From NCBI GenBank assembly GCA_003550565.1, contig PUKQ01000225.1, forward strand, positions 1-38,291: a stretch of 38,291 nt of DNA, written 5' to 3'. The DNA is from Syntrophomonadaceae bacterium. Its GTDB lineage: Bacteria; Bacillota; Dethiobacteria; DTU022; PWGO01. The position numbers and the translations under genes were made by a program. Below are positions 1-38,291 of this stretch, one piece after another. The notes under the pieces were generated by a model. The model searched no databases. It was not told where the DNA came from and saw only the letters and a list, made by a program, of their open reading frames with translations. Position 1 is the first letter of the stretch. The number at the start of each line of letters is the position of its first letter.

Positions 1-83
1 CTCCGCGGGCCGGCGAACCCTGCATTATCACATTTGATCAACAGGATAACCAGGCAGACCCCATAAAGACCGCGGCACATTAA
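1..83 (+). CDS. 3' end of a probable class II glutamine amidotransferase subunit of glutamate synthase (partial)
   Basis: Only about 26 codons lie in the window, in frame 3, ending at a TAA 31 bases before the next start. The readable tail contains 'GEPCIITFD', which resembles the closing strand of PurF/GltB-type Ntn amidotransferase domains (proline-glycine-E, then hydrophobics, then D). In archaeal-type split glutamate synthases the glutaminase subunit is normally encoded just before the FMN subunit, and this is that position. The identity is inferred mainly from context. The tail is too short to prove homology. Confidence 0.4.
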   Translation, partial: PRAGEPCIITFDQQDNQADPIKTAAH

Positions 84-114
84 AAATTATAAATGACTCA
101 GGGAGGAACTAAAT

Positions 115-1632
115 ATGACCAATTTTCAGACACCGTCACCGGGGCTTCGCTCAACATATTACCCCTCCTTTAACCTGGAATGGTGTGACGGATGCGGCAT
201 CTGCGCGGAACAGTGCTCATTTAATGAGATCCGTATGGAACGCCGGGGCGAGCAAAAAATTCCCGCCGCCAACAGGCAGTCCTGCGGCGCCTGTCACCGG
301 TGCGAATATACCTGTCCGCGGGGAGCAATCCATATAGAGGCACGCCCATTTCACCTGCGCGAGAATAGCTTGTGGAATTCGCAGCAGGTACACCGGGCCC
401 ACCTGCAGAGCGCGTCGGGTGCTGTAGCCCTTACCGGCTTGGGAGCCGACACAGATGTACCCAACTATTGGGATAGCATCCTCTTTAATGCCTGCCAGGT
501 AACCAATCCATCCATCGACCCGCAGCGGGAGGCCATGGAAACGATAACCTATCTGGGAACAAAGGCTTCCCGCTTACAGGAAATAAAAGACTACCGGAAT
601 TTTAATAATTCCCTTATTCGGCTGGAGCTACCCCTCGTATTTGCCCCCATGTCTTATGGCAGCGTTAACCTGAATTTTCAGGTCGCCCTGGCGCGGGTAG
701 CTCAAAAGAAAGGCCTGCTATGGTACACCGGTGAAGGCGGTATGCACTCCAACCTGGAGCCTTTCAGGGATTGCGCCGTCCTTCAGGTAGCATCGGGAAG
801 GTTCGGGGTAAGCCCTGAATACCTGGATAAAGGCAGAGCCTACCAGATCAAAATCGGCCAGGGTGCCAAGCCCGGCATAGGAGGGCACCTACCCGGGGAA
901 AAAGTGTTGGAAGGTATCTCCGAAACCAGGATGATACCCCTACACAGCGATGCCATCTCTCCGGCACCCCAGCACGATATCTACTCCATCGAAGATTTAC
1001 GTCTACTTATAAACGGCATCAAAGAGGCCAGCGGATACAAACCAGTATGCGTGAAAATAGCCGCGGTGCATAATGTTGCCGCCATCGCCAGTGGTATCGT
1101 CCGGGCCGGCGCAGATATGCTTTATCTGGATGGCTACCGGGGAGGCAGCGGCGCCACTCCCTCCATCGTCAGGGATAACGTGGGCATCCCCGTGGAACTG
1201 GCCTTGGCCGCCGTAGACTCTCGGCTTCGGGAAGAAAAAATTCGACACCGGGCTTCTATTGTAGCCGCCGGCGGTATACGCAACAGCGCCGATGTAATGA
1301 AGGCAATAGCTCTGGGAGCCGATGCCGTAGCTATTGGAACTGCCCTTCTACTGGCCTGTGGCTGCCATGTATGCCAGAGGTGTCACAGCGGCAAGTGTCC
1401 ATGGGGTATAACTACCAACGATCCCGCGCTTTCTGAACGGCTGGATGTAGACTGGGCCGAAGAGCGAATAACCAACCTCGTGGAAGGCTGGCACCATGAA
1501 ATGCAGGAAATTATGGGCTTAAACGGCATTTACGATATCGGATCTTTCCGTGGCAATCGATTAATATTGAGGGGGGTTGGTTTAAGTGACCGAGAGCTAT
1601 CAATCCTGGGAGTCGAGCACGCCGGTGAATAA
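115..1632 (+). CDS. gltB: Archaeal-type glutamate synthase, ferredoxin + FMN-binding subunit
   Basis: This is the synthase core that makes glutamate from 2-oxoglutarate and ammonia released from glutamine. Residues 24-67 hold two [4Fe-4S] motifs (Cys24/27/30/34 and Cys57/60/63/67). The rest is the Glu_synthase (beta/alpha)8 domain, with the glycine-rich phosphate-binding stretches 'GEGGMHSN', 'GYRGGSGATP' and 'ALGADAVAIGTALL'. A late cysteine cluster, 'CHVCQRCHSGKCPWG', matches the 3Fe-4S site of the family. At 505 residues it is the usual size of the stand-alone subunit, not the ~1500-residue bacterial GltB. The ATG follows GGGAGGAACTAAAT. The stop lies 47 bases inside the next gene, so translation is probably coupled. 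Cytoplasmic. Confidence 0.9.
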   Translation: MTNFQTPSPGLRSTYYPSFNLEWCDGCGICAEQCSFNEIRMERRGEQKIPAANRQSCGACHRCEYTCPRGAIHIEARPFHLRENSLWNSQQVHRAHLQSASGAVALTGLGADTDVPNYWDSILFNACQVTNPSIDPQREAMETITYLGTKASRLQEIKDYRNFNNSLIRLELPLVFAPMSYGSVNLNFQVALARVAQKKGLLWYTGEGGMHSNLEPFRDCAVLQVASGRFGVSPEYLDKGRAYQIKIGQGAKPGIGGHLPGEKVLEGISETRMIPLHSDAISPAPQHDIYSIEDLRLLINGIKEASGYKPVCVKIAAVHNVAAIASGIVRAGADMLYLDGYRGGSGATPSIVRDNVGIPVELALAAVDSRLREEKIRHRASIVAAGGIRNSADVMKAIALGADAVAIGTALLLACGCHVCQRCHSGKCPWGITTNDPALSERLDVDWAEERITNLVEGWHHEMQEIMGLNGIYDIGSFRGNRLILRGVGLSDRELSILGVEHAGE

Positions 1633-3865
1633 AAACAATAATAATGGAACGGCAGAGGTAGACGCCCGCGGCGTTCCCTATATTGAATTGAACCGTCAAG
1701 TAAGGGAACTGGCCCGCGAGGGGGCACGGCACATCATACTCAAGGGTGTAAGAGGTCAACGCTACCTGGGAACCCGTCTTCCTTACCCGGATCTGTTCCT
1801 GGAAGTACACGGTATTCCCGGCGAGGATTTGGCTTTTAACCTGGACGGACCAACAGTAGAAGTATTCGGTCACGCTCAGAACGCCGCCGCCAACACCATG
1901 GACCGCGGAAAATTAATTATCCACGGCCTGGCAGGGGATGCTTTAGCATACGGGATGCGCGGCGGAAAAGTATTCGTGCGCGATGACGTGGGCTACCGGG
2001 TAGGAATACATATGAAAGAATACGGCGATCAATTACCTGTGCTGGTTATCGGCGGTACCGCCGGGGACTATCTGGGAGAATACATGGCCGGGGGAACCAT
2101 CATTCTACTTAACCGGCACCATGCAGAAAGCAGGGTGGCAGGTAACAGCGCCCGAACCCTTGCTACCGGAATCCATGGCGGTAAAATTTACATCTTCGGC
2201 TACCGCCCCACCGCAAACCTTCTTGGCATCGGTGCCTCCCTGGAAGAGGTGCCTGCCGCAGAGAGGGAACAAGTTGAAAATATCTGCCGTGAGTTTTGTA
2301 CGGATTTCCTACTGGATGCGGAACCTCTCCTGAATAGGGATCTCTTTAAGGTGGAGCCCCGGGATAGCCGCCCCTTTGCTTCCTTTTACTATCCCGCCTA
2401 TCCGACAAACACCGGGCTTAAACCCGAGCACCGGGAAGGAGTTTCTCCGTGCGAGGCCAACTGTCCGGCGGGTATTCCCACGGGCCGTTTCCTGCGTCTG
2501 TTACGTAAAGGAGAACGTGAGGAAGCCCTACGTTTGGTGGGAGAATACACCCCGCTGCGATTTAGCTGCTGCGGCTTTATCTGCCCTCACCTGTGCATGG
2601 AAAATTGCACTCGAGGACAGGTTGATCTCCCGGTCCGCACTACCGAACTTGCCCGCCACTTCAGGAGTCACCTGCCTCCGGCACCCGAAGATAAAAGGGT
2701 GCAGGAAATTGCCGTAATCGGCGCCGGCCCTGCCGGGCTTAGTGCAGCCCACCAGCTTATGCTCCGGGGCTACAGGGTTACCGTTTTCGATGAGGCTGAC
2801 CACCCCGGCGGCAAGCTCTACCAGGTAATCTCCCCCACCCGGCTTCCCCGGGAAGTTCTGCAGCAGGACCTGGACAATATGAAAAAAGCCGGAATCAATT
2901 TCGTCTTAAACACCCGGGTAGATCAGCAAAAACTTGATCAATTGCTGGAACAATACCACCATGTTATCGTGGCCGTGGGAACTCATGAGCCGGTGATTCC
3001 GCCGGTAAAAGGATCAGAGAGAATCCGGGGAGGTCTGGATTTTCTCAAAGAATTCAACCAGGGGGATACTCTTTTGCAGGCCGATGGCAGGGGTATCGGC
3101 CCTTACGTAGTTATCATCGGGGGAGGCGACGCCGCCATAGACGGCTTGGAAGCCTGTCTCGAGTTGCACGCGGATCCCTTTAAAATAACAGTAATCGACA
3201 TCCAGAAACCTGCAGCCGCCGAAGAAGAACGCCGCAAAATGGAAGACAAAGGCGTGAACTTTCGCTATCCCCTCTTTTTGCAAGAAGTCACGGAGGAAGG
3301 CGTAGTCGTAAAAAACCAGCGAGAAGAAATAGAGTTCATACCTGCAGACACCGTTTTGTCCTTTATTAATGAAAGACCGTGCCTGGACTTTCTACCGGAT
3401 GAAGTAAACAGCAACCTGGTTCGGGGATTCTTCCAGTCTCCCCGGGAAAACAGTTTCCGTACTGCCCACCCGCAAATCTCCGTAGTCGGTGACGCTGCAG
3501 AACCGGGCCTGGTGACTACCAACCTGGGTCGGGGGCGCCGCTGTGCACTGGAAGTTCATGCCCTCCAGCAGGGAGAAGAATACATCCCGGAAGTTAAAGA
3601 AGAGGCAACGGGTTCACCCTATCTAATGCCCCAAAAGGCTTCTCCCCTTGATGAACGGGATATAAACATCGAGGAGGAATTCCATAGATGCCTACACTGC
3701 GGCATATGCGTGCAGTGCGATGAATGCATCGAAGCCTGTCCCCGGCAGGCCCTCTCCCGGGATGAAAACACTTCGGATTTCCATGTTGACCTAACCCAGT
3801 GCGGCGGTTGCGGCACCTGTGCCTACACCTGCCTGGGCGGAGTTATTCATATGACATCAAGATAA
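1586..3865 (+). CDS. Glutamate synthase GXGXG domain fused to a GltD-like NAD(P)H oxidoreductase and ferredoxin domain
   Basis: Three modules are visible. Residues ~25-240 are the GXGXG beta-helix that is normally the C-terminal domain of GltB, with repeated G-x-x-x-G turns such as 'YGMRGGKVFV' and 'YMAGGTIILL'. Residues ~290-690 are a GltD-type module: an N-terminal cysteine-rich Fe-S domain ('CEANCPAGIP', 'CCGFICPHLCMENC'), an FAD fingerprint 'GAGPAGLSAA' and an NAD(P) fingerprint 'GGGDAA'. The last ~65 residues carry two more ferredoxin motifs ('CGICVQCDECIEACP', 'CGGCGTCAYTC'). It should pass electrons from NAD(P)H, or exchange them with ferredoxin, to the FMN subunit encoded upstream. 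The start is a GTG 47 bases inside that gene, behind GGGGGG. The gene runs directly into a repeat cluster with no clear terminator. Confidence 0.88.
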   Translation: MTESYQSWESSTPVNKNNNNGTAEVDARGVPYIELNRQVRELAREGARHIILKGVRGQRYLGTRLPYPDLFLEVHGIPGEDLAFNLDGPTVEVFGHAQNAAANTMDRGKLIIHGLAGDALAYGMRGGKVFVRDDVGYRVGIHMKEYGDQLPVLVIGGTAGDYLGEYMAGGTIILLNRHHAESRVAGNSARTLATGIHGGKIYIFGYRPTANLLGIGASLEEVPAAEREQVENICREFCTDFLLDAEPLLNRDLFKVEPRDSRPFASFYYPAYPTNTGLKPEHREGVSPCEANCPAGIPTGRFLRLLRKGEREEALRLVGEYTPLRFSCCGFICPHLCMENCTRGQVDLPVRTTELARHFRSHLPPAPEDKRVQEIAVIGAGPAGLSAAHQLMLRGYRVTVFDEADHPGGKLYQVISPTRLPREVLQQDLDNMKKAGINFVLNTRVDQQKLDQLLEQYHHVIVAVGTHEPVIPPVKGSERIRGGLDFLKEFNQGDTLLQADGRGIGPYVVIIGGGDAAIDGLEACLELHADPFKITVIDIQKPAAAEEERRKMEDKGVNFRYPLFLQEVTEEGVVVKNQREEIEFIPADTVLSFINERPCLDFLPDEVNSNLVRGFFQSPRENSFRTAHPQISVVGDAAEPGLVTTNLGRGRRCALEVHALQQGEEYIPEVKEEATGSPYLMPQKASPLDERDINIEEEFHRCLHCGICVQCDECIEACPRQALSRDENTSDFHVDLTQCGGCGTCAYTCLGGVIHMTSR

Positions 3866-3868
3866 CAA

Positions 3869-3919
3869 GGCAAGGGGAAAGGCAAGGGGACGGAAAGGCA
3901 AGGGGACGGTTCTTTTGCC
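3869..3919 (+). repeat. Nested, progressively longer copies of a 23-bp palindromic repeat
   Basis: Four bases after the glutamate synthase stop codon, three copies of the same motif follow each other, each restarting from GGCAAGGGGA and reaching further. They are 10 bases (3869-3878), 13 bases (3881-3893) and the full 23-base unit (3897-3919), separated by AA or AAA. The full unit begins GGCAAG and ends TTTGCC, so it can form a short hairpin. It is a REP-like element and not coding. The three-step pattern suggests slippage or template switching (inference). Confidence 0.85.
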
Positions 3920-3974
3920 TTATTTAAAAATCAACACACAATTATCACAACAAAAAATCTCTGCTATCCTGAAA

Positions 3975-3997
3975 GGCAAGGGGACGGTTCTTTTGCC
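3975..3997 (+). repeat. Solitary copy of the same 23-bp repeat
   Basis: It is identical over all 23 bases to the full unit at 3897-3919 and in the same orientation. It lies in AT-rich DNA. The two share the preceding AAA, which fits a common element boundary. Confidence 0.85.
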
Positions 3998-4183
3998 TCT
4001 AGCAGTTGATACAGTTATAAACACAACCGACATAAGGATTAATTTCATAGTCAGCATCAGGAATAGATGAACGATGAATTATCTCTTAAATTTTTATCTC
4101 ATTAACTGCGGTCATTCTAATCATTCCTTTACCTTAATTAATGCTTCTGTTTCAGGAACTCTCCAGATAAAAATTTGCTTTCA

Positions 4184-4256
4184 GATCAAACAAGGCAAGA
4201 GAACCGTCCCCTTGCCCTTGATCAAACAAGGCAAGAGAACCGTCCCCTTGCCCTTT
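4184..4256 (-). repeat. Two tandem 36-bp units carrying the 23-bp repeat in opposite orientation
   Basis: Units 4185-4220 and 4221-4256 differ only at the last base. Each contains GGCAAG...CTTGCC (4194-4216 and 4230-4252), the reverse complement of the upstream repeat apart from one base. With the upstream copies they form an inverted arrangement across the 460-bp gene-free stretch 3866-4325 between two convergent genes. The small ORFs called here only translate the repeat. Nothing else is recognisable in the stretch. Confidence 0.88.
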
Positions 4257-4325
4257 ATAATTTTTTAATCTTTATTACACTTAATTTTTATTTCTGCACA
4301 ACAGCACAATACGGTCTGGCCAAGA

Positions 4326-6161
4326 TTATTCTACCGTTACGCTTTTGGCAAGATTGCGTGGCTTATCAATAGAGCAGCCACGGATTTCGGCTGCATAATA
4401 TGAGATAAGCTGAAGGGGTACGGCCGTTAGGATGGGTGTGAAGAAATCGTTTATGGCCGGTAGGTAGATCACTTCATGGGCATGTTTCTCTACATGATCA
4501 TTGCCTGTCATAGTTAGGATAAGAATGTCCGCATCGCGGGCTTTTACTTCCTGGACGTTGCTGATGGTTTTTTCCAGCACATGCTGCTGCGTGGCCAGGG
4601 CGATTACCGGTACTCCCTCGGTAATCAGGGCCAGAGTACCGTGTTTAAGTTCGCCGGCAGCGTGGGCTTCGGCATGAATGTAGGAAATTTCTTTTAATTT
4701 CAGCGAGCCTTCCATGGCCACTGCAAAATCAAGATTTCGCCCAATAAAGAATGCATTTTCGCTGCGAGCAAGCTTTTGGGCATAAGTTTGCATCTTGTTC
4801 AAGCTATTTGTTGAAAGCAATTCCTCTATTTTATCGGGAAGAAAGGATAAATTTCTTCCCAGTTCGGCAGATTCCTCCGAGGTTATTCTTTCCCGGGCAA
4901 CGGCAAAATCCAGGGCCAGCAGGTAGAGAGTCACCAGCTGGGTGAGGTAAGCCTTGGTGGAGGCCACCGCTATCTCGGGGCCGGCCCAGGTAAAAAGAAC
5001 ATCGTTTGCTTCCCGAGATAAGGTGCTGCCTACTACGTTGGTTATAGCCAGCACCCGCACACCCTTATCCCTGGCCAGGCGAAGAGCAGCCAGGGTATCA
5101 GCGGTTTCCCCGGATTGGCTGATGGCTACAACCAGGTCGCGCGGAGCAAGAAGAGGTTCGCGGTAACGGAATTCCGAGGCCAGATCCACCTCCACCGGAA
5201 GTTGTAGCTTTTTCTCCAGGATGTATTTGCCCACCAGACCGGCATGATATGCCGTCCCACAAGCAACAATGTGAATTTTTTCTATCGACTGAATTTCAGC
5301 AGGGGTAAACTTTAACTCGGACAGCTTTACCCTGCCAGTATCCGCATCCAAACGGCCCCGGAGGGTTTCCCGCACAGCTTGAGGTTGCTCCATTATTTCT
5401 TTGAGCATAAAGTGTGGATAACCTCCCCGTTCGGCTTCTACGGCATCCCAGCCGATCTCGAATATATCTTTGTCCACGGATTCTCCTCGCATATTATATA
5501 TCTTAACGCCGGAAGATGTTACTGCTGCCATTTCTCCATCGTCCAGAATATAAACCCGGCGGGTGTGAGACAGGAGAGCAGGTATATCGGAGGCAATAAA
5601 GTTTTCCTGCTCTCCTAGCCCGATGACAAGCGGGCTGTCTTTACGAGCGCAGACCAGATGACCTTCTTCCCAGCTGGATACAGCCAGCAATGCGTAAGAA
5701 CCTTCCACTAAAGCCAACGCTCTGCGCATCGACTCCATTAGATTTCCGGTATAATAGTGCTCCACCAGGTGTACTAATACTTCCGTATCGGTTTCTGAAA
5801 GGAATCTATGCCCGGATTCTTCCAGCCAACCGCGTAAATGCTGATAGTTTTCAATAATGCCATTGTGCACAATGGCAATCTTATTGCAACAGCTGCAATG
5901 GGGATGAGCGTTCTCATCACTGGGACGTCCGTGGGTAGCCCACCTGGTATGCCCGATGCCAAAAGAGCATTCCTTGGAATCCAGGTTGATTTTATCCTCC
6001 AGGTCACATATTTCCCCCGCGCCTTTGAAAATTTTCAGGTCTCCAGATAACATCAGGGCCATTCCGGCAGAATCGTATCCCCGGTACTCAAGTTTTTTTA
6101 ATCCCTCCAATAATACAGACTTGGCGTTTTGCCACCCAGCATAACCCACTATCCCACACAT
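4326..6161 (-). CDS. glmS: Glutamine--fructose-6-phosphate aminotransferase (isomerising)
   Basis: It makes glucosamine-6-phosphate from fructose-6-phosphate and glutamine, the first step towards UDP-GlcNAc for peptidoglycan. The protein begins 'MCGIVGYAG', so the nucleophilic Cys is exposed after Met removal. The Ntn domain has 'HTRWATHG' and 'HNGIIEN'. Two SIS domains follow ('SQSGETADT', 'STKAYLTQ') and it ends with the family C-terminus 'KPRNLAKSVTVE'. The track ORF starts four codons earlier at a GTG; I moved the start to the ATG because the Cys must be residue 2 and GAGGTG sits at a suitable distance. The length is 611 residues, normal for the family. It converges with the glutamate synthase operon. 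No glmS ribozyme is visible in the leader. Confidence 0.97.
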   Translation of the reverse strand: MCGIVGYAGWQNAKSVLLEGLKKLEYRGYDSAGMALMLSGDLKIFKGAGEICDLEDKINLDSKECSFGIGHTRWATHGRPSDENAHPHCSCCNKIAIVHNGIIENYQHLRGWLEESGHRFLSETDTEVLVHLVEHYYTGNLMESMRRALALVEGSYALLAVSSWEEGHLVCARKDSPLVIGLGEQENFIASDIPALLSHTRRVYILDDGEMAAVTSSGVKIYNMRGESVDKDIFEIGWDAVEAERGGYPHFMLKEIMEQPQAVRETLRGRLDADTGRVKLSELKFTPAEIQSIEKIHIVACGTAYHAGLVGKYILEKKLQLPVEVDLASEFRYREPLLAPRDLVVAISQSGETADTLAALRLARDKGVRVLAITNVVGSTLSREANDVLFTWAGPEIAVASTKAYLTQLVTLYLLALDFAVARERITSEESAELGRNLSFLPDKIEELLSTNSLNKMQTYAQKLARSENAFFIGRNLDFAVAMEGSLKLKEISYIHAEAHAAGELKHGTLALITEGVPVIALATQQHVLEKTISNVQEVKARDADILILTMTGNDHVEKHAHEVIYLPAINDFFTPILTAVPLQLISYYAAEIRGCSIDKPRNLAKSVTVE

Positions 6162-6217
6162 TATAAATATCACCTCATATAAAATATCAATGATTTTTAT
6201 TAATTCCCTTAATAGTT

Positions 6218-6247
6218 ATTTTACTATGCCGAAGCTAACAACGTCAA
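6218..6247 (-). promoter_or_regulatory. Candidate sigma-A promoter of glmS
   Basis: Read on the minus strand, TTGACG is followed after 18 bases by TAAAAT, giving a leader of about 50 bases before the glmS ATG. The leader is too short for a glmS ribozyme. This is a pattern match only. Confidence 0.5.
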
Positions 6248-6370
6248 CTATGATGGAATGCTTTTTCACATTTTGAAATTTACCAAATACATAGCTTCTA
6301 TTTTGGACGCACAAGACCTAATTTAAAACAAACAATTTTGCATGATGGAAATACTTTTTAAATTTAGCAG

Positions 6371-6398
6371 TTGTATTTGGGAGCTATTGTAGTATAAT
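6371..6398 (+). promoter_or_regulatory. Candidate sigma-A promoter of carA
   Basis: TTGTAT is followed after 16 bases by a perfect TATAAT, about 45 bases before the carA start. It diverges from the glmS promoter. The leader is too short for a PyrR-type attenuator. Confidence 0.6.
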
Positions 6399-6443
6399 AT
6401 TTATAGGCTATAATAAAACATTACCGGACAGGAGAAAGCAAAA

Positions 6444-7553
6444 TTGGATGCATTATTGGTGCTGGAAGACGGCTTTACTCAAAAAGGAAAAACCTTCTCC
6501 GGTTCAGGGGAAACTTGCGGCGAGGTAGTTTTCAATACAGCCATGGCCGGTTACCAGGAAGCGGTCACCGATCCATCCTATCACGGTCAAATAATCACTT
6601 TCACCTATCCCCACATTGGCAACTACGGTTGCAACCTCTTTGATAACGAATCCGCAATGCCAAGGGTTAAGGGAGTGCTGGTAAAAGATTATTGTTCCCG
6701 GCCTGATCACTGGCTCTCCAAAGAATCCCTGGGAAATTTCCTGGACAGACACGGAATTATAGGATTGGAAGGGATTGATACGCGCTCGCTTACCCTTCAT
6801 CTCCGACAAGTAGGTACCATGAAAGGGATCATTTCTACCGACAATCTAAATCCGAAAGAATTAAAAGATAAATTACGCCAGTATCCTTCTCTGGAAGGAG
6901 AAGATTTGGTCAAACACGTTACTACTGAAAAAACATACGGGTGGAAAGATAACATGGATTCGCCGTATGGAGATAAACCCTCTCTCAAAAAACACAGCTT
7001 TCCGCACGTAGTTGTAGTTGATTTGGGGGTTAAATACAGCATTTTAAGAGCACTGACAGAAAGGGGTTGCCGGGTAACAGTAGTACCCGCAGGAACGTTG
7101 GCGGAAGACATAAAAGCCCTGGAACCGGCAGGAATTCTATTTTCCAACGGTCCGGGCGACCCAGCCCCATTGGACTACCTCGTCCCCACCGTGCGCTCTC
7201 TCTTGGGATGGCGTCCCTTAATGGGCATATGCCTCGGACACCAGGTCATCGGCAGGACTATGGGCATAGATACATTCAAAATGACTTTTGGGCACCGGGG
7301 GGTCAATCATCCCGTTAAAGACTTAAAGACAGGTAGAGTGCTTATATCCACGCAAAACCACGGTTTCAATCTCTCAAACGAGAAGCCTCTCCCCGAGGGG
7401 ACATTTATAACCCACATAAATCTCAACGATAACACTCTGGAAGGTATAGAAAACCCGCATTGGGGCTTTTTTTCAGTCCAGTTTCACCCGGAAGCAGGCC
7501 CCGGGCCCAACGACTGCCTCTACTTATTCGATCAGTTTACCGGAATGCTTTAA
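6444..7553 (+). CDS. carA: Carbamoyl-phosphate synthase small (glutaminase) subunit
   Basis: It hydrolyses glutamine and channels ammonia to CarB for carbamoyl phosphate (pyrimidine and arginine synthesis). The N-terminal CPSase_sm_chain domain includes 'GEVVFNTAMAGYQEA' and 'GIEGIDTR'-like 'GLEGIDTRSLT'. The C-terminal class I glutaminase has the nucleophile elbow 'GICLGHQ' and the His-Glu pair in 'VQFHPEAGPGP'. At 369 residues it is full length. The start is TTG, supported by CAGGAGAAAG eight bases upstream and by the protein beginning 'MDALLVLEDG'. carB is not adjacent and not anywhere in the window, so the large subunit must be encoded elsewhere if this is a functional CPSase. Confidence 0.94.
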   Translation: MDALLVLEDGFTQKGKTFSGSGETCGEVVFNTAMAGYQEAVTDPSYHGQIITFTYPHIGNYGCNLFDNESAMPRVKGVLVKDYCSRPDHWLSKESLGNFLDRHGIIGLEGIDTRSLTLHLRQVGTMKGIISTDNLNPKELKDKLRQYPSLEGEDLVKHVTTEKTYGWKDNMDSPYGDKPSLKKHSFPHVVVVDLGVKYSILRALTERGCRVTVVPAGTLAEDIKALEPAGILFSNGPGDPAPLDYLVPTVRSLLGWRPLMGICLGHQVIGRTMGIDTFKMTFGHRGVNHPVKDLKTGRVLISTQNHGFNLSNEKPLPEGTFITHINLNDNTLEGIENPHWGFFSVQFHPEAGPGPNDCLYLFDQFTGML

Positions 7554-7635
7554 GCCTTCAAAGAGTTTTGCACCGGAAAAACATCATTAAAAATACTGCA
7601 GTCCCGCAATCAATGCTGTTAGTTAACCACCTAAG

Positions 7636-8214
7636 TCAGGATTCACATAAAGTAAGGAAATAATGATGCATGGTAAGATCATCCACCAGTTCGGGATGAA
7701 AAGAAGTTACCAGCATATTCCCCTGCCGGGCGGCAATGATGCCTTCTTCCAACCTGGCCATCACCTGCACCTCTGCGGAGGCTTCGGTTATTACCGGCGC
7801 CCGGATAAAAACTCCAAGTAGCGGTTTTTCCCATTTCTCCACATTCACCATGGTTTCAAAACTTTCTCTTTGCCGGCCAAAGGCATTGCGTCTGACCCGC
7901 ACTTTCATCAAGCCCAGGTTCGGCTGATTCGCAGCCCCATCTTCAACTTCTGAAGCCAGAAGTGCAAGGCCGGCACAGGTTCCAAAGAGAGCCATCCCCT
8001 GCCGGCTCTTTTCCACCACAGCCCGATCGAGGCCCGTTTCCCGCATCAGGTATCCGATGGCAGTACTCTCTCCGCCGGGAATGATAAGGCCACTTAACCC
8101 CTCCAGGTCCAAAGGCCGTTTAACTTTTCGAGCCTCTGCACCACACCTGCGTAAATGATGATAATGCTCCGACACAGCACCCTGCAAAGCAAGAACTCCT
8201 ACATTAATCTCCAT
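7636..8214 (-). CDS. pdxT: Pyridoxal 5'-phosphate synthase glutaminase subunit
   Basis: It releases ammonia from glutamine for PdxS in the DXP-independent PLP pathway. It has the start 'VGVLALQGAVSEH', the 'PGGESTAIG' loop, the nucleophile 'FGTCAGL' and the His-Glu pair 'SFHPEL'. The 192-residue length is typical. Its partner pdxS is present but about 6.3 kb away in the same orientation, with the hisHF operon, an IclR gene and pyrG in between. It converges with carA. Confidence 0.95.
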   Translation of the reverse strand: MEINVGVLALQGAVSEHYHHLRRCGAEARKVKRPLDLEGLSGLIIPGGESTAIGYLMRETGLDRAVVEKSRQGMALFGTCAGLALLASEVEDGAANQPNLGLMKVRVRRNAFGRQRESFETMVNVEKWEKPLLGVFIRAPVITEASAEVQVMARLEEGIIAARQGNMLVTSFHPELVDDLTMHHYFLTLCES

Positions 8215-8238
8215 AATTAAAATCCCCGCTCTGACATG

Positions 8239-8316
8239 TTAACATCCATTATAACGCCGAAATTTTTCAGCTGGACCATCCCCATTTTTCATGCCATATA
8301 TTCCCTGCTCTTTCAT
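8239..8316 (-). CDS. Possible 25-residue leader ORF before pdxT
   Basis: On the minus strand, AGGAAG followed after four bases by ATG opens a 25-codon frame that ends at TAA 24 bases before the pdxT start. The peptide (starting MKEQGIYGMKNG) resembles nothing I know. It may be chance in a 183-bp gap. It is listed because it has its own ribosome binding site and sits where a translated leader would lie. Confidence 0.2.
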   Translation of the reverse strand: MKEQGIYGMKNGDGPAEKFRRYNGC

Positions 8317-8397
8317 CAAGCTTCCTACTTTACTCATATGAATTTTCTATTTAATAGTTATAATTAATTAACTTTTATGAATAATGCTTTAAATCCC

Positions 8398-9201
8398 CTA
8401 CGGATAGGAGATAACAGGGCGCACAGGAATTCCCTGCTGTGCCAAGTATTTTTTAATGTCCGCAATTCTATATTTGCCATAATGCAAAATAGAAGCCACC
8501 AGTACTGCATGTGCTTTGCCAGTTGTTAAAGCATCCACCAGGTGCCCCAAATTTCCGGCACCCCCGGAAGCAATTACCGGAATGGAGACCGTATCCACCA
8601 CCGCCGCCAAAAGCTCGTTATCGTATCCACTATGGGTGCCGTCTGCATCCATGGAAGTGAGGAGTATTTCCCCGGCCCCCATTTTTTCCGCTTCTACGGC
8701 CCATTCCAAAACATCCCTACCGGTGGGATAACGCCCGCCGTGGCTGTAAACTTCCCAGCAGGTTGAGCTATTTTTAACTTCATTTGCCTTGGGTTTATAT
8801 AGGCGGCAGGCATCTATAGCTACCACCATACATTGGCTGCCAAATTGCATTGCTCCCGCACTTATCAACTCTGGGCTCCTGAGGGCAGAAGTGTTAAGAG
8901 ATACTTTCTCTGCTCCATTACTTAGGAGTTCACGCATAAACTCAACCGAATCAATGCCTCCACCCACGGTAAAAGGGATAAATATTTCTTCCGCTGTCCG
9001 CTGCACTACTTCTACTATAGCCTGCCGGTTTTCTGCAGAAGCGGTTATATCCAGGAATACCAGTTCATCTGCGCCTTCCCGATCATAGAAGACAGCTTTC
9101 TCTACCGGATCTCCGGCATCTCTGATGTCCTGAAAACGGACTCCCTTTACCACCCTTCCATCACGCACGTCCAGGCAGGGTATAATTCTTTTAGCCAGCA
9201 T
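8398..9201 (-). CDS. hisF: Imidazole glycerol phosphate synthase, cyclase subunit
   Basis: With HisH it turns PRFAR and glutamine-derived ammonia into IGP and AICAR (histidine synthesis). The (beta/alpha)8 markers are all present: '[16 protein letters not shown]' with the catalytic Asp, 'VGGGI', 'VVAIDA' with the second catalytic Asp, '[13 protein letters not shown]', '[10 protein letters not shown]' and 'IASGGAG'. A segment of a few extra residues follows 'AIDA', before 'WEVYSHGG'. It lies 40 bases downstream of hisH in the same operon. No other his gene is in the window. Confidence 0.96.
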
Positions 9202-9241
9202 AGTAGGTATCTCCTATTAGAGTATTTTAAGAAGAAAAAGT

Positions 9242-9898
9242 TTATCGATGAATAAAAACCATGTTATCAAAATTCCGGAGCAAGAGCAAACCCTCCGGTC
9301 CACTCTTTTCCGGATGAAACTGAACCCCCATAAGATTTCCGTGGGCCACAGCGGAAGTGAACTGGCTCCCGTAAAAAGTTAACGCAAGCCTTACCTGTGG
9401 TTCCAGGGGCTGCACATAATATGAATGGGTGAAATAAAAATAAGGATCTTCCGGTAAACCTTTAAATAGTGGATGACCTTTTTGCTGCAAATAAACCCGG
9501 TTCCAACCAACGTGGGGCACCGGTTGGCCGGCGGGTAAAAGCTTTACCTCACCCGGGATAATATTCAACCCGGGTATCACCTTCGTTTCGCACTCAGAGC
9601 ATTCCTCGCTACTGCTAAAAAGAAGCTGCAATCCTAAGCAAATCCCCAAAAAAGGCTTTCCGGACTCTATCGTTTCCCGGAGTATCTGAACCAGGCCATT
9701 TTTCTGCAGTATCATCATGGCATAGGCAAAAGAGCCCACCCCGGGGAAAACAACTCCCGCCGCCTTTTTGATTACATTTGCCTCATGGGTGACAATTGCC
9801 TTCCGACCTGCTTTTTCCAACGCCTTGTACACACTGCCGATGTTGGCGATACCACTGTCCACCAGGGCAATATAATTACTGTTACCTTTTGGAGGCAT
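9242..9898 (-). CDS. hisH: Imidazole glycerol phosphate synthase, glutaminase subunit
   Basis: It is the glutamine amidotransferase partner of HisF. The class I triad is seen in 'GICLGLQ' (Cys) and 'VQFHPEKS' (His-Glu), and the N-terminus 'IALVDSGIANIGSVYKAL' is characteristic. The 218-residue length fits; about seven extra residues precede the usual start, but AGGAAGG eight bases before this ATG supports it. It lies 62 bases after the aminotransferase gene and is probably in the T-box-controlled transcript. Confidence 0.95.
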   Translation of the reverse strand: MPPKGNSNYIALVDSGIANIGSVYKALEKAGRKAIVTHEANVIKKAAGVVFPGVGSFAYAMMILQKNGLVQILRETIESGKPFLGICLGLQLLFSSSEECSECETKVIPGLNIIPGEVKLLPAGQPVPHVGWNRVYLQQKGHPLFKGLPEDPYFYFTHSYYVQPLEPQVRLALTFYGSQFTSAVAHGNLMGVQFHPEKSGPEGLLLLRNFDNMVFIHR

Positions 9899-9960
9899 TA
9901 ATCGTTCATCCTTCCTAATTTATTACTCAAGAAAAAATACCTCTTCCGTTTTACATAAAC

Positions 9961-11202
9961 CTACCTGTTTATAGCAGTCTTCACCGGTTCCTGGCGGCGG
10001 ATTTCCTGGAATATTTCACCGAGGCGACTAATTCCCTTGTGGATATCCTCTACGGAAGGTTGACTGAAAGAGAACCGGGCAGTGTGAGTGCCCTCACCGT
10101 TGCTATAAAAACCCTGGCCGTGTACAAAAGCTACTTTACGTTCAATGGCATGAGTAAGGATTTCATAAGCCGGTGGATAGTAATCCGGGAAGGTTACCCA
10201 AACAAAAAATCCTCCCTGGGGCCGTGTATAGTTTATCTCCGGGGGGAAGGACTGCTTCATGTTGTAAAACAATGCATCCCTCTTCTGCCGGTAAAGACCA
10301 ATAATGCGAGAAAGGTTTTCATCCACATAGCCGTCAAGGGCCATGCGATAAACAAGCCTTTGCCCCAGAGAGCCGGAGCACAAATCCGCCGACTGTTTTA
10401 ACATTATTAGTTTTTCTACCAAGAGAGGCGCTCCCACAATCCAACCCACGCGTATGCCCGGAATAAATATTTTGGAATACGATCCGATATAAATAACCCG
10501 TGATTCCGTATCCAGGGATTTATAACTGGGGGGAATAGTCCCTTCGTAACAAATTTCCCCGTAGGGATTATCTTCCAAGATAAGAAAGTTGTATCGCGAG
10601 GCCAGATCCAGTATCTTGCGCCGGCGGTCTTCCGTCGTAGTATAGCCGGTAGGGTTTTGGAAATTGGGCACCGTGTAGAAAAGCTTGGGTGTCTTACCCT
10701 GCTTCTCCAATCTGGACAAAGCCCTCTCCATCTTCTGCGGGCAAGCGCCGTTTTTATCCACAACCACGCCCACCGGCTCTCCTCCGCAAGACTGAATGGC
10801 TCCCATACCGCCGATATATGCGGGTTCTTCTACCAGGACGGGATCTCCGGGATCAACCAGCAATCGTGATATTAAATCCAGCGCCTGCTGGGTACCACTG
10901 GTTACTACAATATCTTCCGCTTCACAACGCACTCCTTCCCGTCGCATTTTGCGGGCAATAAAGGTCCGCAGCTCATAATTTCCCTCTGTGGGAGTATATT
11001 GAAGGGCATAGCGTCCTTCCTCTTCAATTAGTTCAGATATAGCCCTGGAAATATCCTCCCGGGGAAAGTAGTCACTGTCCGGGAAACCACCGGCAAAAGA
11101 AATTACCTCCGGGCGTTCGGTGAGGCTAAAGAAACCACGGATTTGAGAACCCTTCACCCGGCCTACACGACTGGCAAACTTTTCTGACCAAGACAACTCC
11201 AT
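9961..11202 (-). CDS. PLP-dependent aminotransferase, fold type I (LysN/MocR-catalytic-domain type)
   Basis: This is a 413-residue class I/II aminotransferase without the winged-helix domain of MocR regulators. Seen: 'ISFAGGFPDSDYFP', 'TSGTQQALDL' (PLP phosphate site), 'PNFQNPTG' (Asn and Pro near the cofactor), 'EDNPYGEI' (Asp to pyridine N) and 'GSYSKIFIPGIRVGW' with the Schiff-base Lys. The family includes 2-aminoadipate, aromatic, branched-chain and alanine-type transaminases, so the substrate cannot be fixed from sequence. The T-box upstream, which I read as alanine-specific, suggests a role in alanine supply. GGGGGG precedes the ATG. First gene of the operon with hisH and hisF. Confidence 0.9.
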   Translation of the reverse strand: MELSWSEKFASRVGRVKGSQIRGFFSLTERPEVISFAGGFPDSDYFPREDISRAISELIEEEGRYALQYTPTEGNYELRTFIARKMRREGVRCEAEDIVVTSGTQQALDLISRLLVDPGDPVLVEEPAYIGGMGAIQSCGGEPVGVVVDKNGACPQKMERALSRLEKQGKTPKLFYTVPNFQNPTGYTTTEDRRRKILDLASRYNFLILEDNPYGEICYEGTIPPSYKSLDTESRVIYIGSYSKIFIPGIRVGWIVGAPLLVEKLIMLKQSADLCSGSLGQRLVYRMALDGYVDENLSRIIGLYRQKRDALFYNMKQSFPPEINYTRPQGGFFVWVTFPDYYPPAYEILTHAIERKVAFVHGQGFYSNGEGTHTARFSFSQPSVEDIHKGISRLGEIFQEIRRQEPVKTAINR

Positions 11203-11267
11203 AAGACCAACCCCCCGTTACTTAATTGTTCTAAAACGCCTTTAACCGTTCCCAAGGCAAACTACGT

Positions 11268-11297
11268 AAAAAACCCGCCTCCTATTACCAGAGACGG
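11268..11297 (-). terminator. T-box attenuator terminator
   Basis: On the minus strand CCGTCTC and GAGGCGG form a seven-base stem with one G-T pair, closed by a 10-base loop and followed by GTTTTTT. It overlaps the 3' side of the antiterminator region and ends about 65 bases before the aminotransferase ATG, the standard T-box layout. Confidence 0.85.
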
Positions 11298-11540
11298 ATT
11301 GCTTTCTATCCCGCGGTACCACTCCGCTTGCTCCCTTCTCCTTTTGCTGGGAGCAGGGAACCACCTCTTATTTGATAACGGTGGTTCAATATCACCGATA
11401 CTGCTTACCATCCGAAAAAAACCGGGCTTCGGCAGCTAACTCCGGGGCGGCTTATCCTTGAATTATTCCGGGGCTCTTTCAGCCTTTGAAACCCCTCTCT
11501 GCAGGAAATTGCTCAAGCTTTTTCCCCTTCATCGCAAACC
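11268..11540 (-). promoter_or_regulatory. T-box riboswitch leader of the aminotransferase-hisH-hisF operon, probably tRNA-Ala specific
   Basis: On the minus strand the leader contains the T-box core AGTGGTACCGCGG (near 11311-11323), the Stem I base GCGATGAAGGGG (11524-11535) with the matching CCCCGGAG, an AGAGAG bulge, a distal loop with GGCTGAAAG, and a terminator. Stem I pairs GGGG with CCCC and CTTGA with TCAAG. This leaves GATAAGCCG as the 3' side of the specifier loop. The trinucleotide next to a purine and the CCCC helix is GCC (Ala). The antiterminator bulge is TGGT, which pairs with an ACCA end (discriminator A), as in tRNA-Ala. His (C73), Ser and Asp (G73) fit badly. The fold is hand-made, so the specifier is an inference. 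Confidence 0.9.
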
Positions 11541-11655
11541 TATTAAACTTTCTTTCTTTGATGTTTATATTATAGATAAGCACATTTGCCTATCAACAAT
11601 AAACATAATCAATTATTTAAAAAAGATTTATCTCCACAATGTGAAATCTGATTTA

Positions 11656-11684
11656 ATAATATGATAAAATAAATTTAATGTCAA
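11656..11684 (-). promoter_or_regulatory. Sigma-A promoter of the T-box operon
   Basis: On the minus strand a perfect TTGACA is followed after exactly 17 bases by TATTAT. The predicted transcript starts near 11649, giving a leader of about 450 bases that contains the whole T-box. Confidence 0.8.
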
Positions 11685-11736
11685 TACCAAAGTGCATATT
11701 TAGCAATAATTTCTTATTTCTTATTTTTCCCCTGAA

Positions 11737-12570
11737 TTAATCAAAATTACTAAAACCCATACTGCTTGATATCTTTAAAGCTGTATCCTTTACCAATTCC
11801 GCCAGTTCATTTTTAATATAATAACTGGTCATTCTATTGCTTGGCCCTGAAATACTAATACTGGCAATTACCTCGCCTGTATGATTAAAAATGGGAGCAG
11901 CCACACAGTGTACGTGTTCTTCCATCTCGCCCCAGTCAAAAGCATAACCTTCTTTTTTTATTTTCTCTAATTCTTTATTCAAGTAAAATATATCTACTAT
12001 AGTTTCATTGGTATACTTCTCTAACTTAAGTTTCCCCACTACATCATCCAATTTGCTCTGGGGAAGATTAGCCAGCAAGCATTTACCAGTAGCAGTACAA
12101 TGTACCGGTGCCCTATTTCCTACTTGAGCTAACATATTTACGATAATCATGCGTTTTGATTCCACCTGATCAATATACACGACTTCAGTTTCGTCGAGGA
12201 CTGCCAAATTGGTGGTTTCATTACATTCTTCTACCAAAGCTTCCAGGTAGGGCCTGGCAATTGTGCGAACATCGTAATAATATTTAGAAGCATTGCCTAC
12301 CTCTAAAAGCTTTAAGCCAAGCCGGTATTTACTCGTTTCAGCCTCTTGTTCTACATATCCGCGATACAATAGTGTAGCCAACAACCTGTGAACCGTGCTT
12401 ACCTTTAATCCCACTTTAGAGGCCAACTCAGAAATAGATATGGGCTCCCCTGCATAAGCCATTTCTTCCAAAATTTTCAGTGCCCTTTCAACAGACTGAA
12501 CACTTTTAAACTCTTTTTCCTTATTGTCATTATCACCCTTAATATCATTTTTCGTGGAACCGTTTTTCAT
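11737..12570 (-). CDS. IclR-family transcriptional regulator
   Basis: The N-terminal winged helix spans residues ~25-90 ('SVERALKILEEM', 'ISISELASKVGLKVSTVHRLLATL'). An IclR effector-binding domain follows ('VHCTATGKCLLA', 'VAAPIFNHTGEVIASISISGP'). The charged, low-complexity first 20 residues are unusual. The length of 277 residues is slightly above the family norm. GGAGGAG lies before the ATG. IclR proteins usually control small-molecule catabolism and often repress themselves. An inverted repeat lies in its own 5' leader. The target genes are not evident; it is divergent from pyrG and downstream of nothing catabolic. Confidence 0.93.
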   Translation of the reverse strand: MKNGSTKNDIKGDNDNKEKEFKSVQSVERALKILEEMAYAGEPISISELASKVGLKVSTVHRLLATLLYRGYVEQEAETSKYRLGLKLLEVGNASKYYYDVRTIARPYLEALVEECNETTNLAVLDETEVVYIDQVESKRMIIVNMLAQVGNRAPVHCTATGKCLLANLPQSKLDDVVGKLKLEKYTNETIVDIFYLNKELEKIKKEGYAFDWGEMEEHVHCVAAPIFNHTGEVIASISISGPSNRMTSYYIKNELAELVKDTALKISSSMGFSNFD

Positions 12571-12612
12571 TATTATATATCTCCTCCAAAAATAATCCTC
12601 TTGTTATTCCAA

Positions 12613-12636
12613 AAGAATAAATTTATTATTATTCTT
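12613..12636. promoter_or_regulatory. Inverted repeat in the IclR leader, possible autoregulatory operator
   Basis: AAGAATAA and TTATTCTT are perfect eight-base arms separated by eight bases. They lie between the IclR promoter and its start codon, a position where a bound repressor would block transcription. The AT-rich composition raises the chance of coincidence. Confidence 0.35.
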
Positions 12637-12650
12637 ACTTGAATATAATG

Positions 12651-12679
12651 ATTGTATGTTTTTTTATAATTTTTGTCAA
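12651..12679 (-). promoter_or_regulatory. Sigma-A promoter of the IclR gene
   Basis: On the minus strand a perfect TTGACA is followed after 17 bases by TACAAT. The leader before the ATG would be about 75 bases. Confidence 0.72.
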
Positions 12680-12820
12680 CGCACACCCTTCAACATTTAG
12701 CGCTAACAGGTATACTCAATATATTATTTTTTCTCCTCATAACTATGGCATATTTATATTCTTAAAGTTATAATCAGTTATATAAGAAATTAATTAAATA
12801 GAATTTTAATTTTATGTCAA

Positions 12821-14486
<1,666 letters not shown>

Positions 14487-14546
14487 AGATCTGTAGTTTA
14501 TATCCTAATACCGTCGGGGCAAGAACTACAATGGTAGAATCCTTAT

Positions 14547-15431
14547 CTATATTCCTCGTTCCTGCATCCGCTCAGATAATTCCAGAGTAGAAATCTCTAC
14601 CCCCGGCATTGCGATACCAATACCATGCGAAACCTCGGCCAGCAAAGCAGCATCATCATAATACATGGCGCCTTTAACAATAGCTTCCGCCCGTGCCTGT
14701 GGATCCGTTGATTTAAAAATACCTGAACCGACAAAAACTCCGTCAGCACCTAATTGCATCATTAAAGAAGCATCCGCTGGAGTAGCTACCCCCCCGGCGG
14801 CAAAGTTAACTACCGGCAATCTTCCTTCTTCTTTAATCATTCTCAAAAGCTCAACAGGCACCCCCAATTCCTTGGCCAAATTCACCAGTTCTTCATTGGG
14901 GGTCTGAAGTACCTGCCTTAAGTCCGCATTAACACGTCTTATGTGACGCACTGCTTCTACTATGTTTCCGGTACCGGGTTCTCCCTTGGTTCGAATCATG
15001 GCTGCCCCTTCTGCTATTCGGCGCAGAGCTTCTCCCAAGTTTTTCGCCCCACAAACAAAGGGTACTTTAAAATTACCCTTATCGATATGATATGTCTCAT
15101 CTGCAGGGGTTAGCACTTCACTTTCATCGATATAGTCCACCCCGAGTTCTTCAAGAATCTGCGCTTCTGCCACATGGCCAATCCTGGCCTTGGCCATTAC
15201 TGGAATAGTGACAGCATCCATTATACGTCTGATTATATCCGGATCAGCCATCCGCGCTACCCCGCCTGCTGCCCGGATATCTGCAGGCACTCTTTCCAGG
15301 GCCATTACTGCCACGGCACCTGAATTTTCCGCAATACGGGCCTCTTCAGGGGTAGTAACATCCATGATAACGCCGCCTTTTTGCATCTGGGCCATTCCCT
15401 TTTTCACCCTATCTGTTCCTTCTTCTTTCAT
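14547..15431 (-). CDS. pdxS: Pyridoxal 5'-phosphate synthase, synthase subunit
   Basis: It makes PLP from ribose-5-phosphate, glyceraldehyde-3-phosphate and ammonia from PdxT. 'VMAKARIGH' and '[11 protein letters not shown]' carry the two catalytic lysines, and '[13 protein letters not shown]' and '[12 protein letters not shown]' are the phosphate-binding loops. The track ORF begins at a TTG six codons earlier; AAGGAGGAAA lies between that codon and this ATG, so the ATG is the start. The length becomes 294 residues, the exact family norm. pdxT is not adjacent. Confidence 0.97.
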
Positions 15432-15895
15432 GCAGCTTTCCTCCTTCAACCATAGATCACTTTCATTAAATATTTATTTTTACAAAGCTTCATAAATTCT
15501 CCACCCATTATTCCTCAAAGAAAAAGTCAATAATGCAAGTTAATTATAATTATGCAAATCCGGCAGAAATTTTCAACACTCTACAAGTTTATTTTAACAC
15601 AGGGCTTTAACTATTTGTAAATGAAATAAATGATATACTAACAAAATATTTTCGAAATTACAAGTGTTTATAAGTCTTATATTTCCCTAAACTGCACGGA
15701 TAAAAACAATATTAAGTAAGTCGAGAAGGATTTTATTCTACCTTTAACGAAAATACCATATGTATTTTATAACAAATATTATGCAGCAAAAGCAAGTATA
15801 AATCAATTAAAATATCCCCGCCATGATGCCTAAAAAACTAATTGCTCATTTTAATTTGAAAATGGCACCTTAAAGACTGGAGGTATATAGCATTA
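15432..15895. other. AT-rich divergent intergenic region between pdxS and mtnP
   Basis: The 464 bases contain no ORF with a credible ribosome binding site and no riboswitch I recognise (no SAM box). On the minus strand TTGAAA, 18 bases, TAATTA at 15548-15577 is a possible pdxS promoter. I found no convincing plus-strand promoter for mtnP. GGAGG at 15881-15885 is its ribosome binding site. Confidence 0.5.
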
Positions 15896-16705
15896 ATGGA
15901 TAAAATTGCTCTTATCGGGGGAACCGGGCTTTATAAGCTGGATTTCATAGATAACGTAGAAAAACTAAAAATTGAAACCCATTATGGGGAAACAGAAGTT
16001 AGAAAAGCAACTGTCCAGGATAGGGAAATATATTTTATGGCTCGCCACGGTATTGACCACCGCCTTCCTCCCCACTTGATAAATTATCGCAGCAATATAG
16101 CCGCCCTCAAAGTATTGGAAGTAGAAATGGCCTTATCAACAGCGGCTGTGGGATCATTGTGTGAAGAAATGCCTCCGGGCACGCTGGTTGTTATCGATCA
16201 ATTTATGGATTTAACTAAAAGCCGCGACATCACCTACTACGATGGTACTGACCTACCCGTGGTCCATACGGATTTTACCGAGCCCTATTGCCCCGAACTC
16301 CGCCAACTTTTAATAGATGAATGCCAGAGAAACGGCGGAGAATTTAGAAAGCAGGGAACCTACGTTACAACGGAAGGCCCCCGTTTTGAGACTCCGGCAG
16401 AAATAAAAGCCCTCTCTTTCTTAGGCGGAGAACTGGTGGGTATGACCAACGTTCCCGAGGTCATCCTTTCTCGGGAAGCAGGGATATGTTATGCCACTTT
16501 AGCCCTGGTAACCAATTTTGCTGCCGGCATATCACCTCACTTTCTTACCCATGAAGAAGTTCTACAGGTAATGAAGGAACAAAGCCGGAGAGTCAATGAT
16601 ATCTTCCATTCTTGCATTCTAAACTTCCCCCGGGAAACAAATTGCCGTTGCCGAGAAGCAGGTAAATACTTTAAAATAGACGGGAAGGTAACTAATGATA
16701 ATTAA
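15896..16705 (+). CDS. mtnP: Methylthio-nucleoside phosphorylase, probably S-methyl-5'-thioinosine phosphorylase type
   Basis: It is a member of the PNP/MTAP phosphorylase family: 'IGGTGLY', 'ARHGIDHRLPPHLINYRSN', 'YVTTEGPRFETPAEI' and 'VGMTNVPEVILSREAGICYA'. In human MTAP the base-binding segment is TDYD, with Asp residues contacting the 6-amino group. Here it is 'TNFAAG', with Asn207 in place of the first Asp and Ala in place of the second. An Asn at this place is the hallmark of 6-oxopurine phosphorylases, so hypoxanthine-releasing (MTI or inosine) activity is likelier than MTA cleavage. The next gene, a deaminase, would supply MTI. The GGAGG lies 12 bases from the ATG, a somewhat long spacing. 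Confidence 0.85.
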   Translation: MDKIALIGGTGLYKLDFIDNVEKLKIETHYGETEVRKATVQDREIYFMARHGIDHRLPPHLINYRSNIAALKVLEVEMALSTAAVGSLCEEMPPGTLVVIDQFMDLTKSRDITYYDGTDLPVVHTDFTEPYCPELRQLLIDECQRNGGEFRKQGTYVTTEGPRFETPAEIKALSFLGGELVGMTNVPEVILSREAGICYATLALVTNFAAGISPHFLTHEEVLQVMKEQSRRVNDIFHSCILNFPRETNCRCREAGKYFKIDGKVTNDN

Positions 16706-16769
16706 CTGCTCCTAAAAAATAAATTTAGGGGTCAGCCCTTATTAACCGTTCATGGAAGGGAAGCATACG

Positions 16770-18107
16770 ATGCCTGATTTTATCATATACAACACCACCA
16801 TATTAAGTATGGATGAAGGAAAACCTCATAACGTAATTCAAGGCAATCTCCATATTAAGGACGGCATAATTACCGGCATTGCCCCCCCATCGTTATACAA
16901 TTCCACCGAAAACAATAAACGAGAAACTGCTCTCATTGACGGAAGCAATTTCATCATCATGCCCGGGCTGGTTAATTGCCACGGACACGCGGCTATGAGC
17001 CTTTTTCGCGGCATTGCCGATGATCTCCCCTTGCATGAATGGCTCATAAAAAATATCTGGCCGAAAGAGTTCCGTTTAAAGAAAGAAGATGTTTACTGGG
17101 GCACCATGCTTAGCATTGCAGAAATGATTCGCAGCGGAACTACCACATTTACAGATATGTATTTTCTTATGGAAGAAGTGGCAAAAGCAATAGAAGTAAG
17201 CGGCATGCGGGGTGTTCTGTCACGTGGTATGGGCGGAATCGGTATCATGAAAAAAAATGCCTGGCGAGAAACCAATAATCTCATCAATAACTGGCAAGGC
17301 AAAGCCAATGGGCGAATTAAAATTATTTTAGGCCCTCATGCGGTTTATACTTGCTCTCCGGATTATCTAAAAAAAATTAGAGATTTTGCCGCCAAAGTAA
17401 ACTTGCCACTCCAAATTCATTTGAGCGAAACAAAATGGGAAGTAGATCATTCTATGAAAAAGTATGGATTAACTCCGGTGGAAATGTTAAACAATCTCGG
17501 TATCTTCGAGCACCAAGTTATTTGTTCTCACTGTGTTCACCTGAGCATAAATGACCTTCGTATTTTTGAAAACAAAAAACCCGGTATTGTTCACAATCCC
17601 AGCAGCAATTTAAAGTTGGGTAGTGGAATCGCGCCGGTAAAAACACTGCTGGAAGCAGGATTAAATGTTGGGTTAGGAACCGATGGCGCAGCCAGTAATA
17701 ACAACCTCAATATGTTCGAAGAAATGCATATTGCCTCCCTGCTGGCCAAAGGAATAAATAATGATCCTACTCAGATCCCGGCGCGGACTTCCCTGGAAAT
17801 GGCCACATGCAAGGGTGCCGAAATATTGGGCATACAAAAAATCGGACGCATTAAAGAAGGTTACCGCGCCGATATCATCGGCATTAATAAAAAACGTCCG
17901 CACCTTTCCCCCCTTCACGAAGTTGAAGCCCAGCTAGTTTACTCTGCTATCGGATCTGATGTAGAATTAGTAATGGTAGACGGAAAGCTATTAATGAATA
18001 AAGGAGAACTCCTTACCCTTGACGAAGAAAGGATCATGCATGAAGCTGAAAAACGCGCTTTCCGTTTTAAGCATAAGGGAATTACAAATTTAAAAACATC
18101 GGAGTGA
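16770..18107 (+). CDS. mtaD: 5-methylthioadenosine / S-adenosylhomocysteine deaminase
   Basis: An amidohydrolase that converts MTA and SAH (sometimes adenosine) to their inosine analogues. The metal site is seen as 'VNCHGHAAMSLF' (HxH), 'QIHLSETKWEV', 'CSHCVHLS' and 'GTDGAASNNNLNMF' (Asp). The track ORF begins at the ATG at 16752, but GGAAGGG lies between that codon and the ATG at 16770, so I use the second; this gives 445 residues, near the family norm. It lies 64 bases after mtnP and 7 bases before surE. The product of this enzyme is the likely substrate of MtnP. Confidence 0.92.
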   Translation: MPDFIIYNTTILSMDEGKPHNVIQGNLHIKDGIITGIAPPSLYNSTENNKRETALIDGSNFIIMPGLVNCHGHAAMSLFRGIADDLPLHEWLIKNIWPKEFRLKKEDVYWGTMLSIAEMIRSGTTTFTDMYFLMEEVAKAIEVSGMRGVLSRGMGGIGIMKKNAWRETNNLINNWQGKANGRIKIILGPHAVYTCSPDYLKKIRDFAAKVNLPLQIHLSETKWEVDHSMKKYGLTPVEMLNNLGIFEHQVICSHCVHLSINDLRIFENKKPGIVHNPSSNLKLGSGIAPVKTLLEAGLNVGLGTDGAASNNNLNMFEEMHIASLLAKGINNDPTQIPARTSLEMATCKGAEILGIQKIGRIKEGYRADIIGINKKRPHLSPLHEVEAQLVYSAIGSDVELVMVDGKLLMNKGELLTLDEERIMHEAEKRAFRFKHKGITNLKTSE

Positions 18108-18114
18108 AAACAAT

Positions 18115-18918
18115 ATGAGCAAAACCATACTTATAACCAACGACGACGGCATCCAAGCCGAAGGTATTCAGGTATTAAGCCAAAAAATGCACGAAACATT
18201 CGGCGAAAACATTAATCTCGTTATAATTGCCCCGGATCACGAGCAAAGCGCCGTTGGTCATGCCATCACCATGCACCGCCCCCTGCGGGTGGAAACAGTA
18301 AAGTTTTTACACAACAAAGAACTTAACGGCTGGGCTGTAAACGGCACCCCCGCCGCTTGTGTTAAACTCGCCGTGGAAGCTCTTCTTCCCCAAAAGCCGG
18401 ACCTGGTTGTCTCGGGGATAAACCGGGGAAGCAATCTGGGCACAGATGTTATTTATTCAGGCACTGTATCCGCAGCATTAGAAGGCGTTATTTTAGAAAT
18501 CCCCTCCATTGCAGTGTCCCTTACGGAAGTGGGAGAAATCGGCTTTGAGCTTGCTGCCGATTTCACCTGTTATTTTGTTTCTTACGTGTTAAATAACGGG
18601 CTGGAGCCGGAACATCTTCTTAATATTAACGTCCCCCCCGTTAATCGAGGGGAACTTAACGGGGTACGTATAACCAAGTTGGGCGATCGACGCTACCGCA
18701 ATACTTTTCAAAAACGCACCGATCCCCGCGGCAAGAACTATTACTGGCTGGCCGGAGACGTAGTTGAAACCCAATTAGACACGAATTTTGATGTAGGCGC
18801 AATTAAAAATAATTGCATATCCATTACTCCTATCCAATTTGATTTAACCTGCTATGAACTTTTTGAATCTTTGCAGGAAACCGCCCAAAAATTGGAATCT
18901 TCTTTTCTTGAAACCTAA
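18115..18918 (+). CDS. surE: 5'/3'-nucleotidase SurE
   Basis: A metal-dependent nucleoside monophosphate phosphatase. It shows the N-terminal 'ILITNDDGI' (metal-binding DD), 'PDHEQSAVGHAIT', 'NGTPAACVKLA' and 'SGINRGSNLGTDVIYSGTVSAALEG', all diagnostic. The 267-residue length is normal. GGAGTGAAAACAAT overlaps the mtaD stop and serves this ATG, so the genes are almost certainly co-transcribed. In this operon it would dephosphorylate purine nucleotides to nucleosides for the phosphorylase (inference). Confidence 0.96.
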   Translation: MSKTILITNDDGIQAEGIQVLSQKMHETFGENINLVIIAPDHEQSAVGHAITMHRPLRVETVKFLHNKELNGWAVNGTPAACVKLAVEALLPQKPDLVVSGINRGSNLGTDVIYSGTVSAALEGVILEIPSIAVSLTEVGEIGFELAADFTCYFVSYVLNNGLEPEHLLNINVPPVNRGELNGVRITKLGDRRYRNTFQKRTDPRGKNYYWLAGDVVETQLDTNFDVGAIKNNCISITPIQFDLTCYELFESLQETAQKLESSFLET

Positions 18919-18954
18919 TAAGACAGCATAAATTATTTCAAAGGAGAAACGAAA

Positions 18955-20373
18955 ATGCATAAACTACAGCCAATGGGGCCAAATTGCTATCGCATTCCCA
19001 AAGAAGGAAACATGCGGGTAGAGGCCAGAGTTTATCTCAAAAATGAGATGCTGCCTTCCTTTGAAGAAAGTTCAGCCAGGCAGCTGATGGATGCAGCTTC
19101 CTTGCCCGGAATTTACAAGTACGTCATCGGCATGCCAGATATCCATACCGGCTTCGGGCTTCCCATCGGAGGCATTATGGCCATGGATGCCCAAAATGGA
19201 ATTGTCTCAGCCGGAGCCGTGGGAATGGATATAAACTGCGGGGTGCGGCTATTGAAAACTAACATTCCTGCAAATCAGATCTCTTCTTCTGTTCAGCGAA
19301 AGCTCCTAGAGGCCATAACACATTCTGTTCCCTCCGGCACCGGTAAAAAAAGCAAGCATGCCGGGAGCTCCGGCCCGAAATTAAAAAATATCCTTACCGA
19401 TGGTGTGCCGGTTTTGCTGCAAATGGGCATTGGCAGGTCCGAAGACCTGGAATATATTGAAGAACAAGGAGCTTTCCCCGGAGGTGACCCCGCAGCCGTC
19501 AGCAAAGAAGCGTTATCCCGAGCCGATCAATTATCTACCCTCGGTGGTGGAAATCACTTTATCGAGATCGGATACGTGGCAGAAATTTTTGAGCAAAATA
19601 TTGCCCATCTCATGGGCCTTGAAGAAGGAAATTTAAGCGTTTTAATTCACACCGGCAGCCGTGGTTTTGGCCACCAGATTTGCACAGATTATTCCGAGTC
19701 TATGAAAAAAACAGCCAAACGCAATAAAATTGAGATTCCCACCGCCGGCCTTGCCGGGGCATTTATCGATTCCAAGGAAGGGAAAAACTACTTAGCTGCC
19801 ATGGCCTGCGCTGCAAATTTTGCCTTCTCTAACCGTCACTGGATAACTCACGACATCCGAAATGCTTTTGCGGAAGTTTTGGGTGGAAGTGACACCGATT
19901 ATGATTTGGGCGTCGTTTACGACCTGGCCCATAACATCGCCAAATTTGAAAAACTAAACGGGAAGAAACTGTTGATCCACCGCAAGGGAGCCACCCGCGC
20001 CCTTCCACCGGAACACCATCTTAATCCGCAGAAATACCACTCTACCGGCCACCCCGTTATCATCCCCGGTAGTATGGGCACCTCTTCATACGTGGTTACC
20101 GGCACCCAGAAGACATTCGAAACCTTTTGCTCGGTAAATCACGGCGCCGGCCGTAGATTATCCCGCAAAGCCGCCAAAAAAGAAATTCCTGTAGCTGAAA
20201 TGCAGGAAAAAATGGAAGGAATTATCACTTCGGGGAAACGAATGCAAACTTTTTTGGACGAAGCTCCTCAAGCTTATAAAAATATCGAACAGGTAGTTGA
20301 CACCCTTTCCGAAATAGATATTATCCGTAAAATTGCCCGCTTACACCCCCTTGCCGTGATTAAAGGCGATTAG
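18955..20373 (+). CDS. rtcB: RNA-splicing ligase / RNA repair ligase RtcB
   Basis: A GTP- and Mn-dependent ligase joining 2',3'-cyclic phosphate (or 3'-phosphate) and 5'-OH RNA ends. 'MPDIHTGFGLPIGG', 'GMDINCGVRLL' (metal Cys), 'LGGGNHFIEIG', 'HTGSRGFGHQ' and 'IHRKGATRALPPEH' (the guanylated His) are all present. At 472 residues it is full length. AAAGGAGAAACG precedes the ATG. It follows surE by 36 bases and is last in the mtnP-mtaD-surE-rtcB run. No archease cofactor gene is in the window. Confidence 0.96.
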   Translation: MHKLQPMGPNCYRIPKEGNMRVEARVYLKNEMLPSFEESSARQLMDAASLPGIYKYVIGMPDIHTGFGLPIGGIMAMDAQNGIVSAGAVGMDINCGVRLLKTNIPANQISSSVQRKLLEAITHSVPSGTGKKSKHAGSSGPKLKNILTDGVPVLLQMGIGRSEDLEYIEEQGAFPGGDPAAVSKEALSRADQLSTLGGGNHFIEIGYVAEIFEQNIAHLMGLEEGNLSVLIHTGSRGFGHQICTDYSESMKKTAKRNKIEIPTAGLAGAFIDSKEGKNYLAAMACAANFAFSNRHWITHDIRNAFAEVLGGSDTDYDLGVVYDLAHNIAKFEKLNGKKLLIHRKGATRALPPEHHLNPQKYHSTGHPVIIPGSMGTSSYVVTGTQKTFETFCSVNHGAGRRLSRKAAKKEIPVAEMQEKMEGIITSGKRMQTFLDEAPQAYKNIEQVVDTLSEIDIIRKIARLHPLAVIKGD

Positions 20374-20431
20374 GATTAAATATTTTGCATTCAACGCCCC
20401 TTCCTCTTGACTTATGAACCCCCTAAGCACA

Positions 20432-20461
20432 TTGACATCGTAATCCTTATAAGCTTATAAT
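20432..20461 (+). promoter_or_regulatory. Sigma-A promoter of the glycyl radical enzyme gene
   Basis: Perfect TTGACA, 18 bases, perfect TATAAT, about 60 bases before the start codon. It separates the glycyl radical enzyme from the rtcB operon. Confidence 0.75.
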
Positions 20462-20523
20462 ACAATTACAAAATATTCAGCCAAATAATGTATCCAAACT
20501 AACAGGAGGAAAGGATGGAATAA

Positions 20524-22902
20524 ATGGCCTTACCCCTGACTCAGACCGAAAACAAACGTATCACCACCATTTTGCAGGACATGCAAAATGAAAATTACTC
20601 CATTTGTTTGGAACGCCCCACTCTTTTAGAGCAGTATTGGCAATCGAAGCAGGGTAAGGGCAAACATCCGTATATTCAACGGGCAGAAGCTTTGGCCTAT
20701 GTTTATAACCACCGCGTGCCTCGCATATACCGCGAAGAATTGATCGTAGGAAATATTTCCTCTAAACGCATTGCCGCTAACTATTATTCAGAAGGAGGAT
20801 CAGTGCATATCCTGGAGGATCTATTCCAGCTAGAAAAAAGGCCGACCATCCCCATTCACCTTAGTTCCCCAGAAAAGAAAAAACTTCTTTCTATGGGGCT
20901 GCGTCATTCAAAGCACGCCATAGCCACTAAAGCCCTTCTTCGTCCGGGACGAATAAGTCAGTTTTTTGAATTTTTCCGGGCCAAAAGATTTTTTGTCACC
21001 GAAGAAGCCGGAATTTCACATCTGGTCCCAGATTACAATACACTTATATATAAGGGATTAATACATGCGGCTAAAATTGCTCGTTCCAAGCTGGAAGAAG
21101 AAACCCTGGATAATGATCGGGAAGCTTTTTATCAGAGTATAATTTTAGTAGTAGACGGCATCAAAAATATGGCCGAAAATTTAGCCAATGCCTCTGAAAT
21201 AAAAGCCTCCAAAATTCAAAATCCCACCCGCCGCCGTGAACTTTTGGAAATCGCCGAAATTTGTCGCCACGTGCCTTATCATCCGGCCCGGAGCTTTCGT
21301 GAAGGGCTGCAGTCAGCCTGGTTAATTCACGTGGCTTTAAACCTGGAAGATTTTGAACAGGGCATATCCTTTGGGCGGCTGGATCGCTTTCTTTACCCTC
21401 TTTACAAGCAAGACCTGGAAAAAGGGCTCATCACCGAAGACAAAGCTCGAGAACTACTGGCCTGCTTTTGTCTCAAATGTGGCGAAACAATCCCCCTTTA
21501 TTCTCGGCGCATTAACAAATTTTTCGGAGGCAACGCCGTGGGACAAGGCATTACCCTGGGCGGAACCGATGAAGAAGGCAATGATACTACTAACGAACTC
21601 TCTCGCCTTTTCATGGAAGCGTTTTCTTTAGTGATGACCAGAGAACCCAGCCTGCATGCCCGTATTCATGAAAATACCCCGGATTGGTTTTGGGATGAAT
21701 GTGCCCGTTTGATCCAAAAAGGTAGCGGCAGGCCATCTCTGTTCAATGATCATACTATTACAGAAGCACTTGTAGAAGCGGGTATTAAAAAGGAGCATGC
21801 GCGTGATTATGCCGTTATAGGTTGCGTAGAAATGGGAAGCCAGGGGCGCACCTATAATTCCTCCGATGCCGGCCTTTTTAACCTTCCCCTCTGCCTGGAA
21901 TTAGCTCTTAATAGAGGAAAACGCTTTCAGGGAGGCACACGCATCGGAACTACCACTCCGCCTGTTGAATCCATGCAGTCATTTGATGATGTTTTGGAGG
22001 CATTTCGCAAACAGATAGAACACGGAGTAGCCGAAATGGTAGATGTTATTACCACATTGGAAAAAACTTATCGTATTCACCGTCCCACTCCTCTGAACTC
22101 CATACTTACTGAGGGGTGCCTGGAAAAAGGGAAAGATGTTACCTGGGGAGGCGCCTTGTATGATTTCACCTCAGTTCAGGGAGTTGGCCTCGCCGATGCA
22201 GGTGATTCCTTATATGCCCTTAAAGAACTCGTTTTCACGGAAAAATCCCTAACCCTGCCTCAGTTGGTTAACATACTTCGGGCTAATTTTAAAGACCACA
22301 AAACTTTACAAGCACGCTTGCAAAATCGTTTCCCCAAGTATGGGAACAACCACCGCGAAGCTGATCATATGGTGCAAATAGTAGCAGATATTTACACCGA
22401 AACAGTTAACAAGCACATTAATACGCGGGGTGGACAATATATACCCGGTTTCTACTCTATGACCTGTCATCAGGGATTCGGTGAAGCAACCGGCGCACTT
22501 CCCAATGGAAGGCCTGCCGGTGCCAGGTTCTCTAATGGCATTTCTCCAAGCGATGGAGCTGATGTTAATGGCCCCACTGCTGTATTAAATTCCGCTGCCA
22601 GCTTGGACAACCGCCATTGGGTTAACTGTTGCGCCCTTAACTTTAAGTTTGAAAAAAATACGGTCCTAAACAAAAAAGGAAGGGAAACCATAGCCGCCCT
22701 AATAAAGACATTCTTCCGACTGGGCGGAATGCAAACTCAAATCAATGTACTGGATACCAAACAATTATTAGAGGCTCGGGAAAACCCACAAAGATATCCC
22801 GGCCTGCTTGTACGCATCTCCGGATACTGTGCCTATTTTCATGATTTATCCCCGGAAGTCCAAGACGAGATAATTGAACGTACTACTCATTGCGTCAATT
22901 AA
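20524..22902 (+). CDS. Glycyl radical enzyme (PFL2 / dehydratase-type) of unknown substrate
   Basis: An oxygen-sensitive radical enzyme of 792 residues. The thiyl-radical cysteine is Cys434 in 'GCVEMG', with Glu436 as the candidate general base; the Cys-Val-Glu triad is typical of the dehydratase/decarboxylase/lyase branch and not of pyruvate formate-lyase (CC). The glycyl loop is 'RISGYCAYF', Gly767, in the usual C-terminal context 'SPEVQDEIIERT'. Cys434/Glu436 coincide with the numbering I recall for 4-hydroxyproline dehydratase, but the other substrate residues I recall for it are not at the same positions, so I leave the substrate open. No radical-SAM activase is encoded in the window. 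AGGAGGAAAGG precedes a two-codon ATG-GAA-TAA, after which the gene's ATG follows immediately. Confidence 0.9.
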   Translation: MALPLTQTENKRITTILQDMQNENYSICLERPTLLEQYWQSKQGKGKHPYIQRAEALAYVYNHRVPRIYREELIVGNISSKRIAANYYSEGGSVHILEDLFQLEKRPTIPIHLSSPEKKKLLSMGLRHSKHAIATKALLRPGRISQFFEFFRAKRFFVTEEAGISHLVPDYNTLIYKGLIHAAKIARSKLEEETLDNDREAFYQSIILVVDGIKNMAENLANASEIKASKIQNPTRRRELLEIAEICRHVPYHPARSFREGLQSAWLIHVALNLEDFEQGISFGRLDRFLYPLYKQDLEKGLITEDKARELLACFCLKCGETIPLYSRRINKFFGGNAVGQGITLGGTDEEGNDTTNELSRLFMEAFSLVMTREPSLHARIHENTPDWFWDECARLIQKGSGRPSLFNDHTITEALVEAGIKKEHARDYAVIGCVEMGSQGRTYNSSDAGLFNLPLCLELALNRGKRFQGGTRIGTTTPPVESMQSFDDVLEAFRKQIEHGVAEMVDVITTLEKTYRIHRPTPLNSILTEGCLEKGKDVTWGGALYDFTSVQGVGLADAGDSLYALKELVFTEKSLTLPQLVNILRANFKDHKTLQARLQNRFPKYGNNHREADHMVQIVADIYTETVNKHINTRGGQYIPGFYSMTCHQGFGEATGALPNGRPAGARFSNGISPSDGADVNGPTAVLNSAASLDNRHWVNCCALNFKFEKNTVLNKKGRETIAALIKTFFRLGGMQTQINVLDTKQLLEARENPQRYPGLLVRISGYCAYFHDLSPEVQDEIIERTTHCVN

Positions 22903-22907
22903 TTTAT

Positions 22908-24056
22908 TTATTCCCTGTTTTCACAAAAACGTTTTTCCTCATTTAGCTTACATGGCCGGCGGCAGGGACCCCCTTCAAAACACCAGAGAAATTCTTCCGG
23001 CATTATTTCCGCCACATTTTTAAATAACTCAGGTTCCGGCTTTTCATGTGTGGAACTATAAGTGTTAACAAAAATAACCGGTCGTTCTTTTTCAACAGTT
23101 TCACCACGGCAATAATCCATAAGGGATGCCGCCGCTTTCCCCGTATAACAATTTTCCAGCTCAATATTTTCATAATTAAAGAAGGAACTCACTGCTTCTT
23201 TGCCTTCCGGTGTGGGAAAACCATACCCATCTCCCAGGTAATTATCATCTATCACCAGTTGGGGAGCAAGATTGGCGCTCTTTTCATTAACATCAACGCC
23301 TAAAGAAGAAAGATGGAGCAGGGCTCGGAAAGCTAATTTGACCACTCGCTTATGATTTAATACCACAGAGGGAACAACCTGGACTGCATGGACTACCGTC
23401 TGCATTTGCGCTAAATGAACTCCCGCCAGCAGTCCCGCCGCAGTGCCGCCGGTGCCGCCGGCAACAAATATGGCCCCGGGGTCAGGAAGCCCTTTTTCTT
23501 TAAGCTGTGTTTGCATTTCCAAAACTGCATTAATATAACCCAGAGTAGAAAGCGGAGTAGAACCACCCGGCAAGAGAATATATGGAGCTTGTTTTTCATT
23601 CTTTAAAATGGACATATAATGGCGAAGATATTCCCAAGCGACTCCTTTGTAGTCACGTACAAAAAACATCCGGGTGCCAAATTTCTTATCAAGCAGCAGA
23701 TTAGCCTGGACATGTTCATTAATGGGTTGACAAAAAAATAATCCCACAGTTTCCAAACCCAACTCACGTCCCAGAGCTCCCGCTGCCAAAACATGATGAG
23801 AACCAAGGCCTCCCGCAGTAATAATTGTGTTTTTTCCCCGGCGGCGCACATCAGCAAAAAGCAATTCCAACTTTCTTACTTTGTTGCCACCATATACCCT
23901 GCTGGTAAGATCATCACGTTTAACAAACACTTTTTTTCCCAGCAGGGCTGACAAGCTTTCAAGCTTTTGCAGGGGGGTAGGCCAATCCCCCAGGTTCTCG
24001 CGAAGAACCTTTTTCCTTAATTGAGGATACCTGAGGAAAAGTTCGTAGTCACTCAA
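22908..24056 (-). CDS. PLP-dependent D-cysteine desulfhydrase / ACC-deaminase family protein
   Basis: A fold-type II PLP enzyme. 'VFVKRDDLTS' and 'GGNKVRKLEL' carry the PLP lysine, 'GGLGSHHVLAAG' follows, and 'VAGGTGGTAAGLLAG' is the phosphate loop. The family degrades D-cysteine to pyruvate, sulfide and ammonia, or ACC to 2-oxobutyrate; sequence alone does not separate these. The track ORF opens at a TTG 19 codons earlier without a ribosome site; I prefer the TTG at 24056 behind AGGATGG (382 residues). The C-terminal ~60 residues exceed the usual length and end with four cysteines ('WCFEGGPCRRPC', then 'RFC'). It converges with the glycyl radical enzyme, leaving five bases between the stop codons. 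Confidence 0.85.
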   Translation of the reverse strand: MSDYELFLRYPQLRKKVLRENLGDWPTPLQKLESLSALLGKKVFVKRDDLTSRVYGGNKVRKLELLFADVRRRGKNTIITAGGLGSHHVLAAGALGRELGLETVGLFFCQPINEHVQANLLLDKKFGTRMFFVRDYKGVAWEYLRHYMSILKNEKQAPYILLPGGSTPLSTLGYINAVLEMQTQLKEKGLPDPGAIFVAGGTGGTAAGLLAGVHLAQMQTVVHAVQVVPSVVLNHKRVVKLAFRALLHLSSLGVDVNEKSANLAPQLVIDDNYLGDGYGFPTPEGKEAVSSFFNYENIELENCYTGKAAASLMDYCRGETVEKERPVIFVNTYSSTHEKPEPELFKNVAEIMPEEFLWCFEGGPCRRPCKLNEEKRFCENRE

Positions 24057-24225
24057 AATTACACCATCCTGTAGTTTGTTTTTTCCATTATAACATAAAC
24101 GGCTTTCCTGCAATTATTAAACATAGAATGCTGAGAATATAAACACATCACTTCTAAAATGCCTAAAATATCCTGTCTACTGCAATTGACAAAGAAATAA
24201 GAATAAATTACAATTAATATGTAAT

Positions 24226-24301
24226 AGGGGAGTAGCTCAATAGGCAGAGCAGCGGCCTCCAAAGCCGAAGGTTGCGGGTTCGAGTCCTGTCTCCCCTGCC
24301 A
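24226..24301 (+). tRNA. tRNA-Trp (anticodon CCA)
   Basis: A complete cloverleaf: acceptor AGGGGAG/CTCCCCT, D stem GCTC/GAGC, anticodon loop CTCCAAA, T stem GCGGG/CCTGT with loop TTCGAGT, discriminator G and encoded CCA. The anticodon stem has a mismatch at its outer pair (G27-A43), and the T stem uses two G-T pairs. Confidence 0.97.
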
Positions 24302-24343
24302 AGATAATGAGGGTTAACACCCCCTAACCCTAAAAATTCAGAC

Positions 24344-24387
24344 AGAACCCACCGTTTTGTTTTTTGCAGATGTTTGCGGTGGGTTCT
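24344..24387. terminator. Candidate bidirectional terminator between tRNA-Trp and the DUF1992 gene
   Basis: AGAACCCACCG and CGGTGGGTTCT are perfect 11-base arms with a 22-base loop between convergent transcription units. On the minus strand it is followed by GTCTGAATTTTT. A smaller GGGTTA/TAACCC repeat (24311-24330) lies just after the tRNA. Confidence 0.5.
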
Positions 24388-24508
24388 TGGCATACTCTTT
24401 CTGTGAATTTCTAACCGATTCAGCCTAAATTTTTGGCTATCCGGTAAATTAAAACTTTCTTTCGCAACAGGGAAAAAGGCAACGTGCGGTCACACACTAC
24501 CGATATAA

Positions 24509-24892
24509 TTAATTTCCGGAGGAGTTAGAAAGCTTGCGGTGTATCCTATCTTCGTACATGGAAAGAACTTCTTTTTTTATACCTCTCTTTTCCGCCAGCA
24601 TGTTAAATCGAAGCTGCAATTCATTCCAGTTTTTACGCAATTTAGCTTTCTCTTCTTCTTCATAACAGCATGCAATTAGCCTCTCCAGTGAAATAAGTTT
24701 TTTCTTTAGCTGCAGCTCTTCAGGAAGTACACCGGCATTTTTAAGAATAATAAAACTGGCCCGCAAATCCTCCGGCACATGAGATAGATCATCTATCTTC
24801 AATGGCTTTCCTTTACCGGGCAAATCATCGAATTCTCCCTTAACTTTAGCCTCTTTAATTTTTTCTTCAGCAATTAAAGCAATAACATTCAT
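24509..24892 (-). CDS. DUF1992 (DnaJ homologue C28 conserved domain) protein
   Basis: The N-terminal signature 'ALIAEEKIKEAKVKGEFDDLPGKGKPL' region, with 'DLPGKGKPL' and 'VPEDLRASFIILKNAG', identifies the DUF1992 family. The rest is charged and helical ('EEEEKAKLRKNWNEL'). At 127 residues it is typical for the bacterial form. The function is unknown. It follows the flavodoxin gene by 45 bases on the same strand and may be the last gene of the transporter operon. Confidence 0.88.
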   Translation of the reverse strand: MNVIALIAEEKIKEAKVKGEFDDLPGKGKPLKIDDLSHVPEDLRASFIILKNAGVLPEELQLKKKLISLERLIACCYEEEEKAKLRKNWNELQLRFNMLAEKRGIKKEVLSMYEDRIHRKLSNSSGN

Positions 24893-24937
24893 CGAACCCC
24901 TGCTTTCGTCTTTATGTAAACTGCCAAATCGCCATAT

Positions 24938-25408
24938 TTAAAAGTTCAATTTGCTTAAATTCTCAATGCAATTATTGATGCTCTGCTCGCGAGAAGATTT
25001 GGACCAGATAACAACTTCTGTACCCAATACATTAGCTCCTTTTGATATACAAATATCTTTCATCTGGTTCACGGCTCTATTCCCTCCCGTCCATGTTAAG
25101 GGCAGCTGTTTGGTGACAAAACAGGCAACATTCTTTCCCGAAAGCGATGGAAGCTGTTCTAAATAAGATTTCATCACCGTTGCTAAAGAAAACGCATGCA
25201 CCGGAGCACCAAAAATAATCGCATCATAATGATCTACTGCGGGCGTGTTAGTAAACTTAAAATTGCCCTCTCCCGGTTTTGCTTCGCTGTTGATGCTCAC
25301 TTGCTCAAGTGTTGCTGAATATTTTTCCCCATCAAGAATTTCTTTTAATTTTTGAGCAACGGTATAGGTGTTGCCCGTGTGAGAATAAACAATAATACCT
25401 ATATTCAT
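24938..25408 (-). CDS. Flavodoxin-like FMN protein
   Basis: A 156-residue flavodoxin fold. 'GIIVYSHTGNTYTVAQKL' is the FMN-phosphate loop (SxTGNT), and 'DAIIFGAPVHAFS' and 'FVTKQLPLTWTGGNRAV' are the loops around the isoalloxazine ring. It is probably a low-potential electron carrier or a small FMN reductase. GGAGGGGG three bases before the ATG is a very strong ribosome binding site. It lies 48 bases after the propeller gene. Flavodoxin next to a possible iron transporter fits the common switch from ferredoxin to flavodoxin at low iron (inference). Confidence 0.88.
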   Translation of the reverse strand: MNIGIIVYSHTGNTYTVAQKLKEILDGEKYSATLEQVSINSEAKPGEGNFKFTNTPAVDHYDAIIFGAPVHAFSLATVMKSYLEQLPSLSGKNVACFVTKQLPLTWTGGNRAVNQMKDICISKGANVLGTEVVIWSKSSREQSINNCIENLSKLNF

Positions 25409-25456
25409 TTTCCCCCTCCAATATAATATTTTAATATAAATTTAAGTAATAGGAAA

Positions 25457-26524
25457 TTAAGTGGATGTATCCACTCCGCTACATCTTCTCACGGCATCTA
25501 AATTTAATCTGGTAATCCCATCCAGTGTTCCCAGCCACAAAGTGCCATCCACGTCCTGCAAGATGGATAACACTTCATTATGAGAAAGACCTTCTTCTTC
25601 AGTGAGCACAGTAAAATTTCCTTCCGGGTCTTTTATGGCAATACCGTCAAACTCGGAACCAAACCACAGGTTGCCCAGGCTATCTTTGAAAAGTGAGCGC
25701 ACTTTTTCCCCTGCCAAACCATCATTTTCATCTAAAGTTTTTTCTATCGTCCATTCCCCTTTCTTATAATCAAAAATGGCCGCCCCGCCCCTGTTATAAA
25801 AACCGGTACCAACTAACATAGAGCCTTCCTTTAACTCCAAAAAGGAGGTAACATTATTGTTAGGAAGCCCGTTTTCCATGGTAAAATACTGCCATTTTCC
25901 ATCATTTAAAATACTTATGGCGTTATTCCGTATGATATAAGAACCAAACCACATGCTTCCCAGGCTATCCTCAAAAATTATATTTACCATGTTATCAGAA
26001 AGGCCATCGTCTTCAGTTATGGTCCGCCACGAATTCCCGTCGTAAACACTCGCTCCTCCCCAGGTGCCCACCCAGATATTATTTTGGCTATCCAGAGTAA
26101 CATAATTAGCCCTGTTGTCTGGCAGAACATCTTCTTCACTATAATAATTATAATCTTTTCCATCCCAGGTAGCTACCCCTTCTTGATGAGTAACCCATAG
26201 TTTGCCTTCATGATCCACCAGCACAGAAGTCACATAAATAACTTCCCGGCAAAATTCCATTTTTTCAATAAGTTCACCGGTAAGCCGGTCAATCTTAAAA
26301 ACTCCGTTTCGGCTTCCCCCCCAGAGGATATCTCCCTGTTCTGCCATGCTCATAAAATTTTCTCCCTTAAGGATAATTTGCCATCCTTCCGGAACATCCA
26401 ACACGGCCCTCCTTTCGTCCTCTTCTACCAATCGCCTTTCCAAAACAGAGAGGACAGTGATGGCAGCAACAAGGCTTACCAGAATTAAACCAAGAATGAT
26501 CATTCTTTTTCTTGTTTTTTGCAA
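25457..26524 (-). CDS. Membrane-anchored seven-bladed beta-propeller (Reg_prop-like) protein
   Basis: Residues ~7-27 are an uncleaved membrane anchor after a basic start ('KTRKRMI'). The rest consists of about seven repeats of the 'LWFGS/T...G...DG.W..T..DGL..N.V..I..D..G' kind seen in the sensor regions of hybrid two-component kinases. Examples are 'IWVGTWGGASVYDG' and 'LWFGSEFDGIAIKD'. Here the propeller stands alone, with no kinase, output or response-regulator domain, so it is an extracytoplasmic propeller of unknown partner. TTG start behind GAGGAGGGG. It lies 27 bases after the ABC ATPase gene, so it is probably part of that operon. Confidence 0.85.
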   Translation of the reverse strand: MQKTRKRMIILGLILVSLVAAITVLSVLERRLVEEDERRAVLDVPEGWQIILKGENFMSMAEQGDILWGGSRNGVFKIDRLTGELIEKMEFCREVIYVTSVLVDHEGKLWVTHQEGVATWDGKDYNYYSEEDVLPDNRANYVTLDSQNNIWVGTWGGASVYDGNSWRTITEDDGLSDNMVNIIFEDSLGSMWFGSYIIRNNAISILNDGKWQYFTMENGLPNNNVTSFLELKEGSMLVGTGFYNRGGAAIFDYKKGEWTIEKTLDENDGLAGEKVRSLFKDSLGNLWFGSEFDGIAIKDPEGNFTVLTEEEGLSHNEVLSILQDVDGTLWLGTLDGITRLNLDAVRRCSGVDTST

Positions 26525-26551
26525 TTATTCCCCTCCTCTTTTCTCCAGTTC

Positions 26552-27214
26552 TTATGGAAAGGGAACACCACTTTGCCGGCTATTATTTTGTAATAAAAGT
26601 TTACGGCTGGAAACTTGTTCCCCTTCTTTTAAATCATGAGTAACATATATTAATGAAGTACCGGAATCCTTTAGGGTATTAATAATAAATTCAAGCAGAT
26701 TGTCTTTCAATTCTGCATCAAGGTTAGACAATGGTTCATCCATCAAAAGACAATGAGGTTTCGGGGCTAAAGACCGTGCCAGTGCCACCCGGCGGGCTTC
26801 CCCTCCGGAAATCTCATCAGGGTACCTGCCTTGCAGGTGATTAATTGATATTATTTCCATTAACTCCTGCACCCTAAAATTTGATTCTTTTTTGGACAAT
26901 CCTTTAAGTCCAAACTTTATATTCTGCTCCACAGTCATATGAGGCCACAGTGCTGATGTCTGAAAAACAAATCCCAGGTTTCTTTTATGAGGCGGGAAAG
27001 CATAACCCGGGGAACTCACCTTCCTGTCATTTATAAATATTTCTCCTTCATCCGGATATTCCAAGCCTGCAATAAGCCTTAAAAGAGTTGTTTTTCCGCT
27101 TCCGGAAGGACCGATTACCACTAAAAACTCTGACTGGGCAAGTTTGAAGCTTATTTCACGCATAACCAAGACCCGCCCGTATTTTTTGGCAATATTATCA
27201 ACTACAATGCTCAT
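26552..27214 (-). CDS. ABC transporter ATP-binding protein (AfuC/FbpC-like)
   Basis: The motor subunit of the importer. Walker A 'GPSGSGKTT', Q-loop 'FVFQTSALWPHMT', signature 'ISGGEARRVALARSL', Walker B 'CLLMDEPLSNLD' and H-loop 'VTHD' are all present. The signature has Glu where Gln is common. At 220 residues it ends shortly after the nucleotide-binding domain and lacks the C-terminal regulatory (TOBE) domain of many FbpC and MalK proteins. It starts six bases after the permease stop. Confidence 0.93.
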   Translation of the reverse strand: MSIVVDNIAKKYGRVLVMREISFKLAQSEFLVVIGPSGSGKTTLLRLIAGLEYPDEGEIFINDRKVSSPGYAFPPHKRNLGFVFQTSALWPHMTVEQNIKFGLKGLSKKESNFRVQELMEIISINHLQGRYPDEISGGEARRVALARSLAPKPHCLLMDEPLSNLDAELKDNLLEFIINTLKDSGTSLIYVTHDLKEGEQVSSRKLLLQNNSRQSGVPFP

Positions 27215-27220
27215 TTCTAA

Positions 27221-28804
27221 TTAACTCCTTTGGCGTTCTCTGGCCAATAACCTGACGATAGCAATCCCCATAGTCAACGATATAGCCAGGATAAGCAAAG
27301 ATAATCCCGCTACGGAAGCTGATTCTCCGTAATGCATATAATTATAAATCTTAATAGTTAGCGTGGACTGACCGGAAGGAACTACCAGTAAAGTAGCAGC
27401 CAACTCTCCCGCCGTCAGGACAAATATTAAGCCCGCCACCGCCAGGAAATCTTTGCCAAACATAGGCAATTTTACAGATAAGAAAGTATGTAAATTATTC
27501 TTCTGTAATACACTGGCCGCGTTCAAAAGCAGTGTATCCACCCTTTTAAAGCGAGCCAACATAATTAATGCCCCAAAAGGAACAAACCTCACTGCCCCTG
27601 CCAAAACAGGCATAAGCAAAGTACGGTAAAAATGGACCAACAGGTCGTGGTTCCACAAATGGATCAGCCCAATACCAATAAGGGGCGCAGGAATGGGAAG
27701 AGGCAAAATTAACACCGGCCACCAAATATAATTTAATTTGCCACCACCGCTAACATGGCTTGCCGGAGCAGCCACTAGAAAGAGGCTAAAAAGTGCAGCC
27801 CCACTGGCAACAATTAATGTGGAACTAATTTCACGCAGGGAACTCATTATCGGTGTTACCAGGTTATGAAATGAGCCGGTAACAAAAACCAGGCTTATTA
27901 CCGGAACCATAACCTGAAAAGCTATAAGCACTATTGCCAATGTCTGTAATGCCAAGAACCAAGGCGGAAAAGACAGAGGAACCGGTTTCACATCCCGAGG
28001 CTGCTTTGGTGACATGGCCATATTGCGAAAAGCTGCTTGAAATACTGATGCTGCCAATATCATCAAAATCATCAATGGAAAAGCCAAAAGAAAGGCCCGC
28101 ACAGGTTCATAGCTAGCACTGTACTCCGCAAATATTTCCAGAGAATAGGTACTCACTTGAAAAAGAGAAGGCACGCTGTAATCCATAAGGCTGATCAAAA
28201 ACATAAACGCACTTCCGGCAGCAATGGCAGGAGCAGCGGCAGGCAAAACTACCTTTTTAAATACTTTAAAATCGCTTTTCATAACCCGCCCGGCATCAAC
28301 CAGCGATTTATCAACCAGCTCATAACCCAGGAGAGCCATCCCAACGCCAAAGGGAGCCAAAGCCATAAACTGCACCCACCAGCTGATAAAAAGACCATAC
28401 ATGGGTAATTCCGGTAAAAAAGTAGAACCGGCAAAATCATTCCAAAAACGAAAAGCGGAAGCCCAGGAAAGAGCATGAATATATGGAGGCACCACCGCCA
28501 AAACCAGAATCATATACTTCAAGTAACTGCCCACACGAGGGCGCCAGTTGGAAAGGAAATTACCCGCTAAAAGGCCAAGTAATCCTCCTCCCAAAGCTAC
28601 CAGAGACGCAAGTCCTGTGCTACGGGCTAAAAGCTGCAATCTTCTGCCGGTTGGCAAAGTTAATGAAAGCCATTCAGCATTCCCTGAAAATAATTGATTT
28701 AAAGTTTCCACCATCAGAAAAAACACCGGACTGATAATGAATATCAGATAAATAAGCAGCCATGCCCCGTTATTTATTTTATCCATGCTTAGATAAGTGC
28801 GCAT
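27221..28804 (-). CDS. ABC transporter permease, two fused membrane domains (FbpB/AfuB-like)
   Basis: A 527-residue polytopic protein with about 12 hydrophobic segments and two copies of the binding-protein-dependent permease domain. Each copy has an EAA-type coupling loop: 'LVDAGRVMKSDFKVFKKVVLP' in the first half (near residue 180) and 'LLNAASVLQKNNLHTFLSVKLP' in the second. Fused double permeases are normal for the iron(III)/thiamine/putrescine-related importers. The ribosome site before the ATG is weak, so a start six codons later is possible. Confidence 0.92.
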   Translation of the reverse strand: MRTYLSMDKINNGAWLLIYLIFIISPVFFLMVETLNQLFSGNAEWLSLTLPTGRRLQLLARSTGLASLVALGGGLLGLLAGNFLSNWRPRVGSYLKYMILVLAVVPPYIHALSWASAFRFWNDFAGSTFLPELPMYGLFISWWVQFMALAPFGVGMALLGYELVDKSLVDAGRVMKSDFKVFKKVVLPAAAPAIAAGSAFMFLISLMDYSVPSLFQVSTYSLEIFAEYSASYEPVRAFLLAFPLMILMILAASVFQAAFRNMAMSPKQPRDVKPVPLSFPPWFLALQTLAIVLIAFQVMVPVISLVFVTGSFHNLVTPIMSSLREISSTLIVASGAALFSLFLVAAPASHVSGGGKLNYIWWPVLILPLPIPAPLIGIGLIHLWNHDLLVHFYRTLLMPVLAGAVRFVPFGALIMLARFKRVDTLLLNAASVLQKNNLHTFLSVKLPMFGKDFLAVAGLIFVLTAGELAATLLVVPSGQSTLTIKIYNYMHYGESASVAGLSLLILAISLTMGIAIVRLLARERQRS

Positions 28805-28889
28805 TTAAATCACATATTAACCAGCCGGCATATTTTTTTACCTTTTTCCCTTATACGCCGGACTAGTTATTGTCCTTTGGTGGTATGGC

Positions 28890-29927
28890 CTATCTGACAA
28901 ACACTTCCGCTAACTCTTCCTTGGCAACTTCTATATAATCAAATATTTCTTCAAAAGTAACTTCCATTTCTATTAACTCCGCAGTTTCAGTATCTTCATC
29001 CATAGGCCGGACCATCAGATCGATCCAACCAACCTCCAGCAACTCTTTCTCTATTTCCTCACTGACTAAATAATCAATAAGTTGGCGAGCTTCTTGTACG
29101 TTAGCACCACCCCGTATCTTGGCAACAGAATTGGGGATAGAGAGAGTGCCAAATCCGCCTTCTTCTTGATCCAAAAATACTATTTCCACCGGTTCTCCTT
29201 TATTCACAGCCAGTTGCGCATCGTCAGTATCCGTAAGACCCATCACCAATTCACCACTTACCACCATGTCTTTTACCACAGAATTGCCATCAACTACCCT
29301 TACTCCTTTTTCTTGAAGTTCTTCAAAAAATGCCCTGCCGCCATCAGGTCCCAGAGCTGCATACAATGCTGCAGCGTGGGTAGCAGTGGTTCCGAAAAGG
29401 GGATAAGCTATTCCAATCTTATCCGCGGGCACACCACATTTAGTCAATTCAAATATGGAACTAGGATAATCTTCCGGCGAAATCAATTCCTGATTAACAA
29501 TAAGAATCCTTGCCCTTCCCCCAAAACCGGTCCAGGTGCCGTCGGGATCGCGGTAATAATCCGGAATATCGGCTGCTTCTGGAGATTCGTAAGGAGTAAG
29601 GACATCTTGATTTTTTAAGACAACTGTCTGGGCAAATTCCCCGTTCCAAAAAACATCCGCCTGAGGGTTGTCCTTTTCAGCAATTAGTCGATTAATAAGG
29701 CCGGTAGTTTTAGCAGCCTCTACATCATATACGGCATCAACCTTAATTCCGCTTTCTTCTTCAAATTTTTCCAGGATTGGTTCCGCAAACATTTGATCTA
29801 CAGAAGTATAAACTACCACTCGACCTCCATCTTCTGGCTGACAGGAAAAAAGCATTAAAGAAGTTAAAATAAGCAAAACAAGGATTAAAAAAACTTTACC
29901 GTCTTGATTATTTTTTAAATAAGACAT
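28890..29927 (-). CDS. Solute-binding lipoprotein of a COG1840-type (iron(III)-like) ABC importer
   Basis: A signal peptide with lipobox 'LMLFSC' makes it a lipoprotein. The mature part has the family landmarks 'VVVYTSVDQMFAEPILEKFE', 'ADVFWNGE', 'DPDGTWTGFGGRARILIVN', 'GLTDTDDA' and 'IPNSVA'. I do not see the adjacent Tyr-Tyr pair that coordinates iron in classical FbpA, so the substrate could be another ion or organic ligand. The track ORF uses a GTG; AGGGTGG is placed better for the ATG at 29927 (345 residues). A TATAAT-like -10 on the minus strand (29958-29963) suggests the operon promoter starts just upstream. Confidence 0.9.
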   Translation of the reverse strand: MSYLKNNQDGKVFLILVLLILTSLMLFSCQPEDGGRVVVYTSVDQMFAEPILEKFEEESGIKVDAVYDVEAAKTTGLINRLIAEKDNPQADVFWNGEFAQTVVLKNQDVLTPYESPEAADIPDYYRDPDGTWTGFGGRARILIVNQELISPEDYPSSIFELTKCGVPADKIGIAYPLFGTTATHAAALYAALGPDGGRAFFEELQEKGVRVVDGNSVVKDMVVSGELVMGLTDTDDAQLAVNKGEPVEIVFLDQEEGGFGTLSIPNSVAKIRGGANVQEARQLIDYLVSEEIEKELLEVGWIDLMVRPMDEDTETAELIEMEVTFEEIFDYIEVAKEELAEVFVR

Positions 29928-30136
29928 AATGACCACCCTTTCTAGCTGTAATATGTAATTATAAATTTTAAAGATTGAAGCAAAAACTGAATAAAATCGA
30001 TCTTGGGAAATAGAAAACTGATTTAATTAATATTTAGGCAAAATATTTTCCCGTCTCTGAGAGAAGCTTGAGTGGGAGATGAATTGACAGTTGTTGTTTT
30101 AAGCTGTGAATTCTAAATCCTTAAAAGCTTACTTGT

Positions 30137-31582
30137 TTATCTTCTGCCAGGAGGCTCTTTAGGAGGAGGTTCCCAAGGTTTTCTCCTACCACGTCTTCTC
30201 GAACTACTACTACTTCTTCTTCCACCTCCACCACCGTTTCCTCCACTGCTGTTGTCTGCGCCGCTTCCGGTCCCGGAATCACCCCCAAACGCCCCATCAA
30301 AGCTCATCATACTTTCTCTCAACCCACTAAGAGGGCCACCGGTTATAGGCAAACGATCCAATGATCGGGCAGCAGCCCAATTAGCATCAGTGGGATTGCC
30401 GGCAGTAGCAACTTCCCCACCAACCCGAACCAAGTCCACTACACCTCCGCTCACAGGAAGCCCGGTTCTCCCCTGCAAATAACTTAACCCTCCGGATTGA
30501 AGTAATGAACCCAAAAGGCTTGCAAGACTCCCTAACAAACCCGCTTCTGTCCCTTGGGTAGCAGCTGTACCCGCACCATCGCTGGCGAGCCAATCCGGTA
30601 TATTGCCACCACCTTCTTGAAAACCGCCATCATGGGCCAAAACACCGGCAGTTCTGAATAATATAATATTAAGTAACATAAATCCCACTAATACCCCTGC
30701 AGTACCAACACTTATCCTTTTATATTTCAACAAAAACATCAGGACTAAAAAGGCAATTCCCATAATAATAGCACTATAGGGTTTGAAAGGAAGAAAATAA
30801 GATATAAGCAAACCTGCAAAGACACCGGATAATCCTATGAAAATAAAAGCTACATTAAGATACTGTGCTTTCTTTTTAAAAGTAAATATCCAATCTATAT
30901 TGGCCAAATAAAAAACATAAAAAACACCGCCCTTTAATTGAGCATTAAAAGAAAAAAAGGCCATCAAAGCCAATACCAAAATAATAAATGGATTACTAAT
31001 AAACAAACTAAGCAGCAAAGCAACTGAACACCACAACAGCAAAGGTAAAGCCCAGGAATCACCGGCAGCAGAAACACATTGATAAAACCAGGAAGGAGCT
31101 CCCACCAGATCCTTAAAAAACCTTAGCAGGCCAAAGCTTTTTATTCGAAAAAACAAAGCTTGGCAAAGTATTACCACCATTATCCAAAAAATACTTACCG
31201 TAAGTTTCGTTCCTTCTACGGCCATAATAGGGGTATACCATCTCTCCCTAAAAATAACAAAACCATCATTTACAAAAACCACCAGATAGAGGTTAACCGC
31301 AAATATTACTACAAAAACCGCTACCATGATAATTAACTGCCTCCGGGTGATATTGCGGATACCTTCTTTAAAATTGTTAAACATTACAATTATAAAATTT
31401 AACAATGCCCTGGGCGGAGGAATGCTTTCTAAAGTTACGTCTTCCCCGGCAGTTAAGACATCTTCTTCAACATCATTTTTTTCTGTCTCCCACTGCTTCC
31501 CATTTTCTTCTTGCACATTTCCGTTTTCTTTATTTCCGTTTTTTTCACGCTCGTCATCCAAACTAAATTCCCTCCCACCCAT
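30137..31582 (-). CDS. Unrecognised polytopic membrane protein with a basic Gly/Ser/Arg/Pro-rich tail
   Basis: I do not recognise a family. Residues ~1-50 are acidic and Asn/Glu/Lys-rich without hydrophobic stretches. About seven transmembrane segments lie between residues ~85 and 320 ('MVAVFVVIFAVNLYLVVF', 'LPLLLWCSVALLLSLFI' and others). The C-terminal ~150 residues are soluble, Gly/Ala/Ser-rich, and finish with a run of glycines, a run of serines, then repeated arginines and 'KPWEPPPKEPPGRR'. The tail carries over a dozen positive charges. By charge it may stay cytoplasmic and bind nucleic acid or phospholipid, but this is speculation. It is a single gene, divergent from the solo LuxR gene. 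The ribosome site (GGGAT) is weak. Confidence 0.75.
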   Translation of the reverse strand: MGGREFSLDDEREKNGNKENGNVQEENGKQWETEKNDVEEDVLTAGEDVTLESIPPPRALLNFIIVMFNNFKEGIRNITRRQLIIMVAVFVVIFAVNLYLVVFVNDGFVIFRERWYTPIMAVEGTKLTVSIFWIMVVILCQALFFRIKSFGLLRFFKDLVGAPSWFYQCVSAAGDSWALPLLLWCSVALLLSLFISNPFIILVLALMAFFSFNAQLKGGVFYVFYLANIDWIFTFKKKAQYLNVAFIFIGLSGVFAGLLISYFLPFKPYSAIIMGIAFLVLMFLLKYKRISVGTAGVLVGFMLLNIILFRTAGVLAHDGGFQEGGGNIPDWLASDGAGTAATQGTEAGLLGSLASLLGSLLQSGGLSYLQGRTGLPVSGGVVDLVRVGGEVATAGNPTDANWAAARSLDRLPITGGPLSGLRESMMSFDGAFGGDSGTGSGADNSSGGNGGGGGRRSSSSSRRRGRRKPWEPPPKEPPGRR

Positions 31583-31757
31583 GAAGTTATCCCAGATTAA
31601 AATAAATCAAAAATTATAATAGCGACCTTAAAACACCAGACACACAATTTATAATTTTTTACAAATGGGTGATCTCACATTGATATGCTCTTCATGTTTG
31701 ATAATATAGGAAATTCATGAATTCTTGCATTAAAATTACCATTTGGAGGGAAAAAAA

Positions 31758-31781
31758 TAAATCATACTAAAGTATGATTTA
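31758..31781. promoter_or_regulatory. 24-bp palindrome, candidate operator of the solo LuxR protein
   Basis: TAAATCATACT and AGTATGATTTA are perfect 11-base arms around two bases. It lies about 40 bases upstream of the extended -10 at 31818 and between the two divergent genes. The size and symmetry suit a homodimeric regulator, such as the LuxR-type protein encoded next to it (inference). Confidence 0.55.
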
Positions 31782-31817
31782 TAGTTTTAAAAATATATAT
31801 TAGAAAATTTTAAATTG

Positions 31818-31826
31818 TGGTATAAT
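31818..31826 (+). promoter_or_regulatory. Extended -10 promoter of the solo LuxR gene
   Basis: TGG directly followed by a perfect TATAAT. No good -35 is present, which extended -10 promoters tolerate and which also fits activation from the upstream palindrome. The leader would be about 110 bases. Confidence 0.5.
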
Positions 31827-31941
31827 AAGAACACCATATTAGTTATTTTCCTGGTTAAAATTTAGTTGACCTGGAAAACGCCTTCAAATTTATGTATAGA
31901 TAAACTAAAATAAATAAATTAAGAAAGTAGGTTTAACTTAC

Positions 31942-32211
31942 ATGCAAGACATAAGCGAGCCTCTTACAAAGCGAGAATTAGAAGTGCTAAAACTCTTGAT
32001 AGAAGGGCACTCCAACGAAGATATTTCCAAAATATTATTTATTAGTGTAGCCACAGTAAAAAGCCACCTTCAAAACACCTATAGAAAACTCCATGTAACC
32101 AGTCGCACCAAAGCCATGGTCCGCGCCTACGAACTAAGACTGTTTTCAAACAACGAAAAAACAAAGCAGGGGGATTCCTCACCTTCTCCACATTATGTAA
32201 TGAGACTTTAG
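31942..32211 (+). CDS. Solo LuxR-type (GerE-like) DNA-binding protein
   Basis: An 89-residue protein consisting almost only of a LuxR C-terminal helix-turn-helix: 'LTKRELEVLKLLIEGHSNEDISKILFIS' with the recognition helix 'VATVKSHLQNTYRKL'. It has no receiver or ligand domain. Bacillus GerE (a sporulation regulator) has the same architecture, but orthology cannot be claimed. The polar 20-residue tail is probably disordered. The ribosome site (GTAGG) is weak and 10 bases away. The stop overlaps the convergent mscS stop by four bases. Confidence 0.88.
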   Translation: MQDISEPLTKRELEVLKLLIEGHSNEDISKILFISVATVKSHLQNTYRKLHVTSRTKAMVRAYELRLFSNNEKTKQGDSSPSPHYVMRL

Positions 32212-33002
32212 GCTGAGGGCATATGCACGTCCATCTGAGGATAAGGTATAATTATGCCTTCATTGTCAAAAGCGACTTTAACTTTCTCCATCAGTTCAAA
32301 GTACAAAGGCCAGTAGTCGGTTGCCGCACACCATACCCGGTAATAGATTATTACGGCATGATCTCCGTGTTCGCCTACAACAATCATGGGTTCCGGTTCA
32401 TCGAATATAAGGGGATGTTCATCGGCAATACGCTGCAATACTTCTCTAACTTTATTAATGTCATTCCCGTAATCAACACCTAACTTAAAATCTATGCGGC
32501 GGGTTTCATAAGCAGAATAATTTACAACACTATTATTGGAAAGAGCGCCGTTGGGAATAACTATTTTACGATTATCCGGTGTATCAAGCACCGTGTAGAA
32601 AACTTGAATTTCTTTAACAGTTCCGGCATAACCGGCGGCTTCAATATAATCTCCCGTTTGGAAAGGTTTTAGCAATAAGATGAGCACTCCGCCGGCAAAA
32701 TTAGACAAACTTCCCTGAAGAGCCAACCCCACAGCAAAGCTTGCTGCTGCAAGCACAGCTATAAAAGCCGTCATTTCCACGCCCAACATAGAAACCACAG
32801 AAATGATTAATAAAACTTGCAATGCAACTTTTATCAGGGATACTAAAAAGGACTGAAGCGATTCATCTAATTTGCTCTTGCTCATATTACCGGTAATTAA
32901 TTTGGCTATCCATTTGATCACATATAGACCCGCAACAAGAAAAACTATGGCAAGAACAATTCTTTCTGCATAACTAATTAGAAGATCTACTGATACATCC
33001 AT
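32208..33002 (-). CDS. Small-conductance mechanosensitive channel, MscS family
   Basis: It relieves turgor on hypo-osmotic shock. Three transmembrane helices are followed by the pore-lining TM3 'FAVGLALQGSLSNFAGGVLILLLKPFQTGDYIE', the MscS hallmark. Next come a beta domain with 'IPNGALSNNSVVNYS' and the alpha/beta cage domain. At 264 residues it is the minimal MscS size. The track ORF uses a TTG two codons earlier; I use the ATG because GGGAAGTG is spaced for it. Confidence 0.95.
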   Translation of the reverse strand: MDVSVDLLISYAERIVLAIVFLVAGLYVIKWIAKLITGNMSKSKLDESLQSFLVSLIKVALQVLLIISVVSMLGVEMTAFIAVLAAASFAVGLALQGSLSNFAGGVLILLLKPFQTGDYIEAAGYAGTVKEIQVFYTVLDTPDNRKIVIPNGALSNNSVVNYSAYETRRIDFKLGVDYGNDINKVREVLQRIADEHPLIFDEPEPMIVVGEHGDHAVIIYYRVWCAATDYWPLYFELMEKVKVAFDNEGIIIPYPQMDVHMPSA

Positions 33003-33038
33003 AAGCAATCACTTCCCGTGCTTAAAGGTAATTTTTAT

Positions 33039-34970
33039 TTAACTACACATTTTATCCGGCAGCTGTCTAAAGTTTATTTCTGTATGCAATCGATTGATGA
33101 AATCTTCTTTATCTACCTGCCCTATATCCCCTTCATTCCGGTGGCGTACAGCTACCCTTCCGGATTCCACTTCTTTTTCACCCACAACCAGCATATAGGG
33201 AATTTTCTGCAGCTGGGCATCACGTATTTTTTTGCCTAAATTCTCACTGCGTAGATCAGCCTCTACCCGAAATCCTTCATTGAATAATCTTTCCTTAAGT
33301 TCAAGAGCATGGCTGTGCTGATTATCGGTAAGTGGCAATACCATCACCTGCACGGGCGCAAGCCACGTGGGAAAAGCCCCGGCAAAATGTTCTATGAGCA
33401 GGGCCAAAAACCGCTCCATGGCCCCATAAATAACCCGGTGAATAATAACCGGCCGATGTTCTTCTCCGTCACTACCCACATAGGTAAGGTCAAACTTCTC
33501 CGGCATCTGAAAATCCAGCTGGATGGTACCGCACTGCCAGGTTCTACCCAAACAATCCCGCAGGTGAAAATCTATTTTGGGCCCGTAAAATGCTCCCTCT
33601 CCTTCGCTGATCATAAAGTCCAAATTTCTATTTTCCAACACAGTTTTTAAAATTGAAACAGCTTTATCCCATTCTTCAATGCTTCCCATTGACTTTTCCG
33701 GGCGCGTGCTTAGCTCTATTTTATAATCAAAACCAAAAACACTGTAAAATCGATCAATCATATCTATAATACCGCCCACCTCTTCTTCTACCTGTTCCGG
33801 CAGCATAAACAAGTGGGCATCATCCTGGGTGAAACTTCTTACCCGCATTAAGCCGTGCAAGGTCCCGGAAAGCTCATGACGGTGCACCTGCCCCAGTTCG
33901 GCAATACGCAGGGGGAAATCACGGTAACTACGCATTTGAGAGAGATAAATCAGCATGGCCCCGGGACAGTTCATGGGCTTAATAGCATAGTCTTTTTCAT
34001 CCAAATTTGAAAAGTACATGTTTTCCTGATAATGTTCCCAGTGCCCGGAACGTTTCCATAAATCACAATCAAGTAATAAAGGGGTTCTAATTTCCTGATA
34101 ACCGGCTTTTTTATGTTCTTCCCGCCAAAAATGTTCCAATTCATGCCATATAATCATCCCGTTAGGGTGGAAAAAGGGGCATCCCGGCGCTTCCTGGTGC
34201 AAGCTGAAAAGATCCAGCTCCCTGGCCAATTTGCGGTGATCCCTTTTTTTGGCTTCTTCTAACAGCTGCAGATGTTTTTTCAAGCGTTTTTTTTCGGGGA
34301 ATGAAACACCGTAAATACGCTGCAACATGGGATTTATTTCACTGCCTCGCCAATACGCCCCCGCCAGGCCGGTTAACTTATAAGCTTTCACATATCCGGT
34401 AGAAGGTAGATGGGGCCCCCGGCACAGATCAATAAATTCACCCTCCCGGTAGCATGTTACTTCCTCTTCCGGAGGCAATTCTGCAATCAATTCTAATTTA
34501 AACTTTTCCCCTTTTTCGCGAAAATATACCTCCGCCTCATCACGTTCCATAATAAATTTTTCCAGCGGAATATCTTCATCAATCACTTTTTGCATTTCCG
34601 CTTCAATGTTTTCCAGATCATTTGCGGAAATAGCATTCGGAAACTCAAAGTCATAATAAAAACCATTTTCTATAGCAGGCCCGATACCCAGCCGGGCAGC
34701 GGGGTAAAGACGCTTTACTGCATGTGCCAGCACATGACTGCTGGTATGCCAGTATACCTTTGCCCCCTCGGGGTCATCAAAGGTGAGAAATTCCACCTTG
34801 CTGGTATTTTCCAATGAAGAGGCCAAATCCATTATTTCTCCATCTACATAAGCAGCTACCACTTTGCCGGAGTTTTTGAATGATACTTCGTTGAGTAATT
34901 CTAACAATGTAATACCTTGCAAACAATGGTGTGAAGAATTGCCTTCTATTTCTACATTTATATATGCCAA
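33039..34970 (-). CDS. thrS: Threonyl-tRNA synthetase
   Basis: An N-terminal TGS domain (1-65), an editing domain with 'HTSSHVLAHAV' and 'CRGPH', a class II catalytic core with 'MNCPGAML' (zinc Cys), 'HRHELSGTLHGLMRVRSFTQDD' and 'HRVIYGAMERF', and an anticodon-binding domain ('PVQVMVLPLTD', 'VVGEKEVESG'). The length is 643 residues, normal. TTG start behind GGAGGAG. Only 59 bases separate it from the oxidoreductase gene upstream. No T-box leader precedes it, although one is common for thrS in Firmicutes. Confidence 0.97.
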   Translation of the reverse strand: MAYINVEIEGNSSHHCLQGITLLELLNEVSFKNSGKVVAAYVDGEIMDLASSLENTSKVEFLTFDDPEGAKVYWHTSSHVLAHAVKRLYPAARLGIGPAIENGFYYDFEFPNAISANDLENIEAEMQKVIDEDIPLEKFIMERDEAEVYFREKGEKFKLELIAELPPEEEVTCYREGEFIDLCRGPHLPSTGYVKAYKLTGLAGAYWRGSEINPMLQRIYGVSFPEKKRLKKHLQLLEEAKKRDHRKLARELDLFSLHQEAPGCPFFHPNGMIIWHELEHFWREEHKKAGYQEIRTPLLLDCDLWKRSGHWEHYQENMYFSNLDEKDYAIKPMNCPGAMLIYLSQMRSYRDFPLRIAELGQVHRHELSGTLHGLMRVRSFTQDDAHLFMLPEQVEEEVGGIIDMIDRFYSVFGFDYKIELSTRPEKSMGSIEEWDKAVSILKTVLENRNLDFMISEGEGAFYGPKIDFHLRDCLGRTWQCGTIQLDFQMPEKFDLTYVGSDGEEHRPVIIHRVIYGAMERFLALLIEHFAGAFPTWLAPVQVMVLPLTDNQHSHALELKERLFNEGFRVEADLRSENLGKKIRDAQLQKIPYMLVVGEKEVESGRVAVRHRNEGDIGQVDKEDFINRLHTEINFRQLPDKMCS

Positions 34971-35029
34971 TTAATGCTCCTCCAAACTATTAAAAAAAAT
35001 AAGCAACAAACTTTAAGTAATTAGACCAC

Positions 35030-36130
35030 TTAATTCTCTCGGACTTCTATGCCTCTCCGGGATAGCTCTTTCAAAAATTCATCAGGATTAACAGCTCCAT
35101 CAGCTTCCGGAGCGAAAACACCGGTGCGCTTTATTTCACCTCTTCCCAACATTAGTGTGCCAATAGCAAATGGCAAACCGGTTAAATTGTTCATGTGATC
35201 CACAGCTTGATAGACTAAGCTTTTACGTATACCATCCTTTTGTCCGTGCACATCTACCCGAATAGAGGAAAAACTTTCTTTTGGCCCGATATTATGCAGC
35301 AGAGGCATGGCTTTTTTAAACATTTTCCCCAGTATATCCTTTTTAGCAGGGGAATTGGTCATCCTAATTTTGGACATTCCCTTGATAAAGTTATTTAATG
35401 GATTTTCTTTTAATCCCCCTTTAAGGGTTACCGTCTTAACATCGGTAAGATAGCGAGGTATGGTTATAGGTTCCGGATGACCTAAATTAAATGTTTTTAC
35501 TTCCCCCATAGGTTTCATAAAATAAACCGTCTCCGGCTTACTGCCTGCTTTTACTTGCAAAGATTCTCCATTTTTATAAGTAGGAACATAACCGTCAAAA
35601 ATATGCAAGGTATGAAGAATAACTGCCATCCCCTCCGAGTCATTTGCGCTTCCGCCCCAGTAGACGTTGATGACATCTACTTCATCAAGTTCTTCATAAC
35701 CTTTGCGAGCCAGCAGGTTGCTCAATCCGGGAGTCCACCCCATACCCGTCATTATTTTTACCCCTTGTTTCTTTGCCTTCTCATCAAGGGGTAAGATAGA
35801 GTAAACAGCGTCATGATCATCGCAAATGCTTGTATAATTTACCCCTGCTTCAATACAGGCATCAACAACCTTCTTTTCAAAACGGTAAAAAGGACCTATG
35901 GCCCCGGCAGCCACATCATAGTCCTTTAAAGAATTCACTAGATTATCATGCTCCAGAGCATTTACACTTTTTACATCTATTCGATGGTTACCCAAACTTC
36001 CGGCAAAATCTTTAGCCGCTGCCGTATTAATATCTGCTATCGTCAGTCGCTCTACATCCTCCTGTTCGGCCAGGTCCCTTACGCACCTTTTGGCCATGTC
36101 TCCGGCTCCCCCTAATACAATTACCCTCAA
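35030..36130 (-). CDS. Saccharopine-dehydrogenase-family NAD(P)-dependent oxidoreductase
   Basis: A Rossmann N-terminus 'VIVLGGAGDMAKRCVRDLA' (GxGxxG), then 'DYDVAAGAIGPFYRFEKKVVDACIEAGVNYTSICDD' and 'GMGWTPGLSNLLARKG', typical of the COG1748 group. Members include saccharopine and carboxynorspermidine dehydrogenases and many of unknown substrate. At 366 residues it is near the size of the single-domain enzymes. TTG start behind GGGGGAG. It is encoded just before thrS. The substrate cannot be told from sequence. Confidence 0.85.
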   Translation of the reverse strand: MRVIVLGGAGDMAKRCVRDLAEQEDVERLTIADINTAAAKDFAGSLGNHRIDVKSVNALEHDNLVNSLKDYDVAAGAIGPFYRFEKKVVDACIEAGVNYTSICDDHDAVYSILPLDEKAKKQGVKIMTGMGWTPGLSNLLARKGYEELDEVDVINVYWGGSANDSEGMAVILHTLHIFDGYVPTYKNGESLQVKAGSKPETVYFMKPMGEVKTFNLGHPEPITIPRYLTDVKTVTLKGGLKENPLNNFIKGMSKIRMTNSPAKKDILGKMFKKAMPLLHNIGPKESFSSIRVDVHGQKDGIRKSLVYQAVDHMNNLTGLPFAIGTLMLGRGEIKRTGVFAPEADGAVNPDEFLKELSRRGIEVREN

Positions 36131-36276
36131 TTCATCTCCCCCTATTTAATTAATATCTAAATAATACTTAATTTCAGAGCAGCATTTAAGTGCTTCTTCA
36201 GCTCAAACAAATTAAAGTATGTTTATTTACTTTTTTATATTCTCATTTATCTTTCCATATTCCTGCCCATAATAAT

Positions 36277-37245
36277 TTACATTTGCAGTTCTACTACATC
36301 TTGATCATGTAAAAGATAATCACGTGCAACCGCCTGCCCATCAAAAAGGGAAGACCCCCAAACATGAGCGCTTTTTAGATTACTGGCAAAATCTTTATGA
36401 ATTTCTTCCGCCAGGTCAAGAACAGTGCTGCCTTTTTTTAAGATAAAAGGCCTCTCCATATCTGCGGTCCTGCCGGGGGCTTTACCATATACTCTTATTA
36501 CTCCCAACATCCGAAATATTTTTTCTTTCAACTCGGGCAAACCGTCGCCTTTTACTGTTACCCCGTGAATCTCCCATTCCGGTTTTAATTCTCGGATTAA
36601 ATCCAAGTTCTCCGCAGCTTCGGGTATATCAATTTTTCCGGCCACAATCAAAAAAGGCTGCGGGGCTACCACCTCATCTTCTTCGGCTGAAATGTCAATT
36701 ACTTTCTTTTCCCATAAAAGGGAAAGAACCCCTTCCAGTTGTTCCAGGCAATCTCCCGATGCAGCATCTATAAGAATAATGAGAGCATCTGCCGCCTTAA
36801 TAGTACCCAAAAAGCCCGGCGGCACATTATCAGGCATAACAGGGGGGCCATCCACAATTTGCACCTGGGTATCTTCATATGGCATCATTCCGGCCTGAGG
36901 AATTGATGTGGTATAGGGGTTATCTGCCACCTTGGGTTTTGCCCGGGAAAGAGCTCCTAAAAGAGCTGACTTTCCCGTATTAGGATATCCCACCAAAATT
37001 ACCTGCCCGGCACCCTGCTTTTCCACATTAAAAGGGTCGTAACCTTTCGAAGGCTTTTTCTTCTTACTCTCCTGCCGCAGCTTGGCCAAGCGGCTTTTTA
37101 TATCCGCTTGAAGTTTTTCCGTTCCTTTGTGCTTGGGAATGGCAGAAAGCATCTCCTGGAGAGCAGCTTGCTTTTCCTCAACAGTTTGAGCTTTTTTATA
37201 AGCTTCTTCTGCCTCATAGTACTGAGGTGTTAGGTTTGCCGGCAT
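36277..37245 (-). CDS. TRAFAC-class GTPase with TGS domain (OBG/DRG-related)
   Basis: A basic helical N-terminus (residues ~1-65, coiled-coil-like, lysine-rich) is followed by a G domain. G1 is 'GYPNTGKSALL', switch I has 'YTTSIPQAG', G3 is 'DGPP' in place of DxxG, and G4 is 'AGKID' in place of NKxD. The last ~70 residues are a TGS domain ('FILKKGSTVLDLAEEIHKDFA'). This is the arrangement of DRG-like GTPases linked to ribosomes or RNA; the precise role is unknown. GGTGGAG precedes the ATG. Confidence 0.9.
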   Translation of the reverse strand: MPANLTPQYYEAEEAYKKAQTVEEKQAALQEMLSAIPKHKGTEKLQADIKSRLAKLRQESKKKKPSKGYDPFNVEKQGAGQVILVGYPNTGKSALLGALSRAKPKVADNPYTTSIPQAGMMPYEDTQVQIVDGPPVMPDNVPPGFLGTIKAADALIILIDAASGDCLEQLEGVLSLLWEKKVIDISAEEDEVVAPQPFLIVAGKIDIPEAAENLDLIRELKPEWEIHGVTVKGDGLPELKEKIFRMLGVIRVYGKAPGRTADMERPFILKKGSTVLDLAEEIHKDFASNLKSAHVWGSSLFDGQAVARDYLLHDQDVVELQM

Positions 37246-37314
37246 GGCTTTACTCCACCTTACTTAATAGTGGTTTGTATGAAAAAAACCCACTTGAAAA
37301 TTGTAGGGGAAAAA

Positions 37315-37389
37315 TGGTGCGCCCGGGAGGTTTCGAACCTCCGGCCTCCTGCGCGTCAAGCAGGCGCTCTCCCCCTGAGCTACAGGCGC
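37315..37389 (-). tRNA. tRNA-Val (anticodon GAC)
   Basis: On the minus strand: acceptor GCGCCTG/CGGGCGC, D stem GCTC/GAGC, anticodon stem CCTGC/GCAGG with loop TTGACGC, T stem GGAGG/CCTCC with loop TTCGAAA, discriminator A and encoded CCA. It lies just upstream of the GTPase gene on the same strand. Confidence 0.97.
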
Positions 37390-37641
37390 TCAATTTATTG
37401 ATTTTGTCTATATAATAGTCATTTTGGTTTGCTCTGTCAAGCAATTCTTTTTTCAATTTAAACGCTTATGCCGCCACTATGTCGTTATCTCCTCATAATA
37501 TCTTCCAATCTCATATGTAGTCATAATCCATATCAGACATTGTATGCGTTGCTTTGTAATTTGTTACTTCTAGATAAATCCATCCGCCGTTTTAATTTAG
37601 GCAAAATTGACACCCGGACTTCCGTCCTCATGCTTTTCCTT

Positions 37642-38262
37642 TTACCTTTCTCCTAAAAAAGGCCCCAAAATTTCTTCTCCCCTGTCCTCAAGAAATAACT
37701 CAGGGTTTACGGGAGTATCTTTAACATGCACAGACCAGTGCAGGTGATTGCCAGTAGAAAAACCAGTCTTACCCACTTCTCCAATTTTTTCGCCCTGAGA
37801 TATTGTTTCTCCGGCTTCCGCTTTTATTTCAGAAAGATGCAGATAAGAACTGGTAATGCCTAAACCATGATCGATGACTACTGTTTTCCCGGGTGCAAGT
37901 AATTCCTCCGCCAGGACCACCTTACCACAACTAGGCGCCACCACAGGCGTGCCTCCTTCAATCGCTATATCTATACCGTCATGGCGCCTGGGTTCTCCAT
38001 GATTAATAACTCTTTCCGCGCCGTATTCGGAAGAAACGTAGCCTTCTTCCTCCCAATTTTCCACAGGCCAAATAAAATAATCTTCAACTATAAGCTCCCT
38101 GGTGTTGACTTGGCGAGTTTCTTCTAATTTTTCACGCTCTCTTTTAATTCGTTCTGCATCCCATCCAGCAGTAACTGAAGGTGGAACTGAAAATTCTTGC
38201 CGGGGATAATTGCCTTCTTCTACTTCTAACTCCAGAGGTAAAACCATCCTGCGGTGGCCCAT
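37642..38262 (-). CDS. M23 (LytM-type) metallopeptidase, 5' end uncertain or incomplete
   Basis: A peptidoglycan endopeptidase domain: 'HDGIDIAIEGGTPVVAPSCGKVV' (zinc His and Asp), 'VIDHGLGITSSYLHLS' and 'GNHLHWSVHV' (the HxH). Before it lies a charged helical linker ('DAERIKREREKLEETR'). Secreted M23 proteins normally start with a signal peptide or membrane anchor and one more domain. This ORF has neither, begins in the middle of what looks like a beta domain, and has no ribosome binding site before its ATG. An in-frame TAA lies seven codons upstream. The gene may be broken by a frameshift or continue beyond the window in another frame. The enzyme class is certain, the start is not. Confidence 0.8.
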   Translation of the reverse strand: MGHRRMVLPLELEVEEGNYPRQEFSVPPSVTAGWDAERIKREREKLEETRQVNTRELIVEDYFIWPVENWEEEGYVSSEYGAERVINHGEPRRHDGIDIAIEGGTPVVAPSCGKVVLAEELLAPGKTVVIDHGLGITSSYLHLSEIKAEAGETISQGEKIGEVGKTGFSTGNHLHWSVHVKDTPVNPELFLEDRGEEILGPFLGER

Positions 38263-38291
38263 AAATTCAATTTGTAATTTTTAATCATAAA

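Follow-up and report, generated by a model that had tools for sequence, protein, structure and literature searches.

An alanine T-box probably governs an aminotransferase gene with hisHF behind it in a Syntrophomonadaceae genome

INTRODUCTION

In the window, that is, the whole 38,291-nucleotide stretch of a Syntrophomonadaceae genome analysed here, a T-box leader precedes an aminotransferase gene followed by the histidine genes hisH and hisF. Which amino acid does this leader sense, which gene does it belong to, and do the histidine genes follow it? In the reading that we consider probable, a transcriptional alanine T-box governs a likely alanine-forming aminotransferase, and the transcript runs on into hisHF, which were joined later by operon fusion. 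All features of the operon lie on the minus strand.

RESULTS AND DISCUSSION

The T-box leader

The Rfam model RF00230 matched the leader (11287–11541) over its full length (model positions 1–219 of 219), with 75.1 bits and an E-value of 1.8e-16. Since this score is below the curated gathering cut-off of 93 bits, a default Rfam scan at that threshold omitted the leader, which ranked eighth among nine clear T-boxes in the RF00230 search of this genome. A promoter-like site, TTGATA-N16-TATAAT, is located ahead of the leader (11569–11596; 11 of 12 consensus matches), and TATAAT also occurs immediately 5' of most homologous leaders. The expected T-box core was UGGNACCGCG; the core UGGUACCGCG is present at 11321, along with a mutually exclusive terminator. 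The bulge UGGU (11318–11321), complementary to the ACCA end of tRNA-Ala, was invariant in 39 of 39 leaders. The intrinsic terminator, a hairpin followed by a U run (11272–11300), has a folding energy of −14.6 kcal/mol, compared with a mean of −4.9 for shuffled sequences (z = −5.1). The motif CCGUCUC is common to this structure and to the antiterminator, whose region (11288–11328) was delimited from sequence and contains a 3-bp arm invariant in 21 leaders. Folded alone, the antiterminator region had an energy no better than shuffles, as expected for a fold from which the tRNA is absent. In the distal part of stem I, alignment columns 94–98 with 117–122 contain GC, AT, TA, and CG pairs across the leaders, apparent paired changes that support the helix.

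The T-box is real, and chance is excluded: all 39 distinct homologous leaders with a readable specifier, each ahead of the orthologous gene, agree with this one in specifier and T-box sequence. An earlier reading of this DNA, made from the sequence only, had described a consensus promoter, a full T-box core, and an attenuator here and had proposed the Rfam search; all three elements were recovered.

Specifier codon and cognate tRNA

The specifier was placed according to the TBDB rule (PMC7778990), which sets the triplet one base back (5') from where the specifier bulge ends. In basal stem I, GGG (11527–11525) pairs with CCC (11447–11445), with a single variable base, 11448, 5' of CCC, and the triplet read by the rule is GCC (11449–11451). 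The invariant columns around the specifier in 21 aligned orthologous leaders were GCC and CCC alone, and the intervening base changes. Among 39 distinct leaders from nine families, both GCC and UGGU were constant, while the base 5' of GCC was A in 35, C in two, T in one, and G in one leader, and the base 3' of it was G in 22, A in 14, C in two, and T in one. The script used for this count favoured GCC sites where several candidates matched, and therefore the 21-leader alignment represents the unselected evidence; the printed segments of the 39 leaders correspond to the same homologous site. Applied to other T-boxes of this genome, the placement rule gave Tyr before aroF-tyrA and Leu, Cys, Arg, Leu, and Trp before leuS, cysS, argC, leuA, and trpB, respectively (gene identities read from sequence alone). 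The rule therefore holds in this genome, and the assignment of the specifier to alanine, made already in the sequence-only reading, is well supported by the comparison of leaders. A shifted register, with AGC for serine or CCG/CCA for proline, would be allowed by TBDB, which permits −1 and +1 frames (PMC7778990), and UGGU would suit a proline tRNA with A73 as well. Both neighbours of GCC, however, vary over all four bases while GCC is fixed, which rules out the serine and proline registers, and the operon contains no serine- or proline-related gene; we regard a shifted specifier as extremely improbable.

The alanine assignment had also been derived from the bulge, on the grounds that TGGT demands an A at the discriminator position. 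This argument was dropped. According to TBDB, 46% of Trp T-boxes combine UGGU with G73 (PMC7778990), and in this genome the Trp T-box (L007) has UGGU, yet tRNA-Trp (window position 24226) carries G73. UGGU thus fits the discriminator A73 without demanding it, since a G-U wobble is allowed. That tRNA-Ala has the discriminator A was correct: a tRNA-Ala(GGC) gene with A73 and an ACCA end is present in this genome (G000:C272), and the tRNA genes examined include no second copy. Therefore, the specifier and bulge contacts can both be Watson-Crick. A TAGCTCAG-type pattern search for tRNA-Ala(GGC) matched other tRNAs only; the gene was spotted by reading the leuS leader and was confirmed by ARAGORN.

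Genes behind the leader

Family models assign the first gene (9961–11202) to PLP-dependent class I/II aminotransferases of the KAT-II/LysN/archaeal multi-substrate type. It is followed by hisH (9242–9898), the sole copy detected in the genome, and by hisF (8398–9201), a second genomic copy 56% identical to the one on contig C28. Both exceed the curated NCBIfam cut-offs. HisH scored 207 bits against 105.4 and retains in the alignment the Cys of GICLG and the His-Glu of FHPE; HisF scored 357.7 bits against 294.55, with both catalytic Asp residues (CLDV and AIDA motifs) aligned. The three genes were thus correctly named in the sequence-only reading, but the operon span given there (9242–11684) stops at the end of hisH and leaves hisF outside. 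The gene run may extend further to pdxT (7636–8214, identified by a family model), a probable tail gene after a gap of 183 nt.

The main histidine cluster of this genome, on C28 (L045:1900–13100), has the gene order aroF-tyrA-aroA-hisD-B-A-F-IE-J-aroC, with its own hisF and no hisH. Since the assembly was rated 6.4% contaminated, the single-copy state of hisH is provisional. This arrangement of his genes recurs in a genome of the same family (G002), which argues against a binning artefact.

Three further observations concern these genes. The C28 mixed aromatic/histidine cluster is preceded by a Tyr (UAC) T-box. Most genomes of family f3 have pdxS-pdxT directly after hisHF (L046–L072); the window has its pdxS at a displaced position, 14547–15449. 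Several rather complete genomes (G001, G004, G007, G011, and G013–G016) contain hisF with no detectable hisH, which suggests that their HisF is ammonia-dependent or otherwise supplied.

Distribution of the T-box and its genes in related genomes

About 45 related genomes encode an orthologue of the aminotransferase at 50%–67% identity, and nearly all of the orthologues with upstream sequence were preceded by a GCC T-box. The pairing of alanine T-box and aminotransferase, widespread in this group of anaerobic bacteria, spans nine families at 44%–67% identity, including three further families at 44%–47% (L201–L203), and it was absent from the inspected homologues of 42% identity or less. In one genome (G032) the gene order is kept, but the 229 nt available upstream contain no T-box. 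In two of the three families at 44%–47% identity (L202 and L203), the aminotransferase orthologue is preceded by tandem T-boxes, both with GCC.

Dethiobacter-like genomes (L037, L040, L041, L077, L211, and L219) have the aminotransferase with its T-box and no hisHF nearby, while G009 and G012 have hisH-hisF-pdxS-pdxT with neither the aminotransferase nor the T-box. The T-box therefore belongs to the aminotransferase, with which it stays where hisHF are missing, and hisHF(-pdxST) exist where both are absent. The best reading is that the T-box and the aminotransferase form the older unit, behind which hisHF, and in relatives also pdxST, joined later; both additions were overlooked in the sequence-only reading. 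Most f3 genomes have the order aminotransferase-hisH-hisF-pdxS-pdxT with short gaps. The six main aro-his clusters inspected in f3 (L155–L160) consist of aroA-hisD-hisB-hisA-hisI-hisJ, with aroC in most, and lack both hisH and hisF; the T-box operon holds the sole hisHF detected in those genomes.

Role of the aminotransferase and reach of the transcript

The aminotransferase matched a family model, and no equivalog cut-off for an alanine aminotransferase was reached. The nearest solved relatives are archaeal multi-substrate aminotransferases and LysN (PDB 1x0m, 3aov, 1wst, and 2egy), members of the same sequence family, and an alanine:glyoxylate aminotransferase. By its sequence the enzyme fits an alanine-forming role, which family membership does not prove. 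With such relatives, it could instead consume alanine or use another substrate (2-aminoadipate, an aromatic compound, or glyoxylate), and the T-box would then serve donor supply, not alanine synthesis. A T-box usually causes more of the sensed amino acid to be made or taken up, and an alanine-consuming target under an alanine T-box would act in the wrong direction. Moreover, the aminotransferase is kept in f3 genera without alanine dehydrogenase: several genera of this family retain the operon and lack that enzyme. Alanine dehydrogenase is present in the genome under study, which may give the cell a source of alanine besides the aminotransferase. Overall, a donor-supply role is rather unlikely. 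Much less plausible still is that the enzyme substitutes for HisC, making the whole a histidine operon, although the gene adjoins hisHF and in many f3 genomes a divergent hisC adjoins the leader. A hisC gene above the curated cut-off is encoded elsewhere in this genome (contig C8) and in most relatives, which leaves no need for the aminotransferase to act as HisC; in addition, the specifier is that of alanine, not histidine (CAC), and the pair of T-box and aminotransferase is also found away from hisHF.

A likely alanine-forming aminotransferase as the proper target of the switch leaves the question of how far hisHF depend on it. The gap between the aminotransferase and hisH is 62 nt long (9899–9960) and contains no terminator, nor did the scan reveal any minus-strand promoter-like site in it; the best score of a promoter search in the 220 nt before hisH in the window was 7, below the shuffle mean of 8.0. 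The gap between hisH and hisF (9202–9241) is 40 nt, again free of terminators. Given this tight spacing, with neither a terminator nor a promoter-like site between the aminotransferase and hisH, expression of the sole hisH and the second hisF in this genome very probably depends on alanyl-tRNA charging. Alternatively, the T-box could control the aminotransferase while hisHF are largely uncoupled from it by a promoter of their own in the gap. An exact TATAAT occurs within 220 nt before hisH in 11 of 20 relatives examined, mainly where the gap is longer than 80 nt and in several with a fair −35 element, and G009 and G012 maintain hisHF-pdxST with no T-box-aminotransferase unit. In many f3 relatives hisHF thus need not depend on the T-box, and the TATAAT before hisH in those with long gaps suggests a partial escape from it. 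This does not apply to the window, with its short gap and a promoter score below that of shuffles, or to the short-gap relatives L014, L015, L016, and L036, which likewise have no promoter-like site before hisH, and for the locus studied here we consider uncoupling improbable. Spacing and promoter-like sites point to a coupling of hisHF to the T-box that is tight here and in short-gap relatives and looser elsewhere. The tie between hisHF and alanyl-tRNA charging, which had been called odd, is therefore plausible for this operon, with the qualifications that a second hisF is located in another cluster and that many relatives likely have an internal promoter.

Proposed regulation and comparison with known systems

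In the proposed mechanism, tRNA-Ala would be bound by base pairing at two sites, its GGC anticodon by the GCC specifier and its uncharged ACCA end by the UGGU bulge. Binding of uncharged tRNA-Ala(GGC) would allow the antiterminator to form and RNA polymerase to read into the aminotransferase gene, whose product most likely makes alanine from pyruvate. The transcript would continue through hisH and hisF, and possibly pdxT, so that alanine starvation would raise HisH, the genome's sole glutaminase subunit for IGP synthase. A wider cross-pathway circuit is conceivable, though we hold it to be doubtful: alanine starvation, acting via the single-copy tRNA-Ala(GGC), would raise the alanine-forming aminotransferase and the cell's sole HisH, or in relatives the sole HisHF along with the PLP synthase, and tie the supply of histidine, AICAR, and PLP to alanyl-tRNA charging, and the transcription of the same tRNA inside the leuS T-box leader would link the leucine and alanine sensors.

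The alaS T-boxes of Bacillus subtilis and Clostridium acetobutylicum share with this leader an alanine specifier, a UGGU matching the ACCA of tRNA-Ala, and transcriptional antitermination (PMC4695836), but they have GCU and target alanyl-tRNA synthetase, whereas the leader described here has GCC and precedes an aminotransferase operon. GCC makes up 9% of the alanine specifiers in TBDB. RNA- or tRNA-linked control of histidine genes is known from Firmicutes histidine T-boxes and HisR control of his operons (PMC9413887); here, in contrast, hisHF stand under an alanine sensor and away from the main his cluster. The mechanism of the switch is therefore known, while its target set, aminotransferase-hisHF(-pdxST), appears undescribed: no published description of an alanine T-box on such an operon was found in the openly licensed literature. 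No T-boxes are known in the archaeal hosts of the related multi-substrate aminotransferases. The conserved alanine specifier predicts a role in alanine metabolism for a vaguely annotated aminotransferase family in at least nine families of bacteria. The locus would also be a clear case of histidine genes brought under the sensor of another amino acid by operon fusion. Since some relatives show the pre-fusion unit and others have apparently regained an internal promoter, the consequences of this regulatory capture are directly testable.

A tRNA-Ala(GGC) gene within the leuS T-box leader

The sole tRNA-Ala(GGC) gene detected in this genome is complete and lies inside the leuS T-box leader (L002:1501–1809, corresponding to G000:C272:4334–4642). 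It follows stem III, precedes the antiterminator, and has partly complementary arms on either side. Rfam aligns a single T-box across the embedded tRNA with 119 bits. No published description of a tRNA gene within a T-box leader was found in the openly licensed literature. The 30 best-matching loci came from 29 relatives and from this genome; in 23 of them a T-box core stands directly 3' of tRNA-Ala, most with a CUC specifier; besides L002, such loci are L174, L176–L180, L182–L189, L191–L194, and L196–L200. Some genomes of family f5 have tRNA-Ala ahead of leuS without a T-box. In two f5 loci (L173 and L190) a terminator-like hairpin is located after tRNA-Ala(GGC) and before leuS; it looks like the 3' portion of a T-box and is perhaps a T-box remnant.

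Follow-up and report, generated by a model that had tools for sequence, protein, structure and literature searches.

A separate eliminase-type glycyl radical enzyme subfamily and the apparent loss of its adjacent activase in one bacterial order

Introduction

Glycyl radical enzymes (GREs) pass a glycyl radical on to a cysteine as a thiyl radical, which abstracts a hydrogen atom from the substrate; a leaving group is then lost with the help of a base, and the hydrogen is returned. A radical-SAM activating enzyme (AE, or activase) is required to install the glycyl radical. Work on characterized GRE groups has brought distinct anaerobic reactions to light, such as those in the breakdown of choline, hydroxyproline and isethionate. 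The initial annotation of a 38,291-nucleotide stretch of DNA from a Syntrophomonadaceae bacterium (hereafter the window) had described an orphan GRE, with a promoter of its own, with no activase in the window and possibly of an undescribed substrate class. Which subfamily does this enzyme belong to, and how would it acquire its radical? A lineage free of the activase lets one ask, in a natural setting, whether a GRE activase is specific or can serve several enzymes, and activase sharing bears on the prediction and engineering of radical enzymes.

Results and Discussion

The GRE gene and its neighbors

An intact GRE is encoded at 20524-22902, in the following setting:

18955-20373, plus strand: RtcB RNA ligase, upstream neighbor, not conserved beside the GREs of relatives
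20432-20461, plus strand: promoter of the GRE gene, sigma-70-type, TTGACA-18-TATAAT, 12 of 12 consensus positions
20504-20526, plus strand: ribosome-binding site AGGAGG (20504-20509), leader ATG GAA TAA (20515-20523) and GRE start codon ATG (20524), read directly from the sequence
20524-22902, plus strand: GRE, eliminase-type, probable new subfamily, 792 residues, ATG start, with Cys434, Glu436, His166, Asp448 and Gly767
22908-24113, minus strand: fold-type II PLP lyase of the D-cysteine desulfhydrase family (PALP) with a four-cysteine C-terminal tail, Pfam PALP 114 bits, convergent with the GRE gene
24938-25408, minus strand: flavodoxin-like protein, 156 residues, Flavodoxin_5 38 bits

Both Pfam domains of the GRE are matched at full length (PFL-like, 564 bits; Gly_radical, 98 bits), and in the alignment its start at MAL is kept in close relatives. 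Position 20432, at which the initial annotation had begun the feature, is the first base of the promoter and not of the open reading frame. The promoter itself is as claimed, being the sole site with all 12 consensus positions within 20200-24400, a region in which weaker sites are abundant (18 found versus 7.1 expected). The two-codon leader has ideal spacing from AGGAGG and abuts the GRE start codon; it is not obvious upstream of the GRE copies in two related genomes (G038 and G214). RtcB probably does not belong to the GRE system, and the flavodoxin-like protein is weakly linked to it as a possible reductant for an activase. An open reading frame resembling the flavodoxin-like protein lies directly upstream of a broken GRE copy in another genome (L054, discussed below).

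Catalytic and substrate residues

Alignment places the catalytic residues where the initial annotation had read them. Cys434-Val435-Glu436, in 'IGCVEMGSQGRTY', forms the CxE motif, and Gly767, in 'VRISGYCAYF', lies in the R.xGY motif of the Gly_radical domain; both are invariant among the aligned relatives. CxE on the Cys loop is the motif of GRE eliminases (PMC7077986). The Cys418-Cys419 pair of PFL is absent, with Gly433-Cys434 instead, and the score against TIGR01255 is 130 bits versus 994.

The window GRE shares the CxE motif with trans-4-hydroxy-L-proline dehydratase (HypD), whose His160 is retained as His166, but the remaining HypD substrate residues used for comparison (from PMC7077986) are all replaced in the alignment: Asp278 by Gln279, Ser334 by Phe334, Asp339 by Val339, Phe340 by Gly340 and Tyr450 by Leu451. 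A Phe in the space of HypD Ser334 is frequent in glycerol dehydratase, CutC, propanediol dehydratase and isethionate lyase (PMC7077986). Choline TMA-lyase (CutC) is like the window GRE in fold and CxE motif and unlike it at Asp216, the position of which is taken by His166. His281-Ser282 of glycerol dehydratase (GDH) is replaced by Gln279-Gly280, while His164 and Asp447 are retained as His166 and Asp448, so that two of the four residues of the glycerol/propanediol dehydratase set are kept; we take these four and CutC Asp216 to be active-site residues. The initial annotation had seen no clear match to the hydroxyproline, choline and diol subfamilies, which is correct for the first two and for the diol enzymes holds at His281 and Ser282 but not at His164 and Asp447.

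Clade-specific residues number 27 in the group described below, and include Asn86, Tyr87, Asp276, Thr322, Val339, Thr529 and Cys769, the last lying two residues past the radical glycine. An AlphaFold model (pTM 0.83, with low confidence in the Cys- and Gly-loop regions) has as its closest solved folds glycerol dehydratase 1r8w (TM 0.91), followed by propanediol dehydratase and A. fulgidus PFL2.

Phylogenetic placement

A tree of 63 GREs puts the window enzyme in a clade of 19 sequences with 100% SH-aLRT support, taken from a quick search in which some long branches were flagged, and with a long stem (1.44 changes per column). The clade is apart from HypD, CutC, GDH/propanediol dehydratase, PflD and YbiW, and its nearest neighbor is A. 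fulgidus PFL2 (the references 2f3o, 1r8w and 5i2a were taken from alignment output). Its members come from Bacillota, Desulfobacterota, Chloroflexota and 'Deltaproteobacteria', and are 52-66% identical to the window GRE, versus at most 35% for any reference aligned. A published GRE network found that a threshold of ~60% identity separates functionally distinct enzymes (PMC6453916); by that yardstick the references, lying far below it, would include no isofunctional relative, and distant clade members may themselves differ in function.

The window GRE falls well short of the cut-off of every NCBIfam equivalog model, including those for HypD (NF043068, 480 bits versus 1100), CutC (TIGR04394, 460 versus 1050) and sulfopropanediol dehydratase HpsG/HpfG (NF048011 and NF048009, 456 and 450 versus 1000), and the broad PFL2-3 subfamily model is narrowly missed (643 versus 678). 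BssA reaches 213 bits versus 472 for A. fulgidus PFL2 (2f3o), and the family-identified neighbors of the GRE are not X-succinate synthase small subunits, very short open reading frames lying outside that search. Isethionate sulfite-lyase, compared by fold and identity, is 28% identical. A. fulgidus PFL2 is the best match among solved structures (35% identity) and has the active-site stretches TE.AGISH, EQ.IS and SSDA and His378 in common with the window GRE; it sits on a different branch, however, without the clade's signature of Cys769, Thr529, Asn86-Tyr87 and Asp276, and is itself a GRE of unknown function. A literature search for A. fulgidus PFL2, or for such a GRE together with a D-cysteine desulfhydrase, found nothing relevant.

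Clustering with a characterized subfamily, named beforehand as the result that would speak against a separate class, was thus seen neither in the tree nor in the NCBIfam scores nor in the alignment. The clade is conserved in several phyla, Desulfobacterota among them, and we found no assigned reaction for it. It is likely, judged from sequence comparison, to be a subfamily without an assigned reaction among the GREs compared, the benzylsuccinate- and isethionate-type enzymes being set apart by score or fold only. The residue mismatches with HypD and CutC, together with the lack of an activase, make a substrate class outside the assigned ones likely. The undescribed class proposed initially is well supported as a separate, unassigned subfamily but is not proven as a new reaction.

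Activases in the genome and among relatives

The initial annotation was also right that the window holds no radical-SAM activase. The GRE is flanked by RtcB upstream and the PLP lyase downstream, and TIGR02494 gives a single match within the window, a weak radical-SAM one at 169-438, at 24 bits versus a cut-off of 174. The window is the entire contig C260 of an assembly of 279 contigs (2.65 Mb, 96.5% complete, 6.4% contamination). That assembly holds six GREs and three activases above the TIGR02494 cut-off, and a profile built from the clade's own activases recovers the same three. Those on contigs C188 and C87 each adjoin their own GRE, and the one on C173 is in the same open reading frame as a GRE; the genome search that the initial annotation had proposed therefore yields no unpaired activase in the assembly.

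A scan with the single protein returned no relatives, while a three-sequence alignment returned 20 named relatives, to which order-level searches added others. Among the 20 clade loci in which the neighborhood can be assessed, an activase adjoins the GRE in 16 (L064, L065, L067-L079 and L081); loci cut by contig ends (G213, L055, L080 and L082) were left out of this count. All four exceptions belong to the window's order: the window itself, G038 (L053/L066), G214 (L138) and G030, whose copy is broken (L054/L083). Two other members of that order (L064 and L065) keep the adjacent activase. With all exceptions confined to one order, the absence would be a derived state of one lineage. The initial description of an orphan does not, then, hold as a property of the enzyme: 'orphan' here is, as far as gene content indicates, a lineage-level loss.

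In G214 the nearest activase lies 0.9 kb from the clade GRE and belongs to a benzylsuccinate-synthase-like GRE. One candidate for an unpaired activase, G038:C51, was rejected, since it completes the second activase of contig C29 as its 3' part. The activase beside the GRE in G016 and G210 does not group with the other clade activases; the idea that it is a replacement of other origin was dropped, since a single origin was not rejected (p-AU 0.33).

The activase-less GRE is still under strong purifying constraint in these genomes. At 241 columns invariant in 13 relatives from outside the order, the window GRE departs at 16, the GREs of L064 and L065 at 17 and 19 and that of G038 at 18. For G213-G214, an unsaturated pair in which no own activase is seen, dN/dS is 0.11, little different from the 0.08 for the activase-bearing G016-G210; synonymous sites of the window GRE are saturated.

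The neighboring PLP lyase and permease

The best solved relative of the convergent PLP lyase is D-cysteine desulfhydrase. The lyase falls below every NCBIfam equivalog cut-off (D-cysteine desulfhydrase, 161 bits versus 429) and carries a YTGK motif at what is presumably the position where ACC deaminases have Glu. A sulfonate-lyase reading was rejected, as D-cysteate sulfo-lyase scores 189 bits versus a cut-off of 450 and independent support was not found. The tail WCF...C...C...FC is common to the lyases inspected (window, L053, L077 and L137-L144) except that of G024, whose open reading frame ends early; the aligned portions of solved D-cysteine desulfhydrases show no such tail, which may form a metal or Fe-S site.

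In G038, G213, G214 and a distant Bacillota locus, L077, a PALP homologue sits immediately upstream of the GRE; the L077 genes run permease, PLP lyase, GRE, activase. A divergent amino-acid permease adjoins the lyase in those loci, and the window's genome has a 64% homologue of it at another place. In the 71 genomes surveyed from the order, GRE and lyase are found together more often than expected: both are present in five, the GRE alone in two, the lyase alone in six and neither in 58 (Fisher p = 6e-4, with related genomes treated as independent). Permease and lyase occur without the clade GRE in G034 and G014, and most Desulfobacterota have the GRE with its activase and without PALP. The placement of the GRE beside a PLP lyase, and usually an amino-acid permease too, suggests that it takes part in the breakdown of an imported amino-acid-like compound, although it is not certain that lyase and GRE share a pathway. 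As with HypD, an amino-acid-like substrate is conceivable here.

Proposed mechanism and alternative explanations

On balance we lean towards an eliminase-type GRE of its own subfamily that acts on an imported amino-acid-like substrate and is activated in trans, its own activase having been lost in the lineage; here we infer the elimination chemistry, the trans-activation and the substrate class. By homology, a glycyl radical at Gly767 would pass to Cys434, and the thiyl radical formed there would attack a small polar substrate, abstracting a hydrogen atom; Glu436, His166 and Asp448 would assist deprotonation and loss of a neighboring leaving group, and the product radical would take the hydrogen back. 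The activase gene would have been lost in the window's genome and several other members of the order, most relatives keeping one beside the GRE, and the radical would be installed by the activase of another GRE, that of C188, that of C87 or the activase domain of C173. Trans-activation is the most economical reading where no dedicated activase is present and is, in our analysis, the best-supported account. The C173 domain is one candidate, as its GRE and the window GRE both have an unusual GYC at the glycyl loop, which is only a hint. E. coli TdcE, a ketobutyrate formate-lyase and close paralogue of PflB, is likewise a GRE without its own activase that is activated in trans, but sequence divergence among the GREs of the window's genome is large. 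In published precedents, PFL-AE activates both PFL and TdcE (PMC7476758), and one activase gene generally adjoins the genes of two threonyl radical enzyme homologues (PMC11528403). A fuller and more tentative proposal is that a multi-phylum subfamily performs an undescribed elimination on a compound fed or cleared by the lyase and permease, and that in the window's order it depends on an activase shared with other GREs, possibly the fused one.

The organism might instead have a dedicated activase that the assembly lacks or divides between contig ends. The fragmentation of this metagenome-assembled genome, and the activase that in G038 is indeed split between two contigs, speak for this, yet the window runs on both sides of the GRE without a gap, so an activase is at least not adjacent; G038 and G214 (the latter only 83% complete), moreover, carry an intact clade GRE and, like the window's genome, no unpaired activase. 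It is unlikely that several assemblies would each have missed the same gene independently, and we give this explanation a modest chance. That an unrelated radical-SAM protein outside the activase models serves the GRE seems to us highly improbable: the genome has many radical-SAM genes with weak TIGR02494 scores, of which L061 and L062 look AmmeMemoRadiSam-like by eye, but the weak matches are short or of different architecture, and clade members outside the order have PFLE/PFLC-type activases beside the GRE. Characterized GREs, to our knowledge, use a PFLE/PFLC-type activase or PFLA.

Two further explanations concern the enzyme itself. It could be a divergent member of a characterized eliminase group, most likely B12-independent glycerol/1,2-propanediol dehydratase (1r8w, 5i2g), with which it shares the CxE motif, the best fold match, the equivalents of His166 and Asp448 and Phe334. 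We regard this as unlikely given the 33% identity to both dehydratases, the substitution at His281-Ser282, the equivalog scores far below cut-off, the 27 clade-specific residues and a tree that places the clade elsewhere. Very unlikely, too, is a relic heading to decay after activase loss. Activases are gone in several order members, the clade GRE of G030 (L054:8832-10699, plus strand, contig C76) is missing ~260 internal codons and switches frame where the two parts join, and G026 has a C-terminal GRE fragment only, at a contig end. The G030 copy is, however, either a decayed gene or a misassembly, and the copies in the window, G038, G213 and G214 are full length with their catalytic residues; the low dN/dS of G213-G214, the lack of excess change at invariant positions, the perfect promoter and the good ribosome-binding site of the window gene likewise argue against decay.

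Other GREs of the genome and the order

The C173 frame (L058:3998-7318, minus strand) encodes 1106 residues, with the activase domain at 1-255 and a complete GRE at 270-1105. Similar long fused frames occur at G016:C171 and G210:C63, and their presence in these two further genomes of the order makes an assembly artefact unlikely for C173. In a sample of 399 genomes from the phylum, in which neither G016 nor G210 showed up, the window's genome gave the only strong match to the fusion.

The GREs on C223 and C2 are also without an adjoining activase. That on C223 (L056:7669-10155, plus strand) lies near genes that by eye are short-chain dehydrogenase-like and 2-hydroxyacyl-CoA dehydratase-like. 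That on C2 (L057:2119-5145, plus strand) has an N-terminal extension of ~200 residues, SCP2-like by eye and with no Pfam hit, and extended GREs of this type also occur in L027 and L031. A benzylsuccinate-synthase-like GRE occurs together with an activase and a flavin-reductase-like gene at L138:4470-8759 and L059:6513-10618, and in G214 this module stands tail-to-tail with the clade GRE.
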